From Caulobacter sp. (GTDB lineage: Bacteria > Pseudomonadota > Alphaproteobacteria > Caulobacterales > Caulobacteraceae), in contig WGLL01000001.1 of NCBI GenBank assembly GCA_016125585.1, positions 1-64,000 on the forward strand: DNA of 64,000 bases, in the 5' to 3' direction. The notes beneath the pieces were generated by a model, which ran no database searches, was not told where the DNA came from, and worked only from the letters and a program-made list of their open reading frames with translations. This document shows, in pieces, positions 1 to 64,000 of the stretch. The translations under genes and the position numbers were made by a program. The number at the start of each line of letters is the position of its first letter. The first letter of the stretch is position 1.

Positions 1-68
1 CGCGGCTTGTTCGGAAGCAGCGGCTCGATCAGCCGCCACTCCACCTCGCTAAGGTCATATCGCGCCAT
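1..68 (-). CDS. IS5-family transposase, N-terminus only
   Basis: The reverse strand from 68 encodes MARYDLSEVEWRLIEPLLP followed by NKP. This is the typical opening of the DUF4096-like N-terminal domain of IS5/IS427-type DDE transposases. The start ATG has a clear AAGGAG ribosome binding site seven bases upstream. Only the first 22 codons are inside the window, so the catalytic DDE domain and the element's integrity cannot be judged. The family is recognised from the N-terminal pattern only. Confidence 0.75.
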   Translation of the reverse strand, partial: MARYDLSEVEWRLIEPLLPNKP

Positions 69-140
69 CTCAAGGCTCCTTTCGGAAGCCTTGAATCAGC
101 GCCGACCTCAGCCAGCAACCTTTATGGGTTCAGAACCTAG
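1..140 (-). mobile_element. Right-hand end of an IS5-family insertion sequence (cut by window start)
   Basis: This stretch holds the start of a transposase gene reading off the left edge, plus about 70 bases of non-coding end sequence. The outer end contains an imperfect palindrome (GGGTTCAGAACC at 126-137) followed by CTAG, which fits the YTAR-type target preference of IS5-group elements. The exact terminal inverted repeat cannot be fixed because the other end is outside the window. The element stops about 17 bases short of the stop codon of the neighbouring MFS gene, so it inserted in the gene's 3' flank and left it intact. Confidence 0.7.
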
Positions 141-156
141 CAGCGGCGCGACACCC

Positions 157-1326
157 TCACATCTTCCGACCCCAGAGGCTGAGGGCCACCGCCGCCAAGC
201 CGGCCAGGACCACGATCGGCACGGTGGACATCACCACCTGGCCGCCGGTGGCTCCGGCGCCGAGCAGCTGGCCCGCCGCCAGCGGACCCAGGACCGAGCC
301 AAAGCGGCCCGCGGAGACCGCCGCCGCCACCCCGGTGCCGCGCACCGACGGGGCGTAGTACTGCGGGGCCAGACCGTAGAGGCCGAATTGTCCGGCCATG
401 ACCAGAAAGCCCGCGCCGAAGGCCAGCAGGCTGGTCGCGCCGGGGGCCGGATCGACCAGGGCGAGGAGCACCGCGACCAGTCCGGCGAACACCACCGCCA
501 GGGGCCAGCGTCCGCCCAGCCGGTCGATGGCCAGGCCGCAGAGGATCCCGCCCGCCGCCCCGCCCAGATTGAACAGCAGGGCGACCCCGGCCGCCGCTCT
601 GGGCGTGGGGCCAAGCAGGGTCGGCAGCCAGTTGAGAAACAGGTGCAGCACCAGGGCGACAGCCGCGAAGCTGATCCACAGGCTGAAGGTGGTGGCCAGC
701 CGGTCGCGGCGGAACAGCGCCTCCAGCGCCTCCCCCGTCAGCACATCCTCAGCCGACTTGGCGCGGGTCTCCGGCAACAGCAGCCAGAGGACGGCGCCCA
801 GCGCCAGCGGCGCCGCCCCGCCGACGATGAAGATCATCCGCCAGTTGGCGATCGCCAGATCGGTTCCGGCCAGAGCCCCCGCCAGGGCGCCGCCCAGCGG
901 CATGCCGGCGGTGATCAGGCCCACGGCGGCGGCCCGGCGCTTTTCGCTGGCCAGCTCGGAGGTCATCGAAATCAGCATCGGCATCGCCCCGCCCAGGCCC
1001 AGCCCGGTCAGGAACCTGACCCCCAGCAGCAGGGTCAGGTCACCGGCGAAAGCCGTGGCCAGGGAGAACAGGCCGTAGACCGCCATGGCCGCGATCAGCA
1101 CCGGCCGTCGTCCCAGCCGGTCGGCGAAGGGTCCGGCCATGGCGGCGCCGAACAACAATCCCAGCAGGCTGGCGCTGAAGGCCAGGCCGGCCTGGGGTTT
1201 GGTGAGGCCAAGGTCGGGAATCATGCTCCGCGCCGCCACCCCCATGGAGGCGATGTCGAACCCCTCCATCATCGCGGCGAGCAGGCAGAGGCCGATGGCG
1301 ATCCAGGGCGCGGTCTTGCGGTTCAT
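157..1326 (-). CDS. MFS transporter, aromatic-acid:H+ symporter (MhpT/PcaK-like)
   Basis: A 389-residue polytopic inner-membrane protein with about 12 hydrophobic segments. It has the AAHS-type N-terminal acidic motif EGFD (residues 21-24) in the first helix and the MFS loop signature DRLGRR (about 69-74), and resembles MhpT-type carriers for aromatic acids. The substrate is inferred only from the subfamily; no aromatic catabolic genes lie next to it. I chose the ATG at 1326 because GGGAGAG lies just upstream and the protein then starts right before helix 1; a longer reading to 1560 runs into the divergent lepB. It is divergent from lepB, and an IS5-type element sits just past its stop codon. 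Confidence 0.85.
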   Translation of the reverse strand: MNRKTAPWIAIGLCLLAAMMEGFDIASMGVAARSMIPDLGLTKPQAGLAFSASLLGLLFGAAMAGPFADRLGRRPVLIAAMAVYGLFSLATAFAGDLTLLLGVRFLTGLGLGGAMPMLISMTSELASEKRRAAAVGLITAGMPLGGALAGALAGTDLAIANWRMIFIVGGAAPLALGAVLWLLLPETRAKSAEDVLTGEALEALFRRDRLATTFSLWISFAAVALVLHLFLNWLPTLLGPTPRAAAGVALLFNLGGAAGGILCGLAIDRLGGRWPLAVVFAGLVAVLLALVDPAPGATSLLAFGAGFLVMAGQFGLYGLAPQYYAPSVRGTGVAAAVSAGRFGSVLGPLAAGQLLGAGATGGQVVMSTVPIVVLAGLAAVALSLWGRKM

Positions 1327-1474
1327 CTGATCTCTCCCGGGCGCGGAGATTGGCACAATCGCAGGCGGCGACAACCACGTACCGACAGGCGAAACGGCTG
1401 TCCGGACAGGAATTCCCTGGCCAATCCTGCGGGTCTGGCCAAGGCTTGGGCCGTTGCGAACAGGAGACCCCCCA

Positions 1475-2233
1475 ATGGCCGAAGACACCGAAGCCGCCCC
1501 CCAGACGCCCGTGCAGGCGGGACTGGACATCCTCGGCACCGTGATCATGGCCCTGGTCATCGCGGTGGTCTTCCGGGTGATCCTCTTCCAGCCCTACACC
1601 ATCCCCTCCTCCTCGATGGAGCCTGGACTGGTGACCGGCGACTATCTGATCGTGTCCAAGTTCGCCTATGGCTGGAGCCGCAATTCCCTGCCCTTCGCTC
1701 CGCCGCTGTTCCACGGCCGCATTCTCGGCCACGGGCCCAAGCGTGGCGACGTCGTGGTTTTCCGCAGCAGCAACGAGGGCGGCAAGACCCTGATCAAACG
1801 GGTCATCGGCCTGCCGGGCGACCGGGTGCAGGTGAGCGATGGCCGGGTGTCGGTGAACGGCCAGCCCCTGCCCGTCGTCGCCCAGGGGCCGGCGACGGAC
1901 CGCGACTCCCCGGACCTGACGCCGCAACGCATCGATGAGACCGCGCCAGGCGGCAAGACCTACGCCACCTTTGACCGGGGGCCGGGATACCCGGGCGACG
2001 ACACCGGCGTCTATGTCGTTCCGGAAGGCGACTACTTCATGATGGGCGACAACCGTGACAACTCGCTCGACAGCCGCTGGCCCGCCGGAATCGGCGTGGG
2101 CTTCGTGCCGGCCGAGGATCTGGTCGGCCGGGCCGACATCGTCCTGGCCTCATGGAACAAGGGCGCGTCGCTGTTCAAGCCCTGGACCTGGCTGAGCCTG
2201 CACTGGGACCGGTTCTTCAAGCCGATCAGATAG
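1475..2233 (+). CDS. lepB: Signal peptidase I
   Basis: A 252-residue type I (leader) signal peptidase, an inner-membrane serine protease that cleaves signal peptides from exported proteins. One transmembrane helix at about 22-38 is followed by the catalytic box PSSSMEPG (nucleophile Ser47) and the general-base box LIKRVIGLPGD (Lys108), with the C-terminal GDNRDNSLDSR box also present. The ATG at 1475 is preceded by AGGAG. It stands alone here rather than with rnc and era as in many alphaproteobacteria, so it could be a second lepB copy. Its stop codon overlaps the convergent EF-hand gene by eight bases. Confidence 0.93.
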   Translation: MAEDTEAAPQTPVQAGLDILGTVIMALVIAVVFRVILFQPYTIPSSSMEPGLVTGDYLIVSKFAYGWSRNSLPFAPPLFHGRILGHGPKRGDVVVFRSSNEGGKTLIKRVIGLPGDRVQVSDGRVSVNGQPLPVVAQGPATDRDSPDLTPQRIDETAPGGKTYATFDRGPGYPGDDTGVYVVPEGDYFMMGDNRDNSLDSRWPAGIGVGFVPAEDLVGRADIVLASWNKGASLFKPWTWLSLHWDRFFKPIR

Positions 2234-2711
2234 CCTCGCGGCGAAACTCCGCGAAGCTGAGCTGGCCGTCGCCGTTGAGGTCGCAGCGGGCGAAGGTTTC
2301 GCGCAGCAGTTCGTCGCGCAGCGCCGGCCCCAGGCCGCCGGAGCCCGTCAGGGTGACGCCGCCCGCCTGAACGGTCAGGCCCGCGGCCGACAGCTCGGCC
2401 GGGCTGAGGCCGCCGCTGTGGTCGGTGTCGAGGCTGGCGAAGCCGGCGCGGTCGATCGAGGCGGCGACGGAGGGCAGCGCCGTCGCCCCGGCGGCCAGGA
2501 TCGCCGCCGCGCCGGCGCCGATCTTTATCCAGCGCCGCAACCCGCCGCGCTCCCGGCGCCGCGCGGGGGCCTCGACCCGGCTTTCGATAAAGCCGCGCAC
2601 CGCCTCGCTGGCGGTCACCCCGTCCCGCCGGCAGCGCTCCATGAAGGCGGTCTTGGCGGCGAAGGGCAGGCGAATTTCGAGGGTTTCGCTCTTCTTGGGG
2701 GAACGGGACAT
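2226..2711 (-). CDS. Membrane-anchored protein with N-terminal RHH-like domain and paired EF-hands
   Basis: 161 residues. Residues 9-45 read like a ribbon-helix-helix/CopG-type DNA-binding segment (a beta strand ETLEIRLP, then two helices with SEAVRGFIES). A basic stretch and one hydrophobic segment (61-82) follow, then two canonical 12-residue EF-hand loops: D95 to E106 (DTDHSGG start) and D144 to E155 (DLNGDGQ start). The expected topology is RHH inside, EF-hands in the periplasm; this is inference. The ATG at 2711 was preferred over an in-frame TTG at 2732, though no strong ribosome binding site is visible. The protein is unnamed, and its role may be calcium-linked regulation or structural. 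It is convergent with lepB. Confidence 0.75.
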   Translation of the reverse strand: MSRSPKKSETLEIRLPFAAKTAFMERCRRDGVTASEAVRGFIESRVEAPARRRERGGLRRWIKIGAGAAAILAAGATALPSVAASIDRAGFASLDTDHSGGLSPAELSAAGLTVQAGGVTLTGSGGLGPALRDELLRETFARCDLNGDGQLSFAEFRREAI

Positions 2712-2781
2712 GGCGCGGTCTCGGGTTGGCAAAGGCTGTGGACGGAAAACTGCCCGGTCTTTGCGACCGGATTGCGGACAA

Positions 2782-3942
2782 CTATCCAGCGGCGGGGATG
2801 TTGATCTGCGGCGGGGCCGGGTCAGGCGCGAATTGCTGGCGCAGGTGCAGGGCCATCAGCCGCGCGGCGCCCTTCGAAGCGTCTGGCCCGGCGTTGCAGA
2901 CTCCGACGAAGGCCAGCTTGCGGGCCGGGGCGACCAGGGTCACCGCATGCCACATGGTGTTGCTGCCCTCGTGACTGAGCACCGCCCCCTGGCCCCAGGG
3001 CGGCTGACTGACGCCCCAGCCGAGGGCGTAGGACGGGCCCGGTCCGGGAACCGGGGTGATCAGCTGCTGCAGGGTCCGGGGCTTGAGCAGGCCTCCGCCG
3101 TCGGTGAGGAACAGCTTCAGGAAGCGGCCGTAGTCGGCCAGATCCAGATGCACCCGGCCGGCCGGACCCAGGATCGGAGGATTGTCGGCCAGGCCGGCCG
3201 GGTCGACGGGAACCAGGCCGTTCGGCCCCGGCCGATGACCCCAGGCATTGTCGCCGGTCGGGGCGCCGAACCCGGCCGTAATCATGCCCAGCGGCTTGAA
3301 CAGCCGCTCGGCGATGGCCTCTTCCCAAGCCTGGCCGGTGATCTGCTCGATGGCCGCGCCGGCGAGGACATAGTTGAGATTGCCGTAGGCGAAGGCGCCC
3401 ACCGGCCCCGCGGGCGGCGCGCTGAGCAGGCTGGCGGCGAGCTCGCGACGTTGCGCCGCCGCCGGCCGCTTGTCCTGATGGGCCTTGAGCAGGAAGCCGC
3501 CCTGCATGACCGGGGCGTCCAGAATGCCGGCGCGATGGCCCATCATCTGGCGAATGGTCACGCTGGCGAAGGCCGGATCCACGGCGACCGTCGGAAACAG
3601 CTGGGCCAGGGTCGCGTCCCATTGCGCCCGCCCCTCGTCGACCAGCCGGCCGTAGAGGGCGGCGGTCATGGCCTTGGTGTTGGATCCGATGTGCCAAAGC
3701 TCGTCGCGCTGAACCGCCTCGTCGAAGCCGACGCGGCGCCGGCCGGCGCAGAGGATCGACTGGACCCCCTGGTCGCTGACCATCATCCCGCCCAGGGCCG
3801 GCGCGCCGGTCCGGGCCAGGATCAGGTCGACCGCCTCCATCGCTTCCGCCTGGCGTGCCTCGGCCCGACAGGTGGACAGGGCGAGACCGGCGCCCAGCCC
3901 GAGGCCCGCCAGTCCGGTGAGCAGATCGCGTCTGTAAAGCAT
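2782..3942 (-). CDS. Serine hydrolase, beta-lactamase/class C-like (Beta-lactamase family PF00144)
   Basis: 386 residues with a twin-arginine-like signal (YRRDLLTG followed by a Gly/Leu-rich segment, residues 3-23), implying export to the periplasm. The catalytic S-x-x-K is SNTK (Ser87, Lys90), the Y-x-N equivalent is YGN (Tyr186, Asn188), and a C-terminal HEGSN replaces the KTG/HxG box. This is the penicillin-binding/EstB/class C fold. Members act as esterases, peptidases or beta-lactamases, and sequence alone does not choose between these. The start is the only in-frame Met before the signal peptide. It is divergent from obgE. Confidence 0.85.
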   Translation of the reverse strand: MLYRRDLLTGLAGLGLGAGLALSTCRAEARQAEAMEAVDLILARTGAPALGGMMVSDQGVQSILCAGRRRVGFDEAVQRDELWHIGSNTKAMTAALYGRLVDEGRAQWDATLAQLFPTVAVDPAFASVTIRQMMGHRAGILDAPVMQGGFLLKAHQDKRPAAAQRRELAASLLSAPPAGPVGAFAYGNLNYVLAGAAIEQITGQAWEEAIAERLFKPLGMITAGFGAPTGDNAWGHRPGPNGLVPVDPAGLADNPPILGPAGRVHLDLADYGRFLKLFLTDGGGLLKPRTLQQLITPVPGPGPSYALGWGVSQPPWGQGAVLSHEGSNTMWHAVTLVAPARKLAFVGVCNAGPDASKGAARLMALHLRQQFAPDPAPPQINIPAAG

Positions 3943-4003
3943 GGGCCGATCATGCCGTCTCCCGGCCGGCCGGCTCAAGTTACGAATTGGAGAGGCCCCA
4001 TGA

Positions 4004-5176
<1,173 letters not shown>

Positions 5177-5197
5177 GTTTCAGGTCAGGATTTGCCG

Positions 5198-5659
5198 ATG
5201 ATCGCTCTCGCCCTTTCGCTTCTGCTGCTCGCCGCCCAGGCCGCCGGGGGCGACGCCCCCGCTGGCCAGACGCCCGCGAACGCGCCCCCTGTTGCGGAAC
5301 CCGCCGCGACGGAGGCCGCGGCGGCGGTGACGGCCCCGCCCAAGGCCGGCGCCCGTCTGAACGCCATTCTCACCAGCCTCAAGGGCCAGTCCAAGACCGC
5401 CCTGACCTCGAAACTGGGCCCGCCAGAGAGCGTCAACCAGGGCACCGACGGCCAGGTGCTGTTCTGGAGCGTCACCCTGCCTGGTGAGACGGTCTGCGGG
5501 ACCAACGCCGCCGGGGCGCTGGTCTGTGGTCGCCAGGGCGGCGGCGTCTGCGGCCTGGCCGTGGCCTTCAAGGATGAGGGCGGCCTGTCGATCTGGAAGG
5601 TCGACGGCGACTTCGCCGCCTGCGAGGCAGCCGCCGATCTGATCAAGCCCGCCAGCTGA
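5198..5659 (+). CDS. Small secreted protein of unknown function
   Basis: 153 residues: a clear signal peptide ([17 protein letters not shown]), an Ala/Pro-rich linker to about residue 55, then a compact domain with four cysteines (two in [13 protein letters not shown], one in GVCGL, one near the C-terminus), which may form two periplasmic disulfides. I do not recognise a family. It sits 21 bases after obgE and four bases before proB on the same strand, so it is probably co-transcribed. The ATG at 5198 has AGGA upstream; an in-frame TTG two codons earlier is less likely. Confidence 0.75.
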
Positions 5660-5663
5660 TCCG

Positions 5664-6773
5664 ATGCTCGGGGGCGCGCGCCGCATCGTCGTCAAGATCG
5701 GCTCGGCGCTTGTCGCCGACGCCGCCAGCGGCCGTCCCGACCACCACTGGCTGGCCGCCTTCGCCGCCGACGCCGCGGCCCTGACAGCAAACGGCGCGCA
5801 GCTGCTGCTGGTCTCGTCCGGCGCCGTGGCGCTGGGTCGCCGTCGCCTGGGGCTGACCCGCAAGGCCTTGACCCTGCCCGAGAAGCAGGCCGCCGCCGCC
5901 GCCGGCCAGTCGACCCTGATGCGGGCCTGGGAAGAGGCCTTCGAGCCGCACGGCCGGGGCGTCGCCCAGCTGCTGCTGACCCGCGACGACACCGAGGTGC
6001 GCCGCCGCTGGCTGAACGCCCGGGCGACCACCGAAACCCTGCTGGGCCTGGGGGTGATTCCGGTGATCAACGAGAACGACACCGTGGTCACCGAAGAGAT
6101 CCGCTATGGCGACAACGACCGCCTGGCGGCCCGCGTGGCGCAGATGATCGGCGCCGACCGGCTGGTGCTGCTCAGCGACATCGACGGCCTCTACACCGCC
6201 GATCCCCGCAATGACCCCTCGGCCAGCCGGCTGGAACGGATCGAGACCCTGACGCCGGAGATCCTCGCCATGGCCGGCGGGGCCAACGCCGGCGCGGGGG
6301 TCGGCACCGGGGGCATGGCCACCAAGCTGACGGCGGCCCGCATCGCCCAGGCCGCCGGCTGCGCCACCATCATCACTCTGGGCCGCCGGCCCCATCCGCT
6401 GGGCGCGCTGGGCGAGGGGGCGGCGGCGACCCTGATCGAGGCGGCGACAACGCCGGCGGCCGCCTACAAGGCCTGGATCGCCGGCAGCCTGGCCCCGTCC
6501 GGAACCCTGACCATCGACGCCGGCGCCGCCCGCGCCCTGGCCGGCGGCAAGAGCCTGCTGGCCGCCGGGGTGACGGGGGTCGAGGGCCGCTTCGGCAAGG
6601 GGGACGCGGTGCGCATCGTCAGCGAGGACGGCGCCGAGATCGGCCGCGGCCTGTCGCGCTATGACGCCGCCGACGCCGAGCAGATCGCCGGCCTGCGCTC
6701 GGACGCCATCGAGGCGGCCATCGGGTTTACGGCCGGGCCGATGGTGCATGCGGACGATCTGGTGCGGGGCTAG
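5664..6773 (+). CDS. proB: Glutamate 5-kinase
   Basis: A 369-residue enzyme that catalyses the first step of proline synthesis, ATP-dependent phosphorylation of glutamate to gamma-glutamyl phosphate. The N-terminal amino-acid-kinase domain shows [18 protein letters not shown], the substrate motif INENDTV and [16 protein letters not shown]-terminal PUA domain starts near residue 275. Length fits the two-domain form. It lies four bases behind the secreted protein gene and so probably belongs to the obgE transcript. No proA is nearby. A palindromic repeat element follows its stop. Confidence 0.95.
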
Positions 6774-6830
6774 CTGGCTGGGGCGGGCCCGATAGGCGAC
6801 GGCTGAGGACCCTGCCCTTCCCATTTTCAC

Positions 6831-6943
6831 CCGTCACCCCGGACTTGTCCCGGGGTCCATACGCATCTGGCGCTGGCCGAGAGGGCGCGACATCGGCAGA
6901 GGCTTGAGTCTATGGGCCCCCGGAACAAGTCCGGGGGTGACGG
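6831..6943. repeat. Dispersed palindromic (REP-like) element, CGTCACCCCGG type
   Basis: Two arms, 6831-6860 and 6912-6943, are imperfect inverted copies of each other: CCGTCACCCCGGACTTGTCC on the left, ending GGGGTCCAT, and its complement ending GTCCGGGGGTGACGG on the right, around a spacer of about 50 bases. Each arm is itself partly self-complementary. The core matches the CGTCAYCCCGG...GGGACCCA class scattered in Caulobacterales and sphingomonad intergenic DNA; a related copy is at 61810-61943. It lies between convergent proB and kefC, so it may also stop transcription from both sides. Confidence 0.8.
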
Positions 6944-6998
6944 AGGTTGGGGGTGGCGGTGACGCGAAAGGCGCAAGGTCGCAAGCGCGCGGCCGCCC

Positions 6999-8906
6999 TC
7001 ACCCCTCCTCGCGCCCCTCGGCAGCTTCCATCTCATCCTCCTCCCGCGCGCCGGCGTCCCATCCGTCCAGATCGCCGGGCTTCATGCGGGCCAGGTCGGC
7101 GGCCAGCAGGCGTTCTGTGGTCTGGGCGGCGTCGCGGCTGGCGAGGATGTAGGCTTCCTCCTGGCCCCACATCGGGCGAAGCTCCTCGAAGGCGCGGTGG
7201 TCGTGGCGGCGGAAGTAGTCGGCGGCGCGGTGGGCCCGGTGGCCCCGGAAGCCCAGCCGGCGCAGGGCGGTGACGCCCAGGGCCAGGCCCGCCTCGAAGG
7301 TTTCCCGCTCCACGGCGTCGGCGCCGTTGGCCAGCAGGTCATAGGCGTGACGGCGGTCGAAGGCCCGGGCGAGAATGATCAGGTCCGGGAAGGCCTGACG
7401 GGCCTTCTCGACCAGCTCGGAGGTCTTTTCCTTGTCGTCCAGGGCCACGACCAGCATCTTCGCCCTCTCGGCCCCGGCAGCCCTAAGCAGGTCCAGCCGG
7501 GTGGCGTCGCCGTAATGGACCCGGCGGCCGAAGCGGCGCAGCACCTCGATCTGTTCGATGTCTGAATCGAGAACCGTCGACTTGAAGCCGTTGGCGGTCA
7601 GCAGGCGGCCGGTGATCTGACCAAAGCGGCCGAAGCCGGCGATGATGATGTCGGGCTCGGCGTCGTCGAAGTCGGGATCGTCGGGTTTGACGTCCGGCAG
7701 GGCGGCGTCGAAGGCGGCGGCGATCCGCTCATAGAGAATGACCGCCACCGGGGTCAGGGCCATCGACACGGCCACCGCGGCGGTCAGCAGGGCGGCGAGG
7801 TTGGCGCCGATGACCCGGGCGCCGACGGTGAAGGTCAGCAGCACGAAGGCGAACTCGCCGCCCTGGGCCAGGGCGGTGGCCACGGCGGCGGCGGCCCGGA
7901 CCCGGGCCCCGCCGATCACCGCCAGGCCGAACATCACCAGGAACTTTAGCACCATCAGGCCAAGGACGATGCCGACCAGCACCAGGGGCTGGGCGAGGAT
8001 GACGGTGAAGTTGATCCCGGCTCCGACGGTGATGAAGAACAGGCCGAGCAGCAGGCCACGGAAGGGTTCGATGTCGGTTTCCAGCTCGCGGCGGTATTCG
8101 CTCTCGGCCAGCACCACCCCGGCTAGGAAGGCGCCCAGGGCCGGGGACAGACCCACTGTCTGCATCAGCACCGCCACGGCGACGACGATCAGCAGGGCGG
8201 TGGCGGTGAAGATCTCGCGCAGCCGGGACTGGGCGATGAAGCGGAAGATCGGCTGGACCACATAGCGGCCGCCGCCGACTACCGCCGCCACGGCGCCGAG
8301 CACCGCCAGGGTCTGGAGCCAGGCCGGCAGTTCGGCGATCAGGCTGCCGCCGTGGCCGCCCTCCGCCGCCTGGGCGGCGACCTCGACCGGCACGGCCGAG
8401 AGCAGCGGCAACAGGGCGAACAGGGGGATGATGGCCAGGTCCTGCAACAGCAGCACCCCGAAGGCGGCGCGGCCGACCACGCCCTGGCGGAGGCCCTTTT
8501 CATCCAGGGTCTGCAGCACGATGGCGGTCGAGGACATCGACAGGATCAGGCCGACCGCCAGGGCCTGCTTCCAGTCGAGACCCAGCAGCATGCTGACCCC
8601 GCCGATGGCGAGGCCGGTGCAGAGCACCTGGGCGCCGCCGAGCCCGAAGATGGTCTTGCGCATCGACCACAGCAGGGCCGGGCGCACCTCCAGTCCGATC
8701 ATGAACAGCAGGATGACCACCCCGAATTCGGCGAAGCGGGTGACGTCCTCCATCTGGCCGACCAGCGACAGCACGAAGGGCCCGACCACGACGCCGGCGA
8801 TCAGATAGCCGAGCACCGATCCCAGGCCGAGCCGCTTGGCGATCGGGGCGGCGACGACGCCGGCGGTCAGATAGACCAGGGCCTGAAGGAGGAGGTTCTC
8901 GGTCAT
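6999..8906 (-). CDS. kefC: Glutathione-regulated-type K+/H+ antiporter (KefB/KefC, CPA2 family)
   Basis: A 635-residue protein. Residues 1-390 form a polytopic CPA2 antiporter domain with about 12 hydrophobic segments (motifs LGYLIAGVVVGP, LLQDLAIIP, SPALGAFLAGVVLAESEYR). It is followed by a cytosolic RCK/TrkA-N domain with the Rossmann motif GFGRFG near residue 410 and a charged C-terminal tail. KefC-type systems extrude K+ in response to electrophile-glutathione adducts. The ATG at 8906 overlaps the stop of the upstream quinone reductase-like gene as ATGA, indicating translational coupling; this pairing with a KefF-like subunit strongly supports the Kef assignment. No separate regulator was seen. 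Confidence 0.92.
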   Translation of the reverse strand: MTENLLLQALVYLTAGVVAAPIAKRLGLGSVLGYLIAGVVVGPFVLSLVGQMEDVTRFAEFGVVILLFMIGLEVRPALLWSMRKTIFGLGGAQVLCTGLAIGGVSMLLGLDWKQALAVGLILSMSSTAIVLQTLDEKGLRQGVVGRAAFGVLLLQDLAIIPLFALLPLLSAVPVEVAAQAAEGGHGGSLIAELPAWLQTLAVLGAVAAVVGGGRYVVQPIFRFIAQSRLREIFTATALLIVVAVAVLMQTVGLSPALGAFLAGVVLAESEYRRELETDIEPFRGLLLGLFFITVGAGINFTVILAQPLVLVGIVLGLMVLKFLVMFGLAVIGGARVRAAAAVATALAQGGEFAFVLLTFTVGARVIGANLAALLTAAVAVSMALTPVAVILYERIAAAFDAALPDVKPDDPDFDDAEPDIIIAGFGRFGQITGRLLTANGFKSTVLDSDIEQIEVLRRFGRRVHYGDATRLDLLRAAGAERAKMLVVALDDKEKTSELVEKARQAFPDLIILARAFDRRHAYDLLANGADAVERETFEAGLALGVTALRRLGFRGHRAHRAADYFRRHDHRAFEELRPMWGQEEAYILASRDAAQTTERLLAADLARMKPGDLDGWDAGAREEDEMEAAEGREEG

Positions 8907-9466
8907 GACGCGACGGTCCTTCCGACAAGGCCGGTCAGGCGGGCGCGGAATCTCTGCGCCTCCGCCTCCAGGGCCTCTGGCGACTTGATGCGGGCGCCAT
9001 GCACGACATAGGGGGTTTCCCAGACCATGCCGCAAAGATCGGCGGTCTGTTCCAGGGGCCGCAGGAACTCCTCCATGGTGAAGCGGTTGTAGCCCAGGGC
9101 GTGATAGGCCGAGGTCGGCCCGCCGGTGGTGCAGGTCACGAACAGGGTCTTGCCGGCCAGTTTCGTGCCGCCCTTGCCGTAGGCGAAACCGTGCAGCCAG
9201 ACGAGATCGAACCACTCCTTCATCAGGGCCGGCATGGCGTACCAGTAGAAGGGAAACTGCAGGGCGATGATGTCGTGCTCGACCAGCTTCTTCTTCTCGC
9301 TGGAGACGTCGACGACGAAGTCGGGATAGGTCTCGTAGAGATCGTGCCGGGTGACCGCCGCGAGCCCTTCCGAGGCGGCCCACAGGCGGGTGTTGGCGCG
9401 GCTCTTTTCCAGCGCCGGATGGGCCATGACCAGCAACAGCCGGCTGTCGCGCGCCGCCTCGCTCAT
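8903..9466 (-). CDS. kefF: KefF-like NAD(P)H:quinone oxidoreductase, ancillary antiporter subunit
   Basis: 187 residues of flavodoxin-like fold (FMN-dependent NAD(P)H dehydrogenase family): the N-terminal strand LLLVMAHPALEKS, QFPFYWYAMPALMKEW, and TTGGPTSAYH for flavin/substrate contacts. In characterised systems KefF binds and activates KefC and reduces quinones. It starts with ATG after GGGGAAGG, and its last codons overlap kefC by four bases. It is divergent from the SCOT genes across a 99-base region. MdaB/YwrO-type reductases are the alternative name, but the overlap with kefC favours KefF. Confidence 0.88.
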   Translation of the reverse strand: MSEAARDSRLLLVMAHPALEKSRANTRLWAASEGLAAVTRHDLYETYPDFVVDVSSEKKKLVEHDIIALQFPFYWYAMPALMKEWFDLVWLHGFAYGKGGTKLAGKTLFVTCTTGGPTSAYHALGYNRFTMEEFLRPLEQTADLCGMVWETPYVVHGARIKSPEALEAEAQRFRARLTGLVGRTVAS

Positions 9467-9494
9467 GCTAGCCTTCCCCAGGGTCGCCCGTAGG

Positions 9495-9514
9495 AATTCA
9501 TCAAAGGTTGAATT
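9495..9514. promoter_or_regulatory. Inverted repeat in the kefF/scoA divergent region
   Basis: AATTCA and TGAATT form six-base arms around an eight-base spacer in an A+T-richer patch, centred between the start codons of kefF (9466) and the CoA-transferase subunit A (9566). Position and symmetry suit an operator or promoter element. The arms are short, so chance is possible and no regulator is implied by neighbours. Confidence 0.25.
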
Positions 9515-9565
9515 AATCCGCGATCCAGTCCAAACGACGCCGGTTTTTCAGGCTCAGGAGCGATC

Positions 9566-10276
9566 ATGGCCAACAAGGTCCGCAAGGACGCCGCCGAAGC
9601 CCTCGAGGGGGTGCTGTTCGACGGCATGACCATCATGGCGGGGGGCTTCGGCCTCTGCGGCATTCCGGAAAACCTTATCGCGGCCATCCGCGAGACGGGG
9701 GTGAAGGACCTGACGGTGATTTCCAACAACTGCGGGGTCGATGGTCTCGGCCTCGGCATCCTGCTGGAGAACCGGCAGATTCGTAAGATGGTGAGTTCCT
9801 ACGTCGGAGAGAACAAGCTGTTCGAAAAACTCTATCTCAGCGGCGAGCTGGAGCTGGAGTTCAATCCGCAGGGCACCCTGGCCGAACGCATCCGCGCCGG
9901 CGGCGCCGGCATCCCCGCCTTCTTCACCAGGACCGGCGTCGGCACCCTGGTGGCCGAGGGCAAGGAGGTGCGCAACTTCGACGGCGAGGACTATGTGATG
10001 GAGCGCGGGCTGACCGCCGACCTGTCCATCGTCAAGGCCTGGAAGGGCGACCATGCGGGCAACCTGATCTACCGGATGACCGCCAGGAACTTCAATCCGA
10101 TGATGGCCACGGCCGGCAAGGTCTGTCTGGTCGAGGTCGAGGAGCTGGTTCCGACCGGCAGCCTCGACAAGGACAACATCCACACCCCGGGCATCTATGT
10201 CGATCGCCTGTTCAAGGGCGCGAAGTTTGAAAAGCGTATCGAAAGGGTGACGACCCGCCAGAAGGAGTCCGCATAA
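9566..10276 (+). CDS. scoA: 3-oxoacid CoA-transferase, subunit A
   Basis: A 236-residue family I CoA-transferase alpha subunit. Motifs include the N-terminal Gly-rich [22 protein letters not shown] for CoA binding, and [19 protein letters not shown]. With subunit B it moves CoA from succinyl-CoA to acetoacetate or a similar 3-oxoacid, linking ketone-body or PHB/acetoacetate use to the TCA cycle. The start has CAGGAG upstream. Its stop and the next start share one base (TAATG), so the two subunits are translated together. A 3-oxoadipate transferase (PcaIJ) is a related alternative, but the sequence reads more like SCOT. Confidence 0.92.
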
Positions 10277-10914
10277 TGGCCTGGACCCGCGACGAGACCG
10301 CCGCCCGCGCCGCCCGCGAGCTGCAGGACGGCTTCTATGTGAACCTCGGCATCGGCATTCCGACGCTGGTGGCCAACTACATCCCCGAGGGGGTGAATGT
10401 GACCCTGCAGAGCGAGAACGGCATGCTGGGCATGGGCCCCTTTCCCTATGAGGGGGAAGAGGACGCCGACCTGATCAACGCCGGCAAACAGACCATCACC
10501 GAGCTCGATTCCAGCAGCTATTTCTCCAGCGCCGACAGCTTTGCGATGATCCGCGGCGGTCATATCGACCTGTCGATCCTGGGGGCCATGCAGGTGGCGG
10601 CGAACGGCGACCTGGCCAACTGGATGGTGCCCGGCAAGATGGTCAAGGGCATGGGCGGGGCGATGGATCTGGTTGCCGGCGTCAAGCGGGTGGTGGTGGT
10701 CATGGACCACTGCGAAAAGACCGGCGCCCCGAAGCTGCTCAACGCCTGCACCCTGCCGCTGACCGGCAAGGGGGTGGTCGACACCCTGATCACCGATCTT
10801 GGCGTCTTCTCCGTCGGGCGCGGCGCGGGGCTGAAGCTGACCGAACTGGCCCCTGGCGTGACGGTGGATGAGGTGAAGGCCAGGACCGAGGCGCCCTTCG
10901 AGGTGGCGCTGTAA
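10276..10914 (+). CDS. scoB: 3-oxoacid CoA-transferase, subunit B
   Basis: A 212-residue beta subunit carrying the catalytic glutamate in the motif [10 protein letters not shown], the residue that forms the enzyme-CoA thioester. [15 protein letters not shown] and [14 protein letters not shown] also match the family. It overlaps scoA by one base and is followed by an inverted-repeat element. Succinyl-CoA, the usual donor, is made and used by the suc genes at 25-36 kb. Confidence 0.93.
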
Positions 10915-10916
10915 TT

Positions 10917-11024
10917 CCCCCTCCCTGAGGGAGGGGGCAGGGGGAGGGTTTACGGTGTCTGACCTTCGGGCTCCGTAAACCCTCACCCGGCCCTGCGGGC
11001 CGACCTCTCCCTCAGGGAGAGGTG
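10917..11024. repeat. Intergenic inverted-repeat element with CTCCCTGAGGGAG core
   Basis: The left arm (10917-10955) and right arm (10973-11024) are complementary. TCCCTGAGGGAG occurs in both arms, and GGGTTTACGG on the left is mirrored by CCGTAAACCC on the right, with an extra GC hairpin (GGCCCTGCGGGCC) inside the right arm. It starts three bases after the scoB stop, so it can act as a terminator or mRNA-stabilising structure. Its sequence class differs from the CGTCAYCCCGG elements at 6.8 and 61.8 kb. Confidence 0.75.
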
Positions 11025-11112
11025 AAGAAAAACTCGCCCGCCCTTACGCCACGTGAGTCTTTCCAAAGCCCGGCCAGCGTGTTGGCCTTCCTGAAAACAC
11101 AGGGAGGACATC

Positions 11113-11895
11113 ATGGATCTGAACAACGCATCGGCCCTCGTCACCGGCGGGGCTGGCGGTTTCGGCAGCGCCACCGTGCGGCGGCTGGCCCAGCGCGGGG
11201 CGCGGGTGGTCATCGCCGACGTGCATGCCGACCGGGGCGAGGCGCTGGCCGCCGAGGTCGGCAACGGCGCCGTCTTCGTCAAGACCGACATCATGGATGA
11301 GGACTCCATCGCCGAGGCGGTGGCCAGGGCGACGTCCCTGGCGCCCCTGCGGGCGGCGGTGGTGGTGCATGGCGGTCCTCCCGCGCCTGGCGCGACCGGC
11401 CCGGCGCGGACGGTCAATCGCGAGGGCAAGCGCCTGCCGCTGTCGCAGTTCATGCATACGGTGAACGTCTATCTGAACAGCGCCTTCGCCGTGACCAGCC
11501 AGGCCGCCGAGGCCATGGCCGCCAATGAGCCGCTGGACTCCAACCAGCGCGGGGTGATCATCAACACCGCCTCCATCGCCGGCTATGAGGGCCAGCCGGG
11601 CCAGGCCGGCTATTCGGCGGCCAAGGGCGGCATCATCGGCATGACCCTGACCGTGGCGCGGGACCTAGCGCCGCTCGGCATCCGGGCCATGGCCATCGCC
11701 CCCGGGACCTTCCTGACCTTCGCCTATTCGTCGCGGATGACCGACGAGCAGGCCCAGGCCCACTGGGGGCCGATGGTGCCCAACCCCAAGCGGATGGGCG
11801 ATCCCGACGAGTACGGCATCCTCGCCGCCCACATTGTCGAGAACGATTTCCTCAATGGCACGACCATCCGGCTGGACGGGGCTCAGCGGTTCTGA
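11113..11895 (+). CDS. SDR-family 3-hydroxyacyl-CoA dehydrogenase (HSD10/HSD17B10-like)
   Basis: A 260-residue classical short-chain dehydrogenase. It has the cofactor motif TGGAGGFG (11-18), an active-site Ser near 154 (NTASIAGYEGQ) and the Y167-x-x-x-K171 pair (YSAAK). The blocks GQPGQAGYSAAKGGIIGMT, RDLAPLGIR and DPDEYG, and the ending LDGA, match the type-2 3-hydroxyacyl-CoA dehydrogenase (HSD10) branch, which oxidises short and branched hydroxyacyl-CoAs with NAD+. Its place behind SCOT suggests acyl-CoA/ketone metabolism, although a repeat element lies between them. AGGGAGGA precedes the ATG. The 3' end overlaps the convergent gene by 13 bases. Confidence 0.85.
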   Translation: MDLNNASALVTGGAGGFGSATVRRLAQRGARVVIADVHADRGEALAAEVGNGAVFVKTDIMDEDSIAEAVARATSLAPLRAAVVVHGGPPAPGATGPARTVNREGKRLPLSQFMHTVNVYLNSAFAVTSQAAEAMAANEPLDSNQRGVIINTASIAGYEGQPGQAGYSAAKGGIIGMTLTVARDLAPLGIRAMAIAPGTFLTFAYSSRMTDEQAQAHWGPMVPNPKRMGDPDEYGILAAHIVENDFLNGTTIRLDGAQRF

Positions 11896-12500
11896 AGGTC
11901 GCTGAGCGCGTCCTCGACCTCTGCGTCGCTCATGCAGCCCTCGCCGGTGAGCGCCATCTCCCGCCCCTTGGCCAGGACCCGGACGGCGAGGGCCTCGAAC
12001 GCTGCGTCGGGCGGCGCGGCGAAGGCTTGCTGGTAGACCACCCGGCCGCCACGATCGGAGATGGTGAAGCCGTCCGGAGCCGTTGTCGCCGCCGACGGCT
12101 CCGCGCCTGGACGCACCCGGAAAGATTCTTCGCCATATCGCCGGAGCCTGGGATCGGCGCGCCACGGCTTGCGCCAGCTCTGGCCCCGGAACCTCAGCTC
12201 GAATTCTCCGTCGCGCGTGCGCCGCAGCGATGAGAGCATCCGGGTGATGGACAGCCCGACCTCATCGATGGCGGTGCGGTCGCCGGCGTCGATCCGGAAG
12301 CTGATCGATACCCGGCTGGAGCCCGCATCGGAGGCCCACACCAACCAGTAGGGCGCGGTTTCGCCCTGCCTGAAGTGCGCCGTCATCGCGCTTTGGCCGT
12401 CGAACGCGGCGGCCTGGCACAGGCGATCCTCGCTCCAACCTGGGGTCGCGGCCAGGAAGACAAACAGGGCGGGGCAAAGGGCGAAGATGGCGCGTCTCAT
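11883..12500 (-). CDS. Secreted protein of unknown function
   Basis: 205 residues with a signal peptide (ALCPALFVFLAATPGWS, cleavage near 23). The mature part has one cysteine close to the N-terminus (DRLCQAAAF) and one near the C-terminus (GEGCMSD), which may form a disulfide. No recognised domain; the composition suggests a beta-rich soluble periplasmic protein. Its ATG overlaps the stop of the upstream XdhC-like gene as ATGA, so the two are translationally coupled, which is an unusual partner for a maturation chaperone. The 3' end overlaps the convergent SDR. Confidence 0.7.
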   Translation of the reverse strand: MRRAIFALCPALFVFLAATPGWSEDRLCQAAAFDGQSAMTAHFRQGETAPYWLVWASDAGSSRVSISFRIDAGDRTAIDEVGLSITRMLSSLRRTRDGEFELRFRGQSWRKPWRADPRLRRYGEESFRVRPGAEPSAATTAPDGFTISDRGGRVVYQQAFAAPPDAAFEALAVRVLAKGREMALTGEGCMSDAEVEDALSDLQNR

Positions 12501-13477
12501 CGACCGGCGTTCGAGCTGGCCCGCGCCAGGGGGCTGACGAGGGCGGGTTTGCAGCGCAACGAAATGATCTCACCGATCACCGCCACAGCGATCTCCCAGG
12601 GCGCCTTGCCGCCGAGGTCGAGACCGATCGGCGCCCGGATCCGCTGGAGATTTTCCTCTGGCAGTCCCGCCTGTCGCAGTCTCTGCAGACGATCGGCCAG
12701 GCGGCGGCGCGCCCCCAGCAGGCCGACATAGGGGGCCGGCGACGGCAGGGCGGCGGTCAGGGCGGCGTGGTCCAGTTCGATGTCGTGGCCGCAGATGGCG
12801 ACGGCGGTCCAGGCGTCGAGGCCGATGGCGGCGAGGGCGCTGGCCGGATCGTCGCGCCGGTAGGCGACCCCGGGCAGGGGCGGCGGCGCGGTCGGGCCGC
12901 GCGGCCGCACCAGGGTGGTTTCATAGCCTGAGCGGGCGGCCAGATCGGCGATGGCCAGGGCCGTGGGGTCGGCGCCGAGCACGATCATCCGCCAGGCAGG
13001 ATCGAAATCGAGGACCAGGGCGCCGTCCCAGGGGGCGACATCGGCGCCGCAGAGGCGGCGGGTTCCATCGCTGATCCAGCGGACGGGGCGGCGGTCGCGG
13101 CGGGCGTTCAGGAGGGCCGCGGCTGCGGGATCGTCCGGGGAGATTTTCTCGACCAGGATTTCAATCCGGGCGCCGCAGAGCAGGCGGATGTCGGGCCAGG
13201 GACTGCCCTCGCCGTAGACCAGGCGCCGGGGTTGGCCGTCATCCATGCAGGCGGCGGCATGCAGCGCCACATCGCCCTCGACACAGCCGCCGGAGAGAAA
13301 GCCGCTGACCAGGTCCGGACCGAACACCATCTGCGAGCCGACCGGTCGCGGACCGCCGTCGCCCAGTGCGCTGATGGTGGCCAGAACCGCCGGGGCGCCG
13401 CCGGCCAGCACGCGGGCCAGCGCCGGCCTCTGATCGTCGTCGAGGCCGTACAGGGGCCAGTCGGGAAGGGTGTTCAT
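12497..13477 (-). CDS. XdhC/CoxI-family molybdenum cofactor maturation protein (orphan)
   Basis: 326 residues with the XdhC_CoxI N-terminal domain (ATISALGDGGPRPVGSQMV, then the hallmark SGGCVEGDV) and the C-terminal Rossmann-like XdhC_C domain (MIVLGADPTALAIADLA, YVGLLGARRR, and RAPIGLDLGGKAPWEIAVAVIGEI). Family members bind Moco and help its sulfuration or insertion into xanthine dehydrogenase or CO dehydrogenase-type enzymes. No molybdenum hydroxylase subunit lies in the window, so the client is unknown. The ATG at 13477 was chosen because the family pattern starts shortly after it; the ribosome binding site is weak. Confidence 0.85.
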   Translation of the reverse strand: MNTLPDWPLYGLDDDQRPALARVLAGGAPAVLATISALGDGGPRPVGSQMVFGPDLVSGFLSGGCVEGDVALHAAACMDDGQPRRLVYGEGSPWPDIRLLCGARIEILVEKISPDDPAAAALLNARRDRRPVRWISDGTRRLCGADVAPWDGALVLDFDPAWRMIVLGADPTALAIADLAARSGYETTLVRPRGPTAPPPLPGVAYRRDDPASALAAIGLDAWTAVAICGHDIELDHAALTAALPSPAPYVGLLGARRRLADRLQRLRQAGLPEENLQRIRAPIGLDLGGKAPWEIAVAVIGEIISLRCKPALVSPLARASSNAGR

Positions 13478-13600
13478 CGGGCCGCAGATTAACCCGCGCG
13501 AAAGACTCCCGATACCCGTCCTTAAGGTGTTGGCGCGCATGCTTACCGCCGGCTTCACCATGCGGCGGCGCCCGACATCAACTCCAGCGGAGCGGCCACA

Positions 13601-14653
13601 GTGACCTACGCCGCCTTCATCGCCGAACCGCCGCCGCGCCGGACCATCGCCCGTCCGATCGCCAGCGGTTGCCGGCTGAGCGACGAGGATGGCGACAGCC
13701 GCATCGATTTCGACATGTGCGGCGGCTCGGTGCTGCTGGGCCACGCCCATCCGCGCGTCGAGGCCGCCGTCAGCGAGGGCGCGCCGGGACAGGACCGCGC
13801 CGCCGCCGCCCTGGCCGCCCTCTTGCCGGGCGAGCCGCTGGCCCGTTTCTGCGCCGAGGAGGGCCAGGCCCTGCCGGCGGCCGCCGCCGCCGCCCGCAAG
13901 GTCACCGGCCGCCGCCGCATCGCCGTCTGGGACAGCCGCGGCGGGGTTTGCGAGGGCGAGGACGATCTGGCCGCGGTGCTGGTCGATCCGCTGGGCATGA
14001 CGCCGGCACAGCTGCGCAAGGCCCGCGAGGCGGCCGACGCCGCCGGGGCGCTGTTGATCTTCGACGAGGGTGTCAGCGGCTTTCGCGTCCACGCCGGCGG
14101 GGCCCAGGGCCTGAGCCGGGTGCGCCCCGACCTGTCGGTGTTCGGCGCCGGCCTGGCCAACGGCCGGCCTTTCGGCGCCGTCACCGGGGATGAGGAAATG
14201 ATCGCCGCCCTGGCGCCCGAGGACCTGCCCGCGCCGCGCGGCGACAGCCTGGCCGCCGCCGGCGCCACCCTGGAGCTGCTGGCCGCAGCGCCGGTCGCGC
14301 CGCATCTGCAGGTGCTGGGCGCCCAGATCCAGGCCGAGGTTGAGGCCCTGGTCCGCAAGGCCGGCGCCGTGCGGCTGTTTTCCCTGTCCGGCGACCCGAC
14401 CCTGCCGACGCCCCTGTTCGCCGCCCCGGCCCTGGAAGGCTTGTGGATGCGGGAGATGACGGCGCGCGGGTTGATCGTGGTCGGTCCCCATGCGCTGAGC
14501 GCCGCCCATGGCCAGGGCGAGGCCGCCGCCCTGATCGAGGCCTATGCGGCGATGCTGCCGGCCATGATGGCCCGCAACATGGCCGAGATCTTCGCCCGGC
14601 CCCGGCCGGTTCAAGACGCCCTGTATTCCGCCGCTCCAGAAGGATGCGCATGA
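13601..14653 (+). CDS. Class III aminotransferase-like (HemL-like) protein lacking the PLP lysine
   Basis: 350 residues aligning by eye with glutamate-1-semialdehyde-type class III aminotransferases: IDFDMCGGSVLLGHAHPRV (N-terminal), IFDEGVSGFR with the PLP-nitrogen Asp155, and RPDLSVFGAGLANGRPFGAV. In active relatives the last block carries the Schiff-base lysine (FGK..ANG); here that position is Ala183. The protein is also about 80-90 residues short, apparently in the phosphate-binding middle, where KVTGRRRIAVWDSRGG jumps to AAVLVDPLGMTP. It is therefore unlikely to be a normal transaminase. It begins with GTG behind GGAG and is coupled to the next gene by ATGA. The family call is firm and the loss of activity is inferred. 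Confidence 0.75.
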   Translation: MTYAAFIAEPPPRRTIARPIASGCRLSDEDGDSRIDFDMCGGSVLLGHAHPRVEAAVSEGAPGQDRAAAALAALLPGEPLARFCAEEGQALPAAAAAARKVTGRRRIAVWDSRGGVCEGEDDLAAVLVDPLGMTPAQLRKAREAADAAGALLIFDEGVSGFRVHAGGAQGLSRVRPDLSVFGAGLANGRPFGAVTGDEEMIAALAPEDLPAPRGDSLAAAGATLELLAAAPVAPHLQVLGAQIQAEVEALVRKAGAVRLFSLSGDPTLPTPLFAAPALEGLWMREMTARGLIVVGPHALSAAHGQGEAAALIEAYAAMLPAMMARNMAEIFARPRPVQDALYSAAPEGCA

Positions 14654-15525
14654 GCTTTTCCCTTACCAAGCTTGGCATGAGCGCCGCCCAGTTCGGCCTC
14701 GGCGGCCAGTCGGGCCCGCGTTCGCGGCCGCCGGAAGTGGAGGCCCGCGACATGCTGGCCATCGCCGCGCGTGGCCAGCTGTCGGTGCTGGACGCCTCGG
14801 GCGTATACGGCCGGGCCGAACAGATTCTCGGCGATCTGATCCCGCGCCCCTCCAGGTTCCGCCTGACTCTCAACAGCGTGCGCGCCGATCGCGGTCCCGA
14901 CTTCGTCGAGGCCGAGGCCCGCGCCAGCCTGCGCCGCCTGGCGGTGGAGCGGGCCGACGCCATCGTCGTGCCCTCGGCCGGCGAGCTGTTCGGGCCGCAC
15001 GGCCTGACGCTCTGGACCCGGCTGCAGCAGATGAAGGCCGAGGGCCTGTTCGCGCGGATCGGCATTGCGGTGCATGCCTCGGACGATCCCTGCGGCGTGG
15101 TCAAGCGCTTCAAGCCCGACCTGATCCAGGCCCCCGCCTCGCTGCTGGACCAGCGGCTGCTGGCCGACGGCACCCTGGCCCGCATCGCCGGCATGGGGGT
15201 CGAGGTGCAGCTTCGCTCGGTGTTCCTCAACGGTCTGCTGTTCCTGCCCCCCGACCGGGTTCCGGCCAGCCTGAAGGGCGCCTCCGGTCGTCTGTCGCGG
15301 GTGCGCCGGATGATCGCCGAGGGCCGCAGCGATCCTCTGCAGGCGGCGCTGGGCTTCGCCCTGTCGCGACCCGAGGCCAGCGCCGTTCTGGTCAGCCCGA
15401 CCTCCGCCGCCGAGCTGTCGGCCATCATCGCCGCCGCCGCCAGCCCGCCCCCCGACCTCGACTGGGACGACATGGCCCTGGACGATCCGGTCGCCCTCGA
15501 TTCCGGGAGCTGGGCCGCCGCCTGA
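14650..15525 (+). CDS. Aldo/keto reductase-fold protein with altered catalytic tetrad
   Basis: 291 residues of the AKR (beta/alpha)8 family, of the kind found in nonulosonate/LPS sugar clusters (LGMSAAQFGLGG start; LDQRLLADG and VQLRSVFLNGLLF later). Of the usual Asp-Tyr-Lys-His tetrad, Asp48 and Tyr53 (LDASGVYGRAE) remain. The lysine position appears to be Asn75 (FRLTLNS) and the histidine position Pro108 (IVVPSAGELFGPHG). The ATG at 14650 is preferred over one two codons earlier because AAGGA is well spaced and the ATGA overlap couples it to the aminotransferase-like gene. Normal oxidoreductase activity is doubtful. Confidence 0.75.
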   Translation: MSFSLTKLGMSAAQFGLGGQSGPRSRPPEVEARDMLAIAARGQLSVLDASGVYGRAEQILGDLIPRPSRFRLTLNSVRADRGPDFVEAEARASLRRLAVERADAIVVPSAGELFGPHGLTLWTRLQQMKAEGLFARIGIAVHASDDPCGVVKRFKPDLIQAPASLLDQRLLADGTLARIAGMGVEVQLRSVFLNGLLFLPPDRVPASLKGASGRLSRVRRMIAEGRSDPLQAALGFALSRPEASAVLVSPTSAAELSAIIAAAASPPPDLDWDDMALDDPVALDSGSWAAA

Positions 15526-15569
15526 CCCGGCGGTTTCCATGGGCCCCGCTCAGAAGGAGCAACGCCGTC

Positions 15570-16268
15570 ATGATCCTCGCAGTTCTTCAGGCCCGCATGG
15601 CCTCCCGCCGGATGCCCGGCAAATCCCTGGCCAGCCTCGCCGGCGAGCCGATGATCATGCGCCAGATCGAGCGATTGCGCGCCGCCCGCACCCTGGGGCG
15701 GGTGATGGTCGCCACCAGCGTCGAGGCGGCCGACGACGCCCTGGCCGCCTATCTTCTGGCGCGGGGACAGGCTGTCTATCGCGGCGCCCCGGTCGACCTG
15801 CTGGGCCGGTTCGCCCGCTGCGTCGAGGCGGCGGGGACGGTCAGCCATGTGGTGCGGATCAAGGGCGACGCGCCCTTCGTCGATCCCGCCATCGTTGATC
15901 GCGCGGTCCGCATCGCCCTGGAGAGCGACGCCGACTATGTGACCAACCGCGACTGCTCGGGCTTTCCGCAGGGGCTGGAGGTTGAGGTGGTGCGCGCGCC
16001 GCTGCTGGTGGCCGCCGCGGCCGCGCCGCGCGACCCGCTGGACCGCACCTCGCCGACCGCCTTCCTGCGCAGCGGCGGGGCCAGAACCGCCCGCTTCGCG
16101 GCGCCCCGCGACCTGTCGGGACTGGACTGGCGGGTCAAGACCCACGCCGACATGGCCTTTGCCCGCTCGGTCTACGCGGCCCTGCACAAGGTCGATCCGG
16201 CCTTCGCCATGCGCGATGTGCTGGATCTGACCGGCGGGCGCCAGGACGTGGCCCGCTTCGCCGCCTGA
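15570..16268 (+). CDS. SpsF-like cytidylyltransferase-family protein
   Basis: 232 residues of the SpsF/NeuA/KdsB nucleotidyltransferase fold: MILAVLQARMASRRMPGK carries the nucleotide-binding RxPGK (14-18), and KGDAPFVDP, DYVTNRD and FPQGLEVEVV follow. Active relatives normally end with a VDTPEDL-like motif whose Asp helps bind metal; here it reads VKTHADM with Lys190. The EREHVTP-like block is also changed to LDRTSPT. Activated-sugar synthesis is the family role, and whether this copy still works is uncertain. A strong AGAAGGAG site precedes the ATG. It is the last gene of a three-gene cassette ending at a strong hairpin. Confidence 0.75.
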   Translation: MILAVLQARMASRRMPGKSLASLAGEPMIMRQIERLRAARTLGRVMVATSVEAADDALAAYLLARGQAVYRGAPVDLLGRFARCVEAAGTVSHVVRIKGDAPFVDPAIVDRAVRIALESDADYVTNRDCSGFPQGLEVEVVRAPLLVAAAAAPRDPLDRTSPTAFLRSGGARTARFAAPRDLSGLDWRVKTHADMAFARSVYAALHKVDPAFAMRDVLDLTGGRQDVARFAA

Positions 16269-16297
16269 GACCGTAAAGCCTGACGCCAGACACGAAG

Positions 16298-16328
16298 GAG
16301 CCCGCCGATCGGGGGAATCGGCGGGCTC
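16298..16328. terminator. Perfect 12-bp hairpin between convergent genes
   Basis: GAGCCCGCCGAT and ATCGGCGGGCTC form a perfect 12-base-pair stem with a seven-base loop, 29 bases after the SpsF-like stop. There is no U-tract on the plus strand, but stem strength and position between the convergent SpsF-like gene and the BtuB gene suggest a bidirectional terminator. Confidence 0.65.
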
Positions 16329-16413
16329 TGGGAAGCGCCCCGTTATCAGGGGGGGGCGTCAAGGGGGCGCTTCCTGCTTCAACAAACGCCGTGAGGCGAG
16401 TGCGGTTCCCGGG

Positions 16414-18246
16414 CTAGTTGCGAATTTTTACACCCAGGTAGACGGCCCGTCCCGGCTCCCCGTAGCCGAGGGTTTCCTGGTAGCGCTCATCGGCCAGATT
16501 CTCGATCCGCGCGGTCAGCTCCACGCGGTCGCCCACCCGCCAGCCGCCGGCCAGATCGGCGGTCACGAACCCGTCCCGCGCCTGGGGCGCAAAGGTCGAG
16601 GGATTGCTGTCGGCCTGCTCGCCCTCGGCCCGGATGGTCAGCAGCGCGCTGAGGGCCTCGCCGCGCCAGCCGAGGCTGACCGCGCCGGCGTGTTCGGGAA
16701 CCCGCAGCAGCCGCGCGCCGGTCTTGTCATCGACCGCATCGGTGTAGCCGTAGTTGGCTTTGAACTGGAAGGCCCCCAGCCGCATCTCGCCGCTGAGGGT
16801 CATGCCGGTGGTCCGGGTCCGGTCGATGTTCACATAGCGGCCGGTTCCGTAGGCGATCTGATCCCTGACCTGAAGGTCGTAGCCGGTGGCCTGGACGAAG
16901 ACGCGACCGCCGCCGGACCGCCAGGACAGGCCGAGATCCCAGCCTTCGGCGGTTTCCGGCCTGAGACCGGTGGACGGGCCGGCCGGGAAGCAGAAGTCGC
17001 AGACGGCCTGGCTGATGGTCGGGGTCTTGAACCCCTGGCCCCAGCTGGCCTGGGCGGCGAAGCCGGCGCCAAGGTCGCCGGTCGCCGACAGCCGGGCCGT
17101 CGCCTTGGCGTCGAAATCATCGGGATCGTCATAGCGCAGGGCGGCGGTCAGGGTCAGACGCCGGACCGGTGAGACCCGCACCACCCCGAAGGCCGAGGTG
17201 GCGCCGAGATCGGCCGTGGCCCCGGTGCTGATCGAGGCCTCGGTGTCGTCGCGCTCGACGCCGAAAACATAGGCCAGCCGGTCCCGGGCCCCGCCCCGTC
17301 CGGCGGTCCAGCGCCAGTCGGTCCGCCGGGCGTCGTAGGAGGAGGAGAAGGCGGAGATGCTGTCCCGCGTCAGGTCATAGACGCTGACGGTGAGGGCGTG
17401 ATCCAGGCCCAGCAGGTCGTCCGCCTTCAGCCTGGCAAAGCCGGTCCAGGCGGTTGAGCGGGCCTGATCGGCGGTGTCGCCGAAGGCGAAGACCGCGTCG
17501 TAGCCGTCGAGATCGACCTTCGAGCGGTTGTAGCGGACACGGCCTTCGAGGCTGACCCGGTCGGCCAGATTGACCCGGCCATTGACCGAGGCGGTCCAGC
17601 TTTCGAAACCGTCGGCCTCGGTTCCGTTGGCCGCCTTGGAAATCCCGTCGGTCCGGAAGCCGGCCGCCGAGGCGCCGATGGCGAAGCGCTCGCGCGAGAC
17701 CCCGCCGCCGACGGTGGCGCGGAGGGTGTCGAAGCTCCCGCCCTCAAGACTGGCGCGCCAGCCGTCGGCCTCGCGGGTGGTGAAGCTGATCACCCCGCCG
17801 ATGGCGTCCGAGCCCCAGAGGGAGCCCTGCGGCCCGGCGAGGATTTCGACCCGTTCGACATCGGCCAGGTCGAAGCTCGAGAAGTCGAAACCGCCGTTGG
17901 GGCTGGAGGCGTCGTTCTGGACCACGCCATCGACCAGCACCAGGGTCTTGTCGCCGGGGGCGCCGCGCATCCGCACCGTGGTCACCCCGCCAAAGGCGCC
18001 GTTGCGGCTGAGCGAGACGCCGGGAACGGTGTTGAGCACATCGGCGGCGAAGGCGGCCTGGCGTTCGGCGATGTCGTCGGCGGTGATGGTGGTCAGGCCG
18101 AGCACGGTTTGCGGCGGGCTGGGCAGGCGGGTGACGATCACCGCCTCGACATCGACGGCGGCGTCGGTCTCGAGCTCGGCGGCCAGGGCGGGAGCGGACA
18201 GCAGGGCGAGGCCTGCCGAGGCGGCGAGCAGTCTGTGGATACGCAT
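16414..18246 (-). CDS. btuB: TonB-dependent vitamin B12 receptor (BtuB-like)
   Basis: A 610-residue outer-membrane receptor: signal peptide (1-22), a TonB box-like VEAVIVT near 33-39, plug domain (FAADVLNTVPGVSLSRNG, GAPGDKTLVLVDGV, VERVEILAGPQGSLWGSDAIGGVI) and a 22-strand beta-barrel ending in a C-terminal aromatic/hydrophobic strand (YLGVKIRN). The cobalamin riboswitch directly upstream on the same strand identifies cobalamin or a cobinamide as the likely ligand. The ATG has AAGGAG ten bases upstream, itself inside a palindrome. No btuFCD or cob genes lie adjacent in this window, so the transporter must be elsewhere. Confidence 0.92.
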   Translation of the reverse strand: MRIHRLLAASAGLALLSAPALAAELETDAAVDVEAVIVTRLPSPPQTVLGLTTITADDIAERQAAFAADVLNTVPGVSLSRNGAFGGVTTVRMRGAPGDKTLVLVDGVVQNDASSPNGGFDFSSFDLADVERVEILAGPQGSLWGSDAIGGVISFTTREADGWRASLEGGSFDTLRATVGGGVSRERFAIGASAAGFRTDGISKAANGTEADGFESWTASVNGRVNLADRVSLEGRVRYNRSKVDLDGYDAVFAFGDTADQARSTAWTGFARLKADDLLGLDHALTVSVYDLTRDSISAFSSSYDARRTDWRWTAGRGGARDRLAYVFGVERDDTEASISTGATADLGATSAFGVVRVSPVRRLTLTAALRYDDPDDFDAKATARLSATGDLGAGFAAQASWGQGFKTPTISQAVCDFCFPAGPSTGLRPETAEGWDLGLSWRSGGGRVFVQATGYDLQVRDQIAYGTGRYVNIDRTRTTGMTLSGEMRLGAFQFKANYGYTDAVDDKTGARLLRVPEHAGAVSLGWRGEALSALLTIRAEGEQADSNPSTFAPQARDGFVTADLAGGWRVGDRVELTARIENLADERYQETLGYGEPGRAVYLGVKIRN

Positions 18247-18254
18247 GGCGCGTA

Positions 18255-18270
18255 CTCCTTTGCAAAGGAG
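18255..18270 (-). promoter_or_regulatory. RBS-sequestering palindrome in the btuB leader
   Basis: The perfect 16-base palindrome CTCCTTTGCAAAGGAG contains the btuB ribosome binding site (AAGGAG) with its own complement immediately upstream, so the RNA can fold into a six-base stem that hides the site. It lies between the B12 riboswitch and the start codon and is a good candidate for the translational expression platform. Confidence 0.6.
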
Positions 18271-18300
18271 CCCGCGCGGCGCCGCGTGGCGGGAGGTCGA

Positions 18301-18332
18301 GCGACCACGCCGGCGCGCCGGCCGGCGGTCGC
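18301..18332 (-). promoter_or_regulatory. GC-rich hairpin in the btuB leader
   Basis: GCGACC and GGTCGC (outer arms, six base pairs) plus GCCGGC/GCCGGC (inner arms) form a strong stem with a two-base bulge between the riboswitch aptamer and the RBS palindrome. It has no U-run, so it could be a Rho-related pause or a spacer structure of the riboswitch expression platform. Confidence 0.5.
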
Positions 18333-18393
18333 TTCGGCGAGGACGCAGGCGTCCCCGCGCCGTTGGTCTGATCCCGGACCCCGGACGAACGAC

Positions 18394-18571
18394 AGCGGCG
18401 GCAGGTCTCCTGACTTGCGGGTCACGGGCATCGCGCCGTCGCCTTCCCGGTTTCCCAGTGGCGCTCTTCCGATGAAGGAAGAGACCGACGCGGACCTCGC
18501 CGCTGACAGTTGCGGGCACAGTCGGGGATTTGCACCCCGTTCCCTCTTGGCCCCCGGATGGGGGACCGCCT
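18394..18571 (-). ncRNA. Cobalamin (B12) riboswitch
   Basis: Read on the minus strand, this leader shows all the hallmark blocks of the cobalamin aptamer in order: a GGCGGTC P1 arm, AGGGAACGGGGTGCAAATCC, CCCGCAACTGTCAGCG, GCCACTGGGAAACCGGGAAGG, and the terminal CCGCAAGTCAGGAGACCTGC block followed by CGCC, which pairs with the 5' arm. It ends about 148 bases before the btuB start, with two further hairpins in between. Adenosylcobalamin binding is expected to repress btuB. The boundaries are my reading of the P1 arms. Confidence 0.93.
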
Positions 18572-18693
18572 GGAGCGGTTGATGCGGCAGCCCGGGCGGT
18601 TTTGCAAGCCGCCGTTCCGGACTTACGGCGGCGCGATGTTGCGGCTAGTCTGACCGCCGTTCGCCGATACGGCGCCAAGGGGGATTTGCCGCA

Positions 18694-19026
18694 ATGCACC
18701 GTTCATCCATCGCCCGCGTCTGCGCGCTGGTCCTGATCCTGGCCGGATCGACAACCGCCGCATCGGCCGGCGCCGCGGCCGCGCCTTCGCCGCGCAACAC
18801 CACGCCCTATCCGGCGGACCTGCACGACAACTTCATCAGCGGCTGCACAGAGGACGAAACAGTCGACCTCGAGACCTGCGAATGCTTCTATCGCAACATC
18901 CAGCAGCAGCTGACGGTCGAGGAGTTCATCGACCTCGACAAGGCCTCCGAGGCCGGCGACGACAAGCCTCTGCCCGAAAGCGTCATTTCAGTGGTCAAGG
19001 CCTGCCTGGCCAATCCGAAAACCTGA
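18694..19026 (+). CDS. Small secreted protein with CxxxxxxxxxCxC motif
   Basis: 110 residues: signal peptide to about residue 25 (ALVLILAGSTTAASA), then a short acidic domain with SGCTEDETVDLETCECFYRN and a single cysteine near the C-terminus (VVKACLANP), giving four cysteines that could make two disulfides. The pattern FISGC...CxCxYxxIQxxLTxEEF recurs in small alphaproteobacterial exported proteins, but I know of no assigned function. GGGGGA lies upstream of the ATG. Its promoter must lie in 18572-18693, opposite the riboswitch. Confidence 0.75.
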   Translation: MHRSSIARVCALVLILAGSTTAASAGAAAAPSPRNTTPYPADLHDNFISGCTEDETVDLETCECFYRNIQQQLTVEEFIDLDKASEAGDDKPLPESVISVVKACLANPKT

Positions 19027-19047
19027 ACCAGAGCCCGCTTGCCGGCG

Positions 19048-19872
19048 TCAGAACCAGCCCGCTGACCGCAGGGCGGCGGCGTAGGCCCGGCTGACCGGCG
19101 CCTCCTGCCCGCCCTTCAGCGACAGGGTGGCGCGACCATCGCCGCGCCGGGCGCCGGTCACCGCCGCCCGGGCCACCCACCAGGACCGGTGGGTGCGGGC
19201 GCCCTCGATCCCCTCCAGTTCGCTCACCGCGTCCGACAGCCGCATCAGGATCAGATCCTGGCCCTTGCTGGTGTGCAGGCGCAGGTAGTGGTCTTCGGCC
19301 GAGACGGCGAAGAGTTCGGCCCCGCGCAGCTTTGGCGGCAGGCGATCAAGGAATTTCGGCGGCGCCGCGCCAGCCGGCTGGGCGTGGGTCTCCTGGGGCT
19401 TGCGCTGAACGGCGTAGTTCAGCGCCGTCATGGCCAGGGTGACGATGGCCACCGGGACAATGAACATCGGCAGGCGGGACAGCGGCAGGCCACAGCGACA
19501 GAAGGCCAGGGTGGTGACCAGCCAGACCAGCACCGTCAGCGGCGCGGTGAGGGCGACAAAGATGATCGCGCCCTGCAGCCAGGGCCGATCCTCCAGCCAG
19601 CCGCCGCGATCGACGACCTGGGAGATGGCCACCCCGGCGAGGGTGCCGAGGATCATCAGGCCTGACCAGTAGGCCAGGCGGGTGGTCAGGTGCGCGCCGC
19701 CGGTCTCGAAGGCGCCGGTCACGGCCAGAAAGACGCCGGCGAGCAGGGCCAGGCCGGCGCCCCGGACATGGCGGTTGGCGAGCAGGGTGGTCATTGGCGA
19801 TGCGCCAACGGCGGCGCCTGTCGATTCACGAACCGGCGCCGCCCGCTCGCGGCTTTGCGGCTGACCGGTCAT
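19048..19872 (-). CDS. Membrane-bound LytTR-family DNA-binding regulator
   Basis: 274 residues: four hydrophobic segments (about 35-55, 65-85, 100-120, 130-152), then a cytosolic C-terminal LytTR domain (ELFAVSAEDHYLRLHTSKGQ, ILMRLSDAVSELEG, RTHRSWWVARAAVTG, and PVSRAYAAALRSAGW). LytTR domains bind direct repeats in DNA; coupling to a four-helix sensor is common in this phylum, but the signal is unknown. The start could also be the ATG at 19794, which would keep all domains; neither has a strong ribosome binding site. It is divergent from the DUF2141 gene, 58 bases away. Confidence 0.8.
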   Translation of the reverse strand: MTGQPQSRERAAPVRESTGAAVGASPMTTLLANRHVRGAGLALLAGVFLAVTGAFETGGAHLTTRLAYWSGLMILGTLAGVAISQVVDRGGWLEDRPWLQGAIIFVALTAPLTVLVWLVTTLAFCRCGLPLSRLPMFIVPVAIVTLAMTALNYAVQRKPQETHAQPAGAAPPKFLDRLPPKLRGAELFAVSAEDHYLRLHTSKGQDLILMRLSDAVSELEGIEGARTHRSWWVARAAVTGARRGDGRATLSLKGGQEAPVSRAYAAALRSAGWF

Positions 19873-19930
19873 GCCGCGCCGTCCAGGGTTGTCGTCATCG
19901 GCAATCACCCAACTGACAAGGACCTTCCAG

Positions 19931-20383
19931 ATGTTCGACCATACCTTCAAGACCGCCGCGGTCTTCGCCAGTCTCGGACTGGTCCTCGCGGTTGTGAACG
20001 CCCCGCCGGCAGTGGCGCAAGAGGCAGGCGCGGTCACCGTCACCTTTTCCGGCATCACCCGGCCTACCGGAGCCCTGATGGTCGGGGTCTACGACAGCGA
20101 GGCGGCCTTCGCCGGCGGCAAGCCGGTCGAGGGCTTCCGCCTGGAGGTGGCGGGCCCGGAGGCCAGCCAGGTGATCACCGGGCTGAAGCCCGGCAGGTAT
20201 GCGATCAAGGTGTTTCACGACGTCGATGGCGACGGCCGCATGAACACCAACGGCTTCGGCATTCCGACCGAGCCCTACGCCGCCTCCAACAACGCCCCCT
20301 CGCGGATGGGTCCCCCGTCCTGGGCCGACGCCCGGTTCGAGGTCACCGCCGAGGGCGCCGCCCAGACCATCACCATCGACTGA
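19931..20383 (+). CDS. DUF2141 secreted protein
   Basis: 150 residues: signal peptide ending near AVAQ (about residue 30), then a beta-sandwich DUF2141 domain (LMVGVYDSEAAFAGG, GRYAIKVFHDVDGDGRMNTN, GIPTEPYAASNNA, ARFEV). The DVDGDGRMNTNGFG stretch resembles a calcium-binding loop. DUF2141 proteins are exported and often lie near carotenoid genes, and here a carotenoid oxygenase follows after 23 bases on the same strand. The ATG at 19931 has AAGGA upstream and starts right before the signal peptide. Confidence 0.82.
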   Translation: MFDHTFKTAAVFASLGLVLAVVNAPPAVAQEAGAVTVTFSGITRPTGALMVGVYDSEAAFAGGKPVEGFRLEVAGPEASQVITGLKPGRYAIKVFHDVDGDGRMNTNGFGIPTEPYAASNNAPSRMGPPSWADARFEVTAEGAAQTITID

Positions 20384-20406
20384 TCGCCCAGACGCCGGAG
20401 CTTCCC

Positions 20407-21864
20407 ATGGATCGCAGAGCCTTCCTCACCGCCGCGGCCGCCGCCGGTCTGGCCCAGGTGGTCACCCCCGAGCAGGTCTTCGCCCGCGCCGCGGCCAGCC
20501 AGCCGGCCTGGTCCCTGGCGGTGGCGGATGTGGCCGGGGACATTCCCCGCCAGCCCCTGCGCCGCATCCACGGCAGGCCGCCCGCCGGACTGGCCGGGAC
20601 GCTGTACCGCAACGGTCCGGCCCGGTTCCGCCGGCCGGGGGGCGACGCCACCCACTGGTTCGACGGCGACGGCCTGGTGCGGGCCTTCCGGATCGGCGAG
20701 CAGGGCGCCAGCCTGGAAGCGAGGTTCGTCGACACCTTCAAGCGCCGCCAGGATACGGCCGCCGGAGCGGTGATCACCCCCGGGTTCGGCACCCTGGGAT
20801 CCGACCGGGCGGTGATCGGCTCGGCCGACGACACCAACGCCGCCAACACTGCCCTGCTGCCGATCGGCGGCGAATTGCTGGCCCTGTGGGAGGCCGGATC
20901 GCCCTATGCGGTGGACCCGCGGACCCTGGAGACCCGGGGACTGAAGACCTTCAGCCCGGACCTGGCCCACATGCCCTTCCTGGCCCATCCGCGCATCGAG
21001 CCGAACGGACGGGTCTGGAACCTGGGTCTGGCCGGGCGGCGGGCCATCGTCTGGACCCTGGAGCCGTCAGGCGCGGTGGAGCGGACCGCCCTGATCGACC
21101 TGCCCCGGGCCAGCTACATGCATGACTTCACCGCCACCGACCGGCATCTGATCCTGGTGCTGCAGCCGCTGATCCAGGACCGCATGACCCTGCCCTTCGT
21201 CGACGCCCTCAGCTGGCGGCCCGAGGAGGGGACGCAGGTCCTGGTGCTGGACAAGGACGACCTGTCGAAGCGCAGGCTCTATGATCTGCCGGCCTTCTTC
21301 TGCTTCCACCTCGGCGACGCCTGGAGCGAGGCCGACGGAACGCTGCGGTTCGACGCCTGTCTCGACAGCACGCCGCAGTTCGCCGTGCATGGGGCCCGCG
21401 ACCTGCTGGTCGGCAAGGCCGGGCGCAACGGGGTCAGCCTGGCGATGATCGCCCTGCACCCGGATGGCCGGGCCGAACTGAACCGCACCCCGCTGACCGC
21501 CGAGTTTCCCCGGGCCGATCCGCGCCGCGCCGGACTTGCCCGCAGCAAGACCATCATCAACACCGTCCGCACCGAGGGCCGGCCGCTGCTGCGCGGGGTG
21601 GGCGTCTCCGACTGGCGCACCGGCAAGGCCGACCTGTTCGACTACGGCCCCGATCAGTGCGCCGAGGAGCTGTTGTTCGTTGCCCGACCCGGCGACGACA
21701 GCGAGCTGGGCGGCTGGCTGATCGGCACCAGCCTCAACCTCAAGGCCCGCGCCACCGAGCTGCATGTGTTCGACGCCGCCCATGTCGCCGACGGACCGCT
21801 GTGCAGCTGGCGGGCGGAGGTCGGGCTGCCGGTGGGCTTCCATGGGGCATGGATGGGCGGATAG
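20407..21864 (+). CDS. Tat-exported carotenoid/stilbene cleavage oxygenase family protein
   Basis: 485 residues. The N-terminus DRRAFLTAAAAAG is a Tat signal, so the enzyme is predicted to work in the periplasm. The RPE65/carotenoid-oxygenase seven-bladed propeller shows candidate iron-binding histidines: His194 (FLAHPRIE), His239 (SYMHDF), His301 (FFCFHLGD) and His479 (VGFHGAWM), plus LYRNGPARF and HWFDGDGLVRAF. Members cleave C=C bonds of carotenoids, apocarotenoids or lignostilbenes with O2; the substrate is not determined by sequence. It is preceded by DUF2141 and followed by a TetR gene after 18 bases. Confidence 0.9.
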   Translation: MDRRAFLTAAAAAGLAQVVTPEQVFARAAASQPAWSLAVADVAGDIPRQPLRRIHGRPPAGLAGTLYRNGPARFRRPGGDATHWFDGDGLVRAFRIGEQGASLEARFVDTFKRRQDTAAGAVITPGFGTLGSDRAVIGSADDTNAANTALLPIGGELLALWEAGSPYAVDPRTLETRGLKTFSPDLAHMPFLAHPRIEPNGRVWNLGLAGRRAIVWTLEPSGAVERTALIDLPRASYMHDFTATDRHLILVLQPLIQDRMTLPFVDALSWRPEEGTQVLVLDKDDLSKRRLYDLPAFFCFHLGDAWSEADGTLRFDACLDSTPQFAVHGARDLLVGKAGRNGVSLAMIALHPDGRAELNRTPLTAEFPRADPRRAGLARSKTIINTVRTEGRPLLRGVGVSDWRTGKADLFDYGPDQCAEELLFVARPGDDSELGGWLIGTSLNLKARATELHVFDAAHVADGPLCSWRAEVGLPVGFHGAWMGG

Positions 21865-21882
21865 GGTCCAGCCGTCCATTTC

Positions 21883-22608
21883 ATGCAACTTGCCAGCCGG
21901 CCCCGGCGCGGCCTATCGATGGCTTCGATGACTGCGCCCAGGGGGCGGCCGCGCAAGGACGGGCGCGGGCGGCCTGCGAAATCGTCCGGCACCGACATGC
22001 GCCAGGCCATCCTGGACGCCGCCGAGGGCCTGTTCGCGCGGCACGGCTTCTATGGCGTGACCACCCGGCAGGTGGCGACCGAGGCCGGCGTCGACACCGC
22101 CCTGATCCACTACTATTTCGGCGCCAAGCGCGAGCTGTTCGACGCGGTGTTCCTGCGGCGGGCAGAGATCCTCAACCAGGAACGCGCCGACTCCATGGCC
22201 GCCTATGAGGCGGCCAACCCCGGCGCCATGACGCCGCTGGGGGTGATCACCGCCTTCATCGATCCGCTGATCGAAAGGTCGATGACCGGCGGGCCGGGCT
22301 GGAAGAGCTATTTCGCCCTGGTCGCCCAGGTCAACAACACCCCGACCTGGGGCGGCGAGACCATGCACCGCTTCTTCGATCCGGTGGTCCACCAGCTGGT
22401 CGACACCCTGAAGCGGGCGCGGCCGGAGGCGGAGATGACCGACCTCTACTGGTGCTACCAGTTCCTGACCGGGGCGATGATGCTGACCCTGTCGGAGACC
22501 GGGCGGATCGACCAGCTGTCCGAAGGCCTGTGCAAGTCCAGCGACCTGGAAGCGGTGCGGGCGCGGCTCTATCGCTATTGCGCGGCGGGGCTCGAAGCCC
22601 TGACCTGA
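21883..22608 (+). CDS. TetR-family regulator with basic AT-hook-like N-terminus
   Basis: 241 residues (from the first ATG; Met codons at 21919 and 21928 are equally possible and no clear ribosome binding site decides). A basic RGRPRKDGRGRPAKS stretch resembles an AT-hook. The TetR helix-turn-helix follows (QAILDAAEGLFARHGFYGVTTRQVATEAGV, then LIHYYFGAKRELF), and then a C-terminal ligand domain of about 150 residues. It lies just after the carotenoid oxygenase and before a TonB receptor, and a 24-base palindrome 28 bases downstream is a possible operator. Local control of those genes is inferred. Confidence 0.87.
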   Translation: MQLASRPRRGLSMASMTAPRGRPRKDGRGRPAKSSGTDMRQAILDAAEGLFARHGFYGVTTRQVATEAGVDTALIHYYFGAKRELFDAVFLRRAEILNQERADSMAAYEAANPGAMTPLGVITAFIDPLIERSMTGGPGWKSYFALVAQVNNTPTWGGETMHRFFDPVVHQLVDTLKRARPEAEMTDLYWCYQFLTGAMMLTLSETGRIDQLSEGLCKSSDLEAVRARLYRYCAAGLEALT

Positions 22609-22635
22609 CGGGCGGGAGACCACCCCGCCGCCGCC

Positions 22636-22659
22636 GGTTTTGACACATACGTCAAAACC
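22636..22659. promoter_or_regulatory. 24-base palindrome (GGTTTTGAC-N6-GTCAAAACC)
   Basis: Perfect nine-base arms GGTTTTGAC and GTCAAAACC flank ACATAC. It sits between the TetR gene and the TonB-receptor gene. TGAC-N6-GTCA symmetry is typical of dimeric helix-turn-helix operators; as an RNA it would also form a hairpin, so a terminator after the TetR gene is the alternative. A second weaker palindrome (TTTCATCACATGGTGAAA) follows at about 22682-22699. Confidence 0.5.
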
Positions 22660-22861
22660 GGGCGCCCGGAATGTGGCGCCATTTCATCACATGGTGAAAA
22701 AAGCGCGACGACCTGTCGCCGACCGTTGCCTGTCGGGCCCGCGCCTCTCAATGTGGGCTTAATTCGCGTTTCGGTGAATTTTCTGTAATCAACCAGCGTC
22801 CGTCAACGGACCGCCGGACCTGGTCAGGGTTCGGGCGTGACGCTCCAGGGAGGGCGACGAC

Positions 22862-25102
22862 ATGAAGACCAATTGGAAGCTATTGCTGCTGGCCGGTGCG
22901 GCCTGGACGGTTTCGGCCGGCCTCGCCGCGGCCCAGGACACGGGAAGTGAAGTCGACGAACTGGTCGTCACCGCCCGTCGAACCAGCGAAAACCTGCAGG
23001 AGGTGCCGGCGGCCGTCTCCGCCTTCTCCGAAGCGGCGCTGGACCGCATCCAGGCGACCGACACCACCGGCCTGCAGGGCGCCGTGCCCAACCTGAACAT
23101 CGTCCAGGGCCGGGGCTCCTCCAACGCCACCAACATCTACATCCGCGGCGTCGGCCAGCCCGACGCCCTGCAGACCTTCGACCCGGCCGTCGGCGTCTAT
23201 GTGGACGACGTCTACTACAGCCGCATCCGGGGCACGAACCTGGACCTACTGGACCTGGAACGCATCGAGGTCCTGCGCGGCCCGCAGGGCACCCTGTACG
23301 GCAAGAACACCATCGGCGGCGCCCTGAAGTTCGTTTCCCGCAAGCCGGGCCAGGACTTCCGCGCCAACGCCCAGCTCGCCGTCGGCAGCTACAACCAGAT
23401 GGAAGCCAAGGGCGGGGTCTCCGGCCCGGTCAGCGACACCCTGGCGCTGGGCATCTCGGGCATCGTGTCCAAGCGTGACGGCTATGTTCACGACACCGTC
23501 CTGAACCGCGACTACAACGACAAGAACAGCTGGGGCGTTCGCGGGGCCCTGGCCTTCACCCCGTCCGACGCCCTGCGCGTCGATGTCAGCGTCGACTACA
23601 ACAAGGACGACGCCGGCCTGAACGTCGGCAAGCCGGTCAACAGCCTGGTCACCCTGTTCGGCGGTCCGCTGCTGACCCTGCCGACAGACGGCAATTACGA
23701 CTATCTGGCCCGCACCACCCCCGGCCTGCCCAACTCCACCAAGCTGGAGCACTGGGGAACCTCGGCCCAGGTCTCGTGGAACATCAACGACGCCCTGACC
23801 CTGAAGTCGATCACCGCCTACCGCGAGCTGAAGACCGACGACTTCATCGACATCGACGCGACCCAGCTGGAAGTCGGCGATGTCTTTGTCGGCGTCGACC
23901 AGGACCAGGTGAGCCAGGAACTGCAACTGGCCTACGAGGGCGGGCCGGTAACGGTCGTCGGCGGCCTGTTCTGGATGAAGGAGAACATCACCTCCCACCA
24001 GGAAGCCTATGCCGATGATCTGGTCGGTCCCGTGCTGGGCAACCCGACCTTCCTGCGCACCATTGATGACGACCTGACCACCAAGAGCTGGGCGGCTTAC
24101 GTCAACGCCAGCTGGGCGATCACCGACAAGCTGAGCCTGTCGGCCGGCCTGCGCTACACCGAGGAAGAAAAGACCTACAGCCGCTCGACCTCGACCTTCT
24201 CCAACAACCCGCTGCTGGTCGCCGATCCGGCCTTCGCCTTCACCGGCCTGAACAAGACCTGGGATGACGTCTCGCCGATGGTGTCGGTGGACTACAAGCT
24301 GACCGACGACGTCCTGCTGTATGTGCGCGGGGCCAAGGGCTTCAAGTCCGGCGGCTTCAACGGCCGGGCCAACAACCCGGGTGAACAGGCCCCCTACGAT
24401 CCCGAAACCCTGACCTCCTACGAAGCCGGCATGAAGGGCCGCTTCCTGGACGGCAAGGCGATGCTGAACCTGACGGTCTTCACCAACGACTATCAGGACT
24501 TCCAGGCGCGGGTGTCGGGGACGGTGACCGATCCGGGCACCGGCCTGCCCAGCCCGGAACTGACGGTGATCAACGCCGCCTCGCTGAAGCTCAACGGCTT
24601 CGAGGTCGAGGCCTCGATCCGGCCGATCGACGGCCTGCTGCTGGACGCCCAGGTCGGCTATCTGACGGCCGAGTACGAGGGCTTCAAGGATGTCCGCTTC
24701 ACCAGCACCGGTGGAAACCGCGACTTCCAGGACCCGGCGTTCTCGCCCAAGTGGACCGTGCGCTACGGCGCCCAGTACAGCTGGAACCTCGGCGCCGCCG
24801 GCGACCTGACCCTCGGCGGTCAGGCCCGCTTCCGCTCCGAACAGGCCCTGGCGGTGGACAACACCTTCACCAACTCCAGGACCCGGATCTCCGGCCTGTA
24901 TCAGGACGACTACTGGCTGTTCGACGCTCGTATCGTCTGGACCGCGGCCGACGGCCACTTCAACGTCGGCCTCTACGGCCAGAACCTGAGCGACGAGGCC
25001 TACAAGACCGACGGCCAGGAGTTCTCCTCGGTCGGCGGCATCCGCACGGTCTACTACGGCGCCCCGAGCACCGTGACCCTGCGCCTCGGCTACAAGTACT
25101 AG
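22862..25102 (+). CDS. TonB-dependent outer-membrane receptor
   Basis: 746 residues: signal peptide (cleavage after AAAQ, about residue 25), TonB-box region DELVVTARR, plug domain (TNIYIRGVGQ, VGVYVDDVYYSR, LERIEVLRGPQGTLYGKNTIGGALKFVSRKP in part), and a long beta-barrel ending in LRLGYKY. It is of the broad FecA/IroN-like class abundant in Caulobacterales and sphingomonads and used for sugars, aromatics or siderophores; no ligand can be assigned. AGGGAGG precedes the ATG. The 253-base upstream region holds palindromes near the TetR gene. A strong terminator follows. Confidence 0.92.
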   Translation: MKTNWKLLLLAGAAWTVSAGLAAAQDTGSEVDELVVTARRTSENLQEVPAAVSAFSEAALDRIQATDTTGLQGAVPNLNIVQGRGSSNATNIYIRGVGQPDALQTFDPAVGVYVDDVYYSRIRGTNLDLLDLERIEVLRGPQGTLYGKNTIGGALKFVSRKPGQDFRANAQLAVGSYNQMEAKGGVSGPVSDTLALGISGIVSKRDGYVHDTVLNRDYNDKNSWGVRGALAFTPSDALRVDVSVDYNKDDAGLNVGKPVNSLVTLFGGPLLTLPTDGNYDYLARTTPGLPNSTKLEHWGTSAQVSWNINDALTLKSITAYRELKTDDFIDIDATQLEVGDVFVGVDQDQVSQELQLAYEGGPVTVVGGLFWMKENITSHQEAYADDLVGPVLGNPTFLRTIDDDLTTKSWAAYVNASWAITDKLSLSAGLRYTEEEKTYSRSTSTFSNNPLLVADPAFAFTGLNKTWDDVSPMVSVDYKLTDDVLLYVRGAKGFKSGGFNGRANNPGEQAPYDPETLTSYEAGMKGRFLDGKAMLNLTVFTNDYQDFQARVSGTVTDPGTGLPSPELTVINAASLKLNGFEVEASIRPIDGLLLDAQVGYLTAEYEGFKDVRFTSTGGNRDFQDPAFSPKWTVRYGAQYSWNLGAAGDLTLGGQARFRSEQALAVDNTFTNSRTRISGLYQDDYWLFDARIVWTAADGHFNVGLYGQNLSDEAYKTDGQEFSSVGGIRTVYYGAPSTVTLRLGYKY

Positions 25103-25209
25103 GCAAGGATCGGGGGCTGACCGGGAGGGCCTGCGGGCGGCTCCTTCCGCGCTTCCACCTCCGGAAGGACAAAACGCCCCCGATCCCTGGCGATTATCGC
25201 CACGGAAGA

Positions 25210-25240
25210 CCCCGCGAGCTCTGCTCGCGGGGTTCTTTCT
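25210..25240 (+). terminator. Rho-independent terminator after the TonB receptor
   Basis: A perfect ten-base-pair stem CCCCGCGAGC/GCTCGCGGGG with a three-base loop, followed directly by the T-rich tail TTCTTTCT. It isolates the receptor transcript from the suc operon 100 bases downstream. Confidence 0.88.
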
Positions 25241-25259
25241 GTCTCGCTGATGGGACGGG

Positions 25260-25289
25260 TTGCCTGCCCTTGGGTGCGGCGCCTATAAG
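25260..25289 (+). promoter_or_regulatory. Candidate housekeeping promoter of the suc operon
   Basis: TTGCCT and TATAAG are separated by 18 bases, about 55 bases upstream of the sucC start and just past the terminator. The spacing suits a sigma-70-type promoter. It is a visual match only. Confidence 0.4.
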
Positions 25290-25342
25290 GCCAACGGCCC
25301 GCGCGCGGCGGGCGCTTCCCGCCAGGCGAGCCCTTACAAGCG

Positions 25343-26536
25343 ATGAACATTCACGAATACCAGGCCAAGGCCGTCCTCGCCGCTTACGGCGCCCCCGTTT
25401 CGAAAGGCTTTCCGGCGCTGACCGCCGATGAAGCCGCCGCCGCGGCCGAGAAGCTGGGCAGCAAGATCTTCGTTGTGAAGAGCCAGATCCACGCCGGCGG
25501 CCGCGGCAAGGGCCGCTTCGAGGGCCTCGGCCCCGACAGCAAGGGCGGCGTCCGCGTCGTCAAGACGGTGGAAGAGGTTCGCAAGAACGCCGAGGAAATG
25601 CTCGGCCGGGTCCTGGTGACCCATCAGACCGGCCCCAAGGGCAAGCAGGTCAACCGCCTCTATATCGAGGACGGCTCGGACATCGACAAGGAGTTCTACC
25701 TCTCCCTGCTGGTCGATCGTGAGACCAGCCGCGTCAGCGTCGTGGCCTCGACCGAGGGCGGCATGGACATCGAGGAGGTGGCCCACAACACGCCCGAGAA
25801 GATCAAGACCTTCTCCATCGACCCGGCCACCGGCGTCATGCCCCACCACGGCCGCACCCTGGCCAAGACTCTCGGCCTGACCGGCGGTCTGGCCAAGGAA
25901 GCCGCCACCGTGCTCGGCCAGCTCTATGCCGCCTTCGTGGGCAAGGACATGGAGATGCTGGAGATCAACCCGCTGATCATCACCACCGATCAGCACCTGC
26001 GGGTTCTGGACGCCAAGGTCAGCTTCGACGGCAACGCCCTGTTCCGTCATCCCGACATCGTCGAACTGCGCGACGTGACCGAGGAAGACGAGAAGGAGAT
26101 CGAGGCCAGCAAGTACGACCTCAGCTACATCGCCCTCGACGGCGAAATCGGCTGCATGGTCAATGGCGCCGGCCTGGCCATGGCGACCATGGACATCATC
26201 AAGCTGTACGGCGCCGAGCCGGCCAACTTCCTCGATGTCGGCGGCGGCGCCGGCAAGGAAAAGGTCACCGCGGCGTTCAAGATCATCACCGCCGACCCGA
26301 ACGTCAAAGGCATCCTGGTCAACATCTTCGGCGGCATCATGCGCTGCGACATCATCGCCGAGGGCGTCATCGCCGCGGTGAAGGAAGTCGGGCTGAAGGT
26401 TCCGCTGGTGGTGCGTCTGGAAGGCACCAACGTCGAGCTCGGCAAGAAGATCATCGCCGAGAGCGGCCTGAACGTCATCGCCGCCAACGACCTGAGCGAC
26501 GGCGCCGAGAAGATCGTCAAGGCGGTTCGCGGCTGA
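25343..26536 (+). CDS. sucC: Succinyl-CoA synthetase, beta subunit
   Basis: A 397-residue subunit of the TCA enzyme that makes ATP or GTP from succinyl-CoA. It has the ATP-grasp N-terminal domain ([25 protein letters not shown]), the metal/nucleotide ligands around EMLEINPLI, and the C-terminal ligase domain ([43 protein letters not shown]). Full length. It shares one base with the following secreted-protein gene (TGATG), so this insertion within the suc operon is translationally coupled. Confidence 0.98.
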
Positions 26537-27165
26537 TGCGTCCGCGCGGGGCCAGGGCCATGGCGGGCGCGCTGGCGGCGATGGCCGTCGGCCTGACCGC
26601 GCTCGTCTCGCCGGCCCTGGCCGCCGAGTCGCCGACCACCGCCGCCTACAGCGCCATGTGCGTCGCCACCGGCGGCGAGCTGAAGCCGGTGCTGGCCGCG
26701 GCCGACGCAGCCGGCTGGGCCCCGATCCCCGAGGATCTGGTCGCCCAGGGCATGGGCGCCATGGGCGAGATGAAGGTCCATGAACTGGGCGCCCGGGTGA
26801 TGATCATCGACCGCCGGCTGGTGGCGCTGATCGTCGGGTCCGGCGTGGTCGACCAGGACGATACGGTCGTCGAAATGACCTTCTGCGGCGTCGTCTCCTA
26901 TGTGAAGGAAGGCAAGGCGCTGGTCGCCGACATGACCCGGCTGGTCGGGTCGCCGCCGATTCCCAATACCGACGCGGACATGAAGGCCTACGCGATGTGG
27001 CTCTATGTCGACGGGGCCAAGGGTGCGGAATATTTCGGCTCGATGGAAAACCTCAAGGCCATGCGGGCCATGCTCAACGGCGACCTGCGGATGCTGATGG
27101 TCGGCGAGGATGAGGGCATGTCGATGATCCTGCGCATGCGCCCCATCATCGCGGAAAAGAACTGA
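26536..27165 (+). CDS. Secreted protein, suc-operon paralog 1
   Basis: 209 residues: signal peptide ([12 protein letters not shown], cleavage near 31), then a soluble domain with two cysteines ([18 protein letters not shown]). Its layout matches the next gene: a cysteine early in the mature part, an AxxAAGW.PIP helix-turn, a central Cys strand, and a YVDGxxG..E segment. I recognise no family. It is fused to sucC by a one-base stop/start overlap, so it must be expressed with succinyl-CoA synthetase, although the product is exported. Confidence 0.72.
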
Positions 27166-27286
27166 CCGGGATGCAGGACGCCGCACACGCCCGCACCGCT
27201 TCCTGGTCTCCGATCCTCGCCGGCGCGCGGGGGGATTTGTCCGCGCCCAGCAAATTTCTGATCACAACCGCCGGAAGGAACCTCCG

Positions 27287-27868
27287 ATGAACCGTTACCT
27301 CGCCGGCCTTGCGGCCATCGTCGCCGCGGTCAGCCTGACCAGCCCGGCCTTCGCCGCCGACAGCGAACTCATGTCGCTGTTCAAGCGCCTGTGCGTGCAG
27401 CCGGGCGCCGCCATGGCCCCGGCCCTGGCCAAGGCGGACGCTGAGGGATGGATGAAGGTGCCCGAAGGCACCTTTTCCGGCGACGAGTTCAAGGAAATGA
27501 CCTCGATGGACGCCCGCTTCCACGTCGAGGGCGAAGGCTTCAAGATGATCTTCGTCGGCGTCGGCGAGCTCGACACCGAGCTGGGCAAGACCACCGTCGA
27601 TATCTGCTTTGTGGCCTCGTCGAAGGCGGATCCCATCGCGACCAAGGCCGAAACCCAGGCCTTCGCCCGGGTCCAGCCCAGCGCCTCCATGAGCGTCGGA
27701 AACCAGACCATGTGGTTCTACACCGACGGTCGAAATGGCCGGCGTGAAGCCGAAACCCTGCCGGACGCCGAGCTGCGCACCGCGATCCAGACGCGCGCCA
27801 CCCGCTTCGTTCTCTTCCAGACCGAACCCGACCTGGTCATGGTCGGATACGCCATTCCCCGCATCTAG
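27287..27868 (+). CDS. Secreted protein, suc-operon paralog 2
   Basis: 193 residues: signal peptide ending FAAD (about residue 23), then LFKRLCVQPGAAMAPALAKADAEGWMKVPEG, which parallels the CVATGG...[14 protein letters not shown] segment of the gene before. A second cysteine (VDICFVA) and WFYTDGRNGRRE also match. It is a divergent tandem duplicate with no function known to me. GGAAGGAA precedes the ATG. It sits ten bases before sucD on the same strand. Confidence 0.72.
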   Translation: MNRYLAGLAAIVAAVSLTSPAFAADSELMSLFKRLCVQPGAAMAPALAKADAEGWMKVPEGTFSGDEFKEMTSMDARFHVEGEGFKMIFVGVGELDTELGKTTVDICFVASSKADPIATKAETQAFARVQPSASMSVGNQTMWFYTDGRNGRREAETLPDAELRTAIQTRATRFVLFQTEPDLVMVGYAIPRI

Positions 27869-27877
27869 AGACCCCAT

Positions 27878-28762
27878 ATGTCCATCCTCATCGACAAGAA
27901 CACCAAGGTCATCTGCCAGGGCATCACCGGCAGCCAGGGCACCTTCCACACCGAACAGGCCATCGCCTACGGCACCCAGATGGTCGGCGGCGTGACGCCC
28001 GGCAAAGGCGGCTCGACCCACATCGGCCTGCCGGTGTTCGACACCGTCGGGGAAGCGGCGGAAGCCACCGGCGCCGACGCCTCGGTCATCTATGTGCCGC
28101 CGCCCTTCGCGGCCGATTCCATCTGCGAGGCCATCGACGCGGAAATCCCGCTGATCGTCTGCATCACCGAGGGCATCCCGGTGGCCGACATGGTCAAGGT
28201 CAAGCGCAGCCTGTCGGGCAGCAAGTCGCGGCTGATCGGGCCCAACTGCCCCGGCGTCCTGACCCCCAACCAGTGCAAGATCGGCATCATGCCCGGCGGC
28301 ATCTTCTCGGAAGGCAGCGTCGGCGTCGTCTCGCGCTCCGGGACCCTGACCTATGAGGCGGTGTTCCAGACCACCAACGTGGGCCTCGGCCAGACCTCGG
28401 CCGTCGGCATCGGCGGCGACCCGGTCAAGGGCACCGAATTCATCGACATCCTCGAGATGTACCTGGCCGACGAGGCCACCAAGTCGATCATCATGATCGG
28501 CGAGATCGGCGGCAGCGCCGAGGAAGACGCCGCCCAGTTCATCGCCGACGAGCGCAAGAAGGGCCGCTGGAAGCCGATGGTCGGCTTCATCGCCGGCGTC
28601 ACCGCCCCTCCCGGCCGCCGCATGGGCCACGCCGGCGCGATCATCTCGGGCGGCAAGGGCGGCGCGGGCGACAAGACCGCCGCCATGGAAGCGGCCGGCA
28701 TCCGCGTCTCGCCGTCCCCGGCGAAGCTCGGCGAAACCCTGATCGAAGTCCTCAAGGGCTGA
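27878..28762 (+). CDS. sucD: Succinyl-CoA synthetase, alpha subunit
   Basis: 294 residues with the CoA-binding Rossmann domain ([44 protein letters not shown]) and the ligase domain carrying the phospho-histidine His251 in [10 protein letters not shown]. Length and motifs are standard. The ribosome binding site is weak (GAGACCCC). It lies 1.34 kb from sucC because of two inserted secreted-protein genes, whereas sucC and sucD are normally adjacent. An 11-base-pair hairpin follows the stop. Confidence 0.97.
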
Positions 28763-28768
28763 TCTTGC

Positions 28769-28796
28769 GGCGAGGGATGCCTGAACATCCCTCGCC
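28769..28796 (+). terminator. Hairpin after sucD
   Basis: GGCGAGGGATG pairs with CATCCCTCGCC (11 base pairs, six-base loop) seven bases after the sucD stop. There is no T-run behind it, so it may be a partial terminator, attenuator or mRNA-processing/stability element between sucCD and sucA. Confidence 0.55.
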
Positions 28797-28947
28797 TGCC
28801 CGCCCCCATAGCCCGGGGGCATGACAGACCATCAAAAAGACCCAACAAATCCTTAGGCTTTATCTCCCCTTAAACGGGAGACCGGCCTATATGAGGCCCC
28901 TCTGAACAGGGCCGCCCGCCGACGGGCGCCCACCAAGGCGCAGGCAA

Positions 28948-31911
28948 ATGGCGGACGACGCGGGCTTCATCAATCAGGTTCTCACCGAGACTTCCTTCCT
29001 CTACGGCGGAAACGCCGCCTTCGTGGAAGACCTCTACGGCCGCTGGGCCGCCGATCCCGGGTCCGTCGACGCCTCCTGGCAGGCCTTCTTCGCCACGCTG
29101 CATGAACAGGCCGAGACGGTCAAAGCCGGCGCCGCCAAGCCCGGCTGGAGCCAGAACCGCCCCGCCGCGCCCCGTCCCGACTGGCTGAACGCCCTCGACG
29201 GCCAGTGGCCCGCCACCCCGGCCGTCGAGGCCAAGCTGGGCCGCGCCATCGCCGACAAGTCGCCCGGCGCCTCGGAAGAAGCCGTCCGCGCCGCGACGCT
29301 GGATTCCCTGCGGGCGGTGATGATGATCCGCGCCTACCGCATGCGCGGCCACCTCAAGGCCAATCTCGATCCGCTGGGCATCGCCATCACCCCCGGCGAC
29401 GCCACCGAGCTTGACCCGGCGACCTACGGCTTCACCGAGGCCGACTATGACCGGCCGATCTTCCTCGACTATGTGCTGGGCCTGGAAACCGGCACCCTGC
29501 ACGAGATCCTCGAGATCGTGCGGCGGACCTACTGCGGCAATGTCGGCGTGCAGTACATGCACATCTCCAATCCCGACGAAAAGGGCTGGATCCAGGAGCG
29601 GATCGAGGGCCGCGACAAGGAAATCGTCTTCACCAAGGAGGGCAAGGTCGCCATCCTCAAGAAGCTGATCGAGGCCGAGGGCTTCGAGCGCTTCCTGCAC
29701 AAGCGCTTCCCCGGCACCAAGCGTTTCGGCTTGGACGGCGGCGAGGCCTGCATCCCGGCCCTGGAGCAGATCATCAAGCGCGGCGGCGCGCTGGGGGTGA
29801 AGGATATCGTCTTGGGCATGCCCCACCGCGGCCGCCTGAACGTCCTGGCGGCGGTGATGGGCAAGCCCTATCACGTCATTTTCCACGAGTTCCAGGGCGG
29901 CAGCAGCCTGCCCTCGGACGTCGAGGGTTCGGGCGATGTGAAGTATCACATGGGCGCCAGCTCCGACCGCAGCTTCGACGGCAACAACGTCCACCTGTCG
30001 CTGGCCGCCAACCCCAGCCACCTGGAAATCGTCAATCCGGTGGTGCTCGGCAAGGCCCGCGCCAAACAGGCCTTCACCCTGCGCGAGACGCCGGACGCCG
30101 GTCGGACCCATGTGCTGCCCCTGCTGCTGCATGGCGACGCCGCCTTCGCCGGCCAGGGCGTCGTGGCCGAGTGCTTCGCCCTGTCGGGCCTGAAGGGCTA
30201 CCGCACCGGCGGGACGATCCACTTCATCGTCAACAACCAGATCGGCTTCACCACCGCGCCGCACTACAGCCGCACCAGCCCTTATCCCTCCGACGTCGCC
30301 CTGATGGTCGAGGCGCCGATCCTGCACGCCAACGGCGATGACCCCGAAGCGGTCGTCTACGCCGCCAAGGTGGCCACCGAATACCGCCAGCAGTTCGGCA
30401 AGGACGTGGTCATCGACATGTTCTGCTATCGCCGGTTCGGTCACAACGAGGGCGATGACCCGACGATGACCCAGCCGCAGATGTATGCGCGCATCAAGGG
30501 CCACCCCTCGACCCGCGAGCTGTATTCCGCCCGCCTCATCGAGGAAGGCGTCGCCACCCAGGACGACATCGACGGCTGGATCAAGGAATTCGACGACTTC
30601 CTCGACGCCGAGTTCGAGGGCGGAAAGACCTATCACGCCGACAAGGCCGACTGGCTGGACGGCAAATGGTCGGGCCTGCAGCAGCCGCTGGACGAGGATC
30701 GCCGCGGCAAGACCGGCGTGCCGATCCAGAAGCTGCTCGACTTGGGACACAGGATCACCGCCATCCCCGACAATGTGGATGTGCACAAGACCGTCCGGCG
30801 GATGGTCGAGAACCGCCGCGCCGCCATCGACGCCGGCGAGGGCATCGACTGGGCTCTGGCCGAGCATCTGGCCTTCGCCAGCCTGCTCGACGAGGGCTTC
30901 CCGGTCCGGCTGTCCGGTCAGGACAGCGTTCGCGGCACCTTCACCCAGCGCCACTCCGATCTGATCGATCAGACCACGGAGGAACACTACACGCCGCTGA
31001 ACAACCTCCGTCCGGGCCAGGGCCACTATGAGGTGATCGACAGCCTGCTGTCGGAAGAGGCGGTGCTGGGTTTCGAATACGGCTTCTCGACCGCCGACCC
31101 CAACACCCTGACTTTGTGGGAAGCCCAGTTCGGCGACTTCGTGAACGGCGCCCAGGTGGTCATCGACCAGTTCATCTCCAGTGGCGAGCGCAAGTGGCTG
31201 CGGATGAGCGGCCTGGTCATGCTGCTGCCGCACGGCTACGAGGGCCAGGGCCCCGAGCACAGCTCGGCCCGGCTGGAGCGCTTCCTGCAATCCTGCGCCG
31301 AGGACAACATGCAGGTGGTCAACTGCTCGACCCCGGCCAACTACTTCCACGTCCTGCGTCGCCAGGTGCACCGCGAATTCCGCAAGCCGCTGATCGTTAT
31401 GACGCCCAAGAGCCTGCTGCGTCACAAGAAGGCGGTGTCGAACCTGACCGACATGGCCGACGACAACAGCTTCCACCGGGTGATGGTCGACGGGGCCGAG
31501 GCCGGATGCGATGTCGGCGGTCTGGTGCTCAAGCCCGACGACAAGATCACCCGGATCATCGCCTGTTCCGGCAAGGTCTACTATGACCTGATCGAGGCCC
31601 GGGCCAAGGCTGGCCGGGACGACGTCTACATCATGCGGATCGAGCAGTTCTATCCCTGGCCGCTGAAGTCGGTGATGCAGGTGCTGGGCCGCTTCCACAA
31701 TGCCGAACTGGTCTGGGTTCAGGAAGAGCCCAAGAACATGGGCGGCTGGACCTTCGTCGATCCCTGGCTGGAACTGACCCTCGACCGCATGGACATCAAG
31801 GCCAAACGGGCGCGCTATGTCGGTCGGCCGGCCAGCGCCTCGACGGCGGCCGGGCTGATGAGCCGCCACATGAAGGAGCTTGAGGCCTTCCTGGCCGACG
31901 CCTTCGCCTGA
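28948..31911 (+). CDS. sucA: 2-oxoglutarate dehydrogenase E1 component
   Basis: 987 residues, a full-length thiamine-diphosphate-dependent E1o that decarboxylates 2-oxoglutarate and transfers the succinyl group to the E2 lipoyl arm. The N-terminal E2-binding helix (FLYGGNAAFVEDLYGRWAADP), GMPHRGRLNVLA, NPSHLEIVNPVV, NNQIGFTT, the ThDP motif region FCYRRFGHNEGDDP, and the C-terminal domain VQEEPKNMGGW are all present. A 185-base gap after sucD with its own hairpin suggests either a second promoter or processing. sucB follows after 93 bases. Confidence 0.98.
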   Translation: MADDAGFINQVLTETSFLYGGNAAFVEDLYGRWAADPGSVDASWQAFFATLHEQAETVKAGAAKPGWSQNRPAAPRPDWLNALDGQWPATPAVEAKLGRAIADKSPGASEEAVRAATLDSLRAVMMIRAYRMRGHLKANLDPLGIAITPGDATELDPATYGFTEADYDRPIFLDYVLGLETGTLHEILEIVRRTYCGNVGVQYMHISNPDEKGWIQERIEGRDKEIVFTKEGKVAILKKLIEAEGFERFLHKRFPGTKRFGLDGGEACIPALEQIIKRGGALGVKDIVLGMPHRGRLNVLAAVMGKPYHVIFHEFQGGSSLPSDVEGSGDVKYHMGASSDRSFDGNNVHLSLAANPSHLEIVNPVVLGKARAKQAFTLRETPDAGRTHVLPLLLHGDAAFAGQGVVAECFALSGLKGYRTGGTIHFIVNNQIGFTTAPHYSRTSPYPSDVALMVEAPILHANGDDPEAVVYAAKVATEYRQQFGKDVVIDMFCYRRFGHNEGDDPTMTQPQMYARIKGHPSTRELYSARLIEEGVATQDDIDGWIKEFDDFLDAEFEGGKTYHADKADWLDGKWSGLQQPLDEDRRGKTGVPIQKLLDLGHRITAIPDNVDVHKTVRRMVENRRAAIDAGEGIDWALAEHLAFASLLDEGFPVRLSGQDSVRGTFTQRHSDLIDQTTEEHYTPLNNLRPGQGHYEVIDSLLSEEAVLGFEYGFSTADPNTLTLWEAQFGDFVNGAQVVIDQFISSGERKWLRMSGLVMLLPHGYEGQGPEHSSARLERFLQSCAEDNMQVVNCSTPANYFHVLRRQVHREFRKPLIVMTPKSLLRHKKAVSNLTDMADDNSFHRVMVDGAEAGCDVGGLVLKPDDKITRIIACSGKVYYDLIEARAKAGRDDVYIMRIEQFYPWPLKSVMQVLGRFHNAELVWVQEEPKNMGGWTFVDPWLELTLDRMDIKAKRARYVGRPASASTAAGLMSRHMKELEAFLADAFA

Positions 31912-32004
31912 TCGAACCGATTATTCCCCGGCGGCCCTTTCGTTGGCGCGCCGGGGGGACTAAGTGCACGCCACACCCGCGATACCGGAGCCTGAAGAGA
32001 TCTC

Positions 32005-33240
<1,236 letters not shown>

Positions 33241-33348
33241 TCGCGGCCGCATGATCCCCCATCAGGGGGAGGCGGCGGGCATGACCAGCAATCGACAGCG
33301 GCAAGGCTGCGGCCCGCGACCGGCGCGCGCGGTTGAGGGCGGCCGCCG

Positions 33349-33807
33349 ATGACCCTGGCCCTGCTCGCCCGGTTTCACACCCAGTCCGAGGCCCAGATCG
33401 CCGCGTCCATGCTGCAATCCGCCGGCCTTGCGCCGGTCCTGTTCGACCTCCACTACGGCGGCGTCGACTGGGTCGCCCAGAGCGCGCTTGGCGGCTATCG
33501 CCTGATGCTGCCGGCGGCGGAAATCGATGATGGCCGGACGTTGTTGCGCGAGGGCGTGAGCCCGGCCGAACCTGTCGATCAGGATGCCTGCCCCTCCCCG
33601 CCAGGATCGCTTCCCGTGACCGTCGCCGCCCTCGCGGCCATGGTCGTGGTCGGCGCCGAAGCCGGCTGGCTGATCAGCGGCGTCCGCAAACGTCAGTTGC
33701 CATCAATGCCGGCGGTCCTGATCGGAACCTTCCTGGCGATCGCGGCGCTGATCGCCGGCTCGCTGGCGTTGATTCTGTTGATCCGGGTGGGAACCAGCCC
33801 GCCATGA
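33349..33807 (+). CDS. DUF2007-type protein with C-terminal membrane segments
   Basis: 152 residues. The N-terminal 65 residues match the DUF2007 (putative signal-transducing) pattern: LARFHTQSEAQIAASMLQSAG followed by a GGYRLMLPAAEIDDGRTLL end. Two hydrophobic segments follow (about 88-108 and 120-146). Its role is unknown; related PII-like small domains sense metabolites, but that is not shown here. Its stop overlaps the next start as ATGA. Confidence 0.7.
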   Translation: MTLALLARFHTQSEAQIAASMLQSAGLAPVLFDLHYGGVDWVAQSALGGYRLMLPAAEIDDGRTLLREGVSPAEPVDQDACPSPPGSLPVTVAALAAMVVVGAEAGWLISGVRKRQLPSMPAVLIGTFLAIAALIAGSLALILLIRVGTSPP

Positions 33808-34220
33808 CCCTGGCCCCGACCCTCGAGACCCTGGGATGGGTCGCCCGCCCCCTGGGGGTCTGGTACGTCTTCACCGGGGCCATGGCCCTGAACGCCTGGC
33901 GGCGGACGGTGCTGGGCGGCGCCGATCCCGACGGCGACAGCGACCCTGTGCATCGCCTGCGCCGCTGGACCGTCCTGGCGGTCGGGCTGCTGACCCTGAT
34001 GGCGGGGCTGCTGCTGGCGACCCTGAACCCGGCCGCGCCCTATCTTTTCCTGGCCTGCGCGGCGCTGCAGGGCGCCTATTTCGCCTGGGCCCGGCGCGCC
34101 TTGCCGCCGGTCGACGAGCGCAGTCGACGGGCCAGGGCCGCATCGCTGAACAACTTCTTCCTGTTCGTCGCCGTCACCCTGTTTGTTCTGGGCTGTCGTT
34201 CGGTCGGCCTGTTCGCCTGA
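33804..34220 (+). CDS. Small polytopic membrane protein, unknown function
   Basis: 138 residues with four hydrophobic segments (about 15-30, 52-68, 72-90, 114-134) and a conserved-looking RRWTVLAVGLLTLMAG block. No family recognised. It is coupled to the DUF2007 gene by ATGA and lies 85 bases before lpdA, so the pair is embedded in the 2-oxoglutarate dehydrogenase operon. Confidence 0.65.
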   Translation: MTLAPTLETLGWVARPLGVWYVFTGAMALNAWRRTVLGGADPDGDSDPVHRLRRWTVLAVGLLTLMAGLLLATLNPAAPYLFLACAALQGAYFAWARRALPPVDERSRRARAASLNNFFLFVAVTLFVLGCRSVGLFA

Positions 34221-34305
34221 CCGGAAATCGCCGCTGGCCCCTCGCATCGGCGAGCCAGATTTGCCATATGCAGCCCACAGCATCACCTGAAGGAAGCCTT
34301 GGCCC

Positions 34306-35703
34306 ATGGCCCAGTACGACGTCGTCATCATCGGGGGCGGCCCCGGCGGCTACAACGCAGCGATCCGCGCCGGCCAGCTGGGCATGAAGGTCGCCTGCGT
34401 CGAGGGGCGCGGGGTGCTCGGCGGCACCTGCCTGAACGTCGGCTGCATGCCGTCCAAGGCCCTCCTGCATGCTTCGGAGATGTTCACAGCGGCCAAGGGC
34501 GAGTTCGCCACTCTCGGCATCGAGGTCGAGCCCAAGCTGAACCTGCTTCAGATGATGAAGCAGAAGGATGACAGCGTCACCGCCCTGACCAAGGGCATCG
34601 AGTTCCTGTTCAAGAAAAATAAGGTCGACTACGTCCGCGGCTGGGGCCGCATCGCCGGCCCGGGCAAGGTGGTGGTCAAGGGCGAGGACGGCGCCGAGTC
34701 CACCCTCGAGGCAAAGAACATCGTCATCGCCACCGGCTCCGAGCCGATGCCGCTGCCGGGTGTGACGGTCGACCAGAAGCGCATCGTCGATTCCACCGGC
34801 GCCCTGTCGCTGCCGGAAGTTCCCAAGTCGCTGGTGGTCATCGGCGCCGGGATCATCGGCCTGGAGTTGGGCTCGGTCTGGCGTCGTCTGGGCGCGGAGG
34901 TCACCGTCGTCGAGTTCCTGCCGCGCATCTGCCCGGGCATGGATGAGGAAACGGCCAAGACCTTCCAGCGCTCGCTGACCAAGCAGGGCTTCAAGTTCGA
35001 ACTGGGCGCCAAGGTCACCGGCGCCAAGGCGGGCAAGTCCGGCGTCGAGCTGACCGTCGAGCCGGTCGAGGGCGGCGAGACCCGCACGCTTAAAGCCGAT
35101 TATGTGCTGGTCGCCATCGGCCGCCGCACCTTCACCAAGGACCTGGGCCTCGACACCGTCGGCATCGTTCCCGACAAGCGCGGCGTCATCGAGACCGATC
35201 ACTTCAAGACCTCGGCGGCCGGAGTCTGGGCCATCGGCGATGTGATCCACGGTCCGATGCTGGCCCACAAGGCCGAGGAAGACGCCGTCGCCTGCATCGA
35301 ACTGATCGCCGGCAAGGCGGGCCACGTCGACTACAACCTGGTCCCCAGCGTCGTCTACACCGCGCCGGAAGTGGCCTGGGTCGGCAAGACCGAGGAACAG
35401 CTGAAGGCCGACGGGGTCGAGTACAAGGTCGGCAAGTTCCCCTTCACCGCCAACAGCCGCGCCAAGATCAATCACGAGACCGACGGTTTCGCCAAGGTTC
35501 TGGCCGACGCCAGGACCGATCGGATCCTGGGTGTCCATATGGTCGGGCCGCAGGTCGGCGAGATGATCGGCGAATACTGCGTGGCCATGGCCTTCGCTGC
35601 CGCCAGCGAGGACGTCGCCCGGGTCTGCCACCCTCACCCGACCCGCTCGGAGGCCGGTCGCCAGGCGGCGATGGGCGTCGAGGGCTGGACCATGCAGGCC
35701 TGA
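34306..35703 (+). CDS. lpdA: Dihydrolipoamide dehydrogenase (E3)
   Basis: 465 residues. The FAD-binding GGGPGG (10-15), redox-active disulfide Cys42/Cys47 in [16 protein letters not shown]-binding [13 protein letters not shown], and C-terminal active-site HPHPTRSE (His-Glu pair) are present. It reoxidises dihydrolipoamide of SucB and passes electrons to NAD+. AAGGAAG sits ten bases before the ATG. It is probably shared with pyruvate dehydrogenase unless a second lpd exists elsewhere. It is the last gene of the TCA block. Confidence 0.97.
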
Positions 35704-35767
35704 CTGTTTTTGGCTTTGCAACGGCCCGCCATTCGCGGTTGGCTGTCGGAAACGACGGGAGGATGCG

Positions 35768-36694
35768 ATGGCGGACCGCGGCGAGATCAAGTGGCGGGAC
35801 CCGGAGATCGGCCAGATCCGGGCGCTCTACGCGGCGATGCAGCCGCCGCCGGGAACCCCGGCCCCGGGCTGGGCCGAGCAGCGGGCGGCCATTGACGGGT
35901 TTGGCGAGATCGGCGGCCTGCCCGAAGGCTGCATGACCATCACCGTCGACATCGAGGGCATGCCGGCCGAGGGGCTGGTGGCGCTGGACACCGACGACAG
36001 CCGCAATGTCCTCTATCTGCACGGCGGCGGCTATTGCATCGGCAGCCCGCGCAGCCATCGGCCTCTCGCCGCCCGGCTGGCGGCGGAAGCCGGGTGCCCG
36101 GTGCTGGTTCCCGATTACCGCATGGGCCCCGAGGCGCCCTTCCCGGCCGCTGTCGAGGACGGGGTCAAGGCCTGGCGCCATCTGCTCGACGCCGGGATCG
36201 ATCCGGCCCGGATGGTGATCGCGGGGGATTCGGCCGGCGGCGGTCTGACCCTGGCCACGGCCCTGGCCGCCCGCGAGGCGGGCCTGCCGCAACCGGCGGG
36301 ACTGTTCTGCATCAGCCCCTGGGCCAACCTGACCCAGACCGGTCCGGCCTATGAGCGGCTGGCGGCGCTGGACCCGATGATCAGCGCGGCGCGGCTGGAT
36401 GACTTCGCCGCCGCCTATCTGGCCGGGGCCGACGCCCGCGACCCCCTCGCCTCCCCGGCCCTGGCCGACTTCACCGGCCTGGCCCCGATCCTGATCCACG
36501 TCGGCGGGGCCGAGGTGCTGCTGAGCGACAGCATCGCCGTAGCCGAAGCGGCCGGGCTGGCGGGCGTTGATGTGCGGCTGGAGATCTGGCCGGAGATGAT
36601 TCACGTCTGGCATGCCTGGTCAGGCCAGCTGACGGCCGGGCGCCGCGCGATCGCCGCCGCCGGCGCCTGGATACGTCAGGTCACCGGCGGCTGA
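35768..36694 (+). CDS. HSL-family alpha/beta hydrolase (esterase/lipase)
   Basis: 308 residues with the hormone-sensitive-lipase oxyanion motif HGGGYCIGS (85-93), nucleophile elbow GDSAGGG (Ser155), an acid near AEVLLSDS and His279 or His282 in MIHVWH. No signal peptide, so cytosolic. Typical substrates are short acyl esters; the physiological one is unknown. GGGAGGATG precedes the start. It is 64 bases behind lpdA on the same strand but unrelated in function. Confidence 0.9.
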   Translation: MADRGEIKWRDPEIGQIRALYAAMQPPPGTPAPGWAEQRAAIDGFGEIGGLPEGCMTITVDIEGMPAEGLVALDTDDSRNVLYLHGGGYCIGSPRSHRPLAARLAAEAGCPVLVPDYRMGPEAPFPAAVEDGVKAWRHLLDAGIDPARMVIAGDSAGGGLTLATALAAREAGLPQPAGLFCISPWANLTQTGPAYERLAALDPMISAARLDDFAAAYLAGADARDPLASPALADFTGLAPILIHVGGAEVLLSDSIAVAEAAGLAGVDVRLEIWPEMIHVWHAWSGQLTAGRRAIAAAGAWIRQVTGG

Positions 36695-36777
36695 CGCAGG
36701 AGCGGGCGACAGGCCTGGAACCGATCGCCGATCCTCGCGTTTCCTGCGGGTATTGTTTGGGGGTGGGCCAAGTTTCC

Positions 36778-37842
36778 ATGGTTGAGCAGGACACACCGGC
36801 GAATCCGGACGACGATCCGTCGGCCCGCATTCTCGCCCTTGAGTCCGCCCTGGCGGCGGAACGCGAGAGCGCCCGCCTGGCCCTGGCCGAGAGCCAGACC
36901 CGGTTCACCCTGATCGCCGACAGCATTCCCACCCTCTGCTGGATGGCCGACGAGACCGGCTGGATCCACTGGTACAATCGCCGTTGGTACGAATACACCG
37001 GCAAGACGCCCGCCGAGATGGAGGGATGGGGCTGGCAGTCGGTGCACCACCCCGACGTCCTCCCCGAAGTCATGACCCGCTGGCCGGAGTCGATCCGCAC
37101 CGGCCAGCCCTTCGAAATGATCTTTCCCCTGCGGGGCGCCGACGGCGAATATCGACCCTTTCTGACCCGCATCAAGCCCTCGCGGGATGAGACCGGCAAG
37201 ATCACCGGCTGGCTGGGCGTCAACACCGACATCACCGAGCTGTCCCGGGCGCAGGAGCGGCAGAAGCTGCTGCTTCACGAGTTGAACCACCGGGTCAAGA
37301 ACACCCTGGCGACGGTGCAGTCGATCGCTTTCCAGACCCTGAGGGCGGCGCGCTCGCCGGTGGAATTCCGCCAGGCCTTCGAGGCCCGGCTGATGGCCCT
37401 GTCCCAGACCCACAACCTGCTGACCGACAGCAACTGGGAAGGGGCAAGCCTGCGCGAGGTCCTGGCCGCCGAGCTGGAGCCGTTCAGCGAGCATCAGGTC
37501 GATATCGCCGACGGCGAGGATGTCACCCTGGGGCCCAAGGCTGCGGTGGCCCTGGGCATGGCCTTCCATGAACTGGCGACCAACGCCGCCAAATACGGCC
37601 CCCTCTCCGGCTCCAGGGGACAGGTCGTCATCCGCTGGCGCGCCGTCGGCAACGGCGATCAGCTGGAACTGGTCTGGCGCGAGGAGGGCGGACCGCCGGT
37701 GGTTGCTCCGCAACGGACCGGCTTCGGCTCGCGGCTGCTGGAGCAGGGCCTCGGCGCGGAACTGGGCGGCGAGGTCTCGATCCGCTACGCCCCGGCGGGG
37801 GTTGTCGCCACCTTCATCCTGCCCTTCAGCTCGCTGACCTGA
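36778..37842 (+). CDS. PAS-domain HWE-family sensor histidine kinase
   Basis: 354 residues, no transmembrane segment. One PAS domain (about 42-156: FTLIADSIPTLCWMADETG, WYNRRWYEYTG, LGVNTDITE) is followed by the H-box HELNHRVKNTLATVQSI (phospho-His171) and an HWE-type ATPase domain (FHELATNAAKYGPLS, then LVWREEGGP with the W-x-E, and GFGSRLLEQ). HWE kinases are soluble stress or light sensors; the PAS here lacks the NCRFLQ-type LOV cysteine motif, so light sensing is unlikely. No response regulator is adjacent. The ATG at 36778 was preferred to an upstream TTG. Confidence 0.9.
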   Translation: MVEQDTPANPDDDPSARILALESALAAERESARLALAESQTRFTLIADSIPTLCWMADETGWIHWYNRRWYEYTGKTPAEMEGWGWQSVHHPDVLPEVMTRWPESIRTGQPFEMIFPLRGADGEYRPFLTRIKPSRDETGKITGWLGVNTDITELSRAQERQKLLLHELNHRVKNTLATVQSIAFQTLRAARSPVEFRQAFEARLMALSQTHNLLTDSNWEGASLREVLAAELEPFSEHQVDIADGEDVTLGPKAAVALGMAFHELATNAAKYGPLSGSRGQVVIRWRAVGNGDQLELVWREEGGPPVVAPQRTGFGSRLLEQGLGAELGGEVSIRYAPAGVVATFILPFSSLT

Positions 37843-37926
37843 GAGCAGCCCTCTCCCCCGCCGAACCGAGGGCTTCGCTCGCCGGGAGTTGGGTCCGATG
37901 ACCGGTTCCGCTCGTCGGAATATGCT

Positions 37927-38964
37927 CTAGTGGCTTGGCTTGCTCATCACCCGGCCGGTCTTGAAGATGGCCTTGACCTCTTCATGCTTGGCCGGCGGCA
38001 GCGGGATCATGCCGCGTTCCTGCAGATAGCCGCCGCGGCCCGAGGCGGTGTCGGAGACGTATTCCTTGACGAAGGCGCGCAGGCCCGGCGTCAGATCGAG
38101 GCGCGATTTCTTCACATAGATGTAGAGCGAGCGGGACAGCGGATACCTGCCGCTGGCGATGCTCTCGAAGCTGGGGTGGACGCCGTTGATGGTGGCCACC
38201 TTCACCTTGTCCTTGTTCTCCTCATAGAAGAAGTAGCCGAACACCCCGGCCGAGTCCGGCGTGCGCGTCAGGGTCTGGACAATAGCGTTGTCGTTCTCGC
38301 CGGCGTCGACCCAGCCGTCGGCCCGCAGCGGATCGACGCTGTGCTTGAACTTCTTCTCGTCCTCTTCCTTCAGCGCCTTCATCCACGGGATCGTCTCGGC
38401 GCCCTTCTCGACGCCAAGCTCCAGGAAGGCGTCGCGGGTGCCGCTGGTCGGCGGCGGGCCGTAGACCAGGATGCGGGTCGGCGGCAGGCCGGCCCCGATC
38501 TGGCTCCACAGCTTGTAGGGATTGGGTTGCAGGCGTCCCTGGCGCAGCACCTCTCCCGACAGGCCCAGGTAGAGGTGTTCCAGACGCATGTCGAAGTCCG
38601 GCGCGTTCTTGTCCATGGCCACGACGATGCCGTCGTAGCCGACCGTGATTTCGAGAATGTCGGTGACGCCGTTCTTGGCGCAGGTCTCGAATTCCGATGC
38701 CATCATCGGCCGGGAGGCGTTGGCGATGTCGGGATAGGCGTCGCCGGAGCCGCCGCAGAACAGCTTCATGCCGCCGCCGGTGCCAAGACTTTCGACCTTG
38801 GGCGTGCGGGCGCCGGTCTTGCGCGAGAAGGTCTCGGCTACCCGGGTGGTGTAGGGGAAGACCGTCGAGGAGCCGGCCGCCCAGACATAGTCACGCGCCG
38901 CCTGGGCCGCCCCGGCGACGGCGAGGGCGATGCTGAGGGTCGCGGCGGCGATCAGGCGCTTCAT
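37927..38964 (-). CDS. PstS-like phosphate-binding periplasmic protein
   Basis: 345 residues: signal peptide to about residue 22 (ALAVAGAAQA), then a type II periplasmic binding protein of the PstS class (VWAAGSSTVFPYTTRVAETF, and the anion-binding SGTRDAFLELG near residue 200). It ends with the hinge-like FVKEYVSD. It binds phosphate or a related oxyanion. The start at 38964 has GGGGA seven bases upstream. No pstCAB is present; instead it lies 74 bases downstream of phnE on the same strand, suggesting joint expression with a phosphonate-type importer. Confidence 0.85.
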   Translation of the reverse strand: MKRLIAAATLSIALAVAGAAQAARDYVWAAGSSTVFPYTTRVAETFSRKTGARTPKVESLGTGGGMKLFCGGSGDAYPDIANASRPMMASEFETCAKNGVTDILEITVGYDGIVVAMDKNAPDFDMRLEHLYLGLSGEVLRQGRLQPNPYKLWSQIGAGLPPTRILVYGPPPTSGTRDAFLELGVEKGAETIPWMKALKEEDEKKFKHSVDPLRADGWVDAGENDNAIVQTLTRTPDSAGVFGYFFYEENKDKVKVATINGVHPSFESIASGRYPLSRSLYIYVKKSRLDLTPGLRAFVKEYVSDTASGRGGYLQERGMIPLPPAKHEEVKAIFKTGRVMSKPSH

Positions 38965-39038
38965 GGGCATTCCCCGGGGAGTCGGTTCCGTTGGTCGTCC
39001 ATACGAAGGCTTTGCGACAGCCCGGCGACAGGGGCCGG

Positions 39039-39869
39039 TCAGAGCAGCCGTGTACGGATGGCTTGCGACAGCAGATCGATCATGGAAACGGCGACAACAA
39101 TCACCAGGACGATGGCGCCGGTCTGGTCATAGGCGAAGCTGTTGGTGGAATCGATCAGCACCTGGCCGATGCCGCCGGCGCCGATCAGCCCCAGCACGGT
39201 GGCCGAACGGCTGTTGCTCTCGAACCGGTACAGGGCGTAGCCAACCCACAGCGGCGCCACCTGGGGAATGACCCCCCAGACGATCTCCTGCAGCTTCACG
39301 GCCCCGGTGGCGCGGACGCCCTCGACGGGACCCTTGTCGATCGACTCCACCGCTTCGGCGAACAGCTTGGCCAGCACGCCGCCGGTGTTGAACATCAGGG
39401 CCATGACCCCGGCGAAGGGGCCCAGGCCCACGGCGGTGATGAAGATCAGCGCAACGACCAGATCGGGAATGGAGCGGACCAGGTCGAGCACCCGGCGCAC
39501 CGGCTGCTGGATCCAGGCCGGGGTGATGTTGCGAGCCCCCAGCAGACCCAGAGGAATGGCCAGCAGGATCGCCAGGCTGGTGCCCCACAGGGCCATCTGG
39601 ATCGTCTCCCACATCTTGCCGATGTAGAGCCGCCAGTCAGCCTTCAGGAAGTCGGGCGAACTGGGATTGAACGGCGAGAAGAACTCCCGCGCGAAGACCT
39701 GCATGTTGTCCGAGGTGAACAGTTGCGGGAACTTGTAGATCTCGGCCGGCGCGAAGCTGACGATCAACAGGATGGCCAGGCCGCCCCAGATCAACAGGTC
39801 GAAGCCCCGCGCCGACAACGGGCGGGTGGGCGGACCGGGGATGGCGTCTGGGGTTGCGGTGGCGGTCAT
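39039..39869 (-). CDS. phnE: Phosphonate-type ABC transporter permease
   Basis: 276 residues with about six hydrophobic segments and the permease EAA-like loop (EGVRATGAVKLQEIVWGVIPQVAP). The blocks ARNITPAWIQQPVRRVLDLVRSIPDLV and GIGQVLIDSTNSFAYDQTGAI are typical of PhnE. It forms the inner-membrane channel with PhnC ATPase. It follows phnD after 17 bases. The ligand (phosphonate, phosphite or phosphate ester) is open, as no phn lyase or ptx genes are in the window. Confidence 0.92.
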   Translation of the reverse strand: MTATATPDAIPGPPTRPLSARGFDLLIWGGLAILLIVSFAPAEIYKFPQLFTSDNMQVFAREFFSPFNPSSPDFLKADWRLYIGKMWETIQMALWGTSLAILLAIPLGLLGARNITPAWIQQPVRRVLDLVRSIPDLVVALIFITAVGLGPFAGVMALMFNTGGVLAKLFAEAVESIDKGPVEGVRATGAVKLQEIVWGVIPQVAPLWVGYALYRFESNSRSATVLGLIGAGGIGQVLIDSTNSFAYDQTGAIVLVIVVAVSMIDLLSQAIRTRLL

Positions 39870-39886
39870 CGGGGGCTCTGGAGCAA

Positions 39887-40891
39887 TCAGTTCGCCGCGG
39901 CGCCGGCCTTGGCGCGGGCGGCGGCCTGCTCGGATTCAATCTGGGCGATCGAGGCCTTGGCGGCGGCGATCTTCGCTGCATCGCCGGCTTCCTGGGCCAG
40001 ACCCAGCTGCTGCACCGCCTCCATGTGGCGCACGAACAGCAGGTGGCTGGCGTCGGCCGGCTTGAAACCGCCGATCGACAGCTTGGCCATGTTCGCCCGC
40101 TGCCGGGCCGCCTCGGGCGTATCGCCCTGGCCGTAGGTCAGGAAGAACTGGCGGACCTTTTCCTTCTTGGCCGGATCGAGATCCTTGCGCCAGATCATCG
40201 GGTCTTCGGGCAGGACCTCGGATTCCCAGATGATGCGGACCTTCTCGGCCTGCCCTTCCTTGCGGTCCTTGTTGAGCCGGATGGCGGTGGAATTGTTGGT
40301 CGCGGCGTCCAGCTTGCCGTTGGCCACGGCAAACAGGTTGGACTGGTGATTGGCCTGCAGCACGGTCTTGAAGCAGTTCTCCGGCTTGATGCCGCGCGGG
40401 ATGAAGACGTCGGTCATCGGCGCCAGGGTGCCGCTCGTCGACTTGGCGTCGCCGATGCCGAAGTTGAGCGTCTTGTCGCACTTCAGCAGGTCGTCCAGCG
40501 TCTGGATCTTGCTGTCCTTGGGCACGATGATCACCGAGGTGTAGCCGTCGACGCCGCTGGGATCGAAGGTGCGGGCGAACACCTCGCCGTTGGCGCGGCG
40601 GACCGCTTCAAGCCCCGACTGGTTGGAGAACCAGCCAAGATCCGTCTGTTTGAAGCGCATGGCCTCGATCAGGGCGCTGTAGCTGCCGGAGAAGAAGGGC
40701 TTCACCTTCAGACCGGTCTGCTTTTCCATGTCCGCCAGGATGGGCTGCCAGTAGGTCTCCATGTTCTGCGCTTTTTCGGTCGACAGAATGGAGAAGGTGA
40801 TCTCGTCCTTGGGCTTCTCCCCTCCGCCGCAACCGGCGAGGGCCAGGGTGGCGACAGCGGCCAGTCCGAACAGGGCGCGGCGGATGATCAT
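39887..40891 (-). CDS. phnD: Phosphonate-type ABC transporter substrate-binding lipoprotein
   Basis: 334 residues with a lipobox (LALAGC, Cys21) for membrane anchoring, then a PhnD/PtxB-type type II binding protein: FSILSTEKAQNMETYWQPIL, GSYSALIEAMRFKQTDLGWF, SVIIVPKDSKIQTLDDL, the anion site DAKSTSGTL, and ANHQSNLFAVANGKLDAAT. The C-terminus is Ala-rich and coiled (IAAAKASIAQIESEQAAARA). Its ATG overlaps the phnC stop (ATGA). DAKSTSG is the usual phosphonate/phosphite-binding loop. Confidence 0.93.
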   Translation of the reverse strand: MIIRRALFGLAAVATLALAGCGGGEKPKDEITFSILSTEKAQNMETYWQPILADMEKQTGLKVKPFFSGSYSALIEAMRFKQTDLGWFSNQSGLEAVRRANGEVFARTFDPSGVDGYTSVIIVPKDSKIQTLDDLLKCDKTLNFGIGDAKSTSGTLAPMTDVFIPRGIKPENCFKTVLQANHQSNLFAVANGKLDAATNNSTAIRLNKDRKEGQAEKVRIIWESEVLPEDPMIWRKDLDPAKKEKVRQFFLTYGQGDTPEAARQRANMAKLSIGGFKPADASHLLFVRHMEAVQQLGLAQEAGDAAKIAAAKASIAQIESEQAAARAKAGAAAN

Positions 40892-41682
40892 TGCGGTGCT
40901 CCTTCCCAGAAGACGTCTTCGAATTCCGGGCCGTAGATTTCAATCAGCTTGGTCTTGTCGAGATTGGCCGGGGTCCCGTCATAGACCATCTTGCCGGCCT
41001 TCAGGGCAACCACCCGGTCGCAGTAGCGCAGGGCGTAGTCGACCTGGTGCAGGGTGACGATGACGGTCAGGCCGTCGGTCTTGTTCAGATCACGGAGGAT
41101 TTCCATGACCTTGCGCGCCGAGACCGGGTCGAGGGAGGCGACCGGCTCGTCGGCGAGAATGATCTTGGCCTTCTGGACCAGGGCCCGGGCGATGGCGCCG
41201 CGCTGCTGCTGGCCGCCCGACAGGGTGTTGGCGCGCTGGCCCGCATAGTCGGAGACCCCGACCCGGTGCAGGGCCTGCATGGCCGCCTGCTTGGTCTCGG
41301 CCGGCCAGCGGCCGAACAGTCCGCGCCAGAAGCCGATGCGGCCAAGCGAGCCGAGGGCGACATTGCTGAACAGGCTGAGCCGCCCGACCAGATTGAATTG
41401 CTGGGCGATGAAGCCGATGCGGATCCGGGCGTCGCGAACCTTGTCGCCGACCTTGCCCTTGATCTGGACCTGGGTTCCGAAGGCGGTGATGGTTCCATTG
41501 GGGCCATCGACGGTCTGCAGGCCGTCGATCGACCGCAGCAGGGTCGACTTTCCGGAACCCGACGGGCCGATCAGGGCGACCATTTCGCCCTTGGCGACGT
41601 CGAGAGACACGCCGTCGAGCGCCCGGCGCTTGCCAAAGGTCTTGGAGATCCCCTGGATCGAAAGAACAGCGTCTTGCGTCAT
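40888..41682 (-). CDS. phnC: Phosphonate-type ABC transporter ATP-binding protein
   Basis: 264 residues: Walker A GPSGSGKS, Q-loop FIAQQFNLVGRLS, signature LSGGQQQRGAIARAL, Walker B IILADEPVASLD, and H-loop TLHQVDYALRYCDR. These match PhnC (FNLVGRL...GSLGR is characteristic). I chose the ATG at 41682; an upstream in-frame GTG at 41703 is possible. The DUF2254 gene lies only 56 bases upstream on the same strand, so the operon promoter may be before that gene. No Pho box was recognised in either spacer. Confidence 0.94.
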   Translation of the reverse strand: MTQDAVLSIQGISKTFGKRRALDGVSLDVAKGEMVALIGPSGSGKSTLLRSIDGLQTVDGPNGTITAFGTQVQIKGKVGDKVRDARIRIGFIAQQFNLVGRLSLFSNVALGSLGRIGFWRGLFGRWPAETKQAAMQALHRVGVSDYAGQRANTLSGGQQQRGAIARALVQKAKIILADEPVASLDPVSARKVMEILRDLNKTDGLTVIVTLHQVDYALRYCDRVVALKAGKMVYDGTPANLDKTKLIEIYGPEFEDVFWEGAPQ

Positions 41683-41738
41683 GGTCTGGCGTTGTCCTAG
41701 CACGTCCGGCCCGGCGGGGTGGAGGCGATCAGCTCGTT

Positions 41739-42989
41739 TCAGTCGGCGGAAGACTGTCCGCTGGCGACCAGTCTTTCAATGTCCCCCGCGTGTGCCATGG
41801 CGAGCTTTGCCCGCGCAAGCGCGTCTGTGGAGAAGTTTCTTGCCGCCGGGGCCAGACCCGGGCCTTTCAACACCCTGACCAGGCTCATCGCCTTCTGAAG
41901 CCTCAGGGCGACGGCGATATCGCCCGACCCGTAGAGGGCGATCGGAATGAAGACATCGCCAAGCAGGTCATCGGCCGCCAGGGGCGCGGCGAACACCCTA
42001 GGATCCTCGGGCGGCTCGTCGTCGGCGTCGCGGCAGGCGACGTCCCAGGTCGTCATCAGCGCCACCCCGGCCCGCACCACGGCGATGGCGGTGCCGGGAT
42101 CGTTGACCCCCGGCGACAGGGCGCGGGCGGCGATCTCGCCAAGGACGATCAGGCCAAAGCGCGGATCCTGATCGAAGGACCGGCCGTCCCCCAGGGCGAA
42201 GGCCGACCGCAGCGCGTCGCGGCAGGCGTCGTCGATCTCGCCGCCATGCACCGTCAGCAGCGGCTCGCCGACGCCGACCATGTCTCCCGGCAGGGCGACC
42301 ACCCTGACCCTGACGCCCGCGGCCTCGGCGGTCCGCTCAAGGGCGGCGGGGTCGACGTTCTGCACATAGCCCACCTGGTCGCTGGTCACGGTGTCTGTCG
42401 CCTTGCCCAGCGCCCGGTCCGGAGAGCCGGTCAGACGCTCCCATCCCGCCCTGGCCCGCATGGCCTTGGCGGTCAGGGTCTCGATACGCTGCACGATGAA
42501 ATCGACCCGCGCGATCCGCGCCAGCCGGTCGATGATCAGCAGGATGTTGACCGCCACCAAGCCGACCACGACCAGGGTGATGATGTAGACAATCGTTCGG
42601 CCGTCCTTGCCGTAGTAGCTGGAGCCGATCGCCGTCAGGGCGACGATGGCATAGAGAAAACCGCCGACGAAGGTCGACAGGGCGCCCTGCAGCCGGGGGT
42701 CGGTGGTGACCAGCCCGGCGGCCCTGGGGGTTACGTTGGAGGACACGGCGGTATAGGCTGTGACCATCGCTCCCGCGCCGAAGATGGCCACCGCGAGCAG
42801 ACTGTTGGCCAGGATGGTCAGCAAACCCTCGACATTGGGACCCCCGAGACGCTCGGAAACCTCGTCGGGAACAAACCGGCCAAACAGGGTCGCCAGCAGC
42901 GCGGCGCCACACCCCGCCAGCCCGTACAGGCCTACGCGAAACCAGATTCGGCGGCTCAGTTTCCGCCAGAAGAAAAGCCAACGATGCAT
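41739..42989 (-). CDS. DUF2254 predicted membrane protein
   Basis: 416 residues: four N-terminal hydrophobic segments (about 17-37, 58-82, 105-125, 133-155) followed by a large soluble domain, the layout of DUF2254. Typical blocks: the MVTAYTAVSSNVTPRA loop, DQVGYVQNVDPAAL, VALPGDMVGVGEPL, and RALSPGVNDPGTAI. Function unknown. It is probably co-transcribed with the phnCDE genes 56 bases downstream. Confidence 0.85.
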   Translation of the reverse strand: MHRWLFFWRKLSRRIWFRVGLYGLAGCGAALLATLFGRFVPDEVSERLGGPNVEGLLTILANSLLAVAIFGAGAMVTAYTAVSSNVTPRAAGLVTTDPRLQGALSTFVGGFLYAIVALTAIGSSYYGKDGRTIVYIITLVVVGLVAVNILLIIDRLARIARVDFIVQRIETLTAKAMRARAGWERLTGSPDRALGKATDTVTSDQVGYVQNVDPAALERTAEAAGVRVRVVALPGDMVGVGEPLLTVHGGEIDDACRDALRSAFALGDGRSFDQDPRFGLIVLGEIAARALSPGVNDPGTAIAVVRAGVALMTTWDVACRDADDEPPEDPRVFAAPLAADDLLGDVFIPIALYGSGDIAVALRLQKAMSLVRVLKGPGLAPAARNFSTDALARAKLAMAHAGDIERLVASGQSSAD

Positions 42990-43138
42990 CTACCCTCGAG
43001 TCTATCCGCCGAAAATGGTCCGCCGCCTCTTTACATGGCGCTCCATTTCCCTCATATCGCCCGGCTCCGGCGGACCCCGTTGTCCAATGCGCTGCTAACG
43101 CCGGCCTGGGTTTAACAACTAACAGGGGGCTACGTGAA

Positions 43139-44392
43139 TTGCACACGTACCATACTCCCCTGGACCTGGTCCGCGAGCGGTCTCCGGAACGTCCTGTCGC
43201 ACTCGTGCGACGCGATGCCGTAGCTGCAGCAGCGCGCTGGTTCCAGAACAAGTTCAAGGGTGACGTCCTCTACGCCGTGAAGGCCAATCCTTCGCCGTGG
43301 GTGATCGAGACGCTCGTCCAGAATGGTGTGACCCGGTTCGACGTCGCGTCGGTGCCGGAGATTGCGCTCGTAGCGAAATACGCCCCGGGATCGCAGATGG
43401 CCTTCATGCATCCCGTGAAGAGCCGCCGGGCGATTTCGGAAGCCTACTTCGACTACGGCGTGCGCACCTTCGCCCTCGATACCCACGAGGAGCTGGCCAA
43501 GATCCTCGACGCCACCGGCGGCGCCAAGGACCTCAACCTGATCGTCCGCATGGCGGTCGACGCCGAGGGCGCCAACTTCAGCCTGTCGGGCAAGTTCGGC
43601 GTCTCCAGCTTCGAGGCCCCGTCCCTGCTGCTGGCCGCCCGCCAGGCGACCACCGAGCTGATGGGCGTCAGCTTCCATGTCGGCAGCCAGTGCATGCGTC
43701 CGACCGCCTATCAGGCGGCGATGGCCCAGGTCAGCCGCTCGCTGGTCCGCGCCGGCGTCTTCGCCGATGTCGTCGATGTCGGCGGCGGCTTCCCGTCGAT
43801 CTACCCCGGCATGATCCCGCCGGACATGGATGATTATCTGGCGGCCATCGAGCGCGGCTTCAACGAGATGCCGGTGTCGGAAACCACCGAGCTGTGGTGC
43901 GAACCCGGCCGGGCGCTGGTCGCCGAATCCACCTCGCTGCTGACCCGGGTCGAGCTGCGCAAGGGCGACGCGCTGTATCTGAACGACGGCTCCTACGGCT
44001 CGCTGTTCGATGCGGCGCACGTGAAGTGGCCCTTCCCGGTGAAACTCTACCGGGGCGAGGGCGCGACGGCCCATGAGGTCGAGGGCGATCTGAAGCCCTA
44101 CCGCTTCTATGGTCCGACCTGCGATTCCATGGACCACATGCCGGGCCCCTTCTACCTGCCGTCCGACATCCAGGAAGGCGACTTCATCGAGATCGGCATG
44201 CTGGGCGCCTATGGCGTGGCCATGTCGACCCGGTTCAACGGCTTTGGCGAGACCGAAATGGTCGATGTCGCCGACGCGCCGATGGCCTCGATGTTCGGCC
44301 TGGCCCGGCGGTCGATCCCGACCAACAAGGTCCAGACCAGCAATGTCGTGCGGCTGTCACGCCCCAAGGGCAGGAAACGTCGCCGCAAGTAG
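43139..44392 (+). CDS. Ornithine/lysine decarboxylase, fold-type III PLP enzyme
   Basis: 417 residues. PLP lysine Lys48 in LYAVKANPSP, the phosphate-binding GGGFPS loop, WCEPGRALVAES, and the C-terminal YGPTCDSMDHMPGPFYLP with the substrate-site Cys-Asp pair mark the eukaryotic-type ODC/LdcA family. It makes putrescine from ornithine (or cadaverine from lysine). The start appears to be TTG at 43139, with AGGGGGC eight to nine bases upstream, since no in-frame ATG occurs before the catalytic domain. The Lys/Arg-rich tail (RPKGRKRRRK) is unusual. A terminator and a polyamine-type synthase follow. Confidence 0.92.
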   Translation: MHTYHTPLDLVRERSPERPVALVRRDAVAAAARWFQNKFKGDVLYAVKANPSPWVIETLVQNGVTRFDVASVPEIALVAKYAPGSQMAFMHPVKSRRAISEAYFDYGVRTFALDTHEELAKILDATGGAKDLNLIVRMAVDAEGANFSLSGKFGVSSFEAPSLLLAARQATTELMGVSFHVGSQCMRPTAYQAAMAQVSRSLVRAGVFADVVDVGGGFPSIYPGMIPPDMDDYLAAIERGFNEMPVSETTELWCEPGRALVAESTSLLTRVELRKGDALYLNDGSYGSLFDAAHVKWPFPVKLYRGEGATAHEVEGDLKPYRFYGPTCDSMDHMPGPFYLPSDIQEGDFIEIGMLGAYGVAMSTRFNGFGETEMVDVADAPMASMFGLARRSIPTNKVQTSNVVRLSRPKGRKRRRK

Positions 44393-44419
44393 GCCGTTAC
44401 GACCTTCAGACCTCCATTG

Positions 44420-44458
44420 CCGCAGGCCCGTCGCTCCGTCCGGGCCTGCGGACGTTTT
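44420..44458 (+). terminator. Terminator after the decarboxylase
   Basis: CCGCAGGCCCG and CGGGCCTGCGG form an 11-base-pair stem with a ten-base loop, then ACGTTTTC. It lies 27 bases after the stop, and the next gene starts 40 bases later, so either read-through or a compact promoter feeds that gene. Confidence 0.75.
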
Positions 44459-44497
44459 CGTGACGGGCGCTCATAACTCTAAGGGAAACCTGCAGCG

Positions 44498-45544
44498 ATG
44501 AACGCTCCTGTTCCGAACACCAAGGCCAAGCTGCTCGCCGAGACGGTCGAGCACGTCGACATCACCAGCTTCGACGCCCGCCCGATCATCGACTCGATGC
44601 GCAAGATGAGCTTCTCGAGCCGCGACACCGCCCGCGCCGCCGACATCCTCAACATGGCCATTGAGGACAAGGACTGCTCCCCGTGGCTGATCCTCGCCGG
44701 CTCGACCTCGGCCGGCGGCTGCATGCATGTCTATCGCGACATGGTGAAGTTCGGGATGATCGACGCGGTGGTCGCCACCGGCGCCTCGATCATCGACATG
44801 GATTTCTTCGAGGCCCTTGGCTTCAAGCACTACCAGGCGGCCGGTCCGGTCGACGACAACGTGCTGCGCGAGAACTACATCGACCGCATCTACGACACCT
44901 ACATCGACGAGGAAGAGCTCCAGGCCTGCGACCACACCATCCTGGAGATCGCCAACCGTCTCGAGCCGCGCGGCTATTCCAGCCGCGAGTTCATCTGGGA
45001 AATCGGCAAGTGGCTGTCGGAAGGCAACGCCAAGAAGCCCGGCAGCCTGATCCAGACCGCCTATGAAGAGGGCGTGCCGATCTTCTGCCCGGCCTTCGTC
45101 GACAGCTCGGCGGGCTTTGGTCTGGTCAAGCACCAGAAGGAGCGGATGGCGGAAAAGAAGCCCTATCTGATGCTGGATGCGATCGCCGATTTCCGCGAGC
45201 TGACCGACATCAAGATCGCCGCCGGCACCACCGGCCTGTTCATGGTCGGCGGCGGGGTTCCCAAGAACTTCGCCCAGGACACCGTGGTCTGCGCCGAAAT
45301 CCTCGGCGTCGAGGCCGACATGCACAAATACGCCGTCCAGATCACCGTCGCCGACGTGCGTGACGGCGCCTGCTCGTCCTCGACCCTGAAAGAGGCGGCC
45401 AGCTGGGGCAAGGTCGACACCACCTTCGAACAGATGGTCTTCGCCGAGGCGACCACGGTGGTGCCGCTGATCGGCTCCGACGCCTATCATCGCGGCGCCT
45501 GGAAGACTCGCGAGAAGCGTCGCTGGAACAAGCTGTTCGCCTGA
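44498..45544 (+). CDS. Deoxyhypusine synthase-like aminobutyltransferase (probable homospermidine synthase)
   Basis: 348 residues of the deoxyhypusine synthase family: the NAD-binding STSAGGCMHVYRDM, GASIIDMDFFEALG, TGLFMVGGGVPKNF, ITVADVRDGACSSSTLKEA, and the imine-forming lysine Lys305 in EAASWGK. Bacteria lack eIF5A, so bacterial members instead transfer an aminobutyl group to a diamine; several make homospermidine from putrescine. The adjacent decarboxylase would supply putrescine. The exact product (homospermidine or a guanidino analogue) cannot be told from sequence. Confidence 0.88.
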   Translation: MNAPVPNTKAKLLAETVEHVDITSFDARPIIDSMRKMSFSSRDTARAADILNMAIEDKDCSPWLILAGSTSAGGCMHVYRDMVKFGMIDAVVATGASIIDMDFFEALGFKHYQAAGPVDDNVLRENYIDRIYDTYIDEEELQACDHTILEIANRLEPRGYSSREFIWEIGKWLSEGNAKKPGSLIQTAYEEGVPIFCPAFVDSSAGFGLVKHQKERMAEKKPYLMLDAIADFRELTDIKIAAGTTGLFMVGGGVPKNFAQDTVVCAEILGVEADMHKYAVQITVADVRDGACSSSTLKEAASWGKVDTTFEQMVFAEATTVVPLIGSDAYHRGAWKTREKRRWNKLFA

Positions 45545-45557
45545 TACGCTTTATGCT

Positions 45558-45585
45558 CTGCCGTCCTGATCCATCAGGACGGCAG
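45558..45585 (+). terminator. Terminator after the polyamine synthase
   Basis: CTGCCGTCCTGA and TCAGGACGGCAG form a perfect 12-base-pair stem with a four-base loop, 13 bases after the stop. The tail is only TTGCG, so termination may be Rho-assisted, but the stem is among the strongest in the window. Confidence 0.75.
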
Positions 45586-45644
45586 TTGCGTAGGCGCTTG
45601 GCCCGCGCGACAAGTCCGAGGCAAGAGATAACCAAGGTCGATCG

Positions 45645-46172
45645 GTGCAGCCTTCCATGATCCGTCCGTTCCTTATCCTGGCCGCGGCCGGCTGCCTGCT
45701 GGCCGCCTGCGGCAAGAGCGATACGCCGCCCCCGCCCGCTGACGCGACCCCGGCGCCCACCGCCGCGCCGACTCCAGGTCCGGGTCCGGGCAACCCGCCG
45801 ATGGGTCCTGACCAGCCTGTGACGCCGGACGGCGCCAGCGTGTCGGTTGGCGGCGCCGCGGCCAAGGTGGCGACCCCGGTCTACGCCCCGATCTATCCGG
45901 GCGCGGTGGTCTCCAGCAGCGCTATCGGCGAGAGCGGCGTGGGGCCCGGCGGCACCGTCGACTACCACGTCGACGCCACCCCGGCCGCGGTCATCGCCTT
46001 CTATGAGGCGCGGATGAAGAAGATCGGCAAGACCATCTCGATGAAACAGGACATGGGCGACGTCCATATGCTGACCGCCGGCGACAGCGGCGACGGAAAG
46101 GGGGCGATGCAGGTCATCGCCAGCCCGGCCGGCAAGGGCGCCAAGGTGGAGCTGACCTGGTCGGACGAGTAG
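45645..46172 (+). CDS. Pro-rich lipoprotein of unknown function
   Basis: 175 residues with a lipobox (LLAAC), a Pro/Ala-rich linker (about 25-60), then a compact domain of about 100 residues: VYAPIYPGAVVSSSAIG, DYHVDATPAAVIAFYEARMKKIG, AMQVIASPAGKGAKVELTW. The VIAFYEARM block resembles the repeats of secreted alphaproteobacterial proteins of unknown function. GTG at 45645 fits the AAGG site; an ATG four codons later is the alternative. It is convergent with the antiporter gene, separated by four bases. Confidence 0.75.
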   Translation: MQPSMIRPFLILAAAGCLLAACGKSDTPPPPADATPAPTAAPTPGPGPGNPPMGPDQPVTPDGASVSVGGAAAKVATPVYAPIYPGAVVSSSAIGESGVGPGGTVDYHVDATPAAVIAFYEARMKKIGKTISMKQDMGDVHMLTAGDSGDGKGAMQVIASPAGKGAKVELTWSDE

Positions 46173-46176
46173 CCGT

Positions 46177-47172
46177 TCAGAGACCGATCAGCCGCGACAG
46201 GTCCTGGCCGAAGACCCCGGCCTGCCAGATCAGCCAGGCCATGTAGCCGAAATAGGCGATCAGCAGGATCAGGCCGTCCAGCCGCTTGATGCGCAGGCCG
46301 CGCAGGGCGAACAGGATCATCGCTGCCGTCGCCCCGGCCAGCACCCAGATGTCGACCGCCAGAACCTCGGGCGGAACCGGGATCGGCTTGACCAGGGCGG
46401 TGATCCCCAGGATTCCGAGCAGATTGTAGAGGTTCGAGCCGATTACATTGCCCAGCGCGACATCGCCCTGACGGCGCAAGGCGGCGATGATGCTGGTGGC
46501 CAGTTCCGGCGCGGAGGTGCCGATGGCCACGATGGTCAGGCCGACGATGGTGTCGGACACCCCCATGGACCGGGCCAGGCTGACGGCGCCGTCGACCAGG
46601 AAGTTGGCCCCGGCGATGGTCACCCCGATGCCGACGGTCGCCAGGGTCAGGGCCAGCCACAGACTGCCGCGCCAGCCGGACTTGAGATCGGCGACATCCT
46701 CCATCCGCTCGCCCTCGGGGTCGGGGCGTCGGCGTTCCAGCAGCCAGACGGTCAGCATGTAGACGGCCAGCAGGGCCACGGCGACCGCGCCCATCAGCCG
46801 CGTCAAATCGCCCTGCAGGAAGGCCCAGACGGCGCCAGCGGTGACCAGGGCCAGGAAGGGCCCGTCGCGCAGGAAGGCCCGGCGATCGACCGCCACAGGG
46901 GCGATCAGGGCCGTCAGGCCGAGAATCAGCAGGGCGTTGGAGATGTTTGAGCCGATGACATTGCCGACGGCGATGCCCGGCGCCCCGGCCAGGGCCGCCT
47001 GCAGGCTGATCACCAGCTCCGGCGTCGAGGTGCCGAAGCCGACAAGGGTCAGGCCGATCACCAGGGGGCTGACGCCCAGCTTGCGGGCCGCGGTCGAAGC
47101 GCCGCGCACCAGCACCTCGCCGCCGATCACCAGCAACGCCAGGCCAAGGCCGATTGAAATCCAGACGGTCAT
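46177..47172 (-). CDS. Ca2+/Na+ antiporter, YrbG/CaCA family
   Basis: 331 residues with about ten hydrophobic segments arranged as two inverted halves, each with the ion-binding alpha repeat: GFGTSTPELVISL with GNVIGSNISN, and AIGTSAPELATSI with GNVIGSNLYN. This is the bacterial cation/Ca2+ exchanger family, expected to move Ca2+ or K+ against Na+ or H+. It is divergent from Zur across 94 bases. Confidence 0.93.
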   Translation of the reverse strand: MTVWISIGLGLALLVIGGEVLVRGASTAARKLGVSPLVIGLTLVGFGTSTPELVISLQAALAGAPGIAVGNVIGSNISNALLILGLTALIAPVAVDRRAFLRDGPFLALVTAGAVWAFLQGDLTRLMGAVAVALLAVYMLTVWLLERRRPDPEGERMEDVADLKSGWRGSLWLALTLATVGIGVTIAGANFLVDGAVSLARSMGVSDTIVGLTIVAIGTSAPELATSIIAALRRQGDVALGNVIGSNLYNLLGILGITALVKPIPVPPEVLAVDIWVLAGATAAMILFALRGLRIKRLDGLILLIAYFGYMAWLIWQAGVFGQDLSRLIGL

Positions 47173-47266
47173 GAGGTCCCTCCCCCCGGGCGACTATGCC
47201 GCCAGCGGCGAGGCGAGGGAAGCGCTGCCGCTTGCCCCCGGGGCCTGTCGCCTCTACCTGTGGCCC

Positions 47267-47758
47267 ATGCCCAACGCCTGCGGCCACGATCATTACAGCC
47301 ACGGCCTGACCGGCCCGGACCTGAGCGCCGAACTGGCGGCCGCCGACGACCGCTGCGCCGCCGCCGGACAGAGATTGACCCCGCCGCGCAAGCGGGTGCT
47401 GGAACAGCTGCTGGAGGCCGGTCAGCCGGTGAAGGCGTATGACCTGATCGCCCGGTTCAGCGAGGAGGCCCCGGCCAAGCCGCCGACCGTCTACCGGGCG
47501 CTGGACTTCCTGTCCAAGCAGGGCTTCGCCCACCGCATCGAGAGCCTCAACGCCTATGTCGCCTGCCGCCACGCCTCAACCGAGGGCGGGCGGGACAACC
47601 ATGCGGCCGCCTTCCTGATCTGCGACTGCTGCGGCGCCACCCGGGAGATCGATCCGGCGGTGCTGGACAGCATCGAGGCCGCTGCCGGCGCCCGCGGCTT
47701 CGCCGTTCAGGCGGTGACCATCGAGGCCCACGGCCTTTGCCGCGACTGCCGGAGCTGA
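47267..47758 (+). CDS. zur: Fur-family zinc uptake regulator
   Basis: 163 residues: winged-helix domain (GQRLTPPRKRVLEQLLEAGQ, PPTVYRALDFLSKQG) and dimerisation domain with the structural zinc cysteines CDCCG and CRDC, and His/Glu regulatory ligands (HASTEGGRDNHAA). The N-terminal MPNACGHDHYSHG, the H-x-H-x-x-H cluster and the YRALDFL wording fit Zur rather than Fur. The ATG at 47267 is in frame, and longer readings lack support. It ends two bases before the next gene's GTG. No Zur box was recognised upstream. Confidence 0.9.
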   Translation: MPNACGHDHYSHGLTGPDLSAELAAADDRCAAAGQRLTPPRKRVLEQLLEAGQPVKAYDLIARFSEEAPAKPPTVYRALDFLSKQGFAHRIESLNAYVACRHASTEGGRDNHAAAFLICDCCGATREIDPAVLDSIEAAAGARGFAVQAVTIEAHGLCRDCRS

Positions 47759-47760
47759 CC

Positions 47761-48696
47761 GTGGCGCAGGGGGGCGTGGAAATCTGGCGCGGCGGCGTCA
47801 ACACCTGGGAATGCGACGAGATGGGGCACATGAATGTGCGCTTCTACGTCGCCCGGGCCGTCGAGGGCCTGGCCGCGCTCGCCGCCCGGCTGGGGATGGC
47901 CGGCGCCTATGGCGCCGACGCCAACTCCACCCTGCTGGTCCGCGAACAGCACATCCGCTTCCTGCGCGAGGCCCACGCCGGCGCAGCCCTGCATATGGTC
48001 GGCGGGGTGGTGGAGATGGGCGAGAGCGAGGCGCGGCTGATCCAGCTCCTGATCCATTCGGGCAGCGGCGAGATCGCCGCCGCCTTCCAGACCGTGGTCG
48101 CCCACGTCACCGCCCGCGACGGCCTCGCCTTTCCCTGGTCGGACCGGGCGAGGAAGGCCGCCGGGGCGCTGGAGATGGAGATTCCGGACAAGGCGCGCTC
48201 GCGGAGCGTCGCCCTGGACCCGGTGGCCAGCGAGGCCTCCCTGGAAAGAGCCGAGGCCCTGGGCCTCCTGCGCATCGGCCTGGGAGTGATCGCGCCGCAG
48301 GATTGCGACGTCTTCGGGCGCATGCGGCCGGAGATCTTCATCAGCAGGGTCTCGGACGGCATCGGCGCTCTGGTTGGGCCGCTGCGGAAGATTGTCGCCG
48401 GTTCCGCCGACCCGCCGCCCGCCCGCACGGGCGGGGCGGTGCTGGAATACCGGCTGGTGCAGCTGGACTGGCCGAGGGCGGGTGACCGGTTCGAGCTGCG
48501 CTCCGGCCTCGTCGGGGCCGACGCCCGCACCATGCGACTGGTCCACTGGATGGTCGACCCCGAGAGCGGCAAGGCCTGGGGAACCTCCGAGGCGGTGGCC
48601 ATCACCTTCGACCTGGACGCGCGCAAGGTGGTGCCGGTGTCGGACGCCGCCCGCGCCGCCATGCTGCAGGGCGCCGTGCCGGGATTGGCCCTCTAG
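47761..48696 (+). CDS. Double-hotdog acyl-CoA/acyl-ACP thioesterase-like protein
   Basis: 311 residues with two hotdog halves: residues 1-140 include NTWECDEMGHMNVRFYVARAVEG (the D-x-M-G-H-x-N motif of 4HBT enzymes), and 165-305 a second half (LGVIAPQDCDVFGRMRPEIF, and RLVHWMVDPESGKAW). It probably hydrolyses an acyl-CoA or acyl-ACP thioester. The GTG at 47761 has GGAG six bases upstream and follows the zur stop by two bases, so co-translation with zur is likely. Its stop overlaps the convergent hydrolase at a shared CTAG. Confidence 0.85.
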   Translation: MAQGGVEIWRGGVNTWECDEMGHMNVRFYVARAVEGLAALAARLGMAGAYGADANSTLLVREQHIRFLREAHAGAALHMVGGVVEMGESEARLIQLLIHSGSGEIAAAFQTVVAHVTARDGLAFPWSDRARKAAGALEMEIPDKARSRSVALDPVASEASLERAEALGLLRIGLGVIAPQDCDVFGRMRPEIFISRVSDGIGALVGPLRKIVAGSADPPPARTGGAVLEYRLVQLDWPRAGDRFELRSGLVGADARTMRLVHWMVDPESGKAWGTSEAVAITFDLDARKVVPVSDAARAAMLQGAVPGLAL

Positions 48697-49613
48697 ACCA
48701 GAGCCTCCAGCAGCGCCGCGCTGAACAGGTCGGGCCGCTCCATCGGCAGGAAGTGACTGGTTTCCGGAATGGTCTCGACCCGGATGCGGCCGGCGGCGAT
48801 CTGGGCGTCGAGTCGGTCGGCGATGTTGGCGGTCGAGCCTTCGGCGGCGCGCAACATGCGGATGGGGCAGCGGCCCTCGGCCAGGGCGCCCCACGGATTA
48901 TGAAAATGGGCCGCGAAGTTGGCCGCTTCCCAGGCCGGGGCACAGGCCAGCTGAAAGCCGCCGCCAGGCTGTTCGATCAGGCCGTCGGTGATGTAGTCGG
49001 CCAGCACCGCATCGGGCCAGGAGCGGAAGGCGCCGCGGCCCCGCCAGCCGGCGAAGGCGGCCTCGCGGCTTTCGAATTCGACCCTGCGGCGGCGGGCGCC
49101 CTGGGCCAGGGGACTGTCCTTCAGGCCTTCGGGGCCAAGCCGTTCGACCATGGCCGGATCCATCAGCACCGGGTCGAACAAGACCAGCGCGGGGACCAAA
49201 TCGGGCCGGGGGCCGCTGGCCAGAACCCCTGAGGTTCCCCCCATCGAATGGCCGGCCACCACCCGCGGCGGCGCCTCCAGGGTCTCCAGAAGGCCGATCA
49301 GGTCATCGCGATAGCCGAGCCAGGAACTGTGGCCGTCGCCGGGATCGGCGGCCAGCTCGCTGCGCCCGTGGCCGCGCATGTCGATGGCCAGAATGCGGTT
49401 GCCGGCCTCGGCGACCGGGCCGAGCAGGTGGCGATAGGTCAGGGCGTTGAAGCCGTTGGCGTGACAGAAGACCAGGTCAACAGGCCGATCCTCCGGCCCC
49501 ATCTCGATTGCCGCCATAATCCCGTCCCCGGCCGGACTCTTGATGGCGATGCGGCGGCGGCGGAAGGCCGGACCCGCGCCCGGGGCCGGCATGGAGAGGG
49601 TATCGGTGCTCAT
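48693..49613 (-). CDS. Alpha/beta hydrolase
   Basis: 306 residues: oxyanion-region FCHANGFNALTYRHLL, DMRGHGRSE, nucleophile elbow GHSMGG and catalytic His in ETSHFLPM. It reads as an esterase/haloalkane-dehalogenase-like hydrolase without a signal peptide. The substrate is unknown. The start is uncertain: the ATG at 49613 has GGAGG too close, and a Met at 49592 would also keep the fold. It is divergent from an enoyl-CoA hydratase-like gene. Confidence 0.85.
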   Translation of the reverse strand: MSTDTLSMPAPGAGPAFRRRRIAIKSPAGDGIMAAIEMGPEDRPVDLVFCHANGFNALTYRHLLGPVAEAGNRILAIDMRGHGRSELAADPGDGHSSWLGYRDDLIGLLETLEAPPRVVAGHSMGGTSGVLASGPRPDLVPALVLFDPVLMDPAMVERLGPEGLKDSPLAQGARRRRVEFESREAAFAGWRGRGAFRSWPDAVLADYITDGLIEQPGGGFQLACAPAWEAANFAAHFHNPWGALAEGRCPIRMLRAAEGSTANIADRLDAQIAAGRIRVETIPETSHFLPMERPDLFSAALLEALV

Positions 49614-49727
49614 CCTCCGCTCATGGCCGATGACCGCAACGTCAGGCAAGAAGATTGGCGGGCCGGAAGGGACTTGGTTTTCGCGGCGTCAGGGCGCCAT
49701 TGTTGCGGCAAAGGGAAGGACACCGCC

Positions 49728-50606
49728 ATGAACGCTCATACCGCCGTCGACGCGACCACCACCGCCTGGACATGCTTTGATGTCTCCATCGAGGCCGGGG
49801 TGGCCCATATCCGGATGAAGCGTCCCGAGGCCATGAACACCATGAACCGGGCGTTCTGGAACGAGCTGCCGGTGATTGTCCGCGACATCAGCGACAACGC
49901 CCGCGCCCGCTGCATCGTCATCTCCTCGACCGGGAAACACTTCAGCGCCGGGATGGACCTGTCGGTCTTTCAGGGCGACGGCGGCACAGTCTCGGGTGGT
50001 CGCCCGGCCGACCGGGAAAATGCCGGGGAGAGCTTCCGCTACCATGTCCATCAGCTGCAGGACGTGTTCTCCTGCCTTGATGAGGCGCGGATGCCGGTCA
50101 TCGCCGCCATCCATGGCGGCTGCATCGGCGGGGCGGTCGACATGACCAGCGCCTGCGACATCCGCTATGTCAGCCGCGACGCCTTCTTCTGCATCATGGA
50201 AATCAACATCGGCATGACCGCCGACGTCGGCACCTTCCCGCGGCTGTGCAAGCTGATCCCCGAGGGGCAGGTGCGTGAACTGGCCTACACCGGGCGGCGC
50301 CTGTCGGCCGAGAAGGCGCTGGCGATCGGTCTGGTCAATGAGGTGCTCGACAGCCACGAGGCCTGCGTCGCCCACGCCCTGGAAACCGCCCGCGAGATCG
50401 CCAGCAAGTCGCCTTTGGCGGTGGCCGGCTCCAAGGTGATGATCAACTACGCCCGCGACCACACCATCAAGGATGCGCTGGACTACATCGCCGTCTGGCA
50501 GACCGGCATGTTCAGCCCGGCCCATATGGGCGAGGCCTTCAAGGCCAAGGCCGAAAAGCGCGATGGCGACTTCCCCGACCTGCTGCCGCTGCGCAAGGGG
50601 ATGTAG
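49728..50606 (+). CDS. Enoyl-CoA hydratase/isomerase, dienoyl-CoA isomerase (ECH1)-like
   Basis: 292 residues of the crotonase fold: the oxyanion-hole segments KHFSAGMDLSVF and AIHGGCIGGAVD, and then CDIRYVSRDAFFCIMEINIG. Glu158 and Asp166 (MTADVGTFPRL) match the acid pair of delta-3,5-delta-2,4-dienoyl-CoA isomerases, which handle odd-position double bonds in fatty acid oxidation. AAGGGAAGGA precedes the ATG. No other beta-oxidation gene is next to it. Confidence 0.9.
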   Translation: MNAHTAVDATTTAWTCFDVSIEAGVAHIRMKRPEAMNTMNRAFWNELPVIVRDISDNARARCIVISSTGKHFSAGMDLSVFQGDGGTVSGGRPADRENAGESFRYHVHQLQDVFSCLDEARMPVIAAIHGGCIGGAVDMTSACDIRYVSRDAFFCIMEINIGMTADVGTFPRLCKLIPEGQVRELAYTGRRLSAEKALAIGLVNEVLDSHEACVAHALETAREIASKSPLAVAGSKVMINYARDHTIKDALDYIAVWQTGMFSPAHMGEAFKAKAEKRDGDFPDLLPLRKGM

Positions 50607-50627
50607 CCCCCAGCCGGGAACAAGGTT

Positions 50628-51836
50628 CTAGAACTCCAGCTCCGCGCCGGCCAAGTCGGCGCCATCAAGCTTGGCGCCGGTCAGGTCCGCCTCCAGGAAC
50701 CGGGCGCGGGCCGCCTTCGCGTCGCGAAGGTCGGCCTGGCGCAGCACCGCGCGGGTCAGGTTGGTGCGCAGCTGGCGGCCGCCGGTGATGATCAGCGGTC
50801 CCAGGTTGGCGCCCCGCAGGTCGGCCCGGTCAAGCCGCGCGTCGAGCAGCTTGGCCCCGCGAAGGTCCGCACCCCGCAGGTTGGCGGCCCGCAGGTCGGC
50901 GCCGGTCAGGTCGCAGCCCTGCAGCTCGGCGCCCTCAAGGTCCATGCCGAAGAAGACCGCCTGCTGGGCCTGCATCCCCGTCAGCACCCGTCGGCGCAGC
51001 TGGCGCAGGCAGCGAAAATCCACCCGCGAGCATTTGGCGACGGTCCCGTCGGCGCCGTCGGTGGCGCAGAAGCGTTCATGGTCGGCCAGGACGTCGCCCA
51101 GCGGAACGTCGTCGATATAGACGATCGGCGGCGGGGCCCGCAGAACCTCGCTGAGGTCGGCCTTGTCGAGATTGGCCTCGCGGACATCGACGCCGGTCAG
51201 CACCGCCCGTTTCAGCGAGGCGCCGGACAGATCGGTCTGGAACACCTCGGCCCCGGTCAGGTCGGCGCCGTCCATGATCGCCTTGACCAGACGCGCGCCG
51301 CCAAGCTGGGCCCCGGTCATCACCGCGTCGGTGAGATCGGCCAGCCGAGACTCGTCGGAGACATGGGCGCCGTCCAGCGCCGCGCCGGCCATCACCACAT
51401 AGTTGAGATCGCCAGGCTTGCGGTCATGGGTCAGGATGCGAAAGCCCTTGGCGGCGTCCTGCAGGGCGATGCGGCCCTCGCGCAGGTCAGCCCCCATCAG
51501 ATTGGCCCGCGACAGATTGGCCCCGCGCAGGCAGACCCCGCGCATGTCGGCGCGGCTGAAGTCCACCTCCCGCAGGTCGGCGTCGCGCAGGTCGGCGCCG
51601 AACAGCACCGCCCGCGAAAGGTTCGCGCCCAGCAGGCTGGCGCCGTTGAGGCAGGCGCCGGTCAGCTCCGCCTCGGCCAGATTGGCCCCTTCCAGCATGG
51701 CGTTGCTGAGGTCGACGCGGCTGAGGTTGGCGCGCTTGCCGCCGGGGCGCCGGGCGAGGAAACGGGCGTGGGCCTCAAGCGTCTGCTTGAGCCCGGCGTT
51801 TTCGAGACTGTGGGTCAGATTTCGCGCGGCGGACAT
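50628..51836 (-). CDS. Pentapeptide-repeat protein
   Basis: 402 residues, most of them A(D/N)Lxx-type pentapeptides in two blocks (about residues 34-125 and 180-235, then 300-400), expected to fold as right-handed quadrilateral beta-helices. Between them, residues 125-160 (ALQDAAKGFRILTHDRKPG) and 235-300 (PIVYIDDVPLGDVLADHERFCATDG, plus cysteines) interrupt the repeats with possible loop domains. There is no signal peptide. MfpA/Qnr-like gyrase protection is one family role but is not specifically supported. It is followed by nothing on its strand and lies 51 bases downstream of corA. Confidence 0.88.
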   Translation of the reverse strand: MSAARNLTHSLENAGLKQTLEAHARFLARRPGGKRANLSRVDLSNAMLEGANLAEAELTGACLNGASLLGANLSRAVLFGADLRDADLREVDFSRADMRGVCLRGANLSRANLMGADLREGRIALQDAAKGFRILTHDRKPGDLNYVVMAGAALDGAHVSDESRLADLTDAVMTGAQLGGARLVKAIMDGADLTGAEVFQTDLSGASLKRAVLTGVDVREANLDKADLSEVLRAPPPIVYIDDVPLGDVLADHERFCATDGADGTVAKCSRVDFRCLRQLRRRVLTGMQAQQAVFFGMDLEGAELQGCDLTGADLRAANLRGADLRGAKLLDARLDRADLRGANLGPLIITGGRQLRTNLTRAVLRQADLRDAKAARARFLEADLTGAKLDGADLAGAELEF

Positions 51837-51887
51837 GACGCAGCACTTTGGTCCCAGCCCCTTAAGGAAGCGTTTGAAGAACGCGGT

Positions 51888-52850
51888 TCACAGCCAGCCT
51901 TTTCGCTTGAACCAGAGCATCGGCAGGACGATCGACACCAGCATCAGACCGATCGCCAGCCCCTCGCCCAGAGGCCAGTCGAACTCGGTCATATGCTTGA
52001 AATTCATGCCGAAATAGGAGGCGACCAGGGTCGGCGGCAGGAAGATTACCGCGGCGATGGAGAAGAACTTGATGATGCCGTTCTGCTCGATGTTGATCAG
52101 GCCGAGGGTGGCGTCGAGCAGGAAGGTGATATCGCCCGACAGATGGCCGGCGTGATCGGTCAGGGAGCCGACGTCGCGCTTCAGCGACTCGACGCGAACG
52201 GCGTGCGCCTCGCCCTCGGCGATGTGCGGCGCCGCCGAGGCGTAGACCAGCAGCCGGGCCAGGCTGATCAGGCTGTTGCGGGCCTTGGCGGTGACCCCGC
52301 GCCACAGGCCAAGCCGGCCCAGCACCACCTCGAACCGGGCCGTGCGGCGGGGCCGCTGGAAGATCTGATTGGAGAGCATCTCGACCTTGCCGGAGGCGGC
52401 CTCGAGGATGTCGGCGATGCGATCGACAATGGCGTCGAGCACACCGATGAACACCGCCTCCCCACTGGTCGAAAGGTCGCTCCGTTCGGTCAGCTGGGCG
52501 TCGAACATGGCGAAGGCGCGCGGCTGGGCGTAGCGAATGGTGATCAGCCGGTCGCGCACCAGGACGAAGGTCACCGGCTCCAGGCGCGGGGTTTCCGTGG
52601 ACAGGCCCGTGATCACCTCGACGGTCAGATAGGTGGCCGGGCCCTCGCGATAGAGGCGGGAGGAGGCCTCGATCTCGGCCATGTCCTCGCGGGTCGGCAG
52701 GTCCAGCCCCAGCTGGGCCTCGATCAGCCGCTCCTCTTCGCGGCCGGGATTGATCATGTCGATCCAGACGACCTCGTCCGACAGGGTCCAGCCCTCGGCG
52801 ACCTCGGTCTCGGTCGCCGATCGCGCCCCGCGTTGCAGCAGTCTGATCAT
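51888..52850 (-). CDS. corA: CorA-type Mg2+/Co2+ transporter
   Basis: 320 residues: an N-terminal cytosolic domain, a long helix with Arg-rich stretch (SLKRDVGSLTDHAGHLSGDI), and two C-terminal transmembrane helices with the pore signature FGMNF and a basic tail (FKRKGWL). This forms a homopentameric Mg2+ channel. The ATG at 52850 was chosen over an upstream TTG. A moderately spaced AGG lies upstream. Confidence 0.93.
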   Translation of the reverse strand: MIRLLQRGARSATETEVAEGWTLSDEVVWIDMINPGREEERLIEAQLGLDLPTREDMAEIEASSRLYREGPATYLTVEVITGLSTETPRLEPVTFVLVRDRLITIRYAQPRAFAMFDAQLTERSDLSTSGEAVFIGVLDAIVDRIADILEAASGKVEMLSNQIFQRPRRTARFEVVLGRLGLWRGVTAKARNSLISLARLLVYASAAPHIAEGEAHAVRVESLKRDVGSLTDHAGHLSGDITFLLDATLGLINIEQNGIIKFFSIAAVIFLPPTLVASYFGMNFKHMTEFDWPLGEGLAIGLMLVSIVLPMLWFKRKGWL

Positions 52851-52979
52851 CGCCGCCTGAATCCTTGCGCCCGGCAAACAGCCAAGGCCGTCGCCGGGCC
52901 AGCCATGGCGCGACGCGGCGACCTCGTCAATGTCGGGAGCGGGCGGCCTGTCGGCGGGCCGCCAGCAGTGGCCCGCGAC

Positions 52980-53651
52980 CTATTTGTCGCCGCCGGTCGC
53001 CTTCTGGATCAGGTCGGCGATGTTGTCGCTGGTCTCGGCCGCCTTGTTCAGGATGTCGAACGGCGAGGCGCCGGGCTGAACGGCGTTGACCACATGTCCG
53101 GCCGCGGAGTTGGCCACCAGGGTGGCGGTGTTCTGGGCCACGGCGAAGCGGCCGTTGGCCTGGGCCATCTTCTTGGCCTGGGCGTCGGGATAGATGAAGC
53201 CGTTGGTCGGGTAGACGGTGCTGCCCAGGTCGCGGATCGGATCGTACCAGACCTTGACGCTGCTCCAGCTGCCGTCCGGCGAGACGTCGACGACGGTGAC
53301 GTCCTTTTCCACCTTGCCGCGGGCGCCGCCGAAGCTGGACCAGTTGGCGTGGGTGATCTGGATGACCCGGTCGGTCAGCACCCGGCTGACGACGGCCACA
53401 TGGCCGAGCTTCATGCGCGAGGTCGCCTTGAAGCTGAGCACGGCGCCCATCTGCGGCACGTCGCCGGTCTGGTAGCGCTTGACCGCCTGGGACCACCAGG
53501 TATGGGCGTCGCCGAAGATCTGAATGCCTGACAGCAGGCGGGCGAAGGGAACGCATTGCCAGTAGGTCTCGGCCGATGAGACAGCCGGGATCAGGCTGAT
53601 CATCAGGGCGGCGGTCAGGGAACCAAGTACGGCTCTCGTCCGTTGACGCAT
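52980..53651 (-). CDS. Secreted CHAP-domain amidase/endopeptidase
   Basis: 223 residues: signal peptide (cleavage near residue 27, AVSSAE), then a CHAP domain starting at TYWQCVPFAR with nucleophile Cys33, His84 (LGHVAVVS) and the follow-on ITHANW. The C-terminal 60 residues are Ala/Asn-rich and helical without known fold. CHAP enzymes cleave peptidoglycan stem peptides or glutathionylspermidine-type amides; the export signal favours cell-wall remodelling. GGGGGAGA precedes the ATG. Confidence 0.9.
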   Translation of the reverse strand: MRQRTRAVLGSLTAALMISLIPAVSSAETYWQCVPFARLLSGIQIFGDAHTWWSQAVKRYQTGDVPQMGAVLSFKATSRMKLGHVAVVSRVLTDRVIQITHANWSSFGGARGKVEKDVTVVDVSPDGSWSSVKVWYDPIRDLGSTVYPTNGFIYPDAQAKKMAQANGRFAVAQNTATLVANSAAGHVVNAVQPGASPFDILNKAAETSDNIADLIQKATGGDK

Positions 53652-53706
53652 GCTGGGATTCTCCCCCGGGGAAACTATGATTACGGCTTAGTCATCTCAC
53701 AGGGGA

Positions 53707-53725
53707 ATGAAAAGACCCTTTTCAT
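53707..53725. repeat. ATGAAAAG hairpin at the 3' end of the acyltransferase gene
   Basis: ATGAAAAG and CTTTTCAT form a perfect eight-base-pair stem with a three-base loop spanning the acyltransferase stop codon. It may serve as a weak terminator for that minus-strand gene; no T-run follows on that strand. Confidence 0.4.
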
Positions 53726-54819
53726 GTCGCGGGTGCGACGGATCGCCTACCCGACCATGATTCATGCATCAATTTCATGCGAGCACGCGCCGGTCGTTCG
53801 ATCAGGTGATAGCTGGCGGCGGCCAATGGAACCACCGAGGCGATAAACACAATCCACAGATACCAGGGCAGTTGTTCGCTGGTTGTATTCAGAAGTTTCG
53901 GCGCCGCATTCACGAACAGCAACTTCCACGGCACGCAGACCATATAGACCGAATAGCTGATCTCGCCGAGGTATACCGGTATAGGGCCGCTGGCGAAGGT
54001 CGAGCCGTGCTCGGCCATGCCCGCCAGACACAGGATAAGCCCGCCGAAGGCGGCCACGGCGATCACATCCGGCGCTCCCGATACGGTCGCCAGCAGGATG
54101 CAAGCGCCCATAAAAGCGGCGCCGACGGCGCCCGTCGCGAGGCTTCGCACCGCGCCAGCGCGCCACAGGCCGTGCATGGCGCAGCCAAGCGCAAAGCAGG
54201 GCACGATTCTCAAGGCGCCCCAGTGAATGGTGGCCTGGGTCAGGGATTCGCCGGTCAGGGCCTGATAGGCGGGATAGAGTACGGCCATGAATCCCAGCGC
54301 CAGCGCCGCGCCCAGCCAGGCGCGGTGACGCAGCTTCCAGGCCGCCCAGGCAAAGCCAGGGAAGCAGAGGTAGGCGAACCATTCGGCCGAAATCGACCAG
54401 CTGGGATGGTTGAAGGCGGCGTGCGGGGCCAGGCCCCAGGCCTGGACCATCAGAAGATTGGCCGGCAGCGAGGACCAGTCGAGGACGTTGCTGTCGATGG
54501 CGTAGCCGGCGGCGGTGGCGCCCAGGCCAAGGGCGGCCACGCCCGCGAGGGTGGCGAGATGCAGCGGATAGACCCGCGCCAGGCGATTCCACAGGAAGGC
54601 CCCGTAGCGGAAACGCCCCTCGCCGAAGCTTTCCAGATAGACATGGCAGAGGATGAAGCCGGACAGGACGAAGAACAGCTCCACGCCCAGATAGCCCTTC
54701 TCGATCAGGGTCGGGGTGAAGCTGACGGCCAGCTTGGGCCAGTAGTGGTAGAGCACCACCCACATGGCCGCGAAGAACCGCAGGCCGGTCAGCGGGCGGA
54801 TATGGGCGGCTTCGTTCAT
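53722..54819 (-). CDS. Acyltransferase 3 (OafA/NodX family) membrane protein
   Basis: 365 residues with about ten hydrophobic segments. The N-terminal [21 protein letters not shown] carries the conserved R-x10-H signature of acyltransferase 3, with [18 protein letters not shown] next and [12 protein letters not shown] at the end. Members O-acetylate LPS, capsule or other glycans from the periplasmic face. No glycan cluster is adjacent. The ATG at 54819 lies just before the first helix; an upstream GTG at 54855 is possible. Confidence 0.9.
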
Positions 54820-54947
54820 CTGGCGTCGTCCCGTCGCCGGGTCACCGGCGGTCACATCGCCTGAGAATTATTCGCAAGCGTGACTTACGAACCGGCTCAG
54901 GCTTCCTAGATATCGCAGACGAAGGTTTAGGGAGGCTTGAGACCGGC

Positions 54948-55709
54948 GTGGACGGCATTGCGCAACTGCTGACGGACCCCGCCGCCTGGGCGGCCCTTAT
55001 CACCCTGGTGGTGATGGAGGTGGTGCTCGGCATCGACAACCTGGTCTTCATCTCCATCCTGTCGAACAAGCTGCCGGAGGCCTCGCGCCAGAAGGTGCGG
55101 CGGCTGGGCATCGGCCTGGCCCTGATCATGCGGCTGGCCCTGCTGTCGACCATCGCCTGGATCGTCGGCCTGGTGCAGCCGGCCTTCACCGCCTTTGGTC
55201 ACGCCTTTTCCTGGAAGGATCTGATCCTGATCGCCGGGGGGCTATTCCTGGTCTGGAAGGCGACCAAGGAGATTCACCACTCCACCGACCCCGCCCCCAG
55301 CCACGATCTGCTCGACAAGAAGGATGTCGTGATCAACAGCGTCGGGGCGGCGGTGGTGCAGATTGTGCTGCTGGACATCGTCTTCTCGGTCGATTCCATC
55401 CTTACCGCCGTCGGCATGACCGAACATCTGGCGATCATGGTGGTGGCCGTGGTCGTCGCCGTCGGGGTGATGCTGGTCGCCGCGGACCCGCTGGGCGACT
55501 TCATCAATAAGAATCCCAGCGTGGTGATGCTGGCCCTCGGCTTCCTCTTGATGATCGGCATGGTGCTGATCGCCGATGGCTTCGGCATGCATGTGCCCAA
55601 GGGCTATATCTACGCCGCCATGGGCTTCTCCGCCGGCGTCGAGGCTCTGAACATGTTCGCCCGGTCACGCGCGGCGAAGAAGCCGCCCGAGGACAAGACG
55701 CTGCATTGA
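54948..55709 (+). CDS. TerC-family integral membrane protein
   Basis: 253 residues with seven or so hydrophobic segments and the two acidic TerC motifs [12 protein letters not shown] (near 24-35) and [10 protein letters not shown] (near 144-153). The family includes Mn2+ exporters and membrane factors that load metal onto exported enzymes. No yybP-ykoY-type manganese riboswitch was recognised upstream. GTG start with GGGAGG upstream. It is divergent from the acyltransferase gene. Confidence 0.92.
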
Positions 55710-55861
55710 GGGCCGAGAGGGCCGGCAGCCAAGGTTGATCTGGCAAACCTGAATGCAGCGCCCGGTATTGGCAGCGGACTGTCGTGGTGAAGCGAGGGTC
55801 CGTTCCGCGCCAGGAGCAGGCACCGGGATTGGCGCCGAAGGCGAACATTGGGCCGTCTTGC

Positions 55862-57073
55862 CTAACGTCCCCGGAGCAGAGGAACAAAGGCGCCGGCCGC
55901 CAGGATCATTCCGCCGAAGACGACCCAGGTGTAGGCGGTCGTCGCTCCCACCGGCAGAGCCCCGATCAGCGCCGTTCCGATGGCGGCCAGAGCCATCTGC
56001 AGGAAGCCCAGCAGCGCGGACGCCAGGCCGGCCCGATCCCCGAACGGTTCGAGCGCCAGCGCCGTTCCGATTGGATTGATGAGCCCCATGCCAGCCAGAA
56101 ACAGGGTCACCGCCGCCATGAACGACACCGGCGTCGGCGCCGCGGCTTGCAGCACCAGCCAAAGGCCGCCAGCTAACGCGATCAGAATACCGGCCATGCC
56201 GACGCGCGGCGCGCCCCAGCGCCGGGTCAGCCGAGCGGTCATCAGCCCACTGCCGAATACGACGAAGACGGTGGCGGCGAAGAAGAGGCTCAGGCCGGCG
56301 GCGCTGAAGCCCATGCGATCCATCAGAATGGCAGGCGCCGCGCCGAAGAAGCTGTAGAGGCAGGCGATCACGAGGCTGACGCTGAGCGCCGGGAGGATGA
56401 ACCGTGCGTCGATCAGAAGTCCGGCGTAACCTCGGGCGATGGCCCCCGGATGCGCCGTTCTGCGCCACACTCGATGCAAGGTCTCCCCAGCGGTCAATCG
56501 ATAGTGGGCGGCGACCAGAATTCCCGCCACCGCCACGAAGACGAAAGTGCTGCGCCATCCAAACGCCAGCGCCATGCCTGTACCCAAGGCCGGCGAGAAC
56601 CCCGGCGCCGCCGCCGTTGCGATCATCATCAGAGACAGCGTTCGGGTGAGTTCTGGACCTTCGAACAGGTCGCGCGCGATCGCCCGGGCCAGGACTGATG
56701 CGGCGCAGGCGCCGAGGGCCTGGATCGCCCGAGCGGCGATCAGCACCGGCAGGGACGGTGCAAACGCCCCCAGGATGCTTCCGGCCACGAACAGCAGCAA
56801 GCCGCCGATGACGAGGGGCGACCGGCCTATCGCATCGGAGAGCGGGCCGATGACCAGTTGGCCCAGCGCAAAGACAACGAAGAAGCTGCTTAGCGTCCAG
56901 GATAATTCACGCGGCGCAACGCCCAGTTCGCGGGCCATGACCGGAAACGCGGGCAGCATGATGTTGGTGGCGAGAATGCCCAGCGCGGCCAGGCCCGAAA
57001 GCAGGACCAGCCGACCTCCCGTAAGCACGCGAGCCGGGCCAGCTATTCCGGAAATGGCGTCAGGCGTCGCCAT
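55862..57073 (-). CDS. Bcr/CflA-type drug efflux MFS transporter
   Basis: 403 residues, 12 hydrophobic segments, with the DHA1 motif D-x-x-GR as GPLSDAIGRSPLVIGG and LVLLSGLAALGILATNIMLPAFP at the start, as in Bcr/CflA exporters of bicyclomycin, chloramphenicol and related compounds. It is the last gene of a three-gene operon (TetR, thioesterase, MFS): its ATG is separated from the thioesterase stop by one base. The base composition looks less GC-rich than the flanking housekeeping genes. Confidence 0.9.
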   Translation of the reverse strand: MATPDAISGIAGPARVLTGGRLVLLSGLAALGILATNIMLPAFPVMARELGVAPRELSWTLSSFFVVFALGQLVIGPLSDAIGRSPLVIGGLLLFVAGSILGAFAPSLPVLIAARAIQALGACAASVLARAIARDLFEGPELTRTLSLMMIATAAAPGFSPALGTGMALAFGWRSTFVFVAVAGILVAAHYRLTAGETLHRVWRRTAHPGAIARGYAGLLIDARFILPALSVSLVIACLYSFFGAAPAILMDRMGFSAAGLSLFFAATVFVVFGSGLMTARLTRRWGAPRVGMAGILIALAGGLWLVLQAAAPTPVSFMAAVTLFLAGMGLINPIGTALALEPFGDRAGLASALLGFLQMALAAIGTALIGALPVGATTAYTWVVFGGMILAAGAFVPLLRGR

Positions 57074-57074
57074 G

Positions 57075-57530
57075 TCAGGCCCTGGCTGCCGGATCGACGT
57101 CGAACACCAGGAGCGTTGACGTCGCTGTCGCGCACAGCCGCCCCTCTGCATCGTGAAGCGTCGCTTCGGAGAACGCGACGCGCCGGCCGACCGAAATGGC
57201 GCGCCCGACGGCGCGGATCTTCCCGCTCTGGGCGTTGAGGCCCCTTATGTACGACACCTTGAGTTCGAGGGTGGTGTGGCCACGGTTCGCCCCGAGTTGT
57301 GAATGCACCGCGATGCCGCATGCGCTATCGAGCACGGTCGCGACATAGCCTCCATGGACAGAGCCAAACGGATTGTAGACGCTCGGGTCCGGCGTCGCCT
57401 CGAAGACGGCGCGGCCCCGCTCGATCTCGACCAGATGGAAATCCAGCTTCTCACCAATCGGGGCTCTCAAGTCCCCCGTCAGCATCGCGCCAAGCTGCTG
57501 CAGGCCGTCGGGCGCGCTGTCGGAACTCAC
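57075..57530 (-). CDS. PaaI-type hotdog thioesterase
   Basis: 151 residues with the hotdog signature NPFGSVHGGYVATVLDSACGIA (active-site Asp in the helix) and LELKVSYIRG. PaaI-type enzymes hydrolyse aryl- or medium-chain acyl-CoAs. The GTG start overlaps the TetR stop (GTGA), so its level is tied to its regulator. Its place with an efflux pump and the divergent isomerase suggests aromatic or xenobiotic CoA-thioester detoxification, which is inference. Confidence 0.88.
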   Translation of the reverse strand: MSSDSAPDGLQQLGAMLTGDLRAPIGEKLDFHLVEIERGRAVFEATPDPSVYNPFGSVHGGYVATVLDSACGIAVHSQLGANRGHTTLELKVSYIRGLNAQSGKIRAVGRAISVGRRVAFSEATLHDAEGRLCATATSTLLVFDVDPAARA

Positions 57531-58081
57531 GACGCGCCGAGCCCGGCGAGTTGGTCCCGCACAACGGTGAGGATGGCGTCTGAGCGGGAAGGATCGGCGA
57601 CGACCCGGGACAGCATCAGCGCACCGACCATCGCACTGACGGCCAGAATGGCGCGCTCTTCGTCACCGCCCAGGGACCTGGAGACCGTTTCGAAAAACGT
57701 CTCGACATGCTCCGTCATGATCTCGCGCGGCGCTGCGTCGGCCCGCGCCACATCGGACGCCAAAGCCGCTACCGCGCATCCGCTGTCCCGGGAGTCGCGG
57801 TGCTTGCCGCTGAGATAGCCGCGAACGATGTCAGGGAAGGACGACGGCGCGCCGCCAGCGCCAACCTTCGCCTCGCCTTCGAGCAGAGCCCGTTCCAGCG
57901 CCTCGGCCAAGAGGGCTTCACGGTTCTCGAAGTGACCATAGAAGCCGCCATGAGTGAGGCCGACGCTCTTCATGAGCGTTCCGACACTGACCGCCTCCAG
58001 TCCACGCTCCCGGACCTCACGCGCGGCCGCCGCCAGGATGCGTTCCCGGTTCTGCGCCTTCTCGGCCTGAGAGTGGCCCAT
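57527..58081 (-). CDS. TetR-family regulator of the detox islet
   Basis: 184 residues: helix-turn-helix RILAAAAREVRERGLEAVSVGTLMKSVGL, then THGGFYGHFENREALLAEAL, of the AcrR/NemR-like branch, plus a C-terminal helical domain with a cysteine (DSGCAVAALASDV), a feature seen in electrophile-sensing TetR proteins. It heads the minus-strand operon and lies behind a palindrome overlapping its own promoter, indicating autoregulation and control of the divergent isomerase gene. Confidence 0.9.
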   Translation of the reverse strand: MGHSQAEKAQNRERILAAAAREVRERGLEAVSVGTLMKSVGLTHGGFYGHFENREALLAEALERALLEGEAKVGAGGAPSSFPDIVRGYLSGKHRDSRDSGCAVAALASDVARADAAPREIMTEHVETFFETVSRSLGGDEERAILAVSAMVGALMLSRVVADPSRSDAILTVVRDQLAGLGAS

Positions 58082-58108
58082 CGAAAATCTCCGCTATTGA
58101 CGATCAGG

Positions 58109-58148
58109 ATTATGCACATCATGTTCCTGCATGACAAGCGTCATGCAG
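58109..58148 (-). promoter_or_regulatory. TetR promoter with overlapping operator in the divergent region
   Basis: On the minus strand, TTGTCA (58137-58132) and CATAAT (58114-58109) are 17 bases apart, a near-consensus promoter whose transcript would start about 20 bases before the TetR ATG. The palindrome CTGCATGAC-AAGC-GTCATGCAG (58127-58148) covers the -35 box and is the likely TetR operator. On the plus strand TTCCTG-N16-CAGAAT straddles the same palindrome and could serve the isomerase gene. Confidence 0.65.
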
Positions 58149-58234
58149 AATTTCCGGCATGTCCTGGAGGACCAGAGCGCCAAGACCCCTGTTCCCAAGG
58201 TCACAGGATCGTTCACCAGCAGAGGAGCCCGGCC

Positions 58235-58819
58235 ATGGCCGTTCTCGACTTCTACTTCGACTACCGCAGTCCCTACGCCTATCTCGCCCAGACCCAGGTG
58301 CGGAAGCTGGGCGTCGATATCGCCTGGCGGCCCTTCGAAATCCTCCAGTTGATGGACAAGGTCGGCAATGTACCCACCAGCATCACCTGCAAACCCAAGG
58401 GCAAGTACCTGGGCCAGGACCTGATGCGCTGGGTCGCCATATACGGGACCCCTTTCCAGCGTCATCCGCAGGCGGGAAATATTGACGGTCGACGGCTGCT
58501 GCGGGCGACGCTCGCCGCCGCCGAACTTGATCTGGCTGACAAGGCAGTCGGCGCGATCTTTGGCGCCTATTGGGGCACGGGCGCTCCGCTGACGTCCGCC
58601 GCTGACGTGGTCGCTGTGCTGAACAGCGCCGGCGTTGAAGCGCCGGGCCTCCTTGCCCGTATCGACGACCCTGAACTCGACAAGGCGCTGGACGTGGCGA
58701 CCGAAGACGCGGCGTCGCGCGGCGTTTTCGGTGCGCCGACAATGTACGTCGGCGAAGAGATGTTCTTCGGCAATGACCGGCTGGACTTCGTTCGCGCCAG
58801 TCTGGGAGCCGCAGCATGA
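58235..58819 (+). CDS. 2-hydroxychromene-2-carboxylate isomerase (DsbA/GST-kappa family)
   Basis: 194 residues of the thioredoxin-fold HCCA isomerase family: DFYFDYRSPYAYLAQTQ with the catalytic Ser12 that activates glutathione, WRPFEILQLM, NIDGRRLLRA, AIFGAYWGTG, ATEDAASRGVFGAPTMYVGEEMFFGNDRLDF. Family members isomerise chromene carboxylates in naphthalene-type degradation or act as GST-kappa. AGAGGAG precedes the ATG. It overlaps the SDR gene by four bases (ATGA). Confidence 0.92.
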   Translation: MAVLDFYFDYRSPYAYLAQTQVRKLGVDIAWRPFEILQLMDKVGNVPTSITCKPKGKYLGQDLMRWVAIYGTPFQRHPQAGNIDGRRLLRATLAAAELDLADKAVGAIFGAYWGTGAPLTSAADVVAVLNSAGVEAPGLLARIDDPELDKALDVATEDAASRGVFGAPTMYVGEEMFFGNDRLDFVRASLGAAA

Positions 58820-59514
58820 AGCCGCTTGCCATCGTCACCGGAGTGGGTCCCGGAACGGGCGCCTCCATCGTCCGGCGCTTCCACGAGGGCGGCTACCAGG
58901 TCGCCATGTTGGCCCGTAACGTCGACAGGCTGGCCGCGCTCGCCGAGGCGCTTCCCGACGCCTTTGCGCTGCCCTGTGACGTCTCCGATCCGGCCGCGCT
59001 TCACGCCGCGCTTGAGCAGGCCGAAGCCCGGGCCGGCGCGCCAAAGGTCGCTATCCATAACGCTGTCGGCGGCGCCTTCGCCAACTTCCTGGATGTCGAT
59101 CCGGAGGTCCTCGAGCGAAACTTCCAGGTCAACGTCATGGCGCTAATGCACCTTGGCCGCTGGGCCGCCCCGCGCATGGAAAAGGCAGGGGGCGGCGCCC
59201 TCATCGTCACCGGCAACACCTCTGCTGAACGCGGCCGGGCCAACTTCGCGGGGTTCGCCCCGACGAAAGCCGCGCAACGCATTCTTGCCGAATCCATGGC
59301 CCGCACGATGGGACCCCGGGGCGTGCACGTCGCCTACCTCGTTATCGACGCCGCCATTGATCTGGAGTGGCAACGGAAGATCAATCCGGACAAGCCGGAC
59401 GACTACTTCTGCCATCCGGACGATATCGCCAACGAGGTCTGGCATCTTTCACATCAGGCCAGGTCAGCCTGGTCGTTCCGGGCGGAGATCAGGCCCTTTG
59501 GCGAGGTCTGGTAG
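58816..59514 (+). CDS. SDR-family protein with Phe in place of the catalytic Tyr
   Basis: 232 residues: cofactor motif TGVGPGTG (8-15), NxxG region HNAVGG, and a catalytic block reading GNTSAERG followed by F147-x-x-x-K151 (FAPTK) instead of YxxxK. The later HVAYLVIDAAID block defines a subfamily in which, from memory, F-A-x-x-K is usual, so this is likely a lineage trait rather than a lesion. Its activity is uncertain. It is translationally coupled to the isomerase and shares its presumed operator. Confidence 0.82.
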   Translation: MKPLAIVTGVGPGTGASIVRRFHEGGYQVAMLARNVDRLAALAEALPDAFALPCDVSDPAALHAALEQAEARAGAPKVAIHNAVGGAFANFLDVDPEVLERNFQVNVMALMHLGRWAAPRMEKAGGGALIVTGNTSAERGRANFAGFAPTKAAQRILAESMARTMGPRGVHVAYLVIDAAIDLEWQRKINPDKPDDYFCHPDDIANEVWHLSHQARSAWSFRAEIRPFGEVW

Positions 59515-59646
59515 CACGGCGAGCGGCCGGCAAGCAGACTTGCCCAATGTCGCCAGTCGGTCGGGAGCGGAAACGACGCATCCCAATGATTTGTTGGAGG
59601 GGGATGCCGCGCCTACCGAAGCCCTCCGAGATAGGCCGCCCATGCG

Positions 59647-61806
59647 CTACAGGAAGCTATACGGGTCGATATCAATCGTCAGTCGCAAGGCCCCGCGCGG
59701 TTTCACCCGGGCCCGCCAAGCGGCCATGTAGGCGGACAGGTCGACGGTGCGATCAGCCCGGACCAGCAGCCGCTTTCGCCGCCGCCCCCGGATCAGGCTG
59801 AGCGGGGCGTCGGCGGGGCCGAAAATCTCCACCCCCTCGGCGTTTGGCGCGGCGGCCGCCAATTCGCGGGCGAAAGCCTCCAGCTGGACCGGGTCCGGCC
59901 CCGACAGGATCACCGCCGCCAGCCGTCCGAACGGGGGCAGGCCCGACAGCTGGCGCAGCTCCATCTCTGTCTCGACAAAGCCGTCCCGGTCGCCGGCGGC
60001 CAGGGCCTGCATGACCGGATGGTCGGGCGCCCAGGTCTGCATCAGCACCCGGCCCGGCCGGTCGGCGCGGCCGGCGCGGCCGCCTGCCTGGGCCAGCAAC
60101 TGGAAGGTCCGCTCTCCGGCCCGCAAGTCGCCGCCGCGCAGGCCAAGGTCGGCGTCGACCACCCCGACCAGGGTCAGGCCCGGAAAGTTGTGGCCCTTGG
60201 CCGCCGCCTGGGTGGCGACGAGGATGTCGATCTCGCCCCGCTCCATCGCCTCCACCAGCTCGCGGGCGCTCTGGCCGCTGCTCACCGTGTCGGAGGAAAA
60301 GACGGCGATGCGGGCTTCGGGAAAACGCTCCCTCGCCTCCTCCTCGACCCGCTCGACGCCCGGACCGATGGAGATCAGGCTGTCCTTTGCCCCGCAGTGG
60401 GGACAGCGATCAGGCTTGGGCATGGAAAAGCCCGTCAGGTGACAGACCAACCGCCCGGTGTAGCGGTGCTCGACCAGCCAGCTGTCGGTGTCGGGGGCGG
60501 TCAGCCGCTCGCCACAGGCCTTGCACAGCACCACCGGCGCATAGCCCCGACGATTGAGGAACAGCAGGGTCTGCTCGCCCCGTGCAAGGGTCTGGGCCAT
60601 GGCCGCCACCAGCGGCGGCGACAGCCAGTGATCCCGCTCCGGAGGAGTCTGGCGCAGGTCAATCAGCGCAACGTCGGGCAAGGTGGCGACGCCATGCCGG
60701 GCGCTCAGTTTCAGCCAGTTGTAGCGGCCCTGACGGGCGTTCCAAAGGGTCTCCAGCGACGGGGTCGCCGAGGCCAGAACCACGCTGCAGCCTTCCAGAT
60801 GCGCCCGCGCCACCGCCAGGTCGCGGCCCTGGTAGATGAAGCCCTCTTCCTGTTTGAAGGAGCTGTCATGTTCTTCATCGACGACGATCAGGGCCAGCTT
60901 GCGGAACGGCAGGAACAGGGCCGAGCGGGCCCCGACGACGATGCGGGTCCTCCCGGCGGCGACATCCTCCCACAGGGCCCGGCGGCGGGGCGGGTCGACG
61001 GCGGAATGCCATTCTCCCGGCGCGGCGCCGAAACGGTCGGCGACCCGGGCGATCACCGCCTGGGTCAGGGCGATTTCCGGCAACAGGATCAGCACCTGGG
61101 CTTGCGGGTCGAGGCTCAGGGCGTGGGCGGCGGCTTCCAGATAAACCTCGGTCTTGCCCGATCCGGTGACCCCGTCCAGCAGGGTGGCGGAAAAGCCGCC
61201 GGCGTCGAGACGGGCGTTCAACGCCTCGGCCGAGGCCGCCTGGCCGGGATTGAGCCGGTCGCCACGCGGCGAAACGTCCAGCGTCTGGGCCACCCGTTCC
61301 GCCAGCCGTTCCTCGATCGCCAGGCATCCCTCGTTGATCAGCCCCTTGATCACACCGGACGACACCCCGGCCGCCTCGGCCAGACGCGGCGGCGGCAGGG
61401 CCTGGTCGGCGACGACTTGCAGCACCTTTTCCCGCGCCGGGGTCATCCGGGCCGGCGCGGCGCCGGTGGCGACGACAATGCGCTCGGGCTTTGGCCTGGG
61501 CGCGCGCAGACCCCGCAGCGCCATGGCCAGCGGCTGTCCTGGTCCCTCGGCGGCGTAGCGGGCGGCCCATTCGACGAAGGCCAGGGTCGAGGCCGGCAGG
61601 GGGGGATCGTCAATCTTGCGGTCGATGGGCTTGAGGGGCCGGTTGCCGCCGGTCCCGTCCCGCAGCGCCGTGACGACGCCCCGGATCAGCCGGGGCCCTA
61701 AAGGCGCGGCGACCTGATCGCCGACGTGGAGGTCCATGCCCTCAGGCTCGGCATAGTCGAAGGCCTCGGGCAGGGGCATGGGCAGAAGGACGGAGGCGAT
61801 CCTCAT
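59647..61806 (-). CDS. priA: Primosomal protein N' (replication restart helicase PriA)
   Basis: 719 residues: N-terminal 3'-DNA-binding domain ([17 protein letters not shown]), Walker [18 protein letters not shown] box ([14 protein letters not shown]), helicase motifs FLNRRGYAP and [14 protein letters not shown], and the C-terminal [10 protein letters not shown]. It restarts stalled replication forks. In the zinc-binding insert, CKACG and CPHCG remain, but the middle site is changed: the usual CPxC before WLVEH reads APDT, and CHxCG reads CHLTG, so one of two zinc sites seems lost. The start overlaps none of the flanking repeat element. Confidence 0.96.
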
Positions 61807-61809
61807 CGT

Positions 61810-61943
61810 CCGTCATCCCGGCCGGAGCGCGCGGCGCGGAGAGCCGGGACCCAGCGATCCCGGTCACCTGGTGACGGCGGTGTGGCCCGTGCAACTTCCC
61901 TCCTGGGTCCCGGCTCTCCGCTCCGCTGCGGCCGGGATGACGG
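61810..61943. repeat. Dispersed palindromic (REP-like) element, CGTCATCCCGG type
   Basis: The left arm (61810-61854, CCGTCATCCCGGCCGGAG start and GAGAGCCGGGACCCAG end) is mirrored by the right arm (61903-61943, CTGGGTCCCGGCTCTCCG to GGCCGGGATGACGG). The spacer contains a small perfect hairpin (GTCACC/GGTGAC). It shares the CGTCAYCCCGG...GGGACCCA core with 6831-6943. Unusually it fills the divergent region between priA and the transaldolase gene, where both promoters should be. Confidence 0.85.
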
Positions 61944-61995
61944 GAAGAGGGATGCGATGTACAACCCCCGCCCACCTCTTACGGACGCCAAGGCC

Positions 61996-62649
61996 ATGCA
62001 GCTCTTTCTCGACACCACCGACACCGCCGTCCTGGCGGACCTGGCCAGCACCGGTCTGGTCGACGGCGTCACCACCAATCCCACGCTGATCGCCAAGTCG
62101 GGTCGTCCCATGGCCGAGGTCATCGCCGAGATTTGTGGTCTCGTCGAGGGGCCGGTGAGCGCCGAGGCCGTCGCCACCGATGTCGAAACCATGGTCGCCG
62201 AGGGCCGCAAGCTGGCCGACATCGCCCACAACGTGGTGGTCAAATTGCCGCTGACCCGCAACGGCCTGGTCGCCTGCGCACAGTTCGCCGCCGACGGCAT
62301 CGCCACCAATGTCACCCTCTGCTTCTCCGTGGCCCAGGCCATGCTGGCCGCCAAGGCCGGCGCCACCTACGTCTCGCCCTTCGTCGGGCGGCTCGACGAC
62401 CACGGGGCCGACGGCTGCGCCCTGATCGGCGACATCCGCACCGTCTACGACAACTACGGCTACGATACCGAGATTCTCGCCGCCTCGATCCGCACCGTCG
62501 ATCACATCACCCGCTGCGCCGAACTGGGCGCCGACTGCGCCACCCTGCCGCCGAACGTCTTCGAGGCTCTCTTCAAGCACCCCTTAACCGACAGGGGTCT
62601 AGAACAATTTCTCAGCGACTGGAGCAAGACGGGCCAGTCGATCCTCTAG
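61996..62649 (+). CDS. tal: Transaldolase, small TalC/FSA-type
   Basis: 217 residues: [13 protein letters not shown] start, [12 protein letters not shown], Schiff-base Lys83 in [24 protein letters not shown] and [13 protein letters not shown]. This is the short decameric transaldolase/fructose-6-phosphate aldolase type of the non-oxidative pentose phosphate pathway. The ATG at 61996 matches the family start; an in-frame ATG at 61957 has a better ribosome binding site (GAAGAGG) and would add 13 residues. It is followed by DUF484 and xerC on the same strand. Confidence 0.93.
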
Positions 62650-62667
62650 ACCAGACGGGTATCGGGC

Positions 62668-63351
62668 ATGTCGGACGGGGCGCGGATCAAGACACTGGAT
62701 ACGGCGCCCGACCTGGCGGCCCTGCGTGAGCTGATTCGCCAGAACGGGGCCCTGCTGCGCGACGATCCCGAACTGCTCTCTGATCTGGGCCTGCGGCTGG
62801 ACGCGGCCAATCTGGTCGACTTCGGCCCGGCCGCCCTGGCCCGGGTGGCCGCCACCGCCAAGCGCGAATCCTCGGCCCGCCGCAGCCTGGAAGCCACCGC
62901 CCGCGCCAACTTCGCCGCCCAGGCCCAGACCCACGCGGCGGTCATTGACCTGCTGGAAGCGCGCAACCACTCCGACCTGGTCCGCCGGGTCGACGAGGTC
63001 GCCACCCTGCGGTTCGGCCTGACCGGCGCCGCCGTGGCGCTGGAAGGACCCGAGCGGGTTCCGGCCGGTTGGTATGCCCTGGTCGAGGGCCAGGTGGACC
63101 TGATCCTCGGCCCGCAAAAGCTCGCCCGGATGGGCTTTCACGCCCCGGCGCTGGGCCTGTTCGGCGACAAGGCCGGCGATGTGAAATCCATGGCCATGGT
63201 GCGCATGGCGATCTGGGAGCCGGCCCGCCAGGGCGTCCTGGCCTTCGGCTCGCCTGACGCCGAGGGCTTTACCCGCGACATGGGCCACGAGCTGGTCGAC
63301 TTCATCGGCCGGGTCTTCGAACGCACCGCCGAGCGCTGGCCGGTGCTGTGA
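62668..63351 (+). CDS. DUF484 (GAF-like) protein
   Basis: 227 residues of the DUF484 family: an N-terminal helical part (LRELIRQNGALLRDDPELLSDLGL), a coiled region (ESSARRSLEATARANFAAQAQTH), then a GAF-like domain (GVLAFGSPDAEGFTRDMGHELVDFIGRVFE). DUF484 typically lies directly upstream of xerC, as here, with a GTGA overlap. The function is unknown; a role tied to chromosome dimer resolution is a guess from linkage. Confidence 0.9.
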   Translation: MSDGARIKTLDTAPDLAALRELIRQNGALLRDDPELLSDLGLRLDAANLVDFGPAALARVAATAKRESSARRSLEATARANFAAQAQTHAAVIDLLEARNHSDLVRRVDEVATLRFGLTGAAVALEGPERVPAGWYALVEGQVDLILGPQKLARMGFHAPALGLFGDKAGDVKSMAMVRMAIWEPARQGVLAFGSPDAEGFTRDMGHELVDFIGRVFERTAERWPVL

Positions 63352-64000
63352 CCCAGCCTGGCGCGGCCGTCGGGCGCGGAGCCGGCTCGACTTCGGCGGA
63401 CGCCGCGCTGGAAACCTGGTTGACCCATCTGGCCGCCGAGCGCCGCGCCTCGCCGCGCACGCTTGAGGCCTACCGCGCCGGCGCCGCCCATTATCTGGCC
63501 TTCCTGACCCGCCATCGCGCCGAGACCCTGACTGTCGAGGCCCTGGGATCTGTCTCCGCAGCCGAGGTGCGCGCATGGCTGGCCGACCGCCGCGGCGGCC
63601 GCGACGGGGACCGGGAACTGGCGGCCCGCTCTCTCTCCCAGGCCCTGTCGGCAGTGCGCTCCTTTCACGGCTTTGTCGATCGGCGGCTGGGCGTCGCCTG
63701 TCCCGGACTGGCCCTCGTGCGCGGCCCCAGGGTTCGCCCCGGCGCGCCCCGGCCGGTCAGCGAGGACCAGGCGCGGGGTCTGATCATCGAGGCCGCCGCC
63801 GACCCCGACCGCGACCCCTGGGAAGGCCTGCGCGACCAGGCCGTGCTGACCCTGCTGTGGGGCTGCGGCCTGCGGATCTCCGAGGCCCTGTCCCTGACCC
63901 GGGGCGATGCGCCGCTCGGCGAGGCGATGCGCATCACCGGCAAGGGCGGAAAGACCCGCATCGTGCCGGTCCTGCCCGCCGTGCGCGCGGCGGTGGACGC
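63348..64000 (+). CDS. xerC: Tyrosine recombinase XerC (C-terminus beyond window)
   Basis: 217 codons visible. The SAM-like core-binding domain (ETWLTHLAAERRASPRTLEAY, and SLSQALSAVRSFHGFV) is followed by the catalytic domain with the first active-site Arg in LLWGCGLRISEAL and the Lys in GKGGKTRIVPV; the remaining His-Arg-His/Trp-Tyr residues lie outside. XerC with XerD resolves chromosome dimers at dif. It starts at GTG, overlapping the DUF484 stop by four bases. XerC rather than XerD is inferred from the DUF484 linkage. Confidence 0.92.
   Translation, partial: MTQPGAAVGRGAGSTSADAALETWLTHLAAERRASPRTLEAYRAGAAHYLAFLTRHRAETLTVEALGSVSAAEVRAWLADRRGGRDGDRELAARSLSQALSAVRSFHGFVDRRLGVACPGLALVRGPRVRPGAPRPVSEDQARGLIIEAAADPDRDPWEGLRDQAVLTLLWGCGLRISEALSLTRGDAPLGEAMRITGKGGKTRIVPVLPAVRAAVD

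Follow-up and report, generated by a model that had tools for sequence, protein, structure and literature searches.

The cell-cycle regulator gene kidO lies in an operon of probable pseudoenzymes, likely descended from an aminotransferase, aldo/keto reductase and SpsF cassette

Results

We analysed a stretch of 64,000 nucleotides from a Caulobacter sp. genome (GCA_016125585.1, contig WGLL01000001.1, positions 1 to 64,000; hereafter the window), and observed three adjacent open frames on its plus strand, each scoring above a Pfam family cut-off (Table 1). We consider it probable (roughly 0.7) that these constitute a kidO operon of three pseudoenzymes, descended from one cassette encoding an aminotransferase (AT), an aldo/keto reductase (AKR) and an SpsF-type protein. 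Loss of catalytic residues, purifying selection and conserved gene order were all observed, and the positions of the proteins in phylogenetic trees fit this ancestry; from the sequences, cofactor binding and catalysis have presumably been lost, and the outer two proteins may act as partners of KidO. KidO itself is already known, and what appears to be new is that its gene is flanked by two further pseudoenzymes.

Table 1. Features of the kidO locus in the window
Feature	Position	Strand	Description and basis
AT-like, class III aminotransferase-like pseudoenzyme	13601..14653	+	350 aa, GTG start; Pfam PF00202 and alignments
AGAAGGA, likely Shine-Dalgarno sequence of kidO	14638..14644	+	sequence and invariant columns; role inferred
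kidO, AKR-fold regulator	14650..15525	+	291 aa; NCBIfam NF011432; Asp48, Tyr53, Asn75, Pro108; C-terminus WAAA
SpsF/CTP_transf_3-like pseudo-cytidylyltransferase	15570..16268	+	232 aa; Pfam PF02348 and alignment
Inverted repeat with a perfect 12-bp stem; may mark the end of the operon	16298..16328	.	sequence; no T run

Orthologues within the window's genus (g1) were drawn from the loci fetched rather than from every genome with a match, and were dropped if cut by the end of a locus or shorter than 300 (AT-like), 250 (KidO) or 220 (SpsF-like) amino acids, which left 14, 48 and 43 sequences, respectively. Outside g1, 55 loci were hand-picked among the matches listed so as to cover genera, with one genome (G470) left out.

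The AT-like gene and kidO share an ATGA junction, read directly at 14650-14653. The same overlap was found in 14/14 AT-bearing g1 genomes and 15/15 AT-bearing loci of named genomes (the two sets overlap); among the junctions checked outside g1 it recurs in G404, G534 and G393, with TTGA in G395. A second in-frame ATG for kidO lies at 14644. The putative Shine-Dalgarno sequence of kidO is encoded by the last codons of the AT-like gene, where E347 and G348 are invariant, and these two residues are probably held by that sequence. The hairpin proposed in the first-pass annotation at the end of the set was recovered as the inverted repeat of Table 1, and the ATGA coupling was confirmed. A full CtrA-type site (TTAA-N7-TTAA) was absent from the 180-181 bases upstream of the window's locus, the 15 named AT-bearing loci and eight AT-less loci; within the same bases, 6/24 loci contain such a site with one mismatch and 3/24 contain GANTC.

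The protein encoded by the middle gene matches the KidO model of NCBIfam (NF011432) with 487.1 bits against a curated cut-off of 244 (E 2e-146). It is therefore KidO, and the cassette is not the unknown set that it had initially been taken for. KidO of Caulobacter crescentus was reportedly described by Radhakrishnan et al. in 2010. In that organism, KidO, a substrate of the ClpXP protease, binds NAD(H) and FtsZ and is a negative regulator of the CtrA pathway (PMC7083601, PMC5900048; its function is also covered by PMC8973945); its degradation requires its two C-terminal alanines (PMC7083601). The window protein belongs to the same family and has an Ala-rich C-terminus that may correspond to the ClpXP-dependent tail, whereas its gene follows an AT-like pseudoenzyme gene, by way of the ATGA overlap, which is absent from most of the same-genus genomes searched. 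WAAA ends 15/48 of the g1 proteins, 32 ending in RWVA and one in NWVA, and outside g1 the last two residues are AA in 50/55. KidO scores above the cut-off in 57/101 relatives, all of them g1, and in 180/199 genomes of the family.

Alignment confirmed that the window's KidO keeps Asp48 and Tyr53 of the AKR catalytic tetrad and carries Asn75 and Pro108 at the Lys and His positions. The Lys is missing from all 48 g1 orthologues, a set from which the two-piece kidO of G027, split over two frames, was excluded by the length rule. Asp48 is kept in 48/48 and Tyr53 in 22/48, and the His position holds His in 19, Pro in 15, Ser in 10 and Gln in 4. A complete Asp-Tyr-Lys-His tetrad was found in only 5/103 sampled family members (G404, G389, G409, G393 and G412); an incomplete tetrad is thus seen in most of the KidO members sampled here, and is taken as a trait from this sample rather than from a published criterion.

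The AT-like protein matches PF00202 with 57.6 bits (cut-off 30.5). Its residue 183 is Ala, as the first-pass annotation had read it, where the intact relatives have the PLP-binding Lys; AEEGQA replaces the KNGSDA of the intact enzymes, and the YHGW segment is deleted while Asp155 is kept. We take the G-S/T phosphate loop and the YHGW aromatic loop to be elements of the PLP site; neither is present here, where AEEGQA and a deletion of 25+11 residues are found instead. Since the Lys and both loops are gone, it is most likely that the protein no longer binds PLP. The earlier estimate of 80-90 missing central residues was right in extent, the protein being 88 residues shorter than its intact counterpart in G404 (350 against 438 aa), and only partly right in place, since the loss is spread over the N-terminal region (29+4), the stretch after residue 62 (10) and the centre (25+11), with smaller gaps elsewhere. 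The 14 g1 orthologues share these features: the Lys is present in 0/14 (Ala in 10, Ser in 4), AEEGQA or a similar sequence stands at KNGSDA, the YHGW loop is deleted, and Asp155 is retained.

The AT-like gene is sparsely distributed. Orthologues with 60-91% identity occur in 14/61 g1 genomes, the window genome included, and the gene was found in 17/199 family genomes (E 1e-30), which excludes the AT-like protein as a component that a complex always requires. Among named genomes, at least 15 AT-like loci occur among the 80 kept, including Caulobacter sp. SLTY and C. ginsengisoli DSM 18695, the latter with the full trio (L132); none of these 15 has the Lys, and 13/15 have an SpsF-like gene with Lys190 inside the fetched flank. 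In 10 genomes outside g1, the gene immediately preceding kidO is AT-like; the Lys is replaced by Ala, Ser, Asp, Glu or Pro in 9/10 and kept in G404. A tblastn search (E 0.01) of 33 g1 loci that lack the gene, taken from 32 genomes, detected no AT-like remnant upstream of kidO. Mapped on the KidO tree, presence and absence require at least six state changes, and the simplest account is that the gene was lost several times, later than the cassette's loss of catalysis.

The third protein matches PF02348 with 68.8 bits (cut-off 22.6). It retains RxPGK and Asp100, and in comparison with intact relatives it has Lys190 at the Asp of WTVD, Lys98 in place of Thr, and Ser161 in place of the His of REHVTP; the retained loop and Lys190 agree with what had been read by eye. 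By comparison with KdsB, position 190 is presumably that of the second metal-binding Asp, and it is Asp in 6/6 other relatives compared, including the SpsF paralogue of the same genome. All 43 complete g1 sequences have Lys98, Ser161, Lys190, Arg188 and PGK, while Arg14 of RxPGK and Asp100 are each kept in 42/43. The CTP-binding signature and one metal-binding Asp being kept, with Lys fixed at the second, the SpsF-like protein most likely binds nucleotide without turnover. An SpsF-like gene lies beside kidO in 4/55 of the sampled loci outside g1. In G040, kidO is likewise followed by the SpsF-like gene. The two g244 copies (G527 and G535) have Lys98 and Lys190 in common, and the copy in G391 keeps the Asp and has lost the RxPGK loop. 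In five g1 genomes (G009, G013, G017, G024 and G049), SpsF matches were found at the level of the paralogue only. Across the three proteins, no alternative Lys, His or Asp aligned at the altered sites, which rules out catalytic residues at shifted positions.

Structure predictions support the folds of the outer two proteins, not a mechanism. The AlphaFold model of the AT-like protein has a mean pLDDT of 59.5 (moderate), with block means of 54-91 over residues 51-230 and lower values elsewhere, and its best Foldseek match is glutamate-1-semialdehyde aminomutase. The model of the SpsF-like protein (pLDDT 71.9, moderate) has an SpsF-like fold, best matched by a cytidylyltransferase and then by CMP-KDO synthetases, and residues 12-26 and 181-193, which include the RxPGK loop and Lys190, are of low confidence.

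All three genes are under purifying selection and conserved as proteins. Pooled over four close pairs, hand-chosen and two of them from one clade, pN/pS was 0.24 for AT-like, 0.10 for KidO and 0.17 for SpsF-like (Fisher p at most 1.1e-63, with sites treated as independent). By thirds of each gene the values were 0.29/0.19/0.25, 0.10/0.15/0.04 and 0.12/0.23/0.15, respectively, and NG86 dN/dS over nine pairs ranged over 0.12-0.44, 0.05-0.33 and 0.04-0.31. The AT-like gene is thus the least constrained of the three, and its orthologous frames are open in 14/14 genomes at 345-355 aa. This selection and the open frames rule out simple pseudogenisation of the trio, so the locus is not decaying. Frameshifts or absence in close relatives had been proposed as signs of such decay: none of the 14 AT-like genes is frameshifted, but the kidO of G027 lies in two frames and the AT-like gene is missing from most g1 genomes.

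Intact relatives of the cassette were found within and outside the family. G404, a member of the Caulobacteraceae (genus g256), has AT, a KidO-family AKR and SpsF at locus L237 in the window's order, ATGA overlap included, and every catalytic residue checked is intact (KNGSDA, YHGWQDW, the PLP Lys, DYKH, REHVTP and WTVD), whereas the window lacks the corresponding Lys, Lys/His and Asp. With 392.8 bits, its AKR scores above the KidO cut-off. The intact kidO-type trio within the family was seen in this one genome, in which a search for NeuB gave no match. Outside the family, an alphaproteobacterium (G228) encodes AKR, SpsF, AT, PseG-GNAT and PseI in a row (locus L120). The same three families are thus together as in the window, with the compared catalytic residues present and in a different gene order; PseG and PseI score above their NCBIfam cut-offs, and the AKR has KidO as its sole NCBIfam match, at 165.8 bits, below the cut-off. 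Another locus (L122) has AKR, SpsF and AT, its AKR being 36-37% identical to KidO. In a class-wide set of 289 genomes, seven of the best 10 AT matches outside the window genome have an SpsF match no more than 10 kb away on their contig. SpsF and AT also occur fused in single proteins of 685 aa (L123) and 629 aa (L126), which shows that a physical link between the parent enzymes is possible.

In the window genome, the sole NeuB match, PseI by NCBIfam, lies on another contig (C8, the window being on C16) and not beside the cassette. It adjoins PseG and an SpsF paralogue that keeps WTVDRPDD. In two other genomes (G409 and G393), a NeuB-AT-SpsF run retains the Lys and the Asp, and the AT-like gene next to kidO, at a separate place in these genomes, lacks the Lys.

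In the SpsF tree, G404 is sister to the kidO-linked SpsF proteins (SH-aLRT 97). In the AT tree, which included 18 of 24 kidO-linked sequences lacking the Lys (the 24 being 14 g1 orthologues, G542 and nine from other genera), it is sister to the pseudo-AT clade with an SH-aLRT of only 83, and the long-branched fusion L126 falls inside that clade, a placement that is probably wrong. In the KidO tree (75 of the 103 family members and four outgroups), G404 is nested among the KidO proteins and is not basal, which counts against our account; a tree with G404 moved outside was not rejected (p-AU 0.206). Both one and several inactivations are therefore allowed.

Discussion

Since an intact run containing all three families lies beside PseG and PseI in L120, and an intact trio in the window's order exists in G404, it is most likely that KidO originated within a glycan-type cassette in which the enzymes ceased to be catalytic and the operon was retained. 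Together with the purifying selection and the trees, this supports the original suggestion that the genes are conserved pseudoenzymes from such a pathway. We envisage an ancestral AT-AKR-SpsF cassette in the Caulobacteraceae, drawn from a nucleotide-activated amino-sugar pathway of the nonulosonate or pseudaminate type. Catalysis would have been lost in all three genes, with gene order and translational coupling retained. The AKR would have become KidO, binding NAD(H) and restraining FtsZ and the CtrA pathway until its removal by ClpXP, as published for C. crescentus. The AT-like protein would now probably serve KidO as a partner or coupling factor that works without PLP and that most lineages can do without. 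The SpsF-like protein retains one half of its active site and has Lys fixed in the other, and is best regarded as a nucleotide-binding non-enzyme. The two would most likely be accessory or ligand-sensing proteins of KidO. Against this account stand their patchy occurrence (17/199 family genomes for AT-like; 4/55 non-g1 loci for SpsF-like) and reports from C. crescentus that kidO is non-essential (PMC8262945) and that its deletion does not change the suppression of cckA(ts) by loss of cpdR (PMC12421884). The latter source also lists kidO among the genes with reduced transcription upon CckA loss.

It could be argued that only KidO matters, its neighbours being leftovers on their way out, retained for a time because they are translationally coupled and part of the operon. 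The absence of the AT-like gene beside kidO in most relatives, with no remnant in the AT-less g1 loci, and the rarity of the SpsF-like gene outside g1 fit this, as does the AT-like tail, which bears the likely ribosome-binding site of kidO and whose E347 and G348 may be conserved for that reason. However, pN/pS stays below 0.3 in each third of both genes, all 14 AT-like frames are open at 345-355 aa, and the unusual Lys98, Ser161 and Lys190 are fixed in the g1 SpsF-like set, which makes this reading rather unlikely. The invariance of Lys98, Arg188 and Lys190 looks like adaptation rather than drift, and with PGK and Asp100 kept it might instead point to new chemistry, for example cytidylyl transfer in which Lys190 takes over from the second metal-binding Asp. 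We regard this as quite improbable: the AT-like site has drifted through Ala, Ser, Asp, Glu and Pro in a manner unlike a new active site, position 75 of KidO drifts likewise, and the genome also encodes an SpsF paralogue that has the usual residues. The trio could even be still active on its original pathway, since family scores and folds are retained, but with the PLP Lys and phosphate loop, the AKR Lys and the metal Asp all gone, and the only NeuB/PseI match of the genome lying elsewhere beside PseG and a usual SpsF, this is disfavoured as highly improbable.

A bolder possibility is that the three proteins form one metabolic checkpoint. KidO would read NAD(H), and the SpsF-like protein would sense CTP or a CMP-sugar, its Lys190 doing the work of a metal ion; where present, the AT-like protein would hold the two together. 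We think this unlikely, though if true, a segment of a glycan pathway would have been converted gene by gene, within one operon, into a device coupling redox state and the supply of nucleotide or envelope sugar to cell division.

Metabolic enzymes have been linked to cell-cycle control in C. crescentus before, as KidO is: GdhZ and CitA are such cases (PMC7083601), but they are described as active enzymes and do not form an operon of several pseudoenzymes. C. crescentus also has pseudaminic acid genes FlmC-FlmD-NeuB, of which FlmC resembles cytidylyltransferases (PMC7591256). The window genome has a similar SpsF by its PseG and PseI genes, although this one keeps WTVDRPDD and lies on a different contig from the window. 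In the open-licence literature searched, we found no mention of operon partners or of a glycan-cassette origin of kidO, nor a description of the intact ancestral-type cassette.

KidO has been known as an enzyme homologue turned cell-cycle regulator, and these loci suggest that its source was the AKR of an amino-sugar cassette. They also supply a living relative with a full tetrad and intact neighbours, in G404, as well as graded intermediates. The way in which an enzyme turns into a regulator, and the question of whether its operon-mates are converted along with it, thereby become testable in a model bacterium.

Other loci carrying the component families

The grouping of PseI, PseG and SpsF in the window's own genome resembles flmC-flmD of C. 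crescentus. Within the window, the XdhC-family gene and the aminotransferase-like gene form a divergent pair. Long frames resembling the two SpsF-aminotransferase fusions were also observed at several further matches across the class. A NeuB match was looked for in the genome of the intact trio (G404, a Caulobacteraceae genome) and none was found.

Features at these loci
Feature	Locus	Position	Strand	Source or domains
PseI, PseG and usual SpsF, grouped	L094	5384-8211		G000:C8, window's genome
XdhC-family gene	window	12497-13477	-	Pfam PF13478, PF02625
SpsF-type cytidylyltransferase and class III aminotransferase in a single protein	L123	6582-8639		Alphaproteobacteria
Same fusion	L126	5783-7672		Alphaproteobacteria
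Intact aminotransferase-AKR-SpsF trio	L237	5085-8030		G404
Split kidO match	G027:C1	173190-174066		same-genus genome
SpsF linked to kidO	L244	6669-7397		G391

Variation in KidO and SpsF

In G027, a genome of one contig, the kidO match falls into two pieces in differing frames, 1 base apart, which were left separate with the frame uncorrected; either the gene is truly frameshifted in this genome or its sequence was misread. The most eroded KidOs seen were those of genus g18, where the tetrad Asp is replaced by Ala and a gap falls at the Tyr position in 10 of the 12 sampled genomes (L250, L258, L262 and other g18 loci). The kidO-linked SpsF of G391 retains the second metal-binding Asp and its RxPGK loop is gone; the site has been lost here by another route.
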